This document shows positions 1-54,216 of a stretch of DNA of 54,216 bases, piece after piece. A program made the translations under genes and the position numbers. The notes under the pieces were generated by a model that was not told the origin of the DNA, searched no databases, and saw only the letters and a program-made list of their open reading frames with translations. The first letter of the stretch is position 1, and each line of letters opens with the position of its first letter. Source of the DNA: Planctomycetes bacterium GWF2_41_51 (lineage in GTDB: Bacteria > Planctomycetota > Phycisphaerae > Sedimentisphaerales > UBA12454). Location of the stretch: assembly GCA_001825665.1 (NCBI GenBank), contig MHXZ01000010.1:1-54216 (forward strand). Direction: 5' to 3'.

Positions 1-56
1 GTTCTCCGATATGGACGAATTAAAAGTTTTATTAACCCAGATTGGAGAACCTAAAA

Positions 57-945
57 ATGCAAAAAGAAGAATCGGCAAAAAATGGAAGTGACTTTAATGG
101 AATTTTTCAAATTGATAAAACCCAGGCTAAAAATCATCTCGGTACTTTGGTCAGAAATTCTGTGGAAGAGATACTAAATGATATGCTTGAGACTGAAGCA
201 CAGGCTTTATGTAATGCCGGGCGTTATGAAAGGTCAGAGGCAAGAAAGAACAATCGAGCCGGCCATTATAAACGAAAACTGCATACTGCTGCAGGAGAAG
301 TAGAACTTAATATGCCAAAATTGCGATACGCTAAATTCGAGACAGCTATTATAGAGCGATATAAACGCAGGGAATCTTCTGTTGAAGAAGCTTTGATGGA
401 AATGTATTTGGCGGGTGTATCGGTTCGCAGAGTAGAAGATGTAACCGAAGCTTTATGGGGCATGCGAGTCAATGCAGCACAGTCAGCCAGCTTAATCAGC
501 AGATGTATGAAAAGATAGAAAAGTGGCGTAACGAGCCTATAAGCGGAGAATATCCATATCTTTATCTTGATGGTATATGTTTAAAACGTAGTTGGGGAGG
601 TGAAGTAAGGAATGTATCTGTGCTTGTGGCTGTTGGTGTAGGCACAGATGGTTTTAGAGATATATTCGGCATAGTTGAAGGCGGTAAGGAAGACAGAGAT
701 AGCTGGAACAGCTTTTTGCAACATCTGAAACAACGTGGCCTAAAAGGTGTTCGATTGGTTATATCAGACAGATGTTTAGGATTGGTAGAATCTGCAGAAG
801 ATCATTTTCCTGATGCCTACTGGCAACGTTGTTGCGTTCATTGGTATAGGAATATCTTTAGCAGCGTACCCAGACAGAAGATGAAAGAAGTTACAGCGAT
901 GCTCAAGGCTATTCATTCACAGGAAGATATGAAAGCTGTGAGCCA
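57..945 (+). pseudogene. IS256-family transposase, frameshifted and 3'-truncated
   Basis: This is a DDE (mutator-type) transposase that is no longer intact. The first part (ATG at 57, GGAG upstream at 44-47) carries the family N-terminus and the stretch VRRVEDVTEALWG. Near 476 the reading shifts by -1, and the protein resumes as STVSQLNQQMYEKIEKW, followed by YLDGICLK (first catalytic Asp), LVISDRCLGL (second Asp) and the CCVHWYRN motif. Similarity to the family fades near 945. The expected HWRRIRTNNPLER-type segment with the final Glu, and the C-terminus, are missing; what follows up to the stop at 1048 is unrelated. No slippery heptamer is seen at the shift, so a one-base deletion is more likely than programmed frameshifting. 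Confidence 0.85.
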
Positions 946-1054
946 TATGAAGAACCTTGGAAAAAGAGAAAGATCCTTGACACTACCCAAAAACCGGCCG
1001 CGTTCATTCAAACTCAAGGGACTGACCGTTGGCCGTCCGATGCCATGACAATTA

Positions 1055-1606
1055 TCACCTTTTCGCAAAACCTGATGAACCGACAGTCTCAGAAACTTCT
1101 TTGACCAGATTTTTGTTGAACCGACTATTTGCTTTCCGCATGCCCCACATCACCGTAAGCATCTTTCGTGCTACGGCATGTCGGGCATTAGAGGGTATTA
1201 TCCCGTCATAGAGCATCCTTTCATAATAATCCTTGAAGATATTTTTATTCTGATTGACGACAGTATGGACTGCGCGAGTATTACGCTTTTTAAGAGCCGA
1301 TTGACCGCACAGGCCAGCTGCAGCCTGACTGGTTTTGGCTTGCCGTTTTTGTCGGTGCCGCTGGCAGACCTGACAAGGCCTACACCGCAGTATTTCCAGA
1401 GTTTATTAGGACGGGCAAAACGCCACCCGGCCATCGGACCTTCCTCGAATGTCAAATAGATATTGCCGCCAATTGAAGTGATAATATCTTTGATGGCAGG
1501 TATGGCCGTTGGTACACTATGGCGGCATATGACCTTGCCATTGTGTTCGATTGCCAATTCTGTATTATTGCTATGCACGTCAGCTTCGATATAATATGTT
1601 TTTCAT
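1055..1606 (-). pseudogene. IS110-family transposase remnant with internal deletion
   Basis: Read on the minus strand, the start of an IS110/IS116/IS902 transposase (ADVHSNNTELAIEHNGKV, then LTFEEGPMAGW) joins directly to the C-terminal Transposase_20 part (RFARPNKLWKYCGVGLVR, SGTDKNGKPKP, NRLLKSV). The roughly 200 residues that normally separate these blocks are gone. Two more frame breaks are visible: one just after the probable start codon at 1606 and one near 1240. Beyond the second, the frame continues as FKDYYERM, then SNARHAVARKMLTVMWGMRK, to a stop at 1055-1057. The DEDD catalytic domain is mostly deleted, so the copy is dead. Plus-strand ORFs here are antisense shadows. Confidence 0.85.
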
Positions 1607-1959
1607 GAGGGTTCTTTTCGTATAATTAACTGTTAATACAAACTCAAATTATACTTTAGGATGCCCTCTCTTTATATCTTCAAGCTCTGCAGCGCCGAAA
1701 AATGCGAGCTACAGCATAGCGCCGTGAGGACTCGCAAGGTCTCGCAATGGATTTTTTCGAAGCTGGGTTTAAGCCTAAATTTTGCAAAGGCTTGCGAGAG
1801 TTTGCGACGATATGCGAGAGTGTGCGAAATGATATCCAAATGGGCGATATAGGACTCGGACTCAGGACTCGGGTTTGTGACAGGACATGACCACAGTAAC
1901 TGCAAGGTTTACTGCAATCGCAGATTTGCCTAAAACATAACTCTTTGTATATCAAAGCC

Positions 1960-1987
1960 TTATATCTCTACCCATACAGCCTTCCAA
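1960..1987 (+). repeat. 28-bp direct repeat, left copy (possible attachment-site relic)
   Basis: Positions 1960-1980 match 29789-29809 exactly (21 nt, core TATCTCTACCCATACAGC). After one mismatch (C here, T there) the match continues with TTCCAA to 1987/29816. The left copy ends inside the anticodon loop of a tRNA-Gly fragment, a usual crossover place for tyrosine recombinases. The two copies bracket the polysaccharide operon. That they are att sites is inference: no integrase gene is visible. Confidence 0.6.
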
Positions 1988-2021
1988 GCTGGTAATGTGA
2001 GTTCGATTCTCATCGCCCGCC
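1976..2021 (+). tRNA. Partial tRNA-Gly(UCC), 3' half only
   Basis: The sequence has an anticodon arm CAGC-CTTCCAA-GCTG (anticodon TCC, Gly), a short variable region, a T-arm GTGAG-TTCGATT-CTCAT and a 3' acceptor strand CGCCCGC. The matching 5' acceptor strand (GCGGGCG) and a normal D-arm are absent upstream, where the 28-bp direct repeat sits instead. This is what remains when an integrating element duplicates or replaces part of a tRNA gene. It is unlikely to give a functional tRNA. Confidence 0.7.
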
Positions 2022-2238
2022 TTATTGTCTATATATGACAAAAGATGCTAGAAGTTGCCTATGTGTGGCACTTTCAAAGACTTACGAGCGAATTTTTCAA
2101 GATTTTCAAAGTCGTATATTTCCCCCAAGTGACTGCAAATGACAGCAGAAGTCTATAACGGTACGCATTTACTGCAAGCGCAACTGCAATCGCAGGTTTG
2201 AGAATACAAAAAGTGTTCAATTACGAAATAGCAAAAAT

Positions 2239-2442
2239 CTATACGTCTCTATTGTCGGCTTTTGGACGCGGCTTGGTCAGCCTAACCTGGCGATATTCCA
2301 AGTTCCAGAGCTTTTTTGATTGTCTTTCTCGAATGACCAAGCTGCTGGACAAAATCTCACGCTGGGACAGACCTTCGTCCCGATGTTTTCGCCTGATAAT
2401 TTCATAATCATCCACTGTAAGCATCTCTTTCTGAGCCTCCAT
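2239..2442 (-). pseudogene. IS21-family IstA, N-terminal fragment with two frameshifts
   Basis: On the minus strand, MLTVDDYEIIRRKHRDEGLS is a typical IstA N-terminus and continues QREI. The helix-turn-helix core continues in another frame (QLGHSRKTIKKALELGISPG), then returns to the first frame as RLTKPRPK. Two compensating frameshifts therefore interrupt the DNA-binding domain. The likely start is at 2424, with GGAGG just upstream. The catalytic rve domain and IstB are not present next to it. Confidence 0.8.
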
Positions 2443-2469
2443 ATCTTAAATTGACACAATTTAAGATAT
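2441..2469. repeat. Perfect 13-bp palindrome at IS end
   Basis: ATATCTTAAATTG (2441-2453) and CAATTTAAGATAT (2457-2469) are perfect inverted arms around ACA. Read on the minus strand, TGTCAATTTAAG directly precedes the IstA fragment and looks like its terminal end. The same 11-mer TTAAATTGACA recurs at 3138-3148, after the integrase remnant. Confidence 0.6.
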
Positions 2470-2536
2470 TTTTATACGGCCCCGCTATAGTGGTCCCCCT
2501 TTTCGACCGCTTTTTTAACCTAAATCTGGCCCCGTT

Positions 2537-3106
2537 TTAAATGCAAATCGCCATTATGTTAATTTCTTCCAACCTTCATTCAAATTGCTTGAGAAAACAC
2601 GAGATGGTTTTAAAATTAAACGCAGCTATGAGCCTCGTGCAACAGCTTGTGATAAGCTGCTGAAACATCCGCTGGTTGATAACCAAATAAAAGAAAGATT
2701 GCGATCGCAGTGTGAACAGCTTGACCCGATAAAACTACTACATAGCATCCGTCAAGGTCAATCTACCTTGAGTGCTCTTACATCTGCCGATTGTTCTAAA
2801 CAAAGTCCTCAAAGGGTAAGTCTTGAAAAATTCCTGACCCAACTGCCAAGATTGTGGCAAGATGGAGAAGTCAGACCAACCCATCGCAAGAAAACTTCAA
2901 AACCAAGATACTGGCGTTCACGCCCAGATGCATTTGAAGGTGGTACTTGATTGGTTGCATCAGGAACCGGATATAAATGCCAAAGACCTGCTGAAAACGG
3001 CTTCAATTAAAGTATCTCGAACGCTTTGCGGATAAAGCAACTCAGAACCTTCCAACGGCGAATTAAAGCTTGGCGGAAAATAATAAATATGCTATGCGAC
3101 CTTTAA
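2537..3106 (+). pseudogene. Integrase-type (rve) transposase, C-terminal half, degenerate
   Basis: The open stretch begins without a start (NRHYVNFFQPSFKLLEKTRDG), runs through YEPRATACDKLL and LPRLWQDGEVRPTHRKK to RYWRSRPDAFEG, and hits a frame break near 2940. The next piece, VVLDWLHQEPDINAKDLL, is in another frame, and the last pieces (RFAD, then QRRIKAWRKIINMLCDL) lie in further frames. The order matches the C-terminal half of a family of integrase-core transposases that I recognise by these motifs but cannot name securely. Catalytic residues and N-terminus are missing. TTAAATTGACA at 3138-3148 probably marks its right end. Confidence 0.75.
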
Positions 3107-3407
3107 TGTTTATTTTTTTGACTCCATGGGGCCAACATTAAATTGACATATTAAGAGGCAATCTGTATGGTAACATTTTTAGTTGAGGCAATGGGAGGAA
3201 AGAAATGCTTGACGCCGGACATATGCCCAAATATTATGGTGTATCCTCAGGCGGGGGTATGTTTTTTTTGTAGACAATGGAACGAAATACATATATCATT
3301 ACTATTTAAGCCATTTAAAACGATAATCCTGTGTTTCCGCCAGCGGAGAAAGACTGGGCCAATTCAGCGTAACTGACGGGGATGGAGTTTGTAAATTTAG
3401 GCGTCAG
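3107..3407. other. Leader region of the polysaccharide operon
   Basis: This stretch holds the right end of the IS remnant (TTAAATTGACA, 3138-3148) and then about 250 bp before the exporter genes. A 69-codon ORF here has no recognisable features. I found neither a JUMPstart-like element nor a convincing promoter pair. The operon promoter must lie here or upstream, but I cannot place it. Confidence 0.4.
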
Positions 3408-4247
3408 ATGGAACAATGGACTGAAATAATTAATTCAGACGGCAACTCGTTCAGCAGTCAAATCAATGGACTATGGAAGTACCGAGATCTGATACTGGAG
3501 CTGGTCAAACGCGATTTCATATTGTACTATAAACAAACCTTACTTGGGCCGTTATGGTTCATTATACAACCTATACTCACTGTGATTGTTTTTACGCTTG
3601 TGTTTGGCCAAATGGCAGGCATATCCACTGACGGCCTGCCTTGCATGCTTTTCTATCTTGCCGGGGTAACATTCTGGAATTACTTCTCCGAGTCATTTAG
3701 GCAGATTGCCGGCTCATTTATTGAGAATCAGAATGTTTATAGTAAAGTCTATTTTCCAAGATTTATCATCCCTGTTTCCATTGTCATTTCAAACCTGATA
3801 AAATTAGGGCTTTATTTTGTACTGTTAGCCGGATTCTATATTTACTACATAAATCACGGATATGAGCTGCGCCCCAATTACTATATACTGCTTCTGCCTG
3901 TTTTAATAGCCACTATGGGAATGCTTTCGATGGGCATGGGCATGATTATTGCATCGCTGACTTGCAAATACCGGGATCTGAAGTTTCTGCTGAGCTTCGG
4001 TATCCAGTTGATGATGTATGTTACGCCCGTTATTTACCCTTTGTCAGCTACACCTGAAAAATACCGATTCCTTTTTCTTATAAACCCCATGACGATAATT
4101 ATTGAAACATTCAAGTTTTCTATTTTGGGCAAGGGCAGTTTCAGCTTTATGAACCTTTTTTATGGTATCATAATCACTTTAATAATATTTTTCTTATCCC
4201 TGGTTATATATGCTAAAATCGAGAAAGATTTCATTGACACCATTTAA
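3408..4247 (+). CDS. wzm: ABC-2 type polysaccharide exporter permease (Wzm-like)
   Basis: A 279-residue inner-membrane permease of the ABC-2 / O-antigen exporter family. The cytoplasmic N-terminus contains WKYRDLILELVKRDF and YYKQTLLGPLWFIIQP, a conserved entry to the first membrane helix. About six hydrophobic segments follow, spaced as in Wzm/KpsM-type permeases, and the family segment CKYRDLKFLLSFGIQ sits before the fourth. It would form the channel that moves a lipid-linked polysaccharide across the inner membrane. The ATPase partner follows 39 bp downstream. It is the first gene of a plus-strand operon reaching 27990. Length is normal. The start has only a weak AGG upstream. Confidence 0.9.
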   Translation: MEQWTEIINSDGNSFSSQINGLWKYRDLILELVKRDFILYYKQTLLGPLWFIIQPILTVIVFTLVFGQMAGISTDGLPCMLFYLAGVTFWNYFSESFRQIAGSFIENQNVYSKVYFPRFIIPVSIVISNLIKLGLYFVLLAGFYIYYINHGYELRPNYYILLLPVLIATMGMLSMGMGMIIASLTCKYRDLKFLLSFGIQLMMYVTPVIYPLSATPEKYRFLFLINPMTIIIETFKFSILGKGSFSFMNLFYGIIITLIIFFLSLVIYAKIEKDFIDTI

Positions 4248-4286
4248 AGGTTTTACACAGCCTTAGTTAAAAGTTTATTCGGATTG

Positions 4287-5570
4287 ATGAATCAAACTGT
4301 CATAAAAATCGAAGGCCTATCCAAAACTTATTGCATCCGGCAAGTGGGTACCGGCACACTTTGCCATGACCTTAACAGATTATGGCATAAGATTCGTGGA
4401 AAAGAGGACCCTTATTTAAAAATCGGAGAAGTCAATGATCGCAGCAGCCAGGGTCAAACCTGCTTTTCTAAAGCACTTGACGAAATAAGTTTCGATATAT
4501 TGCAAGGACAAATTCTCGGCATAATCGGCAGGAATGGGGCGGGCAAATCAACACTTTTAAAGATAATTTCAAAGATAACGACACCATCCACGGGTATTGT
4601 AAAACTAAAAGGTAAAGTTGCTTCACTGCTGGAAGTAGGGACAGGTTTTCGTACCGATCTTACGGGAAGGGAAAATATTTTCCTGAACGGTACGATAATG
4701 GGCATGGGAGCAAAAGAGATAAAGCAAAAGCTTGATGAGATAGTCGATTTTGCAGGCGTAAGCCGCTATCTGGATACACCTGTAAAACGTTATTCGTCAG
4801 GCATGTTGGTAAGGCTGGGATTTGCCGTCGCAGCTTTCCTGGAGCCGGACATTTTGATTGTAGATGAGGTTTTAGCTGTAGGTGACGCGGAATTCAGGAA
4901 AAAGGCTATCGGCAAGCTTGGCGAGATAAGCCATGATAGAAACCGAACCGTATTGTTTGTTTCTCACAATATGGGAGCGATTAAAAGCATTTGCGATCGT
5001 ACAATCGTCCTTAATAAGGGACAGCTTGTTTTTGACGGAGAAACAGACTTGGCGATACAGCATTATCTCAATGACGTATCAACGGTTTCAGATGTCGACC
5101 TGGCTAATCGTTCTGATAGGAACGGCAATGGGCAGCTGCGTTTTGAAGACTTTACAATGACAAATAAAATGGATGAGTCTATTCCTGTTGTTTGCACGGG
5201 AATGCACATCAAGTTCAATTTTAACATCGATGTCAAAGAAGCATTAAAAAAGACAAAAGTTTTCGCGACTTTCCGTTCCTCAAGCGGTTATACATTATTT
5301 ATTTGCAGTAACTTTTTTTCCAACGATTTTTATGATTTGGAACCAGGCAAGTATAAGATCACAATGGACCTGCCGCGCTTTCCCCTTTCATCGGGCCAAT
5401 ATGCCATTGACCTGAAAGTGACGTCGGGCAAAACTGTACTTGACGAAATAGAGTCGGCAGTAACGCTTGACGTAGAGAATGGTGACTTTTTCGGATCGGG
5501 AAGGATAGTTACAAGCAAAAACGGGGTGCTGATCGACCATACGTCGAGTATCCAACGGATTGAGCATTGA
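4287..5570 (+). CDS. wzt: ABC exporter ATPase with C-terminal recognition domain (Wzt-like)
   Basis: A 427-residue ATP-binding subunit. Walker A is GRNGAGKST (81-89), the signature is YSSGM (169-173), Walker B is ILIVDEVLAVGD (189-200) and the switch His lies in FVSHNMG (H227). After residue 245 comes a C-terminal part of about 175 residues predicted to be mainly beta, as in Wzt proteins whose C-domain binds the capped non-reducing end of the glycan. An insertion at residues 25-60, before the second half of the nucleotide-binding fold, is common in this subfamily. The ATG at 4287 is preferred over the TTG at 4284. The stop overlaps the next start (TGATG), so the kinase-like gene is translationally coupled. 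Together they suggest export of a chain whose end is chemically capped. Confidence 0.9.
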   Translation: MNQTVIKIEGLSKTYCIRQVGTGTLCHDLNRLWHKIRGKEDPYLKIGEVNDRSSQGQTCFSKALDEISFDILQGQILGIIGRNGAGKSTLLKIISKITTPSTGIVKLKGKVASLLEVGTGFRTDLTGRENIFLNGTIMGMGAKEIKQKLDEIVDFAGVSRYLDTPVKRYSSGMLVRLGFAVAAFLEPDILIVDEVLAVGDAEFRKKAIGKLGEISHDRNRTVLFVSHNMGAIKSICDRTIVLNKGQLVFDGETDLAIQHYLNDVSTVSDVDLANRSDRNGNGQLRFEDFTMTNKMDESIPVVCTGMHIKFNFNIDVKEALKKTKVFATFRSSSGYTLFICSNFFSNDFYDLEPGKYKITMDLPRFPLSSGQYAIDLKVTSGKTVLDEIESAVTLDVENGDFFGSGRIVTSKNGVLIDHTSSIQRIEH

Positions 5571-6250
5571 TGGAAAATATAATCAGCAAAGACAGCTTAA
5601 TGTGTGTTGCTCTTGCGTTGAAAGATATTGACAGGTATACACCGATAGAGCAACTACCTACAGGTTACCGGCATATTATCAAAGAGGTTTTCGAATATGA
5701 GGACATAATTATCAAAAAAACAAATTACGCCAAAAACCGAAACATGGACCATTATCTCTTTGAAAACGAAATTTATTGGCTCGAGCGGCTTCATGGCTGC
5801 GGTTTTTCTCCAGAGTTGATGGATAGTTTTAAGATCGATGAAGATATTTATATTTTGATGCGTAAAATACAGGGTGATAATCTTTATTCAGTATTCAATG
5901 AACACAAGACATGGAATACATCCGACTTTCGTAATAAACTCAGAGAAAAGTTCAATGGGACATTAGAATTTTTAAAAAGAGAATCGCTGATCCATAAAGA
6001 TCTGCGGCCTCAGAATATAATTGTTAATCGAGAGGTGAGCGTTTTTGGTGTTGTTGATTATCAGTTCTGCTCAAAAGCAGGTGAGGGATTAAAAGTTGTG
6101 GGTTTACGCCAGTGGCTGCATTACCGAAAAGCGATAAAAGGTGTTGGCGGTGAATGGCGAAAACCAGATATATCTGAATTCGATTTTGATACAGACCGGT
6201 ATATGCTGTACTTGATAATCGAACAATTGAGCTCTTTGGAAAGCAATTAA
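5570..6250 (+). CDS. Kinase-like protein (possible glycan-capping or sugar kinase)
   Basis: A 226-residue protein with a reduced protein-kinase-like fold: candidate ATP Lys in EDIIIKK (45-50), a Glu in FENEIYW (64-70), the catalytic loop IHKDLRPQN (141-149, Asp and Asn as in HxDxxxxN) and a metal-binding DYQ (164-166) in place of DFG. It resembles the lipopolysaccharide-kinase / RIO-like group rather than Ser/Thr kinases. Its start overlaps the stop of the Wzt-like ATPase. In E. coli O9a the Wzt C-domain reads a phosphate/methyl cap made by the kinase-methyltransferase WbdD; this gene could supply the kinase half here, with methyltransferases encoded later in the operon. That role is inference; a kinase for a sugar precursor is an alternative. 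Confidence 0.7.
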   Translation: MENIISKDSLMCVALALKDIDRYTPIEQLPTGYRHIIKEVFEYEDIIIKKTNYAKNRNMDHYLFENEIYWLERLHGCGFSPELMDSFKIDEDIYILMRKIQGDNLYSVFNEHKTWNTSDFRNKLREKFNGTLEFLKRESLIHKDLRPQNIIVNREVSVFGVVDYQFCSKAGEGLKVVGLRQWLHYRKAIKGVGGEWRKPDISEFDFDTDRYMLYLIIEQLSSLESN

Positions 6251-6252
6251 AA

Positions 6253-7239
6253 ATGAGTGATAAATCAGTATTAGTGACAGGCGCAGACGGTTTTATCGGT
6301 TCACATCTGACAGAAATACTGCTTGAAAAAGGCTTTAAGGTTCGAGCACTGTCGTATTATAATTCTTTCAATAACTGGGGATGGCTCGAGCAGATCAAGT
6401 CGAGTGTTAAGCTGGAAATTGTAAGCGGAGATATCCGCGATCCGTATTTCTGTATCGGCTTGACTAAAGACATAGATATCGTGTTTCACCTGGCGGCGCT
6501 TATAGCTATTCCATTTTCATATAAGGCACCATACAGTTACGTCCAGACAAACGTGCTTGGAACAACCAATCTATGCCAGGCATGCATGAGCAATTCGGTT
6601 GAAAGACTTATCCAGACTTCTACAAGTGAAGTTTATGGAAGCGCGTTGTACGTACCGATCGATGAGAAACATCCGCTTCAGCCTCAGTCACCATATAGTG
6701 CAAGTAAAATCGCCTCCGATGCCATTGCGATGAGTTTTTATAATACATTCGAGCTTCCTGTTACGATCGCAAGACCATTCAATACTTATGGCCCGCGACA
6801 GTCAGCCAGGGCTGTCATACCCGCAATTATCAGTCAGTTGCTGACGGGCAGAGAGGAAATTGATCTTGGAGATCTTGAGACGACACGAGATTTCAATTTT
6901 GTGAAGGATATCTGTCACGGTTTTATTATGCTGGCTTTGAGCAGGGATTCGATCGGGCAGACTTATAATATCGGATCGAACACGGAAGTTGCTATCGGTG
7001 AGGTTTTTGAACTGCTAAAAGAAATAACCGGCAGTGATGCAAAATATGTTTGTGACAAGTTGCGGATACGGCCGAATAAATCTGAGGTTAGACGGCTGAA
7101 ATGTGATAACACCAAATTAGCAAGTCTCACAGGGTACCGTCCCGAATTCAGTATGGAGCGGGGTTTAAGAGAAACTGTGACATGGTTTTCCGATCCTGTA
7201 AATCTGAGTCGGTATAAAACTGATACATATAATATTTAG
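6253..7239 (+). CDS. SDR-family NDP-sugar 4,6-dehydratase (LegB-like)
   Basis: A 328-residue extended short-chain dehydrogenase. The Rossmann motif GADGFIGS is at 10-17, the active-site pair is Y148xxxK152 (YSASK) with TSTSEVYG at 122-129, and the PFNTYGPRQSARAVIP segment binds the nucleotide sugar. RALSYYNSFNNWGWLE near residue 31 is characteristic of the subgroup that includes LegB, the GDP-GlcNAc 4,6-dehydratase of legionaminic acid synthesis. The product would be an NDP-4-keto-6-deoxy sugar for the aminotransferase encoded two genes later. No NeuB-type synthase is in the window, so a plain 4-amino-6-deoxy sugar is a likely end product. It starts 2 bp after the kinase-like gene. Confidence 0.85.
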   Translation: MSDKSVLVTGADGFIGSHLTEILLEKGFKVRALSYYNSFNNWGWLEQIKSSVKLEIVSGDIRDPYFCIGLTKDIDIVFHLAALIAIPFSYKAPYSYVQTNVLGTTNLCQACMSNSVERLIQTSTSEVYGSALYVPIDEKHPLQPQSPYSASKIASDAIAMSFYNTFELPVTIARPFNTYGPRQSARAVIPAIISQLLTGREEIDLGDLETTRDFNFVKDICHGFIMLALSRDSIGQTYNIGSNTEVAIGEVFELLKEITGSDAKYVCDKLRIRPNKSEVRRLKCDNTKLASLTGYRPEFSMERGLRETVTWFSDPVNLSRYKTDTYNI

Positions 7240-7269
7240 AATTAAGATTAAATATTTGAGGATAGATTT

Positions 7270-8259
7270 ATAAAAATAGGTTACGTTTTTAATCATTTGT
7301 ACATGGGTGGGGTACAAACCCATTTCGCCACTTTGTGCGAATACTTTTCCAAATTCCACGAGGTAAAGTATACATCAATGCGTACCGATGGCGCAGAGCC
7401 CATCATAAAAAAGCGGATGGAGAAGTTTGAATGCCTGAACTTTGCCGAACTGTCGAGGTGGGCAGATGTTATTCATTTTGATCTTTATGAAAATTTCGAA
7501 TGTAATTACAGCAAGGTTTTGGCGGCGAAAAGTATTGTCACACTGGTCAATTTCCGCTTTTCGATAGGATTTATTCGGAGATCACTGAAATACCACTTTC
7601 CCATTTTTTTTACCGCAATGTCACAAACTATAGCAGATAATGTCAAAGTGGCGGCAGAGATCATCTATTCAGGTGTGGACACTGAACGTTTCAAACCTTT
7701 AGCAAAAGTGGAAAAAAAGTATGACGTTTTAATACTCGGAAGAATGAGACCAATCAAAAATCACAGGCTTTTTATCGATATCTGCAAAAAGGGGAATTTT
7801 TCTTTTGTGGCTATCGGCGGAACCGCGGGCCATTTTACAGGGCATGTGAATGAAATTGAGCAGATGGTTCGCGGGGCAGCCAAACCCGGCAGAGACTTTG
7901 TTCCGGGAGTCGTTGAAGATCAGGAAATAGTACCTTTAATAAATCAGGCCAGAGTTGCGGTAGTCACTTCGGTATCTGAAGGGCTTGGGTTGAACGCTCT
8001 TGAGCCAATGAGCTGCGGTTTGCCCGTGGTCGCAGTGGATAACGGAGGAAGCAAAGAAGCATTAGGCAGTGACAACCTATGCGGGATGGTATTGGACAAA
8101 TCGACCACACTTCAAGATTTTGTTGAAGCTATACAAAAATGCATGAATGATAAAGATATGCAACGTAACGCAAGGGAGAGAATTTGTACGATTTTTTCAA
8201 TGGATAAGGTGTTCGACGGTTACTCTAAAGTATACTCGAAAATTTGCGGAGAGCGGTAA
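7270..8259 (+). CDS. GT4-family glycosyltransferase, apparent ATA start
   Basis: A glycosyltransferase of the GT-B fold. The C-terminal half has VLILGRMRPIKNH, then SVSEGLGLNALEPMSCGLPVVAVDNGG, the donor-binding EX7E region. The N-terminus expected for the family (MKIGYVFNHLYMGGVQTH-like) is present only if translation begins at ATA (7270), which sits 8 bases after GAGG (7258-7261). The canonical alternatives, TTG at 7297 and ATG at 7303, would remove the first beta strand and have no Shine-Dalgarno. From 7270 the product is 329 residues. It lies between the dehydratase and the aminotransferase and presumably adds one sugar of the repeat unit; the substrate cannot be read from sequence. Confidence 0.8.
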   Translation: MKIGYVFNHLYMGGVQTHFATLCEYFSKFHEVKYTSMRTDGAEPIIKKRMEKFECLNFAELSRWADVIHFDLYENFECNYSKVLAAKSIVTLVNFRFSIGFIRRSLKYHFPIFFTAMSQTIADNVKVAAEIIYSGVDTERFKPLAKVEKKYDVLILGRMRPIKNHRLFIDICKKGNFSFVAIGGTAGHFTGHVNEIEQMVRGAAKPGRDFVPGVVEDQEIVPLINQARVAVVTSVSEGLGLNALEPMSCGLPVVAVDNGGSKEALGSDNLCGMVLDKSTTLQDFVEAIQKCMNDKDMQRNARERICTIFSMDKVFDGYSKVYSKICGER

Positions 8260-8260
8260 A

Positions 8261-9379
8261 GTGATAAAACTATTCGAATTGAATTACGATGACAAAGAGA
8301 TCCGGGCCGTAGAGGAAGTATTGCGGTCCCGCTGGATAAGTATGGGGCCGAAGGTAGAGGAATTTGAGGCTCGATTCGCAGCCATGGTTGGACGCAGGCA
8401 CGCAATTGCTGTAAACAGTTGTACCGCTGCTCTACACCTTGGGATGCTTTTATCGGGAGTAGGACCTGGAGATGAAGTTATCGTACCATCCCTTACATTT
8501 GTTGCTACTGTAAATAGTATCCTCTACACGGGTGGACGGCCTGTTTTTGCAGATATTACCAGTGAAGTTGATCTTACTGTTTCTTATGAAGATATTGTGA
8601 AAAAAACAACTGATGCGACAAAGGCGATAGTTGTCGTTCATTACGCCGGGTTTTCCTGTGACATGAACAGAATTTGTGACTTCGCAAAGGCCAGAGGCAT
8701 TGCTGTTATCGAGGATGCATGTCACGGGCCTGGAGGGATTTACCTGGAGCGTCCGTTAGGATCACTGGGAGATGTTTCATGTTATAGTTTCTATTCAAAT
8801 AAAAATATAGCTACGGCAGAAGGCGGCATGCTCCTGGCGGACAAGGATGAATATGCTGAAAAGGCTCGGCTGCTCAGAAGTCACGGTATGACAAGCAATA
8901 CTTTTCATCGGAAGGACAACTCCAGTTCCTACGATGTGGTTGCACTTGGATATAATTACCGTATGGACGAAATACGAGCCGCACTTGGGCTGGTGCAACT
9001 GAGCAAACTGCCTGCTTCGATTAAAAAAAGGAACATGCTTGCAAAAAGATATATTGAGCTTTTGAGAAAATCTCCTTTTATCGTGGTTCCTTTTACTAAT
9101 TATCAAGGTCTGTCGCCTTATTATATTTTCCCTTTGCGAATAACGGGCTTTGACAGGGATGAACTTGCGGCAAAACTGCTTGATGCGGGGATTCAAACAA
9201 GCCGACACTATCCGCCCGTACATAAGTTTGCCATCTATCAATCATACGGGTGCCAATTGCCGCTGACTGAGAAAATTTTTGGGGAACTGATCACCTTGCC
9301 TCTCCATGACTTGATGACTGAGCGGCATGTTGAATATATCAGCGAAACAATAATAGAAATAACTTCAAGTGTGAATTGA
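8261..9379 (+). CDS. DegT/DnrJ/EryC1/StrS-family sugar aminotransferase
   Basis: A 372-residue PLP-dependent aminotransferase for NDP-4-keto (or 3-keto) sugars. VNSCTAALHL (51-60) binds the PLP phosphate, the ED pair at 151-152 (VIEDACHG) contacts the pyridine nitrogen, and the Schiff-base lysine is K181 in SFYSNKNIATAEGG. The start is the GTG at 8261, preceded by GGAG at 8249-8252; an upstream in-frame start would lie deep inside the glycosyltransferase gene. Together with the dehydratase at 6253 it would make a 4-amino-4,6-dideoxy sugar nucleotide. The stop overlaps the next start (TGATG). Confidence 0.9.
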   Translation: MIKLFELNYDDKEIRAVEEVLRSRWISMGPKVEEFEARFAAMVGRRHAIAVNSCTAALHLGMLLSGVGPGDEVIVPSLTFVATVNSILYTGGRPVFADITSEVDLTVSYEDIVKKTTDATKAIVVVHYAGFSCDMNRICDFAKARGIAVIEDACHGPGGIYLERPLGSLGDVSCYSFYSNKNIATAEGGMLLADKDEYAEKARLLRSHGMTSNTFHRKDNSSSYDVVALGYNYRMDEIRAALGLVQLSKLPASIKKRNMLAKRYIELLRKSPFIVVPFTNYQGLSPYYIFPLRITGFDRDELAAKLLDAGIQTSRHYPPVHKFAIYQSYGCQLPLTEKIFGELITLPLHDLMTERHVEYISETIIEITSSVN

Positions 9380-10647
9380 TGTCGATGAAAGTATTGCTTG
9401 TTAATGTAAAAAATCCATATGTTGACTCTAACAATCCGCCCCTTGGATTGTGCTATATCGCTTCATGGCTGAGGGAGAAATCAGATGCTGATATAAAAAT
9501 TGCAGACATGACAGTGGAGAAAATAGATGACGAGCAATTTATCCAAAAATATATAAATGCATTTCAGCCGGAAATAATAGGCATTTCAGCTTTGACCCCG
9601 ACATTTAATTATGCGGTTGAACTGGCAAGACTGATAAAAAAACATGTGAACACTCCCATAGTTATCGGCGGTGCCCATGTTTCATCGCTGCCTGAAGAAA
9701 CCCTGGAGATGGGTTGTTTTGATACAGTAGTAACTGGTGAAGGTGAAATATCTTTTGCAGAGTTGTGTCAAAAAGTTAAGGAGGGCACTGCTTTGCCGAA
9801 AATAGTTCACGGTGAGCCTGTGAATTTGCTTGACCATCTGCCCTTTCCGGCGAGAGACCTGGTGGATCTAAAACGATACGGATTTGAAGTAAACGGAGAA
9901 TTTGGCACAAGCATTATCACAAGTCGTTCATGTCCGTTCAATTGTATATTTTGCAATAAAAGCGTGTTCAAAAGTAATTTTCGGCAGCATAGCGCAGAGC
10001 ATATTTATTCTGAAATTGTGCACCTTATGAAGGATTTTGGCTGCCGCTCGTTTAATTTCCTGGATGATACATTTACATTTCGGCCCGCAATCGCACAGCA
10101 GTTATGCAATAAAATTATTGATAACAATCTTCAAATTACATGGAAATGCATGACACGAGTTGATTGTATCGATAAGCCGATGCTTGAATTGCTGAAGAAG
10201 GCTGGATGTGTTGAAATAGTGATAGGGGTGGAAACAGGTGACGCGGAGATAATGAAAAAAATACGCAAAGGCATTACTCTTGAACAAGTGCAGATAGTTA
10301 TGGGCTATGCGAAAGAGTTGTCACTTGCCACTAAAACTTTTTTTATGATAGGTTTTCCGTGGGATACTGATGAGACAATATGCAAAACAATCAATTTTGC
10401 TATCGATCTTTCGCCTGACAATGCTCAATTTGCGCTTATCGCACCGTTTCCAGGGACAAAGTTATGTGGAATTCTCAAAGAGATGGGTATCGAAGTTTCA
10501 CGCAAATGGGGAGATTACCTATTGAAGGGCGATGAGGTTAATTATGCTTATTCGCTGCCGGGACTTTCCAAAAATAAATTGAAAGAGTATGTTCGTCTGG
10601 CGTATAAATGCTTTGAAAAGAAGCAGCATATCAGCCAGTTACAATAA
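9379..10647 (+). CDS. B12-binding domain radical SAM protein
   Basis: A 422-residue enzyme with two domains. Residues 1-150 form a cobalamin-binding-type Rossmann domain (IIGISALTPTFNYAVELARLI, then VIGGAHVSSLPEE), without the classical DxHxxG lower-ligand motif, as in many family members. The radical SAM barrel starts with C185xxxC189xxC192 in SRSCPFNCIFCNK and continues through FNFLDDTFTF and GVETGDAEIMKKIRKG. Relatives carry out difficult methylations or ring rearrangements, or act in anaerobic cofactor synthesis. In this operon it probably modifies a sugar or sugar nucleotide, for example by C-methylation; the substrate is unknown. It overlaps the aminotransferase stop by one base. Confidence 0.85.
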   Translation: MSMKVLLVNVKNPYVDSNNPPLGLCYIASWLREKSDADIKIADMTVEKIDDEQFIQKYINAFQPEIIGISALTPTFNYAVELARLIKKHVNTPIVIGGAHVSSLPEETLEMGCFDTVVTGEGEISFAELCQKVKEGTALPKIVHGEPVNLLDHLPFPARDLVDLKRYGFEVNGEFGTSIITSRSCPFNCIFCNKSVFKSNFRQHSAEHIYSEIVHLMKDFGCRSFNFLDDTFTFRPAIAQQLCNKIIDNNLQITWKCMTRVDCIDKPMLELLKKAGCVEIVIGVETGDAEIMKKIRKGITLEQVQIVMGYAKELSLATKTFFMIGFPWDTDETICKTINFAIDLSPDNAQFALIAPFPGTKLCGILKEMGIEVSRKWGDYLLKGDEVNYAYSLPGLSKNKLKEYVRLAYKCFEKKQHISQLQ

Positions 10648-10670
10648 AACTATTAGTTTGGCGGACCATC

Positions 10671-11726
10671 ATGCTATCAGATATTTATATAAATCAGCAC
10701 AGTACTATCCTTGATGCTTTGAAGCAGATGGACCTGAAAAATGTTAAACTGTTGTTGATGACTGACTCGGCAAGACATTTTTTGAGTGTGATAAGTATCG
10801 GGGATATTCAGCGTGCGATCATAAAGAACCGGCCGCTTGATACGGCAATCGAAGAGATAACGCGGCCACATGTTTTAATAGCCCTTCCTTCTGACTCACA
10901 AGAATATATAAAAGAGCAGATGCTGAAGAATCGTGCTGAGTGTATGCCGGTAGTTAATGAGAACAATGAAATTGTTCACATCTATTACTGGTCTGACTTT
11001 TTCGATAAAGATGTCAACAGCAAGGATCTGACGGAAGTGCCTGTATTGATCATGGCCGGCGGAAAAGGTGAGAGGCTTAAACCTCTGACAGATATTATTC
11101 CGAAGCCCCTTGTTCCGGTAGGCGACAAAACCATAATCGAGCATATCATAAATCAGTTCAATAAGCATGGGTGCAGGAATTTTTACATATCCACAAACCA
11201 TAAACATGAACTGCTTAAGGGTTATCTGGACTCCATTAAGTTGCCGGAGAATGATATTAAATATCTTCATGAAGATTTTCCGCTGGGCACGGCTGGTGCA
11301 ATGGCGGCCCTGAGAGGTACAAAAAGCAGCTTTTTCGTGTCAAACTGTGACATAATAATATATCAGAACTACTCGAAGATACTCGAATTTCATCGTGAAA
11401 ATGAAAATGATGCAACTATTGTGACCGCCATCTATCATCATAAAATTGATTATGGTGTAGTTGAGACAGATGATTCCGGCGAGGTTTTGGATATTCATGA
11501 GAAGCCGGAAAAAATTTATCAAATCAATACCGGGTTCTATGTTTTTGAATCTTCGGTATTGGATCTCATTTCTGATAATACATCCTGCGATATGCCTGAG
11601 TTGCTTGCGAGATTGAAAAACGGAGGCAGGAAAGTCGGGGTCTTTCCCATACAGAATAGTTCTTGGTTTGACATTGGCCAAAAGAAAAACTATTTAGAGG
11701 TGCTTCATGACGCATTCAACCACTGA
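10671..11726 (+). CDS. CBS-domain sugar-1-phosphate nucleotidyltransferase (PtmE-like)
   Basis: A 351-residue fusion. Residues 1-115 are a CBS pair (for example ISIGDIQRAI at 41-50 and CMPVVNENNEIVHIYYWSDF at 91-110), likely a nucleotide-sensing regulatory module. Residues 122-351 are a nucleotidyltransferase: MAGGKGERLKPLTDIIPKPL (128-147) is the NTP-binding signature and FVSNCDIII holds the metal-binding Asp. This architecture matches PtmE, the glucosamine-1-phosphate guanylyltransferase of the Campylobacter legionaminic acid pathway, which fits the LegB-like dehydratase upstream. GDP-glucosamine or a related activated sugar is the inferred product. Its 3' end overlaps the next gene by 20 bp. 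Confidence 0.85.
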   Translation: MLSDIYINQHSTILDALKQMDLKNVKLLLMTDSARHFLSVISIGDIQRAIIKNRPLDTAIEEITRPHVLIALPSDSQEYIKEQMLKNRAECMPVVNENNEIVHIYYWSDFFDKDVNSKDLTEVPVLIMAGGKGERLKPLTDIIPKPLVPVGDKTIIEHIINQFNKHGCRNFYISTNHKHELLKGYLDSIKLPENDIKYLHEDFPLGTAGAMAALRGTKSSFFVSNCDIIIYQNYSKILEFHRENENDATIVTAIYHHKIDYGVVETDDSGEVLDIHEKPEKIYQINTGFYVFESSVLDLISDNTSCDMPELLARLKNGGRKVGVFPIQNSSWFDIGQKKNYLEVLHDAFNH

Positions 11727-12912
11727 GGCTTTTTCTTCAGCAGCTGAACTGCATCTGTTCGTTATCTGGAATAATGCTCGTCATTGCGAGCAAAAGATTA
11801 TCGCTGATATCGCAGCAAATTTTTCGGTATTAAATATTTATGAGATCCAATGGCAGAAAAATCTGTTCAATGACAATCTTTCACGTTTTTATGGTGCGAA
11901 TCTCCCGAAAGATTGTAATAAAGAAATCGAAATCGGCAGAGACTCTTTTTTGATAGCGGTAGTCATTGATGATAAGCCGCAATATTCGATAAGGCAAGTA
12001 AAAGCTAACAAAAAGGCGAGAGTCAATACAAACACGTTCGAAGCCAAGACACGCTATCGTGAGTGGGCGTCAAATAATGATAAGGCTGGCAGCCTTGTGC
12101 ATGGTTCAAATACCTCAACTGAAAGTAATCATGATCTTACGTTGCTTCTTGGCATTAATGCAAAAGATTTTATCGATAAAAACGGTGGTTCGCGATGGAC
12201 AGGAGAGTATACAAAGATTCAGCAAGATGTGGCGGGGGGTTCAGGGTGGAAGAGCCTGGAAGAAATGTTTTATGTTCTTAATAACACTATGACTTATGTT
12301 GTGCTCCGAAATTATGAAAATATGATCAATGAGCTGGTGCATTATGAGCATCCTGATATAGACTTACTTGTTTTGGACAGGGATAGAACTGCACAAATAT
12401 TAAACGCACGAAGGGTACCGGCAGAAGAATACAGGGTTCAATACAAGGTCACTATATCCGGCAAAGAAATTCCATGCGACTTGCGTTTTTTAGGTGATGA
12501 CTACTACGATAAAACCTGGCAGCACGATATTCTTCTTAACCGTCGGCTGGACGGCCAGGGGTTCTATGTGCCCAGTGAGACCGACCATTACTATTCACTG
12601 TTGTATCATGCCATAATTCACAAAAAGATATTTTTAGATGAATACCGAGTTAAGCTTGCTGATATGGCATCAAAACTGGGTTTAGAATCGCCGGAGCGTT
12701 GTATGCTCGACGAGTATATGAAAAACCAGATGTATCAATATGTTCGCCCCAAGGATATGAGTGTGCGATATACGATTGGAACTTCAAAAATGCCGAAAGA
12801 CAGGATTTTACACCGTCTGCTTAAATTTGTCTGGCGAACGGCGGGTGAGCCTGAGTGGTGCAGGAATTGGTATCATAATTTTAATCGCAAGGAGAGGGAA
12901 CAGCGTGTTTGA
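11707..12912 (+). CDS. Uncharacterised nucleotidyltransferase-fold protein of a polysaccharide cluster
   Basis: A 401-residue protein starting inside the preceding gene. I do not recognise a named family. The N-terminal 190 residues include TRYREWA and HGSNTSTESNHDLTLLLG, which reads like a conserved binding loop. The middle has TYVVLRNYEN, then HPDIDLLVLDRD (about 216-227), the hydrophobic-DxD pattern of minimal nucleotidyltransferases. The C-terminal part (DHYYSLLYHAIIHKK) is helical. No signal peptide or membrane helix is seen. Its place between a nucleotidyltransferase and a glycosyltransferase suggests transfer of a nucleotidyl or phospho group to a glycan or precursor, which is inference only. 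Confidence 0.7.
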   Translation: MTHSTTEAFSSAAELHLFVIWNNARHCEQKIIADIAANFSVLNIYEIQWQKNLFNDNLSRFYGANLPKDCNKEIEIGRDSFLIAVVIDDKPQYSIRQVKANKKARVNTNTFEAKTRYREWASNNDKAGSLVHGSNTSTESNHDLTLLLGINAKDFIDKNGGSRWTGEYTKIQQDVAGGSGWKSLEEMFYVLNNTMTYVVLRNYENMINELVHYEHPDIDLLVLDRDRTAQILNARRVPAEEYRVQYKVTISGKEIPCDLRFLGDDYYDKTWQHDILLNRRLDGQGFYVPSETDHYYSLLYHAIIHKKIFLDEYRVKLADMASKLGLESPERCMLDEYMKNQMYQYVRPKDMSVRYTIGTSKMPKDRILHRLLKFVWRTAGEPEWCRNWYHNFNRKEREQRV

Positions 12913-14476
12913 AGGGTTTAATAAACAGCACATACAACTTGACGGACACGATTATGAATTGCAGGTAAGGATAAACGACTGTTCTCCTGAAATTCCTGTA
13001 TTGGTGATGGTTTCATGTATAAAAAACCTGGAAAGCCTGAAACTTGTCAAGGCTGCTGTCAGAAGTATTCGAAAATTCACTATGATTGGCTATAAGCTCT
13101 GGGTGGTTGACAATAATTCTCCTGTTGAACACCTTGAATGGTTGAGTGGGCAAGATGACATAAACCTGGTTTTTATCAGGAACGAACCTGCTCAGAAGAA
13201 TGGCAGCTATGCAAATGCCCTGGGTCTGGAGACTGTCGCGAAAATCATTTCGCCTGAAACAAAGTATTTTATGACTTTACATCAGGATGTGATGCCCACA
13301 AAAAAAGGATGGCTGACTTACCTTTTATCAAAATTCAGTGATGAAATCAGAGCGGTTGGGTTGCGTGAAGACCACGGCAGAGTGCCGGAGGGGGTTATAC
13401 ACGTTTTAGGATATATTATTGATTGGCAAATTTTTCAAAGACTTAGGTTGAGTTTCTGGCCCGAGTTGCCAATCTATGATGTTGGTGATAAAGCGATATA
13501 TTTATTGAAGCAGGCAGGATACAAGTATTTTGCGACTCATAACACTATCTGGAACAACAAGCTTCATGAAATTTTACGGCCTCCTTACAAGGGATTGTCT
13601 TTCGATATGAGTTTAGATGACAAAAATGATGTCATATTCATGCACTTGGGACGAGGAGTGAGAAAATCACAAAATTCAAGTACCGGCAGGCATAAGTCTA
13701 TCGCAGGTTGGATAGATTTTGCACAAAAAGAACTGGACATATACTGGGAACGCCAGTCACTATCTAAACGTATTTTAAAGGAACTTCAGCTCAATCCTTG
13801 TTATTCTTTGCGAAGATGCTTTGTGGATGATTTCTTCTTCAGGGCTATACGACATGTTCCTGCTGAGGCAGACGTATTAGACATTGGTGGAAAGAGGGTT
13901 TCAAAACGAGGCTTATTCAATGTCGAAGTTTATGGGCATAAAGTAAAGTATGTTAATATTGATAGCTTAACTAAGCCGGATTATCTGAGTGACGCAAATA
14001 ATATCGATGTATCGGATAATTCTTTTGATTGCGTTATTCTCGCAGAAATATTGGAACACGTCCCTAATCCCATGGGGGTTTTGCAGGAAGCTTACCGATT
14101 ACTCAAGCCGGGAGGATACGCTCTTCTATCAGCACCTTTCAACTTTCATGTTCACGCAGACCCTAATGACTATGGGCGATATACAGATGGCTGGTACAAG
14201 CGGACTTTATTTGATGTCGGCTTCAGAAATATTGAGATAGAAAAGCAGGGTCTCTTTTTCGCGACATACCTCAATATGTCAAGATTTTGGATAGCGGAAT
14301 TAAACAAAAGCTCAAAATTAAGGAATAAGATAACTGGAAAACTGGTTTTAAAGTTTTTTCCTTATCTGGCACGTAAAAGCTTAAGATGGGACAGTTACGA
14401 TATTGTGAAGAACAGTGATATACTCAGTGGCTACACTACGGGATATGGTGTAGTCTGCGAGAAGCCGATTTCTTAA
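12905..14476 (+). CDS. Bifunctional protein: glycosyltransferase-like domain plus SAM methyltransferase
   Basis: From the GTG at 12905 (GGAG at 12891-12894; 8-bp overlap with the previous stop) the product has 523 residues. The first 300 resemble a GT-A/GT2-type domain: VLVMVSCIKNLESLKLVKAA, then LWVVDNNSPVEHLEWL and a motif TLHQDVMP in place of the usual DxD. The C-terminal 190 residues are a class I methyltransferase: ADVLDIGGKRVS (motif I), FDCVILAEILEHVPNP (motif IV) and LLKPGGYALLSAPF. A single chain could add a sugar and methylate it or the chain end. Longer in-frame upstream starts overlap the preceding gene and are not preferred. Confidence 0.8.
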   Translation: MFEGFNKQHIQLDGHDYELQVRINDCSPEIPVLVMVSCIKNLESLKLVKAAVRSIRKFTMIGYKLWVVDNNSPVEHLEWLSGQDDINLVFIRNEPAQKNGSYANALGLETVAKIISPETKYFMTLHQDVMPTKKGWLTYLLSKFSDEIRAVGLREDHGRVPEGVIHVLGYIIDWQIFQRLRLSFWPELPIYDVGDKAIYLLKQAGYKYFATHNTIWNNKLHEILRPPYKGLSFDMSLDDKNDVIFMHLGRGVRKSQNSSTGRHKSIAGWIDFAQKELDIYWERQSLSKRILKELQLNPCYSLRRCFVDDFFFRAIRHVPAEADVLDIGGKRVSKRGLFNVEVYGHKVKYVNIDSLTKPDYLSDANNIDVSDNSFDCVILAEILEHVPNPMGVLQEAYRLLKPGGYALLSAPFNFHVHADPNDYGRYTDGWYKRTLFDVGFRNIEIEKQGLFFATYLNMSRFWIAELNKSSKLRNKITGKLVLKFFPYLARKSLRWDSYDIVKNSDILSGYTTGYGVVCEKPIS

Positions 14477-14508
14477 AGAAGATTTATTAAGGCAGCAGGG
14501 TAATAAAA

Positions 14509-15296
14509 GTGCAATCTGAAGAGAGCGACAAAATTAGAAATCATATTGTTGGTTTCACAGAGCAAATTGACAATAACGCGAAAATTGACAAAGATGTTTT
14601 CTTTAACTGGTTCAATCAGACAGGCAATATAGACTGTACGTTTGTAAGGGGTGCGTGGGATTTCGCGATTCACATTGCAAATCCTATATCGCCTTATTTG
14701 AAGAAGCCGGAAGAAAAGACGGTTCTTGACCTTGGATATGGAGGCGGACGGATGCTGGGGGGGGCGTGTCAGTTCTTCAGCAAAGTAATAGGTGTCGATA
14801 TTCACAGCCAAAATGAATTGGTACAAAAAGAACTGAATGCAAGGGGATTAAATAATTTTCATCTTTTACAGAATGACGGCAGGAGCATACCGGTTGAGAC
14901 AGATTCTGTCGATATGGTTTACTCGTTCATAGTATTTCAGCACATTGAGAAAATTGAGATATTCAAAAATTACCTCAATGAAATATTTCGTATTCTAAGG
15001 CCTAGTGGTCTAGGGTGCATATACTAGGCAGATTTTATAAATTTTCGATCAACCGGAGTTCCAGGTTGATGCTGTTTGTTGATAATCTTCTGGAAAATAT
15101 TTTACATCGAAACTCATACCGAGAATTTCCGGCAGCGGTCAATAGTACAAATTTAAAAATATCAGGATCTTTTGCAAGGAAAACTGCAAAGCACTGTGGA
15201 TTTAAAATCCTTGGGGAAATGGTATCACGCAAGAAAGTTCCAGACGGAACGCAGTATTTCGGCGGCCAAAAAGGAATACTTCTGAGAAAAAATTAG
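14509..15296 (+). pseudogene. SAM-dependent methyltransferase split by a -1 frameshift, with a G8 tract
   Basis: The first frame (GTG at 14509) gives a class I methyltransferase: TVLDLGYGGGRML (motif I), VIGVDIHS, then VDMVYSFIVFQHIEK and RILRPSG, stopping at 15027. The natural continuation (LGRFYKFSINRSSRL to GGQKGILLRKN, stop at 15296) is one frame back, and the shift must fall near the GGG at 15013-15015. A run of eight G lies within the gene at 14757-14764, currently in phase with the first frame. The gene could be a recent pseudogene, an assembly error or a phase-variable switch. Flanking genes are intact and closely spaced. Confidence 0.7.
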
Positions 15297-15303
15297 CAAC
15301 CTG

Positions 15304-16335
15304 ATGGATATGAAAGTACATGTTGATGGCAGTGACATGCTTGGCTGGTCGATTGATCAGGACCGGGCAAATTTGATCACATTGTTAAGCCGAATGGGCC
15401 TTAAAGATAGAAGCTGGTTCAGCGCAGATATCATCCATAATCTTTGGTGGAAGAATATTCTCAACTATAATTATATCAAGTTTTTTTTGCGGAAAAAGAT
15501 ATTGCTGACGGCTTCTAATTTCATAGACATCGGTGATGAGGAGTATTTTTTATATGATGAGTTTAAAAGGGCTGAGAAGATTGCTACAGCATGGATCGCT
15601 CCCAGTATGAAACAAAAGTCTATTTTTGATTCGCATGGGATCAGGTCCTATTACTTTCCATTTCTGATAGATCAGGATATCTTTCGGCCGCTTGCAATTG
15701 ATAAAAAAAAACTTTTTGAGCAATATAAAATTCCGACAGAACTGCAGAATAAGGTCGTAATTGGCTCTTTTCAGAGAGATTCTCTGGGCAAAGAGTTATC
15801 CAAACCGAAATGGCAGAAAGGGCCTGAATTACTAATCGAACTGGTGAAGGATTTACCGGCTGAGAATTATGTTCTGCTGCTGGCCGGACCGCGGCGGCAC
15901 TATTTATTGGAACAATGCAAAAAACACGGCATATCATATTACTATCTGGGTGCGGAAACCTGCAATGATGATATAAAAACCAATCACATTCCAATTGATC
16001 AGATGCCGATGTTATATCATCTGACAGATGTTTATTTGATAAGCTCCAGATCAGAAGGCGGACCCAAGGCCGTGCTTGAGGCTTGTTCCACGAGAACATT
16101 CGTGATGAGTACCGATGTCGGGTTGGCTGGTGATTTTATGGATGCTGATTATGTGTTCGATGGTATAGGCAAATACAAGAAAAGACTATCGGAGATAGTC
16201 GAGGATTTTGATAAAGCACAGATTGGGATTGCCAATGCAATTGATAATAATTACAGCAGATTTAATACTATAATGAGGACGGATGCGTTATGCGAAAGAC
16301 TTTGCGCAATCTACTCAGACGTCATGGCTAATTAA
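15304..16335 (+). CDS. GT4-like glycosyltransferase
   Basis: A 343-residue GT-B glycosyltransferase. The C-terminal donor-binding half is clear: VVIGSFQRDS, then NYVLLLAGPRRHYL and VYLISSRSEGGPKAVLEACS, where the two Glu form the EX7E-type pair. The N-terminal acceptor half is shorter and divergent. It begins 7 bp after the split methyltransferase and ends 3 bp before the next glycosyltransferase, so all are likely translated from one mRNA. Donor and acceptor cannot be predicted. Confidence 0.8.
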   Translation: MDMKVHVDGSDMLGWSIDQDRANLITLLSRMGLKDRSWFSADIIHNLWWKNILNYNYIKFFLRKKILLTASNFIDIGDEEYFLYDEFKRAEKIATAWIAPSMKQKSIFDSHGIRSYYFPFLIDQDIFRPLAIDKKKLFEQYKIPTELQNKVVIGSFQRDSLGKELSKPKWQKGPELLIELVKDLPAENYVLLLAGPRRHYLLEQCKKHGISYYYLGAETCNDDIKTNHIPIDQMPMLYHLTDVYLISSRSEGGPKAVLEACSTRTFVMSTDVGLAGDFMDADYVFDGIGKYKKRLSEIVEDFDKAQIGIANAIDNNYSRFNTIMRTDALCERLCAIYSDVMAN

Positions 16336-16338
16336 ATA

Positions 16339-17373
16339 ATGAAATGTCATATTTTATATAAATTTCGGACTGGACCTTGGGGAGGTGCCAACCAGTTTCT
16401 GAAGGCTTTGAAAAAGAATCTGGAAATACGCGAATGCTATTCGAAGAGTATGTCGAAGGCGGATGTTGTATTATGCAATCTAAATCCTGCAATTTTTATG
16501 GAGATATTGACGGCTGTTCGGGTGTTTGGCAAAAAACATGACAGGCCGAGACTTATCGTGAGGATCGACGGCCCGGTAAGTGGAATACGAGGTACAGATA
16601 ACGAAATGGACCGTTTGTTTATCGATTTCATAAATATCGCGGCTGACGGAGTCCTATTTCAATCTGAGTGGAGCAGGCAGAAGTTGGCGGAAATTGCAAA
16701 AATTGTCACTGTTAACAGCCGGGTGATCACAAACGCTCCTGATAAAAAGTTTTTCAACAAGTCGCCTGCACATCCCGGAGACAATCAAAAAATCAGGCTA
16801 ATCGCGAATTCATGGTCACCTAATCCGAATAAAGGATTTGAGGTTTATAAATATCTTGATGATGTGCTGGATTTTTCTAAATATGAATTTACCTTTATAG
16901 GAAACAGTCCGGTAGAATTCAAAAATATAAAACACATTAAACCGCTTGATAGTAAAAAGCTGGCAAAAGAACTTAAACAACATCATATTTATATTACGGC
17001 TTCACGCAAGGATCCTTGTTCTAATTCTCTGATTGAGGCATTGCATTGCGGCTTGCCGGCGATAGCATATAATGACGGCGGTCATCCCGAGATAATAGGC
17101 AAAGGAGGCAGAATATTTGAATTGCCTGAAGAGATTCCTTTCTTGCTTGAAGACATTGCGGCAAAGTATCAGGACTATTTCAGCGGTATCAATTTGCTGG
17201 ATATAGACAATGTAACCGATGAGTATTTGAAGTTCTTTTCGCAATCTATGAAATCTGAGATTAGGCAACTCGATGATGCAAATGCATATGAAGTGTTATA
17301 TACTAAAGTGATGCAAATATATTCTCAGAAGGCGATCACTTTTATGGGAAAAATGAAGACCTTATGGAAGTAA
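16339..17373 (+). CDS. GT4-family glycosyltransferase
   Basis: A 344-residue GT-B glycosyltransferase starting MKCHILYKFRTGPWGGANQF, the family pattern of a beta strand followed by a Gly-rich acceptor loop. The donor site shows ASRKDPCSNSLIEALHCGLP followed by AIAYNDGGHPEII. The inner part contains VRIDGPVSGIRG and LFQSEWSRQKL, typical of this clade. It lies 3 bp after another GT4 gene; the order of action in the repeat unit is unknown. Confidence 0.87.
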   Translation: MKCHILYKFRTGPWGGANQFLKALKKNLEIRECYSKSMSKADVVLCNLNPAIFMEILTAVRVFGKKHDRPRLIVRIDGPVSGIRGTDNEMDRLFIDFINIAADGVLFQSEWSRQKLAEIAKIVTVNSRVITNAPDKKFFNKSPAHPGDNQKIRLIANSWSPNPNKGFEVYKYLDDVLDFSKYEFTFIGNSPVEFKNIKHIKPLDSKKLAKELKQHHIYITASRKDPCSNSLIEALHCGLPAIAYNDGGHPEIIGKGGRIFELPEEIPFLLEDIAAKYQDYFSGINLLDIDNVTDEYLKFFSQSMKSEIRQLDDANAYEVLYTKVMQIYSQKAITFMGKMKTLWK

Positions 17374-17397
17374 CCACCGATTTTCAGATACATACAG

Positions 17398-18087
17398 ATG
17401 AATTTATTTAGAAAATTAATATACGGCAGAACAGCAGCGAAACTTTTCGAACGGACAGTGCTGAATCTCCATTCAAAACTCTACACTGTCGCAAGTATTT
17501 ATTCCAAAAGAAATAATGGCGGCAGGCACCCTAAACATGACATCATTAATTATACTAAGTGGTTCTGTGATCATATTGAAGTTGGATGGGTGGTTCTGGA
17601 TATCGGGTCTCATTTCGGAAGTATGGTTCAAGGGATGGCAACTAAAGCAGATTTTGTCTACGGTATCGAAATTAACAAACATAATTATAGCCAGGCAATG
17701 AAAGAAAATTCGAAAAAGAACGTTAAATATATCCATGATGATGCTATGAATTTTGACTACTCGAAACTGCCCGGTATTGATTGTGTAACATTGTCAAATG
17801 TTCTTGAGCATATAAGCGATCGAATTGTTTTTCTGAAAACTCTCGTTAACAACGTTAAATGGTCAGACAGGGGGTTAAAGCAGTTTTTGATCCGAGTGCC
17901 GGCTATTGAACGTGACTGGATAAGTGTGTATAAGAAGCAAAAAGGTGTCAAATGGAAACTCGATAATTCGCATGATACAGAGTATACGCTGGAACAGTTT
18001 TATGACGAGATGAATAAGGCTAACCTTAGGGTTATAGATTGCCGATTACGCTTCGGAGAGATATACTCTATTTGTGCAGTAAAATAA
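17398..18087 (+). CDS. SAM-dependent methyltransferase
   Basis: A 229-residue class I methyltransferase. Motif I is VLDIGSHFG (about 66-74), the acidic residue of strand 2 is in YGIEIN, and DCVTLSNVLEHISD is the motif IV/post region. No membrane segment. It follows a glycosyltransferase by 24 bp and is one of several methyltransferases in the operon, which suggests a heavily methylated or methyl-capped glycan. Substrate unknown. Confidence 0.85.
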   Translation: MNLFRKLIYGRTAAKLFERTVLNLHSKLYTVASIYSKRNNGGRHPKHDIINYTKWFCDHIEVGWVVLDIGSHFGSMVQGMATKADFVYGIEINKHNYSQAMKENSKKNVKYIHDDAMNFDYSKLPGIDCVTLSNVLEHISDRIVFLKTLVNNVKWSDRGLKQFLIRVPAIERDWISVYKKQKGVKWKLDNSHDTEYTLEQFYDEMNKANLRVIDCRLRFGEIYSICAVK

Positions 18088-18119
18088 AATGTCAAAAACT
18101 TAAACAGGCCAGTTTTTCT

Positions 18120-19037
18120 ATGCATTCATCACGGTATAGCTCAATACACAATTTAAATTCCTGCAATACGTTGCCCAAAATTTTGTTCAGGCCTTATATG
18201 GTGTTAAACCGTTTCAATAATATGTTTCCGGGTGCATTTCTCGATGAGAGGATACAACATAAAGATTTTATTGTCAGTGACGTTGAAAAGAAATTCTCTG
18301 TCCTGCCTACCGGTTCCTCACCTTCAAGGCGGTTGTGCGATATGTTCTGGTCGTGCCTGAATTGGAAAGCGATAGATGAGTTACTCGGCGGAATACAATT
18401 AATGGATATAGGATGCGGAACTGGCAAGTACTTTAAGTTGTTAAATACATTTAGCAGCAGCAGGATTAAAAAGTACGCCGGCCTGGATATTAATTCAAAA
18501 GACAGTTGGAAAGAAATGTCAGGCAATAATGTTATTTTTGAAACTTATGACGGTATTAATATAAAGGGAAAAATCGCTGCTGGAACTAATTTTTTTATAA
18601 GCCAGTCTGCAATAGAACATATGTGCGAAGATGTGTCTTTTTTTTGCCAGGTTGGAGGCTATATTAGTGATATCGAAAAACTGGCGCTGCAAATTCATCT
18701 ATTTCCATCCGCCGGCTGTTTAAGGCTTTACAGGGTTCACGGAATAAGACAATATACTCCACGAACGATTTCGACGTTAACCAGACAAATAGGTTCAGGC
18801 CAAATTACATTATTCCGCCTTGGGGGAAAGAAATGCAATGACCTGCATTTCAACTTTATTACCGTCCCTCTGAGGAAAAGAGAAGAAGACCAAAGGAAAA
18901 GCAGGCGAGAAGAGTATGAATCTGAATTGGTGAAGGCCATTAAGAGTGATATGCAATACCCTGCAATGGAACCATCATTCTATGCACTGGTAATTTCGCA
19001 TAATTTTCCTGAGAGCTTTAAATTATTTACATGTTAA
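18120..19037 (+). CDS. Putative SAM-dependent methyltransferase
   Basis: Taken from the ATG at 18120, the product has 305 residues; an earlier in-frame start (18039) overlaps the previous gene and gives a poor N-terminus. Motif I is LMDIGCGTGKYF (about 98-109), with YAGLDIN as strand 2 and FISQSAIEHM as the motif IV region. The C-terminal third is basic and unusual for the family. No good Shine-Dalgarno precedes 18120, so the start is uncertain. The stop overlaps the next ATG by 7 bp, suggesting translational coupling. Confidence 0.7.
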   Translation: MHSSRYSSIHNLNSCNTLPKILFRPYMVLNRFNNMFPGAFLDERIQHKDFIVSDVEKKFSVLPTGSSPSRRLCDMFWSCLNWKAIDELLGGIQLMDIGCGTGKYFKLLNTFSSSRIKKYAGLDINSKDSWKEMSGNNVIFETYDGINIKGKIAAGTNFFISQSAIEHMCEDVSFFCQVGGYISDIEKLALQIHLFPSAGCLRLYRVHGIRQYTPRTISTLTRQIGSGQITLFRLGGKKCNDLHFNFITVPLRKREEDQRKSRREEYESELVKAIKSDMQYPAMEPSFYALVISHNFPESFKLFTC

Positions 19038-21151
19038 ACTCCGCATCAAATCCCAAAATATCTGTTGTAATGTCAGTATGGAATTCCGACAAATATATTC
19101 GTCATGCAATAGAGAGCATTCTTTGCCAGACGCTTGGAGATTTCGAGTTTATTATCATTGACGATAGTTCAAATGACACTTCTCGGGAAATAATTTCCAG
19201 TTATGCAGATAAAGATAAGCGGATAGTTTTCATTTCAAATCCCAAGAATCTTGGATTGGCAGCATCGTTAAACAGGGGCATTAAAATAGCCCGAGGCGGC
19301 TATGTTGCCAGATTCGATCCGGATGATATTGCAATTCCGACAAGATTCCAGGTTCAATATGACTACCTGGAAAGCAGGCGAGAAGTCTTTTGCATTGGTA
19401 CACAGGCGGTTAACATTAATGAAAACGGCAATGAACTTTTTTTTACAACGGCACCATTAAACGAGAAAGAAATTTTTCGAATACTCAAAAATGGTATTGC
19501 TCGTACCTGCCTCATTCACCCTTCTATTATGTTCAGAAATAATGGCACAGTGTTTTATAATGAAAAATTTCATTTCAGTCAAGACCGTGAACTTTACGGC
19601 AGACTTATGACAGAAGGGAAAATACTTAGGAATCTCCCAAATGTTCTACTAAAATACAGAATTCATAAGACAGCTAATCATCCTGATAAAAAGATCAAGC
19701 AATTTATATATCGAAAGTTTATTACGCAATATATATCTCTGCACCAGGAAGGGAACCATGACAATTACAATGGTGCGGATTTTTCCCTGATAGATAACAT
19801 AAATGCGGCAGAGATTAGTGAAAAAGCTGATGATAGAGATTTTTTGCAACATATTTTACGAGTTAAGTTTTCTACTGGCGTTTACAAAGAATCAAGAGCG
19901 TTTGCTGTCAAACTGATCAGGAATCGCGGGTCGAATCTCAGTACATATCTTCTGTTGCTTGCGTCTTTTCTGCCGGACAAAACAATTAATATCGTTAAGA
20001 AAATCAGAAACCTTCTGCACCAGAAACGTTTGAATAAAAAGCCTATAGCAGCTAATATTGGGCTGTTAATGTCTGACGGAACTGGTCTTAGTACATGGGC
20101 ATCAAACGGCACTTTACATCGCGAGTTGATGTTATATGAAAATCTTTTGAGGATGGGATGGCTTATCCATGTATTCTCTTATGATAGTGCCAAAACTTTA
20201 CCTCCTATTGAAACGGCAATGAAGTTGATACCTGTTAAGTTTCACTGGCGATTGCCGGTCCTGCTATCGCAGTATTTGTTGCCGATAAGATTTAAACGCA
20301 TAGGCAGGACGATATCAACTATTATAACAAACCAGGCAAGTGCAGCGATGCCCGCGATTGCTATCGGGAAATTATGGAAAACAAAGTTAGTTGCCAGAGG
20401 CGGATATGTTTATGGTCAGAGATGTCAGGTGCTTCAAATTGATGATAAGAAATCACGAAGACGAAAAGCCGGCGAAAGGAAACTCTTTGAAAATGCGGAT
20501 GTTTGTTTTACACCAACGGCAGAATTGGCTGACTGGATCAGTAAGTTTTATAAAATAGATCCGGCAAAAATAAAAGTGGTCTCAAATTATGTGAATACAA
20601 ATGCTTTCAAACCAATGAAATGTGACTTCCGATATGATGTTATTTCTATCGGGAGATTAACTAATGTGAAACGCCATGACCTTTTAATAAGAGCAATGGC
20701 GGGAACCGGGCGCAAGATATTAATAGTAGGCGATGGGGAAGCAAGAGCAAGTTTGGAAAACCTTGCAGAAAAACATAATGTCAGACTTGAAATACTGTCC
20801 TCGGCGGCTAACGAGGAACTTGTCCAATGTCTAAATAATTCCAGAGTTTTCTTCCTTGGTTCAAAGTGGGAAGGACATCCGAAAGCTCTTATCGAAGCAA
20901 TGAGCTGCGGACTCGCCTGCATCGGAGTTAATTCCCCCGGAATATGTAATCTGATCAAACATTCTAATACCGGTTTGCTGGTACAGCCTGATGAAAAGCA
21001 AGTTAGAAAAGCTATTTTAAGTTTGATTGAGGATTCGTCGTTTGCGGAAAGGCTTGGCGATAATGCCAGGCGGTATGTACTTGATAATTTTGATTTTTCA
21101 GAGATTTTGGCCATGTATCAGGATACTCTATGGAGATTGAACGGAATCTAA
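19031..21151 (+). CDS. Two-domain glycosyltransferase: GT2 fused to GT4
   Basis: A 706-residue protein with two catalytic units. Residues 1-270 are a GT-A/GT2 domain: ISVVMSVWNSDKYIRHAIES, FEFIIIDDSSND and ARFDPDDIA with the metal-binding DxD. Residues 330-706 are a GT-B/GT4 domain: DVISIGRLTNVKRHDLLIRA, KILIVGDGE and LGSKWEGHPKALIEAMSCGL. One chain could add two consecutive sugars, as known chain-extending polymerases do. It overlaps the upstream methyltransferase by 7 bp. No frame break is seen at the junction, so it looks like a true fusion. Confidence 0.88.
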   Translation: MLNSASNPKISVVMSVWNSDKYIRHAIESILCQTLGDFEFIIIDDSSNDTSREIISSYADKDKRIVFISNPKNLGLAASLNRGIKIARGGYVARFDPDDIAIPTRFQVQYDYLESRREVFCIGTQAVNINENGNELFFTTAPLNEKEIFRILKNGIARTCLIHPSIMFRNNGTVFYNEKFHFSQDRELYGRLMTEGKILRNLPNVLLKYRIHKTANHPDKKIKQFIYRKFITQYISLHQEGNHDNYNGADFSLIDNINAAEISEKADDRDFLQHILRVKFSTGVYKESRAFAVKLIRNRGSNLSTYLLLLASFLPDKTINIVKKIRNLLHQKRLNKKPIAANIGLLMSDGTGLSTWASNGTLHRELMLYENLLRMGWLIHVFSYDSAKTLPPIETAMKLIPVKFHWRLPVLLSQYLLPIRFKRIGRTISTIITNQASAAMPAIAIGKLWKTKLVARGGYVYGQRCQVLQIDDKKSRRRKAGERKLFENADVCFTPTAELADWISKFYKIDPAKIKVVSNYVNTNAFKPMKCDFRYDVISIGRLTNVKRHDLLIRAMAGTGRKILIVGDGEARASLENLAEKHNVRLEILSSAANEELVQCLNNSRVFFLGSKWEGHPKALIEAMSCGLACIGVNSPGICNLIKHSNTGLLVQPDEKQVRKAILSLIEDSSFAERLGDNARRYVLDNFDFSEILAMYQDTLWRLNGI

Positions 21152-21154
21152 AAT

Positions 21155-22138
21155 ATGATCATAGGCTTTACTCATAGACATGATGAATCTGGGGGACCCG
21201 GCAGCTTTCAAATCCGCATTTCGCGAGTGTTACAAAAGAGAGGCTGGCAGATTGTGTACCCTGAAGACAATATACGGCCTGACGTAATACTGGTGATTCA
21301 GGGAAGTCGAAAAATCGGGTGGCTTCTTAAATGCAAAGCAAAAGGGATAAAAATTGTTCAGCGGCTTAATGGTATTCATTGGCTGTATAAAATGAGACCG
21401 TACTCAATTAAGATGCAATTGATGTTTCGCTACTGGAATATAAATACGGCTTTTATTCGCAGATACATTGCAAATTCTATAGTCTATCAAAGCAATTTTT
21501 CTTATCAATGGTGGCAAAGGCAATATGGAAAAGTAAATAAGCATGAGACAATAATTTATAATGGTGTCGATTGCCAGGAATATAAATCGGTGATTTCTAA
21601 AGATGCTCATAGACTGATATGCGTGGAGGGCAATTTAGACTATAATCCCTATGCTGCTAAGATAATAGCAGCAATATCACATAATCTGACCAGTGCAGGG
21701 CTGATAGAAAAACTTGAACTCTACGGGACGATCTCAAATACAACCAGAGAACTATTAAAGAACTCGCCTGTAATATTCAAAGGCAATGTAGCTCGTGAAG
21801 CGATGCCGCAGGCGTATCGTAACTCGGTTCTTATTTCTCTCGATCTTAATCCGTCATGTCCTAACTCAGTATTAGAGAGTTTGGCTTCGGGATGTCCCGT
21901 AATCGGTTTTGATACGGGGGCACTTAAGGAATTGGTTTCGCACGAATCAGGAAAAATTGTGCCGTACGGCTCCAATCCGTGGAAACTCGAGAAGCCCGAC
22001 ATTGAATCTTTAAGTAAAGCCGGTGCCGAGGTGCTAGAAAATCATAATAATTATTCTCAGGCAGCGAGAAGGTCGGCTGAGATAAATTTTAATCTTGATG
22101 ATATGGTCGATAATTATTTAAAGATTTTTGGAAATTGA
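21155..22138 (+). CDS. GT4-like glycosyltransferase
   Basis: A 327-residue GT-B glycosyltransferase. The N-terminal MIIGFTHRHDESGGPGSFQI carries the Gly-rich acceptor loop, IVQRLNGIHWLYKM lies in the acceptor half, and the donor half has LDLNPSCPNSVLESLASGCP followed by VIGFDTGALKEL. It begins 3 bp after the GT2-GT4 fusion and ends just before a methyltransferase start. Substrate unknown. Confidence 0.85.
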   Translation: MIIGFTHRHDESGGPGSFQIRISRVLQKRGWQIVYPEDNIRPDVILVIQGSRKIGWLLKCKAKGIKIVQRLNGIHWLYKMRPYSIKMQLMFRYWNINTAFIRRYIANSIVYQSNFSYQWWQRQYGKVNKHETIIYNGVDCQEYKSVISKDAHRLICVEGNLDYNPYAAKIIAAISHNLTSAGLIEKLELYGTISNTTRELLKNSPVIFKGNVAREAMPQAYRNSVLISLDLNPSCPNSVLESLASGCPVIGFDTGALKELVSHESGKIVPYGSNPWKLEKPDIESLSKAGAEVLENHNNYSQAARRSAEINFNLDDMVDNYLKIFGN

Positions 22139-22139
22139 G

Positions 22140-22820
22140 ATGAATTACAGAACTTTTGCACCCAGATATATGTGGCGAAGATTGAAACAGTTATATTTTC
22201 AAAAATCGAATCCTGAACTGCCGTGGCTTGCAGAAAATACCATTATGATTCTATCGGAATGGCTCAAGGCAGGTGACTCAGGGTTCGAATACGGTTCTGG
22301 AAGAAGTACACTCTGGCTTGCAAATAGAATTGAACATCTTGTCAGTGTCGAACATGATGAACAGTGGTTTGAGAAGGTCGGAAAAAACATCAGCCGGTCA
22401 CAATTGGCCGAAAAGGTTGATTATCGTCATTGCACAATTGATAAATATCCAGATGTAATCAAAGATTTTCCCAACGAATCGTTTGATTTCATCCTCGTGG
22501 ACGGCAAAAAACGGCTGGAATGTATGGCAAATTCCGTTGCTAAGCTTAAGCCGGGCGGACTATTGATACTGGATAACGCAAATAGATTCTTGCCGAATAA
22601 ATCTTTAAATAACTTTTCTGCTTTCTATGATTATACTGAGAAGCCTCGGCCTGAATGGGCAGCGTTTACAGATAGCATTTCAAATTGGCGAACATTTTTT
22701 GCAAGTGACGGGATTTTAGATACCCGCTTTTGGATTAAGCCTTCGAGTATGAAATGCGAAATGGAAATTAAAAAAAATGTCGTTGCCGGATACAAACAAG
22801 GGAATGATTTAGTTCTATGA
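22140..22820 (+). CDS. SAM-dependent methyltransferase
   Basis: From the ATG at 22140 the product has 226 residues; a TTG at 22128 would overlap the previous gene. Motif I is GFEYGSGRSTLWLA, strand 2 ends in SVEHDEQWF, and motif IV is FDFILVDGKKRLEC. This is the pattern of a small sugar or O-methyltransferase family. It overlaps the next gene by 4 bp (ATGA), which suggests coupled translation. Confidence 0.82.
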   Translation: MNYRTFAPRYMWRRLKQLYFQKSNPELPWLAENTIMILSEWLKAGDSGFEYGSGRSTLWLANRIEHLVSVEHDEQWFEKVGKNISRSQLAEKVDYRHCTIDKYPDVIKDFPNESFDFILVDGKKRLECMANSVAKLKPGGLLILDNANRFLPNKSLNNFSAFYDYTEKPRPEWAAFTDSISNWRTFFASDGILDTRFWIKPSSMKCEMEIKKNVVAGYKQGNDLVL

Positions 22821-23953
22821 AAACAGCTATTTATCAGCCTGTTGTGCCGTATTATCGCATCGCCCTTTTTAATGAACTGTCTGTTCTGATGAAAGGTAAC
22901 TTGCAGGTTCATGCGAGCATGACTATGCAAGGTAATCCTGATACATGCCTGAAAGATTCTGCATTTCTGTTTATCAATCATGAGGCCATCTCAGTTTTAA
23001 GGAATCAGATATTTTGGCAAAAAAATTTGGATGTTCCTAAAGATTTTTGCCGGGGAGATGTGATTGTTTTTAATGGTAATCCCAGGATGATCAGTAACTT
23101 TGGTCTAATCTCGCAGGCTAAGCGAAAAAAACTTGCGCTTGTATGGTGGGGACAGGGCTGGAGTGCAACATCGCGGCCTCTTCAGGCATGGATAAGACGC
23201 CTTATGTCCCAAAGGCTGGCGGATGTTCTGTTGCTTTATAATGAACATGAACGCAGACAGTATATTGATTATGGATTTCCAGAGGACAGGATTTTTGCGG
23301 CTAATAACACAGTTGACACTAATCCTATTCGTACAAATTGTGAGAGATGGACATCTTCAATGTTGAGTGACTTCAAAGAACAACACGGTCTTACGGAAAA
23401 GAAATTACTGCTTTTTTGCGGAAGATTATCATTAAAAACAAAGCTCGATATGCTTATCAACGTATTGCCGAGACTCAGATTGAATCACCCCGACGTCCTT
23501 TTGGCAATAATAGGAGAGGGGCCTGAATTGTCAAAGTTAAAGTCGCAGGCTTTAAAATTGGATATTTCTGATAATATCCTTTGGCTTGGCCAACATTATG
23601 ACCAGGACTATCTGACACCATGGTTTCTGTCTGCGGACTGTTTTGTTTATCCGGGCGCTATCGGGCTGAGCATTGTACAGGCTTTTGCACACGGGCTGCC
23701 GGTGCTTACACACAACAATCCCAAAAAACAAATGCCTGAGTATTCATATCTTAGCGAAGGATATAACGGTTTTACGTACGAATATAATTCAGCAGATGCG
23801 TTGCAGAACAAACTTGTATCGATATTCCATGATCAGCAAAAGTTGTTGTCAATGCGAAAAAATGCCCTTGAAACAGTTAAAAAATACAGCATGAGCAATA
23901 TGGTCAACAATTTTTACACAGCAATTCAAAAAGCTTCTTCTATCAGCAGGTAA
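22817..23953 (+). CDS. GT4-family glycosyltransferase
   Basis: A 378-residue GT-B glycosyltransferase. KLLLFCGRLSLKTKLDMLI is the usual start of the donor half, LLAIIGEGPELSKLK binds the nucleotide, and YPGAIGLSIVQAFAHGLPVL replaces the more common EX7E pattern, since the first Glu is not obvious. The N-terminal half has VVPYYRIALFNEL, typical of transferases acting on polyprenyl-linked chains. It shares ATGA with the upstream methyltransferase. Confidence 0.85.
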   Translation: MKTAIYQPVVPYYRIALFNELSVLMKGNLQVHASMTMQGNPDTCLKDSAFLFINHEAISVLRNQIFWQKNLDVPKDFCRGDVIVFNGNPRMISNFGLISQAKRKKLALVWWGQGWSATSRPLQAWIRRLMSQRLADVLLLYNEHERRQYIDYGFPEDRIFAANNTVDTNPIRTNCERWTSSMLSDFKEQHGLTEKKLLLFCGRLSLKTKLDMLINVLPRLRLNHPDVLLAIIGEGPELSKLKSQALKLDISDNILWLGQHYDQDYLTPWFLSADCFVYPGAIGLSIVQAFAHGLPVLTHNNPKKQMPEYSYLSEGYNGFTYEYNSADALQNKLVSIFHDQQKLLSMRKNALETVKKYSMSNMVNNFYTAIQKASSISR

Positions 23954-23961
23954 ATATTAGT

Positions 23962-25167
23962 TTGTTAGTGAATTGTAAATTGTCAAAAAGAAATAAAACC
24001 ATTTACTTTTTTTATCCCGGCGGGGAAATCCTTACAGGACAGGAATTAGCTTCGAGACAAATTCTGGAATTACTCGATGGTGATGGATATTCTTTTGTCA
24101 CACATCAAATCCCCACGTTTGAAAGACAGAATAATAGATTAACAGCGAGCATTCTGTATATTTGCCAAGTGGTCACCCTATGGCTGAAAATGCTTTCTCT
24201 GATTTTTGTTTCGAAACTGGTTGTTTATGTAAACCTGGGCCAATCTTATACAGCATTATTCCGAGAAGGTTTAATGTTGTCATTTCTGAGAGCGGTAAGG
24301 CCGGGAATTAGAATTGTCATATCTTTACACGGAAACTATTTTACTGCCTGGCCTCAATCCATAAAAAAAACACTATTCAATAAGATATTGAAGCGTGCAA
24401 ATATCATAACAGTGCTTGGTGAGTCGCAAAAGGATTGTTTGCGGCAATGGGCCATCGAAGAAAAAAATATTCGAGTAACACCTAATTCAGCAATTATAGA
24501 ACCGGTAAATGAGTGTGATATCAAAGCTAAGATCAGAGGCAAGCAGCGGCTTCAGGTTCTGTTTTTGAGCAATTTGATGAGTGCCAAAGGATTTACCGAA
24601 TATATTGAAGCGATTGGTATTTTAAGCCAGAGAAGTGATATTCCTGAATTTAACGCTGTGCTCTGCGGAAAATTCATAAAAACCGAACTTCAGAGCAGTT
24701 TACACGGCAGTAAACCGATTCAGCAATGGCTAAAAGATAAGCTAACGGAAATCAATTCTTCGCCAAAGATTTCCCTTGAATGGATCGAAGGGGCGTACGG
24801 GGAAGAAAAAAAGACACTGTTTCGTAATTCAGATATTTTTGTTTTTCCCAGCAGATATAAAATTGAAGCCCAACCCATCGTGATACTTGAGGCTATGGCG
24901 TCAGGATGCGTTATACTTACTTCCAATGTCGGTCTGATTTGTGAAACTGTTTCAGATTGCGGAATAATTATTAATTCGACAGAACCCGGAGAGATAGCGC
25001 ATCAGCTTGAATTACTGCTGTGTAACAGAACCAAATGTGAAAAACTTGCTTTAGCCGGGCTGAAACGCTATTCAGATATGTTCAATAAGTATCAATATAG
25101 AAACAATTGGGATATGATTTTTAAGGAATTAACAGACGAACATGAAAAAACTAGATTGGCAAACTGA
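23962..25167 (+). CDS. GT4-family glycosyltransferase
   Basis: A 401-residue GT-B glycosyltransferase, probably started at TTG (23962) with AGG at 23948-23950; GTG at 23968 is an alternative. The N-terminal TIYFFYPGGEILTGQELASR is the acceptor loop. The donor half shows VLFLSNLMSAKGFTEYIEA and FPSRYKIEAQPIVILEAMAS, with both Glu of the donor-binding pair. Its end overlaps the next methyltransferase by 26 bp. Confidence 0.87.
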   Translation: MLVNCKLSKRNKTIYFFYPGGEILTGQELASRQILELLDGDGYSFVTHQIPTFERQNNRLTASILYICQVVTLWLKMLSLIFVSKLVVYVNLGQSYTALFREGLMLSFLRAVRPGIRIVISLHGNYFTAWPQSIKKTLFNKILKRANIITVLGESQKDCLRQWAIEEKNIRVTPNSAIIEPVNECDIKAKIRGKQRLQVLFLSNLMSAKGFTEYIEAIGILSQRSDIPEFNAVLCGKFIKTELQSSLHGSKPIQQWLKDKLTEINSSPKISLEWIEGAYGEEKKTLFRNSDIFVFPSRYKIEAQPIVILEAMASGCVILTSNVGLICETVSDCGIIINSTEPGEIAHQLELLLCNRTKCEKLALAGLKRYSDMFNKYQYRNNWDMIFKELTDEHEKTRLAN

Positions 25168-25903
25168 TAAGTTTATAACTTTTGAGAACCTGCCAATACC
25201 TTGCTGTTCGGATTTGTACGCAAAGCGTCTTCCGTCTTTGATACGAAAAGACCGGGGGATAAAACGTGCAGTCAAAAAATGCCTATGGCCAATTCTCGAT
25301 AGACGGAATTTGTTACTTTGTAATGGGTTTATTTACCGTATTATCGGTAAATGGATTCGCAAGTATTGCAATAGTGAAACCGTTTTTTTGGACATAGGCT
25401 GCGGCAATATGAAATTTAAGAAGTATCTCCCAAAGGGATGCGTATATAATGCTTTTGATGTTTCACTGTCAGAGTATCATCTTTCGCGGATGCAACCGGA
25501 TTGTAACATTGCGATTGCTTCTGCCGCCGATATACCTTTAGCTGATAATTCCGTTGATGTGATGGTAAGCAGCGAAGTGCTTGAACATATCAGAGGGCTG
25601 GATCAGGCCGTTGATGAGATATACAGAATTGCCAGACCGAGTGCAATGTTCTTTTGCAGTATACCTAATAACTATTGCAAAAAATATGCGGCAAAAGGGC
25701 AACATCCAGACCATGTGAATAAATTTTCGTTTATGGAATTTGAGCGATACATGAAAGCTCACGGTTTTAAAACATTACAATCTTTTATGATGGGATATTG
25801 GTTGCCAATCTGTTTTTTAAAATCGAGTTACCAATTGCCGCTAACTTCTGGAAACGAATATTATAATACGAACTTTTTTTATATGTTCGAAGTTATTAAA
25901 TAG
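25142..25903 (+). CDS. SAM-dependent methyltransferase
   Basis: A 253-residue class I methyltransferase of the Methyltransf_11 type. Motif I is VFLDIGCGNMKFKK, strand 2 ends in AFDVS, VDVMVSSEVLEHIRG is motif IV, and IARPSAMFFCSIPN is the post-motif. The first 70 residues are basic and lie before the SAM fold. It overlaps the upstream glycosyltransferase by 26 bp, an unusually long overlap, but coding signal continues in both frames. Substrate unknown. Confidence 0.82.
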   Translation: MKKLDWQTDKFITFENLPIPCCSDLYAKRLPSLIRKDRGIKRAVKKCLWPILDRRNLLLCNGFIYRIIGKWIRKYCNSETVFLDIGCGNMKFKKYLPKGCVYNAFDVSLSEYHLSRMQPDCNIAIASAADIPLADNSVDVMVSSEVLEHIRGLDQAVDEIYRIARPSAMFFCSIPNNYCKKYAAKGQHPDHVNKFSFMEFERYMKAHGFKTLQSFMMGYWLPICFLKSSYQLPLTSGNEYYNTNFFYMFEVIK

Positions 25904-25930
25904 ATTTTTATTTGGTGAAGCTGAAAGAGT

Positions 25931-26707
25931 ATGCTCAAAGTTTCAATAATAACCGCATCATATAACAATGCCAAAACTGTTTCAGATACGATCCAGTCTG
26001 TGCGAAATCAACTATATCCTGAAATCGAGCATATCATAATTGATGGCAAATCTTCAGATCAAACTCCCCAAATCATTTCTGAAGCTGTTGCGCAAAATAA
26101 TTCCAGAATCACCAGGTTTGTTTCTGAGCATGATGAAGGTATTTATGATGCCATGAACAAAGGAATTGCCCTTGTAACAGGCGATGTTATAGGAATCCTT
26201 AACGCGGATGATTTTTATTCATCAAATGATATAATATCTGAAATTCTCAAGACAATGGAGTGCGGTCAATTTGATGCGATTTATGGAGATCTTGCCTACG
26301 TTAACTGTGATGACATAACTAAAGTTGTCCGTTTTTGGAAAGCCGGCAACTATGTTCCGGGGGCATTCAGTAAGGGATGGGTGCCGCCACATCCAACTTT
26401 TTTTTGCAGACGCTGCCTTTACACAAGATATGGAAATTTTCTTAAAAACATGAAAATTGCGGCTGATTTTGAACTTATGCTGCGTTTTATTGAGCGGCAC
26501 AAAATAAAAGTGGGATATTTGCCTCGAGTTATTGTCAAAATGCGAATCGGAGGCAAGGCATACGGCTGGAAAGGCAGAATCCGGGGCAATATCGAAATCT
26601 TGCAATCATTCAAGCTTAATAGCTTGAAATTGTCTCCGTGGTTCTTTATAAATAAACCGCTGGCTAAGATAATGCAAATTGTAAAGAAGCGTATAGCAAC
26701 AGATTAA
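25931..26707 (+). CDS. GT2-family glycosyltransferase (WcaE-like)
   Basis: A 258-residue GT-A glycosyltransferase. It starts MLKVSIITASYNNAKTVSDT, has EHIIIDGKSSDQT (first Asp), HDEGIYDAMNKGIALVTGD and the DxD-like motif LNADDFY. This matches the clade including colanic acid WcaE and other capsule transferases that add the second sugar to the primed lipid. It lies just upstream of the priming phosphotransferase, which fits that role. Confidence 0.87.
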   Translation: MLKVSIITASYNNAKTVSDTIQSVRNQLYPEIEHIIIDGKSSDQTPQIISEAVAQNNSRITRFVSEHDEGIYDAMNKGIALVTGDVIGILNADDFYSSNDIISEILKTMECGQFDAIYGDLAYVNCDDITKVVRFWKAGNYVPGAFSKGWVPPHPTFFCRRCLYTRYGNFLKNMKIAADFELMLRFIERHKIKVGYLPRVIVKMRIGGKAYGWKGRIRGNIEILQSFKLNSLKLSPWFFINKPLAKIMQIVKKRIATD

Positions 26708-26733
26708 ATCTTTTATCAGGTATAGTTAAGCAA

Positions 26734-27990
26734 ATGATAATTCAATTTATTATATTTCTTCTGGATATATTGCTGATCAATGTTGTTTTTATTATTTCAT
26801 TTTACATCCGTTACGGCCTGCCGCTTCCTCAGAGCAATTTTATGACATATAAACACAATTTTGCGTTCCTGACTTTTTCATATATGCTGGCGTTTGCACT
26901 CACGAAAGTTTTTAAGAAGAGATTTATTTCCCGTTGGGACGTTAGTAAGAGAATTTCCATGGGAATGTTTATGGGGACGCTGTTTGGTTTTATGCTTGTA
27001 TACATTTTCCGTCTGAAATGGGCTGCATTTCCCTCAAGTGTTTTTGCAATTTCTTTACCTCTTGGTGTCATAATGATTTCTGCCTGTAATATTACTGTTT
27101 TAAGGATTGCGAAACGGATAATAAAACGTCTAGTAATCATTGGAAAAGAAGAGATTGAAAGTCTTCTTGGGAATGACGTGCCTTTGGAAAAAATTTATAT
27201 TGAAAAAATTGAAGATATCTTAAAACTTTATGACATAGATGAAATCATTATTTGTGAAAAAGTTCATGACGATTCCCAACTCAATCTTCTCCTCTTTCTT
27301 CTCTTAAAATCAAAAGTTCAGGTAACTTTCAGCCCGTCACTTTATTCTGATATACTATCCGGAAATCTTATTGAAGAAAACTCAGTCGAATTCATAGCGA
27401 CGTTTCTGGGAAAAAAATCCGAATGGGAAGAATTTATGATAAGAACGGTCGATATTTTAGCGGCCCTTTGTCTTTTTATCGTTACGGTGCCAATTATGCT
27501 TTTCGTTGCCTTGGTAATTAAAATCACGTCAAAGGGCTCAATATTTTATATTCAGGAACGCACTGGAAAAGACGGAAAAATATTTAAGCTTATCAAGTTC
27601 AGAACAATGATGGATGGAGCGGAAAAGAATACCGGCCCTGTATGGGCAACCAGTGAAGATAAGCGAGTCACTCCTGTGGGGAAATTTCTTCGACAAACCA
27701 GAATAGACGAATTTCCGCAATTACTGAATGTATTACAGGGACATATGTCAATGGTGGGACCGAGGCCTGAAAGGCCGCATTTTGCAAAACTTCATAAGGC
27801 GCTTAGAGGAATTAGAATGGCGGTCAAACCTGGACTGACGGGATTAGCTCAGATTAGGAGTTCTTATGGTCTCCAGCCGCGTCATAAGATCAAATACGAC
27901 TATTTATATATCCAACGCAGGTCCGCGTTACTTAACATCTATTTAATGCTCAAAACAATTCCTGTAATGTTTCTGCGCAAAGGCATTTAA
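26734..27990 (+). CDS. Polyprenyl-phosphate glycosyl-1-phosphate transferase (priming enzyme)
   Basis: A 418-residue membrane enzyme of the WbaP/WcaJ group that puts the first sugar-1-phosphate on undecaprenyl phosphate. The N-terminus has four hydrophobic segments (about residues 2-125), then a cytoplasmic Rossmann-like linker (130-225) and a hydrophobic segment near 240. The catalytic domain shows KGSIFYIQERTGKDGKIFKL, KFRTM, RIDEFPQLLNVLQG, MSMVGPRPERPHF and GLTGLAQI. It is the last gene of the plus-strand operon; about 95 bp separate it from the stop of a convergent gene. Confidence 0.92.
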   Translation: MIIQFIIFLLDILLINVVFIISFYIRYGLPLPQSNFMTYKHNFAFLTFSYMLAFALTKVFKKRFISRWDVSKRISMGMFMGTLFGFMLVYIFRLKWAAFPSSVFAISLPLGVIMISACNITVLRIAKRIIKRLVIIGKEEIESLLGNDVPLEKIYIEKIEDILKLYDIDEIIICEKVHDDSQLNLLLFLLLKSKVQVTFSPSLYSDILSGNLIEENSVEFIATFLGKKSEWEEFMIRTVDILAALCLFIVTVPIMLFVALVIKITSKGSIFYIQERTGKDGKIFKLIKFRTMMDGAEKNTGPVWATSEDKRVTPVGKFLRQTRIDEFPQLLNVLQGHMSMVGPRPERPHFAKLHKALRGIRMAVKPGLTGLAQIRSSYGLQPRHKIKYDYLYIQRRSALLNIYLMLKTIPVMFLRKGI

Positions 27991-28085
27991 GTGATCACCT
28001 GTTTTGATACCCTTTATATTCTCGCCAAGACAAAGCCGGTTATGCTCTTGAACAAAGGCTAATGAAAATTTTTACAGTTGAGTTC

Positions 28086-29579
28086 TCATCGAAGAACCTT
28101 GTAAATCACCAATTTTCTGCTATTTTCTTTATCTATCCACGTCAGATATTTTTCTTCTATATTTCTGCCGAAACTTGGTGTTACATCATTTTCTTTTACA
28201 ACTCTAATGATATAATTCACCCGTTTTGATATCTGCCTTTCATCGGAATATTCCATCCCATTTCGTTCGGCATAATAAGTTATCCTCTTATCCGGCACGG
28301 CAATTATATCTTCTGGGGTAGTGTTTTTATTAAGCCACATTGCGGCATCTCTGTAACCGCTTTTTTGTGAGCTTGTGTGTTTTATAAGTTTAACAAAGCA
28401 AATCGTTACTCCGAGCGCAATTAAAATGTAATACCAGTTACGCCTGTTTTTTTCAGTAGTTGATTTTCCCCTGGAAGTTCTCTCACTTATCCAGTCTGAG
28501 ATTATTTGCATACCGATAGGTACACAAAACATCGTAAATACAATAAGCGGGAGAGTGTGTCTTCTACTAATAAAATGCTGATAATTTTGCTGCCATAACA
28601 GCATCATAACATTTAGGATTATAAAAGCTGCTGCGAAAAACCCTTGTTCAATTCTCTTTGATTGTTTACGGAAATAATGCCAACAGCCGATAAACAGTCC
28701 AGGAACAAAATAATATACCAGTGTTTCAAAAATATTTTTCATAATTGTTTTGTTCCCCATTATTTCGCCTGTGTACGCTGTACTTGTGGGGGAGACAAAT
28801 TTAACATTATCGCTTACGCTGGAGGTTTCAGAAAGTCTTAGCATTCTCTGCTTGGGAAATGCATATCCCTTGATCTTCATGTATGGCGCTGCGATAATAA
28901 TAAAGCCGACCGCCATTAGTAGTAAAGCCACCGCTGCTTTAGGCCTTTTCATCCTGTTTGTTGGCCTGACAAGATTGAACAGCAGCCATATGCCTCCGTA
29001 TATTAACAACTGACAGCTTTCGGAGCGAACTAAGTATCCTAATCCAGTCGTAATTCCTGCCAGTCCGAACATTTGGCTTTTGCGGTATTGTGCTCCACAT
29101 AAAAGCAGCAAAAATCCGATAGATAAAAACATCAAATGCGGCCATTCCGTAAGTGCATCACTGCCGTATTCGGCAGAATCAGGTAAAATATTTAAAATCA
29201 GAATTCCCCAAAAAACAAATTTCTTCTGGTCTAACAATAGAGTACCAATATAATAAAGAAAAACAGAACCAACTAACTTGCTAAAGAGTGAAACCATTTG
29301 CGCCGAAAGAATCCATCTCTGCAGAGAATTGTTATTTGTGAAAAAATCTATAAATTTATGTATCAAAAATATAAGAAAAGGATAGCCTGGGGCTGTTTCT
29401 ATATTGGAAATAACGGAAATTGGATTGTGGGTCGTAAATTGGCGGGCGCAGTTGATGTATAGTGTGCCATCTTTTGAAATTAAAACCATTGTGGAAATTA
29501 AATAAATGCCAATTATCAGGTTAACCAGTGTTAAAATTGTAAGGTTTTTAAAATCCGTTTTTTCAATCAGTCTTTGCAT
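28086..29579 (-). CDS. GT-C (PMT/ArnT-like) membrane glycosyltransferase
   Basis: From the ATG at 29579 the product has 497 residues (a TTG at 29597 would add six). About ten hydrophobic helices are visible. The first loop, DGTLYINCARQF with nearby Asp and ETAPGYPFLIFLIHKF, is the pattern of GT39/GT83 transferases, which take a sugar from a polyprenyl phosphate and add it on the outer side of the membrane. The C-terminal soluble part contains AAMWLNKNTTPEDIIAVPD. It is convergent to the polysaccharide operon and could decorate the same glycan or a protein. It has its own, unidentified promoter. Confidence 0.82.
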   Translation of the reverse strand: MQRLIEKTDFKNLTILTLVNLIIGIYLISTMVLISKDGTLYINCARQFTTHNPISVISNIETAPGYPFLIFLIHKFIDFFTNNNSLQRWILSAQMVSLFSKLVGSVFLYYIGTLLLDQKKFVFWGILILNILPDSAEYGSDALTEWPHLMFLSIGFLLLLCGAQYRKSQMFGLAGITTGLGYLVRSESCQLLIYGGIWLLFNLVRPTNRMKRPKAAVALLLMAVGFIIIAAPYMKIKGYAFPKQRMLRLSETSSVSDNVKFVSPTSTAYTGEIMGNKTIMKNIFETLVYYFVPGLFIGCWHYFRKQSKRIEQGFFAAAFIILNVMMLLWQQNYQHFISRRHTLPLIVFTMFCVPIGMQIISDWISERTSRGKSTTEKNRRNWYYILIALGVTICFVKLIKHTSSQKSGYRDAAMWLNKNTTPEDIIAVPDKRITYYAERNGMEYSDERQISKRVNYIIRVVKENDVTPSFGRNIEEKYLTWIDKENSRKLVIYKVLR

Positions 29580-29788
29580 AACTTTTTTCGGCAACAATAT
29601 TTATGTGCCTTCCCTTTTTTCACCAGTTACAAAATTGAACCAATAATTTTAGCATGGAAGATAATATAACAAAAAATGATTTTTTCTCACGTCTTTTTCG
29701 TTCGGACAATCCCAATATTCCAAAATTAACTGCAATAATTGCTGCAAGCGCAGTTTGTTCTGGGTTTAAGTCCTTGTGTTTCAAATGG

Positions 29789-29816
29789 TTATATCTCTAC
29801 CCATACAGCTTTCCAA
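29789..29816 (+). repeat. 28-bp direct repeat, right copy
   Basis: Partner of 1960-1987, with one internal mismatch (T at 29810). Downstream the sequence departs from the tRNA-Gly fragment seen after the left copy, keeping only a short CTG. A variant of the upstream word ACTGCAATCGCAG is present 36 bp before it (GCTGCAAGCGCAG, 29741-29753). Confidence 0.6.
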
Positions 29817-30496
29817 CTGATTCTAATCGCGTCTCAAAAGGGATTCGTTAACGCTGCGCAAGTTTTGACTAAAATGAGGGGGGTTTTGGGCTGTAAGTAC
29901 GTTTGTTGAAACGCAGTTACAGTTTTTTTCATTAAAACGTTCAAAAGTACAAAAAAAGCGAAAAAAAAGTGAGAAAAAAGCGAAGAAAAGTAATAAAAAA
30001 GCGTTACAAAGCGATTGAAAAGTGAAAACTTGCGCATTTCTATAATTTTAGAGAAAAAATCGCTTGCGCAAAATTGTTGAATACACTATATGTAGGGGTT
30101 TCATCCGTCTTCGACACGATTCTCCGCTTCGCTACGAAAGACTTATGGCAAAAAAGATGGTTCGACAAGCTCACCAAAAACTTGCACCCGATTGCATCCC
30201 AAGGAAGCTAAAGTCGGGTGCAGGCTCAATGTTTTTAACAGCGGGTTATGCGGATAACGCGGATTTTCTAAAAAGTTAGAACCAAAAACAAATGCAAGCT
30301 AAATCTACCCTTAATTGAGATAACACAATTTATAAAGTCATGATATATATTAAAAATGTTATATATATTTTTAATCTATTATTTATATATTCAACCTATT
30401 ATGAAAAAGCTCTCATAAGTCTTTATTTTTATTCTTAATCACTGATTCCACTGATGACGTTGAATTTGTGATTTTCATTTTTGCCACAGAGAACAC

Positions 30497-30596
30497 CCCC
30501 GATATGATTTCTTCAATGAATCGCAATTTGATATCCTGGCAAAATCTGGCAATGCTCATATTGGTATCTGCTAACGTTTAAAGAAATCATACGGGG
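30497..30596. repeat. MITE-like inverted-repeat element inside a dispersed repeat
   Basis: CCCCGATATGATTTCTT (30497-30513) is matched by AAGAAATCATACGGGG (30581-30596), differing by one extra A. The 100-bp unit sits between CCACAGAGAACAC and CAGAGTTCACAGAG, as if it had inserted into a copy of the CCACAGAG..CACAGAG repeat found elsewhere in the window. No coding capacity. Confidence 0.5.
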
Positions 30597-30906
30597 CAGG
30601 CAGAGTTCACAGAGATAATTTTTTTTAGACACGGTCCCCGCCTTCGCGAGGATGACAACATTAACGGATTAACACAGGCAGATTGCTTTAAAACAATGTT
30701 CTGCGAACATTCTAAAAAAATTAAAAATAATCCCTACAACAAGCAAGCTTGCTCCGGTATTATATTTTTATTTTTTATCCCTGCTGGATTGCGTCTTTAA
30801 AGCAATATTAGTCGCTGAGACTGTGTGTTTTTGGTTTAACAAGAATTTTGATTGAAGAGGGGAAAATAAAAGAGTAAAATTGTTATAGATTCAGTGAGGA
30901 AAAATC

Positions 30907-32934
30907 GTGATTGAAAAACAAATATTTGTCGGAAGAACAGAAGAACTTAACCAGTTCAAAAAAGCCTTAGAAGACAAAAGAGGGCAGGCAATTTTAGTCG
31001 TCGGCCAATCCGGTATGGGAAAAACTCTGCTCGTGAATAAAATGACTGAAATCGCAACAATCCATCCAGATCTGAAATGCGGTGCTGTAAGATATGAAGT
31101 AACTCAAACCGATACAGTAGATTCTACAATGGCTTTGATGATGGATAATGCATTTGAAGCGGCACAAATTACCGAAAGCTCTTTTGCAGGAACAACAAAA
31201 AGATTAGAACAATGGAAAGCGTTTTTAAATGTATTTAATCTTGGAGATTTAGTTTTAAGCCTGCGCAGAGACTCAGCAACACATACACGAGAGCAGTTTC
31301 TTAGCAAATTGCATTTAATTTCAAGTAAAATGGCGGAGAACGGAAGAGCGATATTTATAATCGACCCAGAGAAATATATGCAGGAGAAAAGCGACCAGTC
31401 GTGGGCGATAGTAATAAAGAGTTTGCCTGAAAAGATAAAATTTATTTTCGCACAAAGAAATGAAGATGTACTTGTCGAAAGTGAAACATTTAGTGAATTA
31501 GATAACGTGATTCGAATTCCGGAGAAAAGTCTTGATGCGCTCGCTGGTTCTGCCGTTGATGAATTGATAAATTTAGAATCTGCGCATATTAAATATCCAA
31601 TTGCTGAAATAAAAAAAGTAATAGCAAGATATAAGGGGCATCCTTACGCAATTGGAGCAGCATTGGGATTGTTAAAAGCTGGGATAAAATTAGAGGAATT
31701 GCCGAAAAGACCTGAACCGACAAAATTTGCAGAAATTCAATGGAAAAAAGTTTGCAGCATAAGTGAAGCTGCAATTCGATTATTCAGGGCATACGCAATA
31801 CTAGAAATCGGTGTACCAGACGATGTCTCATTTTATGTCGCAGAACTAAATTCCAGCCAATTTCAGCATTTGATTGCAGATAATTATCTTAAAGGACTTT
31901 TACGCGAAGAAGGAGAAGGTAAAAGAATTTATCATTCGATATTAGCAGATTATATTTTAATGCAAATGAATGAAGAGGAGAAAAAGCGATGCCACCGGAG
32001 AGCAGTAAAAATATATGAAGATAGAATAAAAGAATCACATATAAAGCGAATTCTACCTAAAGAATTCGATATAACAAGGCTTCCTGAACACGTTCTGACG
32101 GCATACGGAGAACAAGCTTTTTTGATAGTATTTGTAAATATATGCACTAAATATCTGTTAAATTGTAACCACTTAGACGTTTTTGTCAATTTATCTGAAC
32201 GAGCTTCAAAAATGGTTGAACCAGATTCATATGAAGGGTGTTCCATATGGGCGAATCTTGCAGACACTATGGTACACATCGGCTGGTTAGATGAAGCAGA
32301 AAAAATTTATAATGATATTTTAGAAACGGCTCAAAAACAAAATTGGCGTCACTTTATAGGAAGCGCTAAGGTGGGTATTGGTAAAATTTATATGTTCCGA
32401 GAAAAACAAGAAGATGCTGAAAGAATGTTTTATGAAGCATTACCAATGATTTTGCAAAGTGATATTCCTTTAGTTTTTAGCTATCTTGGTGTAATTTATA
32501 GAAATCGAGGTAAATTAGATTTAGCAGAAGAAAAATTGGAGGGAGCAATAGCTTTCGATAAAGCATTTAATAATCAACAAGGATTGGGAAGTGATTATGA
32601 TAACCTAGGACGCGTTCATTTTGAACGTTATAAAATATATAAATCTAAAAATGATCCTCGTGCAACGCAGGAATTCGAAAATGCCAAAAAGATGTTCAGT
32701 GATGCTCTAGCTATCAATTCAAGTCCTGAATACAAAAGACCTGAAGGTATCGCTGTCAATAAAGTCCATTTAGGAGAACTGTTTAAAGAAGTTGGAGATA
32801 TAAAAAAAGCAAAAGAATACTGGAAAAGTGCGATTGATCAATTTAACGAAATTGAAATGTCTGATAAAGCTAAAGCAATCGCAAAATTGATAGAGGTAAT
32901 TGATAAGAATGAGACAGTTGCTTCGATGGGATAG
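30907..32934 (+). CDS. STAND-like ATPase with C-terminal TPR repeats
   Basis: A 675-residue protein started at GTG (30907), with GAGGA a few bases upstream. Residues 1-260 form an AAA/STAND NTPase: IFVGRTEELNQF (the usual opening of AAA_16 domains), Walker A GQSGMGKT (33-40) and RAIFIID as Walker B. Residues 260-420 look like a winged-helix region. From about 440 to the end are tetratricopeptide repeats (IWANLADTMVHIGWLDEAEKI, LGVIYRNRGKLDLAEEKLE, DYDNLGRVHFERY). STAND proteins switch on by oligomerisation when the repeats bind a ligand; here no effector domain is evident. It is monocistronic. It may be a signalling or defence sensor; the role is unknown. Confidence 0.8.
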   Translation: MIEKQIFVGRTEELNQFKKALEDKRGQAILVVGQSGMGKTLLVNKMTEIATIHPDLKCGAVRYEVTQTDTVDSTMALMMDNAFEAAQITESSFAGTTKRLEQWKAFLNVFNLGDLVLSLRRDSATHTREQFLSKLHLISSKMAENGRAIFIIDPEKYMQEKSDQSWAIVIKSLPEKIKFIFAQRNEDVLVESETFSELDNVIRIPEKSLDALAGSAVDELINLESAHIKYPIAEIKKVIARYKGHPYAIGAALGLLKAGIKLEELPKRPEPTKFAEIQWKKVCSISEAAIRLFRAYAILEIGVPDDVSFYVAELNSSQFQHLIADNYLKGLLREEGEGKRIYHSILADYILMQMNEEEKKRCHRRAVKIYEDRIKESHIKRILPKEFDITRLPEHVLTAYGEQAFLIVFVNICTKYLLNCNHLDVFVNLSERASKMVEPDSYEGCSIWANLADTMVHIGWLDEAEKIYNDILETAQKQNWRHFIGSAKVGIGKIYMFREKQEDAERMFYEALPMILQSDIPLVFSYLGVIYRNRGKLDLAEEKLEGAIAFDKAFNNQQGLGSDYDNLGRVHFERYKIYKSKNDPRATQEFENAKKMFSDALAINSSPEYKRPEGIAVNKVHLGELFKEVGDIKKAKEYWKSAIDQFNEIEMSDKAKAIAKLIEVIDKNETVASMG

Positions 32935-33428
32935 TCGAGACAAAGAAAAAATAAACAGAGTTTTTGAAATATTAGGCTGATTCCCTGTAGTTAAATCAAA
33001 GAAGCAACTTCTCGGGAATGACACTCCAATGAAGTGACTTCAAAGCAGAATAGCTCATCCTAATAATATGGCGGAATTAAACCGCCGCACCGATAAAAAG
33101 AAATAAACCAAGGTGCGGGATAAAAATTGAAAAGTGTGCGAAAAGTGGGAAAGGTGTGAAGGGGGAGATGAATAACAAATTTAAGAGTGAAGATTGAAAA
33201 ATGAAGATTTGATGCAGTTTGGCCAGCATGTTGGACTGGGGGTTCAACGGTCTTTCCATTTGAATGATATGACAATATTGACAAAATGGGTAAAGTGGAC
33301 AAAATAGGAGCCCCGCACCAATTTATATTACCGTAGTGTAAGTGGAATAAATGAATAATTTAATTGGTGCGATAGACCCGTCCGATAAGAAAAATTTGAT
33401 AAATTTTTGAATATTTTGGGAAAAAATG
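32935..33428. other. Non-coding region upstream of mraZ
   Basis: No gene is seen. Two inverted repeats are present: CCGCACC (33082-33088) with GGTGCGG (33112-33118), and GCACCAATT (33315-33323) with AATTGGTGC (33362-33370). The strand is purine-rich with repeated GTGGGA- and GTGCGA-like words (33110-33170, 33285-33300). The ORFs here look random. Confidence 0.5.
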
Positions 33429-33483
33429 TTGACTAAGTGGGGTGTGGTGGTAATATTTGGGTCATAAAGTAACTAAAGTGGGA
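33429..33483 (+). promoter_or_regulatory. mraZ promoter with GTGGG boxes
   Basis: TTGACT (33429-33434) and TAATAT (33451-33456), 16 bp apart, form a good sigma70-type promoter. GTGGGG (33437-33442) lies in the spacer and GTGGGA (33478-33483) just before the start codon, 41 bp apart. MraZ is known to bind GTGGGN repeats upstream of its own gene, so self-repression is likely. Confidence 0.65.
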
Positions 33484-33491
33484 CAAATTCC

Positions 33492-33965
33492 ATGCTTTTA
33501 CTAACAGGCGAATATGAAGGCACAGTTGACGAAAAAGGACGCGTCTTCATCTCTAACAAACTCCGCAGTCAGATAGACTGCGAGGAGTGCGGGAGCAGTT
33601 TCTATTTAGCTGTTGGTTCTAATGGAATTATGTGTCTTTATCCGGAAAAGTCTTTCAAGCAAATTGCCCTTGCCGAGTCGCCAGGGACGGTGGCCCCCGA
33701 CGAGGCGGTCGTGTATGAGCGAATGAATTTCGCATTGGCCAGCAGGGTAGAGCTGGATCGGCAGGGCAGGCTTTTAATAAGTGAAAAAATCAGGAAGCGA
33801 GCAAATCTTGGAAATGACCTGACGCTGCTCGGTGTGAGGGATCATATCGAGTTGTGGAATTCGGAGGATTGGGAAAAATATGTTGCCGATCATTCCGGAC
33901 AGTTCCAGCAGCAGACAATGCAGGCAAGACAGGCAGTGCTCGCTAAAGAAGGAAAAGAGATATAG
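33492..33965 (+). CDS. mraZ: Transcriptional regulator MraZ
   Basis: A 157-residue protein with two SpoVT/AbrB-type swapped-hairpin repeats: GEYEGTVDEKGRVFISNKLR (7-26) and RVELDRQGRLLISEKIRKRA. MraZ is the DNA-binding regulator at the head of division and cell-wall clusters and forms rings. The C-terminal Gln-rich tail (QFQQQTMQARQA) is slightly longer than usual. It heads a plus-strand operon with rsmH, a LysM protein, an FtsL-like protein and ftsI. GTGGG boxes upstream point to autoregulation. Confidence 0.95.
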   Translation: MLLLTGEYEGTVDEKGRVFISNKLRSQIDCEECGSSFYLAVGSNGIMCLYPEKSFKQIALAESPGTVAPDEAVVYERMNFALASRVELDRQGRLLISEKIRKRANLGNDLTLLGVRDHIELWNSEDWEKYVADHSGQFQQQTMQARQAVLAKEGKEI

Positions 33966-34084
33966 CTTTCGGCTAACGGTTGCGGCGACGCAACTCGTTT
34001 CGTAAAATGTAATACGTTGACGTAACGGGAAATCGCAACCTAATGAAAAATGAATATGTTAAACATTGTTTAAGGAGTGGGCGA

Positions 34085-34288
34085 ATGTATAGGGATATAG
34101 ATCATTGCACAACGGTTCTGGAAAGTCTCAAGGGCAGCAGACCTGCGGACGAACAGGCTTTCGCATCAATCAATATTTTAGCAGACAGACTCAATAATGT
34201 TCATAAAATGTTTCCGGGTCTGAATGTGGAATTTTCGCCGCAAGTGCAGGCGCTTATTGAGCAGGAATCAGTTCTTGCAATAAGTTAA
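34085..34288 (+). CDS. Small conserved-context protein between mraZ and rsmH
   Basis: The start at 34085 is preferred because AAGGAG lies 7-8 bases upstream; this gives 67 residues. The in-frame ATG at 34043 (81 residues) has no ribosome site. The protein is soluble and mostly helical (ASINILADRLNNVHKMF). I do not recognise a family. Its position inside the division-wall operon suggests a related role, but nothing in the sequence shows one. Confidence 0.6.
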   Translation: MYRDIDHCTTVLESLKGSRPADEQAFASINILADRLNNVHKMFPGLNVEFSPQVQALIEQESVLAIS

Positions 34289-34309
34289 TTCGCGTGGAAA
34301 GTTAATAAT

Positions 34310-35206
34310 ATGCAGGCTGAGCATAAACCAGTTCTTGCGCAGAGCATCAGAGAAATGATTCAATTGAAATCTGATGCGGTAGTTGTTGACGCGACAGTGG
34401 GTTTTGCCGGTCACAGCAGGATTTTTGCAGAAACTCTCGATGCAAACGGTACGCTCATAGGACTCGACGTTGACCAGAAATGTCTTGAGACTGCTAAAGA
34501 AAATTTAAAAGATTTGCAATGCAGGGTTTTACTTGTGCATGCGAATTTTTCGGAAATCGCAGAAGTAATGCAGCAAAATGGGATAGAAGCGGCGGATTTG
34601 ATTTTCGCAGACCTTGGGATTTGTTCAGGGCAGCTTGCGGATATGGACAGGGGGCTGAGTTTCGGTCAAGATATGAAGCTGGATATGCGGCTTGATGACA
34701 GGCTTGAAGTTACGGCCGCTGATATAGTGAACAACAGGGACGAAAAAGGATTAGCCGACCTGATATATGAATTTGGTGAGGAACGGGCGTCACGGAAGAT
34801 TGCCCGTTCCATCGTTGATTACCGGCACAAAGCGAAAATAAAAACAACAGGGCAGCTTGCTGATATAATTTGCAAGGCGTTTGGCTGCGATCCGAATTCG
34901 CGAAGAAGTAAACTTCATCCTGCGACTAAAACATTTCAGGCTCTGCGAATCGCGGTCAATGATGAACTTGGCAATTTGGAAATATTTCTAAATTCTATTC
35001 CATCTTTGTTGAAAAAACATGGGAGAGCGGCGATAATAAGTTTTCACAGTCTTGAAGACCGGATAGTGAAAAATAATTTTCGCAGTAATAAAGCCGCGGG
35101 AGTTTATGATATAATCACGAAAAAGCCGATAATTGCAGATAGGACGGAAGTTTTGGAAAATCCCCGTTCGAGAAGCGCGAAATTAAGAATAGCAGAAAAA
35201 ATTTAA
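34310..35206 (+). CDS. rsmH: 16S rRNA m4C1402 methyltransferase RsmH (MraW)
   Basis: A 298-residue SAM methyltransferase that N4-methylates C1402 of 16S rRNA. Family motifs are in order: HKPVL near the start, VVDATVGFAGHSR (motif I), FADLGICSGQLADMDRGLSF, KTFQALRIAVNDEL and ISFHSLEDRIVKNNF. Length is normal. The DLGVSSxQ motif has the variant DLGICSGQ. It lies 21 bp after the small ORF. Confidence 0.96.
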   Translation: MQAEHKPVLAQSIREMIQLKSDAVVVDATVGFAGHSRIFAETLDANGTLIGLDVDQKCLETAKENLKDLQCRVLLVHANFSEIAEVMQQNGIEAADLIFADLGICSGQLADMDRGLSFGQDMKLDMRLDDRLEVTAADIVNNRDEKGLADLIYEFGEERASRKIARSIVDYRHKAKIKTTGQLADIICKAFGCDPNSRRSKLHPATKTFQALRIAVNDELGNLEIFLNSIPSLLKKHGRAAIISFHSLEDRIVKNNFRSNKAAGVYDIITKKPIIADRTEVLENPRSRSAKLRIAEKI

Positions 35207-35251
35207 TAATTTGCCCGGCTGATGCGGGGCTTTAAAAAAGGAGTTTTAACA

Positions 35252-36103
35252 ATGACAACCGATGCAAAAATAGGATTGCTTTTGGCGTTGGTATTTATTG
35301 TAGCTATCACATTTGTAATTAATGGTTTGCCGGATTTCCTGAATAAAAAAGACAAAGCCGACGTAACCAGTAATTATATCAGTCAATACAACAGGCCGGA
35401 TGAACCCGGTATTGTGGACAGGTCAAGCAGGGAGGCTGCGGCATTACTCAATAAAAAAATGGTTTCACCACCTGCGGCGGCGGCTGTAGAAACAAATAAT
35501 ATTCAAACCACATCATATCAAACAATTCTCCCGGCAGCAAGCGAAGTTGTAAAAAGCTCTTTACCGGAAAGCACAGCGTCTGCTGCGACAACTGTAATCG
35601 AGACATTGCCGGTGCAAACCTCACCTGTACCAGCATCAGCGATAATTGAAACTGCTGAGCCGGCGAAAACCGGAGAAACTGTTTATGAAGTTACTGATGG
35701 CGACAGCCTTGCGTTTATCGCACAGAAATTTTATGGTCAACAGGCCGGTAATAAATATGCCAACATTCAGAAAATTTACGAAGCGAATAAGAAAACAATG
35801 AAATCGATTAACGAACTTCATGTTGGTCAAAAACTTGTGATTCCGGCATTGAGTGATAAAGAGCAATCTCTTATAAAAACCGGTTTGTTTGAAAAAGTTG
35901 AAACTCCATCAACGAAGCCGACGGCAGCGGCAGAATCCAAAAAGTTCAAGGAATATGTAGTAAAAGAGCAGGATACGCTTTGGAAAATAGCGGCGAAGTA
36001 TCTCGGCGACGGGGGCAGATTTATGGAAATAGCGGAATTGAATAAAACTATAAATCCGGACAATCTTATTACCGGAACAAAAATAAAACTTCCGGCCAAA
36101 TAG
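35252..36103 (+). CDS. Membrane-anchored protein with two LysM domains
   Basis: Start chosen at 35252, where AAGGAG lies 8 bases upstream; 35222 adds ten residues without a site. The product has 283 residues: a single membrane helix (IGLLLALVFIVAITFVIN, 7-24), a Pro/Ala/Thr/Ser-rich linker, a first LysM (VYEVTDGDSLAFIAQKFYG to LHVGQKLVIP) and a second (EYVVKEQDTLWKIAAKYLG to ITGTKIKLP). LysM domains bind N-acetylglucosamine in peptidoglycan. Placement between rsmH and the FtsL-like gene suggests a septum- or wall-anchoring role on the periplasmic side. No catalytic domain is seen. Confidence 0.85.
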   Translation: MTTDAKIGLLLALVFIVAITFVINGLPDFLNKKDKADVTSNYISQYNRPDEPGIVDRSSREAAALLNKKMVSPPAAAAVETNNIQTTSYQTILPAASEVVKSSLPESTASAATTVIETLPVQTSPVPASAIIETAEPAKTGETVYEVTDGDSLAFIAQKFYGQQAGNKYANIQKIYEANKKTMKSINELHVGQKLVIPALSDKEQSLIKTGLFEKVETPSTKPTAAAESKKFKEYVVKEQDTLWKIAAKYLGDGGRFMEIAELNKTINPDNLITGTKIKLPAK

Positions 36104-36109
36104 TTGTAA

Positions 36110-36334
36110 ATGACATTATACCGTTACATATTCGTAGTTCTTGCAGTATTTTTTGTTTCGCTTTCGGCTGTATATCTTCGACGAACAGAAAATTGTGAAT
36201 TTTATAATTTAAGAACCAGCCAGATGAAGACCACAAGGTTAAAACAGCAGCTTTGGCAAAAGCAGCTTCAGCTTGAAAAATATGTAAGTCCATCATCGGT
36301 TTCAAAAATTATCAAAGATAAAGATGAAAAATAA
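36110..36334 (+). CDS. FtsL-like small bitopic membrane protein
   Basis: A 74-residue protein with a short cytoplasmic end, one membrane helix (YIFVVLAVFFVSLSAVYL, about 6-23) and a charged helical segment able to form a coiled coil (RLKQQLWQKQLQLEKYV). This size, topology and position directly before ftsI match FtsL, whose sequence is poorly conserved. It begins 6 bp after the LysM gene. The assignment rests on architecture and context. Confidence 0.65.
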   Translation: MTLYRYIFVVLAVFFVSLSAVYLRRTENCEFYNLRTSQMKTTRLKQQLWQKQLQLEKYVSPSSVSKIIKDKDEK

Positions 36335-36364
36335 GATTAACGGCTTGGCGCCTTTTTATGCGGT

Positions 36365-38053
36365 ATGCGGAACAAATTAGCTATATTTTTGCTTTTGCTT
36401 ATATGCCTTGGGTTCATCGGAACAGGTGTTCGCTGTTTTTATCTTCAGCTTTATAAAAAAGATTATTACCAGCAGATTTCATTAAAAGCTCAGCATTCCA
36501 ACTTTATTCAGCAGCCGAAAAGGGGAACGATTCTCGATTGCAGCGGAAGGATTCTTGCGGCAAGTTATGTTGCCGATACAATTTTTGCGGAACCTCGTTC
36601 GATAGGGGATATCCGGAAGATTGCAAAATCTCTTGCGGAGGCAACAGACTTAAGCGAAACTGAAATCAGTAAAGCAATTCTTACCTCCCGCAATGCCGGT
36701 TATGCTCCGATACTTACCGACACAAGATTAACCGAATCGCAGCGCAAAGAAGTGCTTTCATTAGACGGCATCGGGTTAGAGAGCAAATGGAAAAGATACT
36801 ATCCACTTGGGTCTGTGGCTGCTCACGTTGTAGGATTTACGGGTACGGATGGGCACGGGCTGGCAGGTCTCGAACTCGGATATGATAAAATCCTAAAAGG
36901 CAAATTGGGGGGCGGTTCATTTTATGCTGATGCCGCAAGAAGGCCGGTCAAACTTAACAGCTTCGAAGGTTTTGCACAGGACGGCTGCGATGTGGTGCTG
37001 ACGATTGATGCGGCAATACAGGAAATAACACGTTCCGCTCTTAAAAAGCAGGTGGATGAATTTCAGGCTCAATCGGGTGTTGCTCTTGTTATAGATCCAT
37101 GCACTGGTGCGGTTCTTTCTTTGGTTTCACTGCCGGATTTCGACCCTGTAACTTTGAAAGGTGCGGATAAAGAAAGTCTCGGCAATCATATACTTTGCGA
37201 CCCTTTCGAGCCGGGCAGTATTATCAAACCTGTAATTGCCGCCTGGGCGATTGAAGCCGGCGCGATTAGACCCAATGATATTATATTTTGTGAAAATGGA
37301 AGTTACCGCGGCAAAGGTTTCGGCACAATCGGTGAATATCGCCAAGGATACGCCAATCTAACAATCAGCGGTATTCTCGTTCATTCAAGCAATATCGGTA
37401 TGGCTAAAATCGGGCAGAAGATGGGTGCGGAAAAGCTTTACGAGGGATTGAAACTTTTCGGCTTCGGGAGAAAAACAGGTATCGACCTGCCGGGCGAAGA
37501 CTCCGGCCTTGTATGGCCTTTAAAATTCTGGACCGGGTACAGTGTTGCGCGTGTTCCGTTCGGACATGAAATTTCAACTACATCTCTTCAAATGGTTAAT
37601 GCGTTTTGCGTGCTGGCTAATCACGGGAGACCTTCAAAACTGCATCTTGTCAAAGCTGTCGTTAACGGTAAAGGCAATAAAATAAAATTACAGGAGCCGC
37701 CGCAAACAGCGAATTTTATAATCAGCGAAAAAACAGCAAGATGGGTCGTTGAAAAAGCAATGGTAGCAGTTGTTGAGGAAGGAACAGGCAAAAAAGCCGC
37801 TGTAGATGGGCGGGTAGTTTGGGGCAAGACTGGAACAGCGAACATTGCGGACAAAAGCAGGGGTGGTTACGATGAGGAAAATTATGTTGCATCATTTATT
37901 GGCGGCTGTCCCGCTGAGGAACCTAAGATAGTTGTGCTTGTCTCGATTCGTAAGCCGAACAGAAAACTTGGCAAAGGTTATACCGGAGGCTCTGTTGCAG
38001 CACCGGCGGCGAAGGAAATCATCGAACAAACAATGAATTATCTAAAACTATAG
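36365..38053 (+). CDS. ftsI: Class B penicillin-binding protein, septal transpeptidase FtsI (PBP3)
   Basis: A 562-residue transpeptidase that cross-links septal peptidoglycan. A membrane helix is at about 5-22. The pedestal region includes KRGTILDCSGRILAAS. The catalytic motifs are SIIK (in FEPGSIIKPVIAAW), SSN (in VHSSNIGMAK) and KTGT (in WGKTGTANIAD). There is no PASTA domain. It ends the plus-strand wall operon; murE, murF, mraY, ftsW and murG do not follow, and the next gene is convergent. Confidence 0.93.
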   Translation: MRNKLAIFLLLLICLGFIGTGVRCFYLQLYKKDYYQQISLKAQHSNFIQQPKRGTILDCSGRILAASYVADTIFAEPRSIGDIRKIAKSLAEATDLSETEISKAILTSRNAGYAPILTDTRLTESQRKEVLSLDGIGLESKWKRYYPLGSVAAHVVGFTGTDGHGLAGLELGYDKILKGKLGGGSFYADAARRPVKLNSFEGFAQDGCDVVLTIDAAIQEITRSALKKQVDEFQAQSGVALVIDPCTGAVLSLVSLPDFDPVTLKGADKESLGNHILCDPFEPGSIIKPVIAAWAIEAGAIRPNDIIFCENGSYRGKGFGTIGEYRQGYANLTISGILVHSSNIGMAKIGQKMGAEKLYEGLKLFGFGRKTGIDLPGEDSGLVWPLKFWTGYSVARVPFGHEISTTSLQMVNAFCVLANHGRPSKLHLVKAVVNGKGNKIKLQEPPQTANFIISEKTARWVVEKAMVAVVEEGTGKKAAVDGRVVWGKTGTANIADKSRGGYDEENYVASFIGGCPAEEPKIVVLVSIRKPNRKLGKGYTGGSVAAPAAKEIIEQTMNYLKL

Positions 38054-38079
38054 AACATCGAACATCCAACATCGAACTC
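38053..38079. repeat. Dispersed GAACATC / CCAACATCGA repeat
   Basis: Tandem words GAACATC, GAACATCC, AACATCGAACTC follow the ftsI stop. A diverged copy lies at 54096-54129, after the last gene of the window. Both fill gaps after genes, so they may be mobile spacer repeats. Confidence 0.5.
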
Positions 38080-38091
38080 TTAATAAACTTT

Positions 38092-40065
38092 CTATTTCAG
38101 ATATCCGTGTTCGATGCATAGAGTAATAATGTCTCTTGCGATAGGGCCTGCGTCGCTTCCGCCGTGCTGGCCGCCTTCGACGAGAACTGAAAACGCGATT
38201 GTATTTTGAGAACGGTCTTTTGCAAATCCTGCGAACCATGCGTGATATGGTCTTTCGGTCGAGCCGGTTTTGCCGTAAACTTTTATTCCCTGCGATTCAA
38301 AAGCTGCTCCGACAAATTGCGATGCTGCCGTTCCGCCGGACTCATTTACTACAGCGTACATACCATCGTATATAACAGCTAAATGCTCCTTTCTAAGATT
38401 AAGGCTGTGGCCGGGGTCGATGGGGTCTGTCGCAATGATTCTTGATTTTTGGAAATATCCTCCGCGAGCAAGAGCGGCATAAGCATTTGCAACCTGCAAG
38501 GGGGTGGAGCGGAAACTGCCCTGACCGATTCCGAATAATTTTCTTTCAATTCCTCTAATAGGCGGCAGATAATCAGCTTCACGTTTGCCGCTGGAGATAA
38601 CGCCGGGAGACTGAACAAAATTTCTATTTGAAAGTGTTGTTTGAAGCGCGTTTGTTCCGAAACCAAAATTTTCGAGCCATTCCTGTATTACCCTCGGTTC
38701 CATTCTGTCGGCGATATGTGAAAAATAAACATTGCAGCTTCCTCGTATAGCGTTTCTTGCATTATTGCCTCCTTCATAAGCCCATTGCTCATCGTGTCCG
38801 TAACTGTACTGCCTGTAAATCCAGCATCTCGGCCATCCCTGGGGCGGCAGTGAAGACGGACAGGAGATTACTTCGTTGATTTGAACTTTCTTTTCCGCCA
38901 AAGCCATTGCGAGAATTATAGGTTTTGCTGAAGAGCCTGGAGGATATATTTCAGCTAAATTGCGGTTCAGCAGCGGTTTGTTTTTGTCGGATATTAATTT
39001 CGAATATTTGCTTCTTACTTCGTTAAGGTCAAAATCTGGAACCGACGCCATTGATAAAATGTCGGTTGAATTTACATCAATAATCACAATCCCGACAGCG
39101 CTTCCGAATGTGGGATTAAGATTGGGATTATTCAAAAGATTTTCAATCTTCTGCTGCAATTCTATATCAATAGTTAATTTTACATCGCTGCCGAGTTCTC
39201 TTTGGGTTTCATTTACTATCTGGCCGTCGATATTATAAACTATCTCTCCGTCTCTGCCTCTAAGCAGCGGTTCACAGACATATTCAACTCCGCTGAAACC
39301 TGTCATATCTCCGAGTGAATAATTCGGTTCATTATCGTCAGGATTCCAGGGTTTGACCCATCCTATAAGCTGGCAGGCAGTATTTTTGTAGGGATATACG
39401 CGATTATCTGCGGGCTGAATCTGTACGCCATTGATATTGATAAATTTTAACTGAGCGGCTACAACCTCGTCATCGCTTTCCAGTTTCAGCAGCGACTGCG
39501 GCTGGTGCATTTCAGCAATATCGACTTCAGAGGCCATGCGGATTCTTTCATTGGCATCTCGGACCTCTTGCTCGAAATTCTTATTTGGATATTTTCTTTT
39601 CCAGGCAAGATAAAGCCGAAGTTTCCAGATAGGGTCATTAATTTCGCTGTTTATCTGTTCGATTATCTCCTGAGATTTGCATTTTTTAAATTCGGCGCAT
39701 TTAATTACCGCTTCATTTAAACTGTTGAAATCTTCCTGGTATTTTTCTTTTATTTTTAATCTTGCCGATGGGTCGCTGTTTCTCATCGATTGCGCAATCC
39801 AGAACCGTTCATCGGCAAGTCTGGCCAGTTTATAATCTATACAAAGAGTAAAGCACGCTTCGTTGTCAGCAAGTACTTTTTCATTTCTGTCGAGGATTCT
39901 TCCTCGAAGCGAGGCAAGCTGCGTGCTTTTGCCGGTCTTGATTTTTTCAAGCTGTTTTTGCCATATAGAATGAGGGGCAATCTGCATATTTGCCAGCCGA
40001 ATTGTGAAAACGGCGGTTATGCCTATACAAAAAAACGCGAATATTTTTAATCTTTTGTCTGACAT
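38092..40065 (-). CDS. mrdA: Penicillin-binding protein 2 (elongation transpeptidase)
   Basis: A 657-residue class B PBP for lateral wall growth. A membrane helix is near 7-25. The pedestal domain opens with LRGRILDRNEKVLADNEA. The active site has SAKP (in YPPGSSAKPIIL), SCN (in IRGSCNVYFSH) and KTGS (in KTGSTERPYHAWFAGF). It has an insertion of about 120 residues (near 80-200) compared with typical PBP2. It is the last gene of the minus-strand mreB-mreC-mreD-mrdA operon. RodA is not encoded in the window. Confidence 0.93.
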   Translation of the reverse strand: MSDKRLKIFAFFCIGITAVFTIRLANMQIAPHSIWQKQLEKIKTGKSTQLASLRGRILDRNEKVLADNEACFTLCIDYKLARLADERFWIAQSMRNSDPSARLKIKEKYQEDFNSLNEAVIKCAEFKKCKSQEIIEQINSEINDPIWKLRLYLAWKRKYPNKNFEQEVRDANERIRMASEVDIAEMHQPQSLLKLESDDEVVAAQLKFININGVQIQPADNRVYPYKNTACQLIGWVKPWNPDDNEPNYSLGDMTGFSGVEYVCEPLLRGRDGEIVYNIDGQIVNETQRELGSDVKLTIDIELQQKIENLLNNPNLNPTFGSAVGIVIIDVNSTDILSMASVPDFDLNEVRSKYSKLISDKNKPLLNRNLAEIYPPGSSAKPIILAMALAEKKVQINEVISCPSSLPPQGWPRCWIYRQYSYGHDEQWAYEGGNNARNAIRGSCNVYFSHIADRMEPRVIQEWLENFGFGTNALQTTLSNRNFVQSPGVISSGKREADYLPPIRGIERKLFGIGQGSFRSTPLQVANAYAALARGGYFQKSRIIATDPIDPGHSLNLRKEHLAVIYDGMYAVVNESGGTAASQFVGAAFESQGIKVYGKTGSTERPYHAWFAGFAKDRSQNTIAFSVLVEGGQHGGSDAGPIARDIITLCIEHGYLK

Positions 40066-40308
40066 AATAAAATCGTAATTCGTTAAACGGTTGCGCAGCT
40101 CGTTTCGAAAAACGTAAAACGATATACGACAACGAATTCATCCCTTCGCGATGAATACTGCCGCCATCCGTCTTCGTTAGCACTACGACGCGACAGGCAG
40201 GTGTGGGGGCTAAACTGCCCGCTCCATTCCTACTTCGCTAAAGCTACGAAGGACAAGTACTGTCGCGGCTCTGCCCCCCAGGAAATCTGGGGTTAACATA
40301 CCGGTCGC
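40066..40308. repeat. Dispersed repeats between mreD and mrdA
   Basis: This 243-bp gap is built from short repeats found elsewhere. ACGGTTGCGCAGCTCGTTTC (from about 40086) resembles 33974-34000 after mraZ. CATTCCTACTTCGCTAA and TACGAAGGAC with CTGTCGCGGCTCTG (40226-40276) recur at 45152-45199. No gene is seen. Confidence 0.55.
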
Positions 40309-40836
40309 TTACGCTCGCGGCTCTGATAGACTGTTGCCGAAACGATAAACACCGACGCCGAGCCACTTTCCTAAAGTTTCGACAGGAATTTTCAGCAGGA
40401 ACCATAATATTGCAGAATACATACTTACTGCTGCTGCATTTGCGAAAGTTGGCGCACCGGAACCTGAAGTTTTAAATTTCATTATTATAATTGCCAGAAG
40501 ATATATCGAAATTCCGGTAAGGAAAATCGCAAATGCCTGCTGACCGGTCTTTTTTAGAAGAATGAATTTTCTGACTTGCGTCAGTGCTGTTCCGATTACT
40601 CCGAAGCTGATGAAGTACGGGCCAATTAAATTGCCTGTGATATCGGCTGCCAACCCAATTGAAAAACAGCATATTATCGCATCGTAACTGTTGCAGTTTA
40701 TTGCGAAATAGACCAGAAGCATCAGAAGCAGACTTGGTTTAATATGCTGCTCTGTGATAGATATCACATCCATCAAGGCGCCGGCTCCGATTACTGTTGC
40801 CGCAAGTATAACAAGTGAGAATCTAAACCATTTCAT
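40309..40836 (-). CDS. mreD: Rod-shape protein MreD
   Basis: A 175-residue integral membrane protein with about five hydrophobic helices and no soluble domain, in the fixed position after mreC and before mrdA. MreD sequences diverge strongly; the internal GLAADITGNLIGPYFISF resembles the family's conserved D-x-x-x-x-x-G-P region. It links MreB/MreC to the elongation synthases in the inner membrane. Confidence 0.85.
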   Translation of the reverse strand: MKWFRFSLVILAATVIGAGALMDVISITEQHIKPSLLLMLLVYFAINCNSYDAIICCFSIGLAADITGNLIGPYFISFGVIGTALTQVRKFILLKKTGQQAFAIFLTGISIYLLAIIIMKFKTSGSGAPTFANAAAVSMYSAILWFLLKIPVETLGKWLGVGVYRFGNSLSEPRA

Positions 40837-40852
40837 TGTAGTTTGCCACAGA

Positions 40853-40945
40853 GGATAATTTTATATTAGCCACAGAGATCACAGTGGACACAGAGATTTT
40901 TTTTATAGCCACAGAGAGCACAGAGGACACAGAGGTTGTCTCTGT
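40853..40945. repeat. Cluster of CCACAGAG/CACAGAG repeats
   Basis: Several copies of GCCACAGAG..CACAG(A/T)GGACACAGAG lie between mreC and mreD (from about 40853, 40870 and 40910). Related copies are at 30483 (disrupted) and around 52653-52703 between the clpP genes. They are intergenic and probably a genome-wide repeat family. Confidence 0.6.
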
Positions 40946-40998
40946 GCGGCGAATGCCGCTTGGAACTTCTCGCGATGACATTTTTAGAAGTTGGCTTA

Positions 40999-41802
40999 TC
41001 ATTTAAACTCCGGCGATTTAATAACAACAACTGCAACATCAGTTATATTTTCAAAATCATATACAGGCTTAACTTCTATGTCCCATACAACTGCACTTTT
41101 TGCTCCGGGCGTGCATTTTGAAATTCGTCCAATGATTCGCATCGATGAAAGCAGGCCGGCTTTCTCAGCGGCATACACATTGTTTCCTGCTTTTATTTTA
41201 TATTTTTGCGGGATATTAAGAATTCTTGCACCGCTTTTGTCGTCTCCCTGTATTGTGCCGTTAAAGTAAGAATTTATTTCAGGCGATGAAATTTTGATCG
41301 GCAGTTTACAGGCCGAACTGCTGATGAGCCGCACGCTTGAAATATCATCTGAAACCTGTTCAATCAATCCTATTACCGCGTTATCGCCGAGCACATATTG
41401 TCCTGTTTGAAGCCCATCGGCAGACCCACGATTGATAATAAATTGATGTTCTTTTCTGTTTACCACTTTAGCTATGATAAGGCCTGTTGAAGGGTCTGGT
41501 TCGGTGAGTCTTATTTTACTTAGCTTTTCGAACTGTTTTTTTTGTTCTGCCAATTGCGCTTCGAGATTTGTGTAAGCGGTGTAAAGTCTGAGATATTCCT
41601 GCCTTGATACATAACTTCCCGGCGAGTTTTGCCGGGGCTTTTGTGCGGATGAACCCATATTGAGAAAATAATCGAAAATATCTATAAAAGCGAAATTTAC
41701 TTTGGATGTAACATTTTGAGGAAGCAGGAGAAATATACAGCCTGTGAGGAAAAGACCAATGAAAAGAGTCAGTTTCGAAGGTTTGAATTTCGTCCTTGCC
41801 AT
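40999..41802 (-). CDS. mreC: Rod-shape protein MreC
   Basis: A 267-residue bitopic protein: one N-terminal membrane helix (LTLFIGLFLTGCIFLLLP), a coiled coil (YTNLEAQLAEQKKQFEKLSK) and two periplasmic beta domains (IINRGSADGLQTGQYVLGD, VIGLIEQVSDDISSVRLIS). MreC connects the MreB cytoskeleton to PBP2. It follows mreB by 32 bp. Confidence 0.92.
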   Translation of the reverse strand: MARTKFKPSKLTLFIGLFLTGCIFLLLPQNVTSKVNFAFIDIFDYFLNMGSSAQKPRQNSPGSYVSRQEYLRLYTAYTNLEAQLAEQKKQFEKLSKIRLTEPDPSTGLIIAKVVNRKEHQFIINRGSADGLQTGQYVLGDNAVIGLIEQVSDDISSVRLISSSACKLPIKISSPEINSYFNGTIQGDDKSGARILNIPQKYKIKAGNNVYAAEKAGLLSSMRIIGRISKCTPGAKSAVVWDIEVKPVYDFENITDVAVVVIKSPEFK

Positions 41803-41834
41803 GGGTTACTTCTCGTACCGGATGGTTCGAGCTG

Positions 41835-42890
41835 CTATTCCCATCCGCCGCTGTGGTCTATGGTATCTTTCCAGATTTCCAGGTTTTCCAGATAAACGCT
41901 GGTTCCTCTGGCGACACAGGTCAGGGGTTCATCTGCTCGAATAACTTTTAATCCTGTTGCGTTTGCGAGAACTTTATCCATACCTCGAAGCAGCGAGCCG
42001 CCTCCGCAAAGATGAAGTCCGTTCTCGATTAAGTCTGCGGCAAGTTCAGGTTCTGCTTTTTCAAGAGTTTTCGTAACCGCTTCGATAATGCCCGCGATAG
42101 GTTCTTTAAGTGCTTCCCGAATTTCTTCGCTTGTAATAACGATTTTTCTCGGCAGACCTGAAATAGTATCTCTGCCGGCGATTTCCATAGTCAATTCTTC
42201 ATCGAGCGGAGCCGCTGAGCCGAGCTGCATTTTTACCTGCTCTGCGCGTGGTTCGCCAATGAGAAGATTATAGGTGCGTTTAAGATGATGAATGACAGCC
42301 TCATCCATATCATCGCCGCCGATTCTAACGGATTCGCAGGTGCTGATATCAGCAAGACTCATAATCGCTACTTCCGTGGTTCCGCCGCCGATATCTACTA
42401 TCATAGAAGCTGTTGGTTCGGTAATGGGTAATCCCGCACCGATTCCCGCAGCCATTGGTTCTTTAACGATGAATACTTTTCTTGCTCCCGCTCTTTCGGC
42501 GCTGTCGATAACCGCTCGTCTTTCGACTGCTGTAATTCCGCTTGGTACTGCGATAACTACTCTTGGTTTGATTAATCTGCTGTTTCTTCCGTGCACTTTG
42601 CGGATAAAATAGCTAAGCATCGCTTCGGTGATTTCGAAATCGCTGATGACGCCGTCTTTCATTGGCCTGATTGCGGAGATGCTTCCCGGGGTTTTGCCGA
42701 GCATTTCACGTGCGACAAGTCCTACTGCTTCGCCGTTATTTAGAACGATATTGGTGCCTTTACGGACCGCAACTACGCTTGGCTCATTGAGAACGATACC
42801 TTCATTCCGCACGCACACAAGGGTATTACAGGTACCGAGGTCGATTCCCATATCCATACTAAACCAGCCCAGAATTGGGTCCAGAAACAC
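41835..42890 (-). CDS. mreB: Rod-shape-determining actin homologue MreB
   Basis: A 351-residue bacterial actin. DMGIDLGTCNTLVCVR is phosphate loop 1, IVLNEPSVVAVR follows, MIVDIGGGTTEVAIMSL is phosphate loop 2 and LCGGGSLLRGMDKVL is the adenosine motif. The start is GTG (42890), with AAGGGA six bases upstream. It is the first gene of the minus-strand shape operon. MreB occurs in only part of the Planctomycetota, which helps place the organism. Confidence 0.96.
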   Translation of the reverse strand: MFLDPILGWFSMDMGIDLGTCNTLVCVRNEGIVLNEPSVVAVRKGTNIVLNNGEAVGLVAREMLGKTPGSISAIRPMKDGVISDFEITEAMLSYFIRKVHGRNSRLIKPRVVIAVPSGITAVERRAVIDSAERAGARKVFIVKEPMAAGIGAGLPITEPTASMIVDIGGGTTEVAIMSLADISTCESVRIGGDDMDEAVIHHLKRTYNLLIGEPRAEQVKMQLGSAAPLDEELTMEIAGRDTISGLPRKIVITSEEIREALKEPIAGIIEAVTKTLEKAEPELAADLIENGLHLCGGGSLLRGMDKVLANATGLKVIRADEPLTCVARGTSVYLENLEIWKDTIDHSGGWE

Positions 42891-42950
42891 GTCAAATCCC
42901 TTTCAATCTTACAGCGACCTCAGTATAACCAGTCTCACTTCCATAATCAA

Positions 42951-43115
42951 CTAATGAAATACTTCAACAATTTTGAATAGTGTTCCGTAGTCAAAGAAGT
43001 TTTTATATGTAACATAAGCGGCAGCGGCAGCTACAACTCCGCACGCCAATGCAAGCAGCGCTGTATAAAGGTTGCTTGCTGGTTTTATATTTCCGCCTGT
43101 TTGTACTGCACTCAT
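42951..43115 (-). CDS. 54-residue single-helix membrane protein upstream of mreB
   Basis: An ATG at 43115, with AGGAAT six bases upstream, opens a 54-codon frame ending in TAG at 42951-42953. The peptide starts MSAVQTGGNIKPASN, has one membrane helix (LYTALLALACGVVAAAAAYV) and a short tail YKNFFDYGTLFKIVEVFH. It lies between the coiled-coil protein and mreB on the same strand, 36 bp from the former and 60 bp from mreB. I do not recognise a family. Good start signal, clean transmembrane pattern and operon position make it likely real. Confidence 0.65.
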   Translation of the reverse strand: MSAVQTGGNIKPASNLYTALLALACGVVAAAAAYVTYKNFFDYGTLFKIVEVFH

Positions 43116-43151
43116 TGTATATTCCTGATTATTTCTAATTTTGTATTTAAA

Positions 43152-44009
43152 TTACCACGTTGTCGAAACTATATCTCCGACTCTGGGCTGCTGCTGTACT
43201 AATTGCAGCGTACCAGCGGCAACTTCGGCGTCAACTTCTGTTATTCTGATATCGCAGATAAAATTATCGTTTTGTGTAACGTGGAATACCATTCCTTTTT
43301 CAACGCCATCGGCTGCGCCAATTGAAAGAGTCGCCAGGTTTCCTTCGATTGCTGTAATTTTACCCTGAAGGGGGGCGTTTGAACTCGAATCATACGCAGT
43401 TGGTGCAGGTGATGCAGGTCCCGATACTGTTGATGTTATAGGCTCAAAAGCTGAAACTTTGCCTGAGATTTGCTGTTCGAGTTTTGCCTTTTCTTCAAGC
43501 AGTCTTTTCTTCTCAGCCGTTGTTGCGTCAAGCTGTGCCATTTTTTCTTCAAGGCTTGCGGTTATTTCGTTGAGGTTTTTGCCAAGCTTAATGCTTTCGG
43601 CACGTGCCTGTTCAAGTTCACTCCTGGTCTGAACCAGATTGTTTTGCATTCCTTCGACAGTTTCTTTGAATCCGAGCGCGGAAGCTGCAAGAGTCTTTAC
43701 CTTTTCATCGAGGTCGCTCTTATCTCGCGTGATGTTTTTCAATTCCTGTTCCATTTTGCTTTTATCGGCCTTGAGAGATGCGATTTCGTTATCGAGTTTA
43801 TCGGTAAGTTGCGCCAACTCACGTCTTTTCTCTTCGATTTGCTGTTCGTAAGTGTTGCTCTTTTCCTGCAGTGCCATGTGTTCGGACTGCAAAGACTCAT
43901 AAGCTTGTTTGTAATTGGTTGCAGTTGTTACGTAGATTACAACGCTGCTACAAAGATAAACAGATAATAATGACAATAATACTATTAAGATTTTCGTAAG
44001 AGTACTCAT
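43152..44009 (-). CDS. Membrane-anchored coiled-coil protein
   Basis: A 285-residue protein with an N-terminal membrane helix (ILIVLLSLLSVYLCSSVVIY, 7-26), a long coiled coil (about 35-185, rich in Lys/Glu/Leu heptads such as LTDKLDNEIASLKADKSKME) and a C-terminal beta domain (GKITAIEGNLATLSIGAADG to PRVGDIVSTTW) similar in pattern to the beta barrels of MreC-like envelope proteins. A strong GGAG precedes the start. Its position just upstream of mreB suggests an envelope scaffold. Exact function unknown. Confidence 0.75.
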   Translation of the reverse strand: MSTLTKILIVLLSLLSVYLCSSVVIYVTTATNYKQAYESLQSEHMALQEKSNTYEQQIEEKRRELAQLTDKLDNEIASLKADKSKMEQELKNITRDKSDLDEKVKTLAASALGFKETVEGMQNNLVQTRSELEQARAESIKLGKNLNEITASLEEKMAQLDATTAEKKRLLEEKAKLEQQISGKVSAFEPITSTVSGPASPAPTAYDSSSNAPLQGKITAIEGNLATLSIGAADGVEKGMVFHVTQNDNFICDIRITEVDAEVAAGTLQLVQQQPRVGDIVSTTW

Positions 44010-44080
44010 CTTACTCCTTTCGCTGTGGTTGTCAGGCTGATTTACAACAATATACTGCTAAATCGACAGCAGCTTTACTT

Positions 44081-44123
44081 AGCTTGACCAGATTTTACGC
44101 ATATTATGCCGTAAGGTCAAGCT
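44081..44123. terminator. Strong hairpin between convergently spaced minus-strand genes
   Basis: AGCTTGACC (44081-44089) pairs perfectly with GGTCAAGCT (44115-44123), with further pairing inside (TTACG / CGTAA). It lies just after the stop of the HEAT-repeat gene in its direction of reading. There is no long U run on that side, so termination is plausible but not certain. Confidence 0.4.
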
Positions 44124-44146
44124 ATTTTTACCCTTATGTTGAGTAT

Positions 44147-45103
44147 TTACCTTAGTTTATCGAGCATCAGGACGCTTTTTGCGGCAGCGAGCTGCACGAA
44201 TGGAGAGCCGCTTTGCATTAATTTTGGCAGATGAACGGCCAATTGCTCATCCCCAATTTGTCCGATAGCCAATGCCGCAAGCGAGTTGCACCTTTCTGCG
44301 GATGCCTTATCGGCTGGTGCAGGTTCCCGGAAATAAGCTGCAATAACCTCTTTACCGCTGATATCACCCAATGTTCCAAGCTGCTCGGCAGCCGCAAGTC
44401 TAACTTCGGCGATTTCGTCATCCAACAGTGTTAACAAGGCATTTATCCCTTTACTGCCTCCGAGAGCGGCCATTGCGTGCGCTCCCATATATCTATCGTC
44501 TGCATAAACACTTATGAGCATTGTCCATATCTTTTTGTAAATTCTTTCGTCTCCGATTTTAGCAATTGCTTCAGTTGCATTGAAAGCGGATGTGTTTGAT
44601 GAATCCGGGCAGTCTTTTATCTTGTATAAAACAGGCAGTGATTCTTTTTTGCCTAATTTACCAAGGAGCATCGCTGCGTTTGCCTGAACAACTTGATTTT
44701 TATTGAATGCAAGCTCTTCCAATACCTTATAATTTTTATTTTTTCCCATTTTGCATAGTGCGTAATTGCTTGCCAACACTACATTTAAATCAGAATCTTT
44801 GGTTAGTTGGGTTAATTTTTCTATTGCCTGACTATAATTCGTATCGCCAACGGCAACAGCCGCGGCAAATCTTACCATTACTGATGGATCATTTAAAAGG
44901 GCAGCCACCTCTCCCATAAGCTCGCTTCTGCCGCTTCCGGATACTACTTCTATCGCATTAGCGCGAATTCTTTCGTCCGTACTCCTTAATCCAGCCTTGA
45001 CAAGTTTTTCAGCATTGCCGACAAGACCGTTTACATCCGTACTCCCTTTGCAGTAACTTACAAATAATAAAAGAGTTATAAAAAACAATCCATATTTTTT
45101 CAT
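44147..45103 (-). CDS. Exported HEAT-repeat protein
   Basis: Start chosen at 45103 (AAAGG seven bases upstream), giving 318 residues; an upstream in-frame start at 45154 would put 17 residues before the signal peptide. Signal peptide: MKKYGLFFITLLLFVSYC, with a Cys that could be lipidated although VSYC is a poor lipobox. The rest is a chain of HEAT/PBS-lyase repeats (VMVRFAAAVAVGDTNYSQAI, VQANAAMLLGKLGKKESLPV, VRLAAAEQLGTLGDISGKEV). It is probably a periplasmic or envelope binding scaffold. It follows lnt with an 80-bp gap on the same strand. Confidence 0.78.
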   Translation of the reverse strand: MKKYGLFFITLLLFVSYCKGSTDVNGLVGNAEKLVKAGLRSTDERIRANAIEVVSGSGRSELMGEVAALLNDPSVMVRFAAAVAVGDTNYSQAIEKLTQLTKDSDLNVVLASNYALCKMGKNKNYKVLEELAFNKNQVVQANAAMLLGKLGKKESLPVLYKIKDCPDSSNTSAFNATEAIAKIGDERIYKKIWTMLISVYADDRYMGAHAMAALGGSKGINALLTLLDDEIAEVRLAAAEQLGTLGDISGKEVIAAYFREPAPADKASAERCNSLAALAIGQIGDEQLAVHLPKLMQSGSPFVQLAAAKSVLMLDKLR

Positions 45104-45151
45104 TTTTGGGCCTTTCATAGCCAAAAAGATTATTGTATTACTTTGCCGCTT

Positions 45152-45199
45152 CATTCCTACTTCGCTAAGATACGAAGGACGCTTACTGTCGCGGCTCTG
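45152..45199. repeat. Dispersed repeat copy at the lnt 3' end
   Basis: CATTCCTACTTCGCTAAG, then TACGAAGGAC and CTGTCGCGGCTCTG, the same unit as at 40226-40276. Its right edge includes the last codons of lnt, so the repeat may have supplied the gene's terminal residues. Confidence 0.5.
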
Positions 45200-46826
45200 A
45201 TTTATATATCGACATGGCGGCCGATAAAATCAAACATATTGCACAACTTATCGGCAATAATTGCCAGCTTTTGCTGAAAACCGTTACTCTTTTATCTATT
45301 TTAACATTGTCAACGAACCATCCTGCCTGTCCTGTTCTTAGAGCAGCTTTTTCATTCAAAGTTCCGGAAATAAAACCATCTTTAATATTTCCAACGGAAT
45401 CTACCACACAGCTAATTCCTGTGTTGGCGCAGCGAACTATCCAAACGCGGTTTTCAATAGCCCTGAAAACAGAAATCGCCATGTGCTGAGTCAATTCTGA
45501 GCTTGCCTTGATTTTATTATCTGTTTTTTTCACGAACCATCCATCATTACTGATATTCACAAGCCAGTCGGCCTGTTTGATTCCATCTTCGGCGACAAGT
45601 TTTCTGCAAACCGCCGGCACTGTATCCTCGAAACAAATCGAAGCGGCAAACCTGTATGTTTTATCACCGACAGGCATTTTGAAAATCTTGTACTCTTCTC
45701 CCTTGTCGAGAGTGTAATCGTAATCGTAGGGAGTCATCGCGAGAAGCAGCTTGTAGAGGAATGGGAGTTCCTTTTTCAAAGGCATGTATTCGCCAAACGG
45801 CACAAGACGAATTTTATTGTAATACTGCCGGGCAAACGGCTGGTTTGGTTCGTACAGAAATGCGGTATTATATCTGCTCTTTAATTTGACTTTATCGTTT
45901 ACTATTTCTGCATCTCCGGCGAAGGCGCCGACAAGGACATAAACTCCTTCGCTCGCATGATAAACAAGTTCGCCGTTGATTATTTTGGATGCGTATCCAT
46001 CCGGCATGAGCTTTAAATATCGTTCATCGAGAACCGTTTCAACCATTGTCTCCGGCCAGATAATCAGTGCAGGGCTTTCTTTGTCAAAAGCAGCCACGCT
46101 TAAATTTAACTGGTCGATAAATATCTTTTCAAACGGTACGGTATCTTCGCCTGCTTTAACAGGTACATTCGATTGCACGACCCCGATTTTAGGGCCGTCT
46201 TCAGAGTATTCAGCCGTTTGATTAATTCGGTATCTGCCGTAAGAAATTGTCGCCGCTATTATAATCAATGTTATTGAAGCACCGACAATAATATTAACTC
46301 TATGCTTCTCTTTTCGGCTGAGGATTATTTGAGCGATTAAGCCATTGGCCATTGCGACAACAAAACTTACTCCGGCAGTTCCGAAAGTGTCTGCAATTTG
46401 AATAAGGGCTATGTTGTCGAATTGACTATGCGCCAGAAATCGCCAGCCGAAAAGCCAGCCCTGCAATGTTTCCTGGCCGACAATTAGAATTGGAAGCGAA
46501 AACCATAATGGGATTTTTCTTTCAGTACAGAAACGCAGCGCAATTACGATTATCGGCCAGTATATTGCAATGTACAGACAAGCCGCAATCCAGCCTGCGA
46601 TAGTAATCGGCATCAGCCAGTAAAGATTGCCGAGCCAATAGATAATCCCAATTACATACGCTGCTAAAACAGTCCGCCATTTTTTTTCATTCGATAAACT
46701 GCCGAACACGAACGGCACAAACGCAAACCACGCCAGAAAAGATAGATTGTATGGCTGCTGGATCAATGTCAATAAGATGGCGGATAATGCAAAATAGGCT
46801 AACAAAAATATTATTTTTTTATTCAC
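45183..46826 (-). CDS. lnt: Apolipoprotein N-acyltransferase Lnt
   Basis: A 547-residue inner-membrane enzyme that adds the third acyl chain to lipoproteins. Six or more hydrophobic helices (1-200) come before a nitrilase domain with the catalytic triad: Glu in IIWPETM, Lys in YNKIRLVPFGEY and Cys in ASICFEDTVP. A last helix is near the C-terminus (LLPISCAICLILSAAMSIY). Lnt implies a Gram-negative-type envelope with triacylated lipoproteins. It lies 23 bp after the methyltransferase gene on the same strand. Confidence 0.94.
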   Translation of the reverse strand: MNKKIIFLLAYFALSAILLTLIQQPYNLSFLAWFAFVPFVFGSLSNEKKWRTVLAAYVIGIIYWLGNLYWLMPITIAGWIAACLYIAIYWPIIVIALRFCTERKIPLWFSLPILIVGQETLQGWLFGWRFLAHSQFDNIALIQIADTFGTAGVSFVVAMANGLIAQIILSRKEKHRVNIIVGASITLIIIAATISYGRYRINQTAEYSEDGPKIGVVQSNVPVKAGEDTVPFEKIFIDQLNLSVAAFDKESPALIIWPETMVETVLDERYLKLMPDGYASKIINGELVYHASEGVYVLVGAFAGDAEIVNDKVKLKSRYNTAFLYEPNQPFARQYYNKIRLVPFGEYMPLKKELPFLYKLLLAMTPYDYDYTLDKGEEYKIFKMPVGDKTYRFAASICFEDTVPAVCRKLVAEDGIKQADWLVNISNDGWFVKKTDNKIKASSELTQHMAISVFRAIENRVWIVRCANTGISCVVDSVGNIKDGFISGTLNEKAALRTGQAGWFVDNVKIDKRVTVFSKSWQLLPISCAICLILSAAMSIYKSEPRQ

Positions 46827-46849
46827 AATTCAGAATTATCAATTTCAAT

Positions 46850-47890
46850 TTAGCTTGCTTTGATAGTTTGGGGTTTTTCTCCGTGAAGAGCGCCTAATTT
46901 TCCGCTTTTACGTAATTGTTTTAATCTCTTTTTGATCTCTATTTGATTAACTATATTGGATTTATTTCCTATATAATTATTAAACATTTCAGTGAAACGG
47001 GTAAGCAAATAATAATGATCGTCAAGTTGATCGGTGGGAATTTTGTTTTCATGATATAATTGTTTAAGTTCAGTGTCTAATTGCTTTGTCCACTTAATAG
47101 GAGATTCACCCTCAATAGCCGATTTACCAAATTCCTTAATACGTTTTCTTGATTCTGCAGCATATTCAGAAGAAAGCTCAATACCTGTATAATGGCGATC
47201 TAATTTTGAAGATACGACCGCAGTAGTTCCGGATCCACTAAAAGGATCCAGTACCCAGCCTTTTTCCATCGAACTTACTCTTATTATCCGAGCTAAAAGG
47301 CGTTCGGGCATTTGGCAGGGGTGCCAGCCCTGACGTTCCTTGAATGTTCCGCATACTCTCGGAAAGCTATCCCACACATCATCTGGCATAAAGCTATCCC
47401 ACACATCATCTGGCATTTTACCAGCAGGGTTTGCTCTTTTGTCGTTATAGATAAGTTGTCTATCGGAAGGAGTCCTGACTGCGTCATCGTTGAAAGTGAA
47501 ATTCTTTTTGTCTTTGACGAAATAAAATATGTGCGTGTGTGAACGTGCGAATTTATCTTTTGTCTGCTGGCCGAAAGTATAATGCCAGATAATCCAATTT
47601 CGCATAAATAAACCGAGTGCGTCAGCGATGATTTTTACATTGGCCGCGTAATCGTCGCCGATAGCGATATAGAATGAGCCGGTCGGCTTTAGAACATTAC
47701 AGCAGGCGATCATCCATTTTCTTGTCCAGTCGATGTAATGTTCTTTTTCTTTCTTGTCGTGGTACTTATCATATTTATAGCCGATGTTGAAAGGGGGGTC
47801 GGCGAAAATCAAATCCGCAAATGGGCTTCTCACTTGGTTGAGCACCTTTATACAATCGTCACAAATTATTTTGTCCTGAAAATCCTGCAT
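46850..47890 (-). CDS. Beta-class DNA methyltransferase with extra C-terminal tail
   Basis: A 346-residue site-specific methyltransferase. DPPF (31-34, in FADPPFNIGYKYD) comes before the SAM-binding motif LDPFSGSGTTAV (about 212-223), the order of the beta class; DPPF suggests N6-adenine methylation. A perfect 27-bp tandem duplication (47363-47416) doubles the residues MPDDVWDSF near 158-176, at or beside the usual target-contact region. The C-terminal 75 residues (from about 268) form a helical tail ending IKKRLKQLRKSGKLGAL that resembles the tail of the TIR protein at 48431. It is divergent from the TIR genes (104 bp). Confidence 0.9.
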   Translation of the reverse strand: MQDFQDKIICDDCIKVLNQVRSPFADLIFADPPFNIGYKYDKYHDKKEKEHYIDWTRKWMIACCNVLKPTGSFYIAIGDDYAANVKIIADALGLFMRNWIIWHYTFGQQTKDKFARSHTHIFYFVKDKKNFTFNDDAVRTPSDRQLIYNDKRANPAGKMPDDVWDSFMPDDVWDSFPRVCGTFKERQGWHPCQMPERLLARIIRVSSMEKGWVLDPFSGSGTTAVVSSKLDRHYTGIELSSEYAAESRKRIKEFGKSAIEGESPIKWTKQLDTELKQLYHENKIPTDQLDDHYYLLTRFTEMFNNYIGNKSNIVNQIEIKKRLKQLRKSGKLGALHGEKPQTIKAS

Positions 47891-47959
47891 AATGGTATAT
47901 TACGGATTAAAGTGAAATTTGCAAGTGGATAAGGAGTTACGTAATATTCTTTTTTTAAC

Positions 47960-47987
47960 TTGTCTTTCTTAAAAGACGGATTAAAAT
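47960..47987 (+). promoter_or_regulatory. Candidate promoter of the TIR gene pair
   Basis: TTGTCT (47960-47965) and TAAAAT (47982-47987), 16 bp apart, lie so close to the ATG at 47995 that transcription would start at or next to the start codon. No Shine-Dalgarno is visible, so the message may be leaderless. Confidence 0.4.
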
Positions 47988-47994
47988 ATTATCA

Positions 47995-48444
47995 ATGGCT
48001 AAAATAGTGGAGAAAAAAATAAGGAAGTTGCCCGAAACTCGAAAATTTGGTTATCAAATTTTTGTGAGCCATGCAACTGCTGACAAATGGATAGCTAAAG
48101 TTATTTGTAATAAAATTGAGGAAAAAGGTGCTTTAACGTTCATAGATGACCGGGATATTCATGGCGGCGATGATATTCCTGAAGAAATCCACAAACAGAT
48201 TAAACGCTCTCGAGAATTGGTTGTTTTACTGACACCTACATCATATAATCGCGATTGGGTACGATTAGAAGTAGGCGCGGCTTGGGCATGGAAAAAAAGG
48301 ATTGTGGCTATTCTTTGCCATGTTGGCATTGACCTGATTCCAGAAATAATAAAATCTAAGAAAGCCATAAGTATTAATGAAATTGATAATTATTTAAATG
48401 AAATTTCTACAAGAGTAAACAAAACCAAAAATGTCAAAAAATAA
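47995..48444 (+). CDS. TIR-domain protein (first of a pair)
   Basis: A 149-residue protein that is essentially one TIR domain: YQIFVSHATADKWIAKVI (20-37, first strand and A-helix), FIDDRDIHGGDDIPEEIHKQ (49-68, BB-loop region), RELVVLLTPTSYNRDWVR (strand D) and E92 in RLEVGAAWAWKKRIVAIL, at the position of the catalytic Glu of NAD-cleaving TIRs. There is no C-terminal sensor domain. Its end overlaps the next TIR gene by 14 bp. Bacterial TIR proteins act in anti-phage defence as NADases or signal-molecule producers; activity here is inferred. Confidence 0.85.
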   Translation: MAKIVEKKIRKLPETRKFGYQIFVSHATADKWIAKVICNKIEEKGALTFIDDRDIHGGDDIPEEIHKQIKRSRELVVLLTPTSYNRDWVRLEVGAAWAWKKRIVAILCHVGIDLIPEIIKSKKAISINEIDNYLNEISTRVNKTKNVKK

Positions 48445-49027
48445 AAAAACATATGATGTCTTTCTGAGTTATCCAAATGGATTAAAAACTCAGGCTGTTG
48501 CCATAATCAAGAAATTTGAAGATGCCAAGCTCGTTGTCTTTGATAGTTCTGATATTAAACTAGGTAAGAATATAGTGGAAGAAACTTGGCAAGCTTTGGC
48601 AGTAAGCTGGGCAATTGTTACAATAGTCGAACCCGGAAATATGCCTCCATCTGTTGCAGTAGAAATTGGAGCTGCATCCGCTTGGCAAAAACCTATATAT
48701 TTTATTCTTACTGAAGCTAAAGGCAAATATGATATGCCTGTATATTTTTCAAAATATGAAGTATTTAGGATTTCCGAAATTGAAAAGGTTATCAAACTAA
48801 TATTGAGGGGTTTGAATCCTTTGAGTAACGATCAAAAAGAGGCCTTAGTAAGAGCTTACTTGAAGTTGCGGATACCAACAGATAAATTACTTATGGAGCC
48901 GGGTTATATAGAGCAATTAAAGAAAATGCTTCAACATGAAGCAAACATAAATATATCGGGAGAAAGACTAATGCAAGAATTGCTCCGATTACGGAAAAGC
49001 GGGAAATTAGCGAAAATTCGTAATTAA
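48431..49027 (+). CDS. TIR-like protein with methyltransferase-type C-terminal tail
   Basis: A 198-residue protein. Residues 6-120 form a second, diverged TIR domain: YDVFLSYPNG, VVFDSSDIKLGKNIVEETW and E78 in VAVEIGAASAWQKPIYFIL, parallel to the E92 block of the upstream protein. Residues 130-198 are a helical tail with RIPTDKL and LRLRKSGKLAKI, mirroring KIPTDQL and LKQLRKSGKLGAL of the methyltransferase at 46850. The shared tail suggests that both recognise the same partner or DNA. It overlaps the first TIR gene by 14 bp. No Shine-Dalgarno is visible. Confidence 0.82.
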   Translation: MSKNKKTYDVFLSYPNGLKTQAVAIIKKFEDAKLVVFDSSDIKLGKNIVEETWQALAVSWAIVTIVEPGNMPPSVAVEIGAASAWQKPIYFILTEAKGKYDMPVYFSKYEVFRISEIEKVIKLILRGLNPLSNDQKEALVRAYLKLRIPTDKLLMEPGYIEQLKKMLQHEANINISGERLMQELLRLRKSGKLAKIRN

Positions 49028-49137
49028 GAACGATTCACAATCGCCTTTATTAAGAAATCATCCATCCCTTTATTTTAGGGCCATTTGCAGGCATTGCAAC
49101 AGGATTTATAAGATGTTTGTCTATCTAAAATTTATGC

Positions 49138-49165
49138 TTGCATAGGCTCCTGAAATCCGTATAAT
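49138..49165 (+). promoter_or_regulatory. Promoter of tRNA-Gly
   Basis: TTGCAT (49138-49143) and a consensus TATAAT (49160-49165) are 16 bp apart; the tRNA begins 13 bases after the -10 box. Confidence 0.65.
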
Positions 49166-49177
49166 TGGGCGGAAATT

Positions 49178-49249
49178 GCGGGTGTAGCTCAGTGGTAGAG
49201 CGTCACGTTGCCAACGTGAATGTCGTGAGTTCGACCCTCATCACCCGCT
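49178..49249 (+). tRNA. tRNA-Gly(GCC)
   Basis: A complete 72-base cloverleaf. The acceptor GCGGGTG pairs with CACCCGC, the D-arm contains AGCTCAGTGGTAGAGC, the anticodon arm is CACGT-TGCCAA-CGTG (anticodon GCC) and the T-arm has GTGAGTTCGACCCTCAT. CCA is not encoded. It is close in sequence to the broken tRNA-Gly(UCC) at 1976-2021. Confidence 0.95.
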
Positions 49250-49273
49250 TTAACCTGCCAATGGCGGGTTAAA
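49249..49273 (+). terminator. Hairpin directly after tRNA-Gly
   Basis: TTTAACCTGCC (49249-49259), loop AAT, GGCGGGTTAAA (49263-49273): 11 base pairs with one G-T. It has no U run, so it may serve processing or termination of the tRNA transcript. Confidence 0.5.
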
Positions 49274-49380
49274 ACCCTCCGAATGAATCGGGGGCTAAAC
49301 GTAAAAATTACCATCGAGGTACCGGCTAATCAAAATAGTCTGGCGCTGGTCGTTGGTATGTCATACGGCCAAAAGACTGG

Positions 49381-49412
49381 CTTCAGGACATATTATGACC
49401 TGAAGTTTTTTT
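49381..49412 (+). terminator. Intrinsic terminator-like hairpin upstream of tig
   Basis: CTTCAGG (49381-49387) pairs with CCTGAAG (49399-49405), followed by seven T. It stands 70 bp before the tig start, so it either ends the tRNA transcript or acts as an attenuator in the tig leader. Confidence 0.6.
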
Positions 49413-49481
49413 ATTTATAAGTAGTGGTCAGCCTGCCAACGCAGGCTTGGGCGAAAATTTTATTTTTTATGGAGCAATCAA

Positions 49482-51029
49482 ATGGCAAAAGAAAAACAAC
49501 CGGCTCAAACCGAAGAAGTCAAAGAAGAAATCAAGAACACCGTCGAAATTTCTGATGCAGGTCCGTGCAAAAAGAAAATCGCAATTGAAATACCAGCCGA
49601 GAAAATCACCAAGGCTCTCGACGATCAGTATGAACAATTGAGAAAGGACGCCATAGTGGCCGGTTTCCGTAAAGGCAGGGCACCCCGGAGACTTCTTGAG
49701 AAAAGATACGGTAAGGAATCTGCCGAGCAGGTAAAGTTGAAACTGATTATGGATGCCAGTGAAGCTGCCATAAAGGATAATGAAATCAACTCGCTTGGCG
49801 AGCCGAACATCGAACACGAAAAAATTGAAATGCCGGAAAAAGGCCCGATGAAATTCGAGTTCGAGATTGAGGTAAGACCTGAATTCGAATTGCCATCTCT
49901 TGAAGGCATCGAAGTTGAAAAGCCGAAACTTGAAATTACAGATGAAACTATAGATAAGGAAATTGCCGAGCTTCAAAAACGTCTTGGCACATTCAAGCCC
50001 AAAGAAGGCAAGATTGCACTGGAAGACCAGGTTATTGCGGATGTTGCTTTAAGACCGGATGGCGGCGAATTAGAAAAAATCACCAACACGGAAATTACAG
50101 TTCATCAGCGCGGCTTTGTCGGCAAGGTTTTCGTTGACGATTTGGACAAAGTTCTCGTTGGCGCGAAAGCCGGTGATGTAAAGACAGCCGTTTCCGAAGT
50201 TCCGGCTACATTCTTCGATGAGAAATATCGCGGAAAGAAAGTTGAAGTTGAAATTAAAGTTAACGATGTAAAGCAGCTTGAGCCGGTTGCATTGAATGAA
50301 GAATTCTTCAAGCGAATCGGTGTTGCGAACATAGATGAATTGAAGAAAACTTTGCGAGAAAGAAATGAAAAGAACGTTGAAAGACAGCAGCGCGATGTAA
50401 TGCGTCAGGAAGTTCGCGACTTTTTGAATGATAAAGTAGATTTCGATTTGCCGATGGATGTTGTCGCAGACCAATCGAAAAATATTCTACAACGTCAATA
50501 TACGAGAATGCTGCTTCAGGGTGCAAAAGCTGAAGACGTTCAAAAACAAATGGAAGAACTCAAGGCCGCCAGCGACCAGCAGGCACAGGATCAATTAAAG
50601 GCGTTTTTCGTAATGGATGCTGTTGCCAAAAAACTCGGTATCGAAGCGACTGAAGAAGAGATTAACGGTTACATCGCACAGGCGGCAATGTATCGGCAGA
50701 TGCGTCCTGAAAAGCTGCGTGAGCAAATGGCTCGCGATGGTTCTCTTAGTGAGGCCGCGCTGGAAATCAGGGAAATGAAGTGTATTGATAAGATACTTGA
50801 GACGGCAAAGGTATCGGAAGTTGAGCCTAAAAAAATAGAAGAAAAGCAGAAAAAGGCAGCTGAAAAAGCAGCGGCAAAAGCAAAGCCTGCTAAAAAAGCT
50901 GAAAAAACAGAAAAAGCTGAAGAAAAAGCAGAAAAGAAAACTGCTAAATCTGAAAAGAAAGCTGATAAAGAAGAAGAGAAAGAAGAAAAACCCGCGAAAA
51001 AATCTTCTTCCAAGAAAAAAGAAAAATAA
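49482..51029 (+). CDS. tig: Trigger factor with a long Lys/Glu/Ala tail
   Basis: A 515-residue ribosome-associated chaperone. The N-terminal ribosome-binding domain carries the signature GFRKGRAPRRLLEKRYG (about 60-76). The FKBP-type PPIase domain (about 175-265) contains EDQVIADVALRP and KVLVGAKAGD. The helical C-domain follows (residues 275-440). From about 445 to the end is a low-complexity tail of Lys, Glu and Ala, roughly 70 residues not found in typical trigger factors of about 430-450 residues. GGAG lies 8 bases before the ATG. A strong terminator follows. Confidence 0.94.
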   Translation: MAKEKQPAQTEEVKEEIKNTVEISDAGPCKKKIAIEIPAEKITKALDDQYEQLRKDAIVAGFRKGRAPRRLLEKRYGKESAEQVKLKLIMDASEAAIKDNEINSLGEPNIEHEKIEMPEKGPMKFEFEIEVRPEFELPSLEGIEVEKPKLEITDETIDKEIAELQKRLGTFKPKEGKIALEDQVIADVALRPDGGELEKITNTEITVHQRGFVGKVFVDDLDKVLVGAKAGDVKTAVSEVPATFFDEKYRGKKVEVEIKVNDVKQLEPVALNEEFFKRIGVANIDELKKTLRERNEKNVERQQRDVMRQEVRDFLNDKVDFDLPMDVVADQSKNILQRQYTRMLLQGAKAEDVQKQMEELKAASDQQAQDQLKAFFVMDAVAKKLGIEATEEEINGYIAQAAMYRQMRPEKLREQMARDGSLSEAALEIREMKCIDKILETAKVSEVEPKKIEEKQKKAAEKAAAKAKPAKKAEKTEKAEEKAEKKTAKSEKKADKEEEKEEKPAKKSSSKKKEK

Positions 51030-51052
51030 GAATAGAAACTTAAGCAAATCAA

Positions 51053-51083
51053 AAGCCCTCGTTTATAGCGAGGGCTTTTTTTT
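51053..51083. terminator. Intrinsic terminator after tig
   Basis: AAGCCCTCG (51053-51061), loop TTTATAG, CGAGGGCTT (51069-51077), then a T run to 51083. The A run on the other side makes it usable for the convergent gene ending at 51082 as well. Confidence 0.85.
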
Positions 51084-51732
51084 ATGTTTCCTGATTTTCT
51101 CTCCAAATAGGGCTTACACTTTTTTGCCTTTGCGAATATTTGATTTTGGCCACCTTTAAAGGAAGGCCGATGGCTTCAGATAATGGTTCACTAAGTTCTT
51201 TTCGCATTTGATTATTTGTTGTGCCGCATGCAACCAAGTATTTGGTTCTGGTAGTATCGTTTGGATCTTGAGTAATAATATTTAATTCTGCTATGTTTGC
51301 TTCCCCGCCTTTAACCCATCCATGAATTTGTCTGAGTTCAATAATTTCTTTTTCTTTTAAAGAAACTTTTATTCTTGGCAGATTTATGTCGCCAGTATTT
51401 TTATTCCAAATAAGCCAAGGCCCGCGGCGTAATTGAAATATGTCGTAGCAGTACATAATGGAAAATGCAAAAACGATTGGAAGAATCATGAATCCGCAAA
51501 AAAAATAAAATAAAGGTGAATTTCGCGCTACGTATCCCAAAAATATTTCCACTATTAGCACTAAAATAATCGTTCGAATATAAAGACCCCATCTTTTCCC
51601 AGTTGGGATTATGCATACTAATTCATCGGATATTTCTAACTTCCATGGCGAAGGATAACTATAGTCGCCATAATAGCACAATCTATTAATTGGATCGTTA
51701 TCTGCTTTTGGCCTTATTGTGAAAAATGGCAT
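51082..51732 (-). CDS. Uncharacterised membrane protein
   Basis: A 216-residue protein with a soluble N-terminus (about 45 residues), two adjacent membrane helices (IRTIILVLIVEIFLGYVA and LFYFFCGFMILPIVFAFSIM) and a cytoplasmic C-terminal domain of about 110 residues rich in beta pattern (GPWLIWNKNTGDINLPRIKV). I do not recognise the family. It sits alone on the minus strand between tig and clpP, two genes that are often neighbours, so it is probably a later insertion. Confidence 0.65.
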   Translation of the reverse strand: MPFFTIRPKADNDPINRLCYYGDYSYPSPWKLEISDELVCIIPTGKRWGLYIRTIILVLIVEIFLGYVARNSPLFYFFCGFMILPIVFAFSIMYCYDIFQLRRGPWLIWNKNTGDINLPRIKVSLKEKEIIELRQIHGWVKGGEANIAELNIITQDPNDTTRTKYLVACGTTNNQMRKELSEPLSEAIGLPLKVAKIKYSQRQKSVSPIWRENQET

Positions 51733-51860
51733 GTGATTTTCTTTTATCCTTTCTGATTCGAAATAGTATCCAAATATTTACTGGATTTTACACCAAATTA
51801 CAAACTTTGTGATATTAAGATTTTGCTTTTAAATTTGACCTTTTGCAAGTGAAAAGCCTA

Positions 51861-51888
51861 TTGACGAGTTAGTTCATATATCGATAAT
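51861..51888 (+). promoter_or_regulatory. Candidate clpP promoter
   Basis: TTGACG (51861-51866) and GATAAT (51883-51888), 16 bp apart, about 90 bp before the first clpP. No CIRCE or other heat-shock operator is visible. Confidence 0.5.
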
Positions 51889-51977
51889 GCTTAAAATAAG
51901 CAAAAAAAATGGGAAAGTAAATTAGGTAAAAAGCCGATAAAGGTTTAAAGGTAAATGTCTTTAAAGGGAAAAAAATA

Positions 51978-52649
51978 ATGTTCGAGACTCAAAAAGGTCT
52001 GATAAAAACAATTAAATCGCCGGTTTTCGGCGGTTTTAGTGAAACAAGTCCGAAACTTCAAATGCAGTACCAGCGAACACGTGAAATGACGCTGGACGAT
52101 ATGCTGCTTGAAAATCGAATCATATTTATGATTGGAGAAATTCAATATAGTATGGCAACTGCTGTTATTATGAAGATGCTTTATCTTGATAATCAAAAAC
52201 GCGGCAGTGAAATCAGTTTATACATAAATTCACCGGGCGGAAGCGTTGACGATACAATGGCGATTTACGATACGATTCAATTTATCGGTTCGCCTGTCGC
52301 AACGTACTGCATCGGTTGTGCCGCATCAGGGGCTGCGATAGTTCTGGCCTCCGGCACAAAAGGTAAACGCCATGCTTTGCCTCATGCGAAAATCATGCTT
52401 CACCAGCCTTGGGGCGGAGTTACGGGTCAGGCAGCGGATATCAAAATTCAGGCTGAGGAAATTTTAAAAGCCAAACGAGTTATCAATGAAATTCTGGCTA
52501 AACATACCGGTCAGCCTATGGAAAAAATCATGTCTGAAACGGAACGAGACAGATTTATGACCGCTGAAGAAGCAAAAAGTTATGGGCTGATTGATGAAGT
52601 ACTGCATGAAACTGTAGAGACAAAAGACAAAACGAAAGATAAAAAATAA
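51978..52649 (+). CDS. clpP: ATP-dependent Clp protease proteolytic subunit (ClpP1)
   Basis: A 223-residue serine protease subunit. The triad is S117 (CIGCAASGAA, where Gly replaces the usual Met after Ser), H142 (KIMLHQPWGG) and D191 (ETERDRFMTA). The N-terminus is about 15 residues longer than usual before the handle region. GGGAAAAAAA precedes the start. It pairs with a second clpP 73 bp downstream; two different subunits can form mixed rings. The AAA partner (clpX) is not in the window. Confidence 0.94.
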   Translation: MFETQKGLIKTIKSPVFGGFSETSPKLQMQYQRTREMTLDDMLLENRIIFMIGEIQYSMATAVIMKMLYLDNQKRGSEISLYINSPGGSVDDTMAIYDTIQFIGSPVATYCIGCAASGAAIVLASGTKGKRHALPHAKIMLHQPWGGVTGQAADIKIQAEEILKAKRVINEILAKHTGQPMEKIMSETERDRFMTAEEAKSYGLIDEVLHETVETKDKTKDKK

Positions 52650-52722
52650 CTGAGCCACAGAGAACCCCCAATCAGGGTCTGGGCAGGCTCCGAGCTCACA
52701 GAGAATGATAAAAGGAAAACAG

Positions 52723-53358
52723 ATGACACTAAATCAAAATTTAGTACCGATAGTAGTAGAGAAAACCGGAAGAGGTGAAAGAGCATACGATATTTTTTCC
52801 AGATTGCTCAAAGACAGGATTATCTTTCTGGGCGGGCCGGTAGATGACGATTCTGCTAACCTTATAATTGCGCAAATGCTGTTCCTGAGCAATGAGGACT
52901 CCAAAAACGATATTAATTTTTACATCAATTCACCGGGCGGAAGTGTAACCGCAGGTCTGGCTGTTTATGATACTATGCAGTTTCTGAGATGTAAAGTCGC
53001 GACATATTGCGTCGGACAGGCGGCGAGTATGGGGGCGATACTTTTCACGGCGGGGGCAAAAGGTAAACGATATATGCTAAACAACAGCAGGATACTTCTG
53101 CATCAGCCGTTAATCAGCGGCGTTCTTGAAGGCCCGGCGACAGAGTTGGATATACAGGCACGAGAAATACTTCGTCTGCGCAGCAGATTATATGAATTGA
53201 TTTCAAATCATACCGGCCAAACGGTTGAAAAAATCGAAAAAGACTGCGACAGAAACCGCTGGCTCGAAGCAAAAGAATCCGTCGAATACGGCCTTGCAGA
53301 TGAAATCCTACAAAAAGCACCACAGCCATTGGAAAAACCTATTCAGGACGCTGAATAA
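52723..53358 (+). CDS. clpP: ClpP-family subunit 2 with Asn at the catalytic Asp position
   Basis: Start at 52723 is preferred (AAAAGGA eight bases upstream) over 52705; length 211. S102 ([12 protein letters not shown]) and H127 ([10 protein letters not shown]) are present, but the third triad position is Asn (N178 in [11 protein letters not shown], aligned with E. coli TERDRFLSA). The rest is a standard ClpP fold with the [16 protein letters not shown] segment. It may be a less active subunit that needs ClpP1, or Asn may suffice. The gap between the clpP genes contains CCACAGAG-type repeat pieces. Confidence 0.92.
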
Positions 53359-53436
53359 GTCACAATTGGGCTTTTAACTGTTTGCGGGTAATTTTTTTTA
53401 CCGGATGAGACTTTAATCTATTCATCAACATAAAAG

Positions 53437-53466
53437 TTGACAATTCTGAATCCCTGCCGATAATAT
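53437..53466 (+). promoter_or_regulatory. Promoter of the lipoprotein gene
   Basis: A consensus TTGACA (53437-53442) and TAATAT (53461-53466), 18 bp apart, 22 bp before the start codon. AAGGA lies between. Confidence 0.6.
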
Positions 53467-53488
53467 TACTTCTGAAAGGAATAAAAGA

Positions 53489-54091
53489 ATGGCAAGGAAA
53501 TTTAGTATTCGTAATTTCATACTTTTATGTATTTGTAACATTATTTTTATCACCGGCTGTCAAAAAAAGCAAAAGTCAGAAAATGATAAAGCTTCAGTTT
53601 CTCCGAAAGATACAAAAGAATCACCGGTGAAACTGAGTGAAGAAATCGCTCAATTGAAAAAGCAGGTCGAGAGTCTGATGGGGCTCAATAAGCAGGCAAG
53701 AACCGAAGCACTTTCAACGCTGGCAAATGTCGAACTTACAAACCGCAGCGACCTGTACAGCAAAGATGATGATAAGAAAAAAGAAACGCTTGTTGTTTAT
53801 ATTAAACCAATCGATGATATGGGCGATGTTGTTAAAGCAGCGGGGTTGGTGGAAGTGGAATTGTGGAATCTAAATGCTCCGCCGAAAGATGCAACACTGG
53901 GACAATGGAAGATTGAACCTGATGAATTGAAAAAATATTGGACGAGTTCGCTAATGTCAACTCATTACAAACTGCAATTCAATGTTGGGGATGTTTTGAC
54001 AGGCAGTGAAAAAGAACTTACGCTCAAAGTAAAATTTACCGATTACCTGACAGGTAAAGTCTTTAAGGGACAGAAAGTAATAAATAAATAA
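53489..54091 (+). CDS. Putative lipoprotein
   Basis: A 200-residue exported protein: a basic start (MARKFSIRN), a hydrophobic core (FILLCICNIIFI) and the lipobox ITGC at 21-24, after which a mature lipoprotein would begin at Cys24. A charged linker and a short coiled coil (SEEIAQLKKQVESLMGL) lead to a beta-rich domain (TLVVYIKPIDDMGDVVKAAG, LTLKVKFTDYLTGKVFKGQK). No named family is recognised. AAGGA lies eight bases upstream and a strong promoter is visible. Lnt, encoded in the same window, would acylate it. Confidence 0.8.
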   Translation: MARKFSIRNFILLCICNIIFITGCQKKQKSENDKASVSPKDTKESPVKLSEEIAQLKKQVESLMGLNKQARTEALSTLANVELTNRSDLYSKDDDKKKETLVVYIKPIDDMGDVVKAAGLVEVELWNLNAPPKDATLGQWKIEPDELKKYWTSSLMSTHYKLQFNVGDVLTGSEKELTLKVKFTDYLTGKVFKGQKVINK

Positions 54092-54216
54092 AATTGAACT
54101 TCCAACACTGAACGTCCAACATCGAGCTCTGTAGAAAAGCTCTTTTATAAATAGGATGATCATGATATTGAAGGTCAGCGCCATAAGGACTATCTCGGCA
54201 TTTTGAGTTTGTTCTT
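54092..54216. other. Window end: dispersed repeat and possible partial gene
   Basis: A GAACTTCC/GAACGTCCAACATCGA repeat (54096-54129) resembles 38053-38079. Beyond it, the minus strand is open through QNAEIVLMALTFNIMIIL, which could be the hydrophobic end of a gene lying mostly outside the window; too short to call. Confidence 0.35.

Follow-up and report, generated by a model that had tools for sequence, protein, structure and literature searches.

The stretch of planctomycete DNA analysed here, referred to as the window, is a 54 kb contig (G000:C10) from a genome of 4.83 Mb in 138 contigs. It harbors the gene for a predicted DNA methyltransferase (MTase), which stands head-to-head with the gene for a TIR-domain protein (TIR1), whose reading frame in turn shares 14 bp with that of a second such protein (TIR2). 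This three-gene unit sits between the gene for apolipoprotein N-acyltransferase (Lnt) and a tRNA-Gly/trigger-factor block. The unit and its flanks comprise the following features:

45183..46826, minus strand: apolipoprotein N-acyltransferase (Lnt), which in relatives is resident beside the MTase
46850..47890, minus strand: beta-class DNA methyltransferase (MTase), 346 aa, with DPPF followed by DPFSGSGTT, a YhdJ/CcrM-like catalytic domain and a helical C-terminal domain
46883..47095, minus strand: MTase C-terminal domain (CTD), which has homologues in the C-terminus of TIR2 and in mini-CTD proteins that stand alone
47363..47416, minus strand: tandem duplication within the MTase (27 bp, two copies), perfect and in frame, encoding MPDDVWDSF twice
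47891..47994, no strand: 104-bp intergenic region from which MTase and TIR1 diverge, with presumed promoters
47995..48444, plus strand: TIR1, a TIR protein of one domain that has HATAD and DWVRLE (E92) and is a predicted NADase effector
48431..49027, plus strand: TIR2, a divergent TIR (E78) fused to a CTD; predicted sensor/adaptor or second effector
48818..49024, plus strand: CTD of TIR2, with helices at residues 133-146, 150-155, 157-171 and 177-189
49178..49249, plus strand: tRNA-Gly(gcc), resident flank of a variable slot, beside trigger factor also in three congeners

The layout given in the original prediction, which had described these genes as a possible new defence module, proved exact in its coordinates, strands and 14-bp overlap when re-checked. 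The two TIR genes are GC-poor (0.345 vs 0.40).

By its sequence, the MTase is a beta-class enzyme of the N6-adenine type, with predicted activity. It matches the Pfam family N6_N4_Mtase (E = 3.1e-56) and the PADLOC family MTase_II (8.9e-66), that is, the methyltransferases of the type II group, while its best NCBIfam match is the YhdJ model PRK11524 (5e-52, below the cut-off of that model). Its nearest solved relatives are M.BceJIV, RsrI, MboIIA and CcrM, the last three of which are also found among the fold matches of its structural model, and the beta-class assignment of the original prediction is thereby borne out. No gene for a cognate restriction endonuclease lies beside it; the flanks encode Lnt, a HEAT-repeat protein, TIR1, TIR2 and trigger factor, and no nuclease family. 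The enzyme shares its motif order and catalytic domain with CcrM, YhdJ and RsrI, and it also carries an extra domain after the catalytic one. In CcrM, this additional C-terminal domain binds DNA (PMC6787082). The CcrM domain has a SAND-like beta fold, however, whereas that of the window MTase is predicted to be all-helical and is common to TIR2. The AlphaFold model of the whole MTase is poor (pLDDT 49), with a moderately confident CTD portion in which helices span residues 269-282, 293-307 and 316-328; the homologous residues 133-189 of TIR2 are likewise all-helical in the model of that protein. The motif MPDDVWDSF, present once in relatives of the MTase, occurs twice in the window enzyme. The underlying 27-bp duplication, located at a site where homologues from Planctomycetaceae carry insertions, is either very recent or an assembly artefact. 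Neither this duplication nor the CTD common to MTase and TIR2 was mentioned in the original prediction.

TIR1 is a clear TIR protein (Pfam TIR_2, E = 9e-18). It also matches ThsB_TIR (3.9e-10) and thus resembles the ThsB-type TIRs of Thoeris, but no ThsA gene adjoins it, and the TIRs of the window are paired and come with a CTD. Its DWxxxE motif aligns with DWTNYE of AbTir, with PdTIR included in the alignment, and its HATAD fits the pattern Hx[ST]xD, which is found in other bacterial TIRs as well, such as AbTir. Its DWxxxE contains the Trp-x-x-x-Glu that active TIRs of bacteria have, and TIR1 is predicted to be an NADase effector. TIR2 is more divergent. On its own, it remains below the Pfam threshold (TIR_2, 22.2 bits vs a cut-off of 28), which three of its relatives exceed (L012, 29.9 bits; L016, 41.3 bits; L014, 60.5 bits). 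Its AlphaFold model (pLDDT 83.6) matches TIR domains, including those of SARM1 and SPARTA, at Z-scores of 14.5-15.4, and nucleoside deoxyribosyltransferases match nearly as well, so that the modelled fold is a TIR/deoxyribosyltransferase fold. The glutamate that the original prediction had pointed out in both proteins is invariant among the sequences aligned (E92 in 5/5 TIR1, E78 in 8/8 TIR2); the tryptophan preceding the catalytic glutamate is not kept in TIR2.

MTase and TIR2 are related through their C-termini. A BLASTP comparison aligns the two proteins across both of these regions (E = 4e-4), and the C-terminal domain of the MTase has a homologue in the last ~65 residues of TIR2. We built an HMM from nine TIR2 C-termini and searched it against the 4641 ORFs of the loci. 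The best match after the TIR2 proteins was a short ORF beside the MTase of a relative, G142 (5e-9), followed by the window MTase (3e-3) and then by other MTase tails. In profile-profile comparisons, the TIR2 CTD matched three sets of MTase tails with 94-96% probability, compared with at most 5.4% for 180 column-shuffled controls. With its ATG start, the short ORF of G142 gives a protein of 72 residues that consists of the CTD alone. Genes for such mini-CTD proteins, which have a single domain of 70-77 aa and are basic and helical, directly follow the MTase in four relatives (G142, G399, G409 and G410), among them a member of the same genus as the window organism (G399). An HMM of these four proteins retrieves the window MTase at 3e-12 and the TIR2 proteins from 9e-12. 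In the models of TIR2 and MTase, the CTD consists of three main helices each, with similar spacing. The domain has no name in Pfam or NCBIfam and no PDB relative by sequence profile; in Foldseek and VIA, matches to the TIR or MTase domain took up the lists. A Myb/SANT- or homeodomain-like fold was considered for it from a reading by eye and from HTH family matches, all of them below threshold, and is not claimed here.

Given these profile homologies among TIR2, MTase and mini-CTD proteins, TIR2 combines a TIR with a domain that is found in other loci as a separate neighbour of the MTase. It looks like a TIR fused to an MTase partner protein, the stand-alone mini-CTD being presumably such a partner. 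The association of TIR and MTase in the original prediction, which had been drawn from gene order, is strengthened accordingly, the shared domain being a closer link between TIR2 and the MTase than their adjacency. The CTD need not be specific to MTases, since small planctomycete proteins with no relation to MTases contain it too. Among the MTases, those with a full-length CTD have a domain-bearing partner next to them in 6/7 cases and those with a truncated CTD in 0/15 (Fisher 9e-5, uncorrected for phylogeny); the seventh full-length enzyme adjoins a GHKL ATPase instead. As the seven, which include the window MTase, may form one clade (60/78 support), this pattern possibly reflects a single event, and we do not treat it as a separate line of evidence.

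Several further arrangements of the domain came to light. The two-gene unit of MTase and 70-77-aa mini-CTD, found at L039:2519-2737, L128, L129 and L126, is apparently undescribed. Many MTases of the same subfamily from Planctomycetaceae (L009:4852-6567, L024, L067, L070-L076) have two tandem CTD-related units, followed by a weak or degenerate GIY-YIG-like C-terminus (Pfam GIY-YIG, 1e-6 to 0.14 in the three that were scanned). Small proteins with tandem CTDs are encoded at L096, L097, L099 and L108, at L096 sharing an open frame with an argininosuccinate-lyase-like protein.

To date, the TIR pair is rare and known to us from Planctomycetota only: a scan of ~85,000 genomes with a TIR2 alignment yielded seven loci, and the inclusion of whole-genome searches brought the number of distinct loci to nine, all from this phylum. 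TIR1 lies directly before TIR2 in 9/9 loci, and the five loci in which neither frame is broken show an overlap of 4-14 bp. This pairing is not an artefact of the search, because a TIR1-based search of 392 genomes gave strong matches solely in the four genomes that also have TIR2. Searches of viral contigs found no relatives of TIR1 or TIR2, and no TIR2 was found in phages and plasmids. As a separate observation, locus L122 (G088) contains a cluster of tandem TIR-like genes, two of which overlap by 4 bp, without a CTD.

A member of the MTase subfamily adjoins the pair in 3/9 loci, namely in the window, L012 and L009. In L012, the MTase stands head-to-head with TIR1-TIR2 as it does in the window, and the two regions have these three genes in common and none of the eight other neighbours tested (16.6 kb). 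In L009, MTase, TIR1 and TIR2 run in one direction, each gene overlapping the next. By the original prediction, the idea would fall if homologues of the TIR pair never occurred near this MTase in other genomes; L012 and L009 have both. In the MTase tree, the L009 enzyme groups with those of Planctomycetaceae and the enzymes of the window and L012 fall into a group on the Phycisphaerae side. Since the adjacent MTases thus belong to two clades, there were at least two events in which the pairing of MTase and TIRs either arose or was transferred. The expected recurrence of the three-gene neighbourhood is seen, with two MTase clades on the one hand and 6/9 TIR-pair loci without an adjacent MTase on the other. 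Four of these six genomes encode a 52-57% identical subfamily MTase elsewhere, which lacks the CTD extension in 3/4 cases, and in 2 of the 9 TIR-pair genomes no subfamily MTase was found (MAG gaps are possible). Overall, the subfamily is present in 7/9 TIR-pair genomes and, by our own count of genomes above about 180 bits, in 59/392 of the phylum (binomial 5e-5, without phylogenetic correction). This co-occurrence in trans supports a connection only weakly, because subfamily MTases are widespread across the phylum in the absence of TIRs.

The chromosomal setting allows for a different view. Within the genus, a block of trigger factor, tRNA-Gly, X, MTase, Lnt, HEAT and MreB is kept, in which X varies. 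In the window, X is TIR1-TIR2. Congener G400, which has no TIRs, carries an AP2/HNH gene and a GHKL ATPase in its place (PADLOC MzaB-like, 9e-13; L145:5003-7761, directly before the MTase), congener G398 a pair resembling a HEPN-MNT toxin-antitoxin system (L150:5218-5900, by sequence pattern only) and G399 an FGE-like gene (by eye). With its flanks conserved and X variable, the MTase appears to be resident, and its companions to exchange. This variation fits modular effectors, and the main rival of a coupled module, in which a chance cargo occupies a hot spot, builds on it as well. According to this rival, the MTase would be a resident orphan of the YhdJ/CcrM type in a slot between tRNA-Gly/trigger factor and Lnt, the TIR pair an unrelated defence cargo and the CTD a common planctomycete module. 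The other contents of the slot, its lack of anything TIR-like in further relatives, the MTase-Lnt synteny of relatives without TIRs, the six TIR pairs without a neighbouring MTase and the CTD in unrelated small proteins are all in line with it. The unit is, however, kept head-to-head in L012 outside the Lnt context, the genes of L009 form an overlapping run, and profile searches place the MTase-adjacent mini-CTDs and the MTase CTDs nearest to the CTD of TIR2. On balance, we consider independent cargo unlikely. The original prediction fares less well here, both because the MTase has long occupied the slot in relatives lacking TIRs, which counts against the module as it was first conceived, and because the surroundings are not those of a classical defence island, with Lnt, MreB, trigger factor and ClpP as neighbours in the window.

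If the genes do act together, their coupling could also lie in protein contact rather than in methylation. The MTase might hold TIR2/TIR1 inactive through contacts between the CTDs, similar to an antitoxin, or scaffold them, so that loss or titration of the MTase and not the methylation state would free the TIRs. Such a guard would fit with the homology between domains of the partner proteins and with the separate mini-CTD encoded next to the MTase. The state of TIR1 is suggestive at most: it is disrupted at L010, L015, L016 and L018, by a nonsense codon, 5' loss, internal loss or frameshifts, while TIR2 is open, and none of these loci has an MTase adjoining the pair (4/6 loci without an adjacent MTase vs 0/3 with one; p = 0.17, not significant). 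The frameshifts in loci from MAGs may be sequencing errors, and we do not conclude that TIR1 decays where the MTase is not adjacent. The missing CTD extension in 3/4 unlinked MTases, an intact TIR1 at L013, where no subfamily MTase was found, and the fact that no complex was predicted speak against contact-based control, which we regard as distinctly unlikely.

Even less probable, and indeed very improbable in our view, is a transcriptional role, in which the CTD would bind DNA and regulate like a controller protein, expression from the promoter between the divergent MTase and TIR genes would be tuned by mini-CTD and TIR2, and another trigger would act on the TIRs. Controller proteins of restriction-modification (R-M) systems are about the size of the basic, helical mini-CTDs found beside MTases, and the window and L012 have the divergent layout in common. 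However, the genes of L009 all run in one direction, without a divergent promoter, the MTase itself bears the CTD, and no HTH family matched the domain above threshold.

The reading we tentatively prefer, although we place it somewhat below an even chance, is that of an MTase-coupled TIR module akin to R-M, in which cell suicide replaces cutting, as in abortive infection. The homology of the CTDs, the 9/9 pairing of TIR1 and TIR2, the linkage in L012 and L009, the low GC content of the TIR genes and the GHKL ATPase beside the same MTase in G400 favor it; the six TIR pairs without an adjacent MTase and the unlinked MTases without a CTD extension stand against it. In such a module, the MTase would methylate its target in host DNA, as expected from its family, and TIR2 would read the same DNA via the CTD that it shares with the MTase, or contact the MTase on DNA. 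On encountering sites that lack methylation, or in the absence of the MTase, as with incoming phage DNA, TIR2 would assemble with TIR1, a step suggested by the constant pairing of the TIRs and their overlapping genes. TIR1, with its canonical DWxxxE, would then consume NAD+ or make a signal, as other members of its family do, and the cell would stop. From domain logic, we infer DNA binding by the CTD and the gating of the TIRs by methylation, with absence of methylation or of the MTase as the trigger; the loss of NAD is what the TIR family leads one to expect. A stricter version is a full R-M analogue with the TIR as restriction enzyme: TIR2, which would have originated by fusion of a TIR with a stand-alone MTase partner, reads sites via the MTase's small domain, methylation marks self, and unmethylated sites lead to NAD+ consumption by TIR1/TIR2. 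We deem this version somewhat unlikely.

Should the coupling be real, methylation-based marking of self and non-self would feed straight into a TIR suicide enzyme, with no nuclease involved, and the effector would have borrowed the partner domain of the modification enzyme itself. The locus makes the question of whether methylation state can gate a TIR testable, and the ~65-residue helical CTD provides a sequence handle for finding further MTase-linked effectors in Planctomycetota.

TIR domains have been predicted before in R-M neighbourhoods with MORC/paraMORC GHKL ATPases, where the TIR is a C-terminal extension of paraMORC4 or a stand-alone neighbour gene, and Hx[ST]xD was described as a motif of these TIRs (Iyer et al., 2008; PMC2292703). 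The window unit resembles these operons in linking TIRs to R-M-type genes including a DNA methylase, in the HATAD of TIR1 and in the GHKL ATPase that a congener has beside the same MTase. It differs from them in having no GHKL ATPase, helicase or nuclease, no GHKL gene being found among the window neighbours, and in having two TIRs, one of which carries the domain of the MTase. SPARTA (TIR-APAZ/pAgo), whose TIR matches the TIR2 model at Z = 14.9, is, as proposed for the window unit, a TIR gated by nucleic acid, but the window unit has neither pAgo nor APAZ, and its link to DNA would be the CTD. PrrC, an anticodon nuclease held by the type I complex EcoprrI, is an R-M-linked suicide effector. 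As proposed here, a modification enzyme is coupled to a suicide effector in that system, whereas the effectors of the window unit are TIRs and restriction subunits are missing. We thus place the unit with the R-M-linked suicide effectors, as a new form of a general idea that is already known. No description of a methyltransferase-double-TIR unit or of the shared CTD was found in the literature searched (openly licensed papers), and the novelty suggested in the original prediction would apply to this combination, the occurrence of TIRs in R-M neighbourhoods having been predicted in 2008.

Elsewhere in the window, two overlapping ORFs in different frames (42-1048) resemble one split IS256-type transposase, and a long co-directional run (3408-27990) resembles a polysaccharide export/glycosyltransferase cluster, both as judged by eye.
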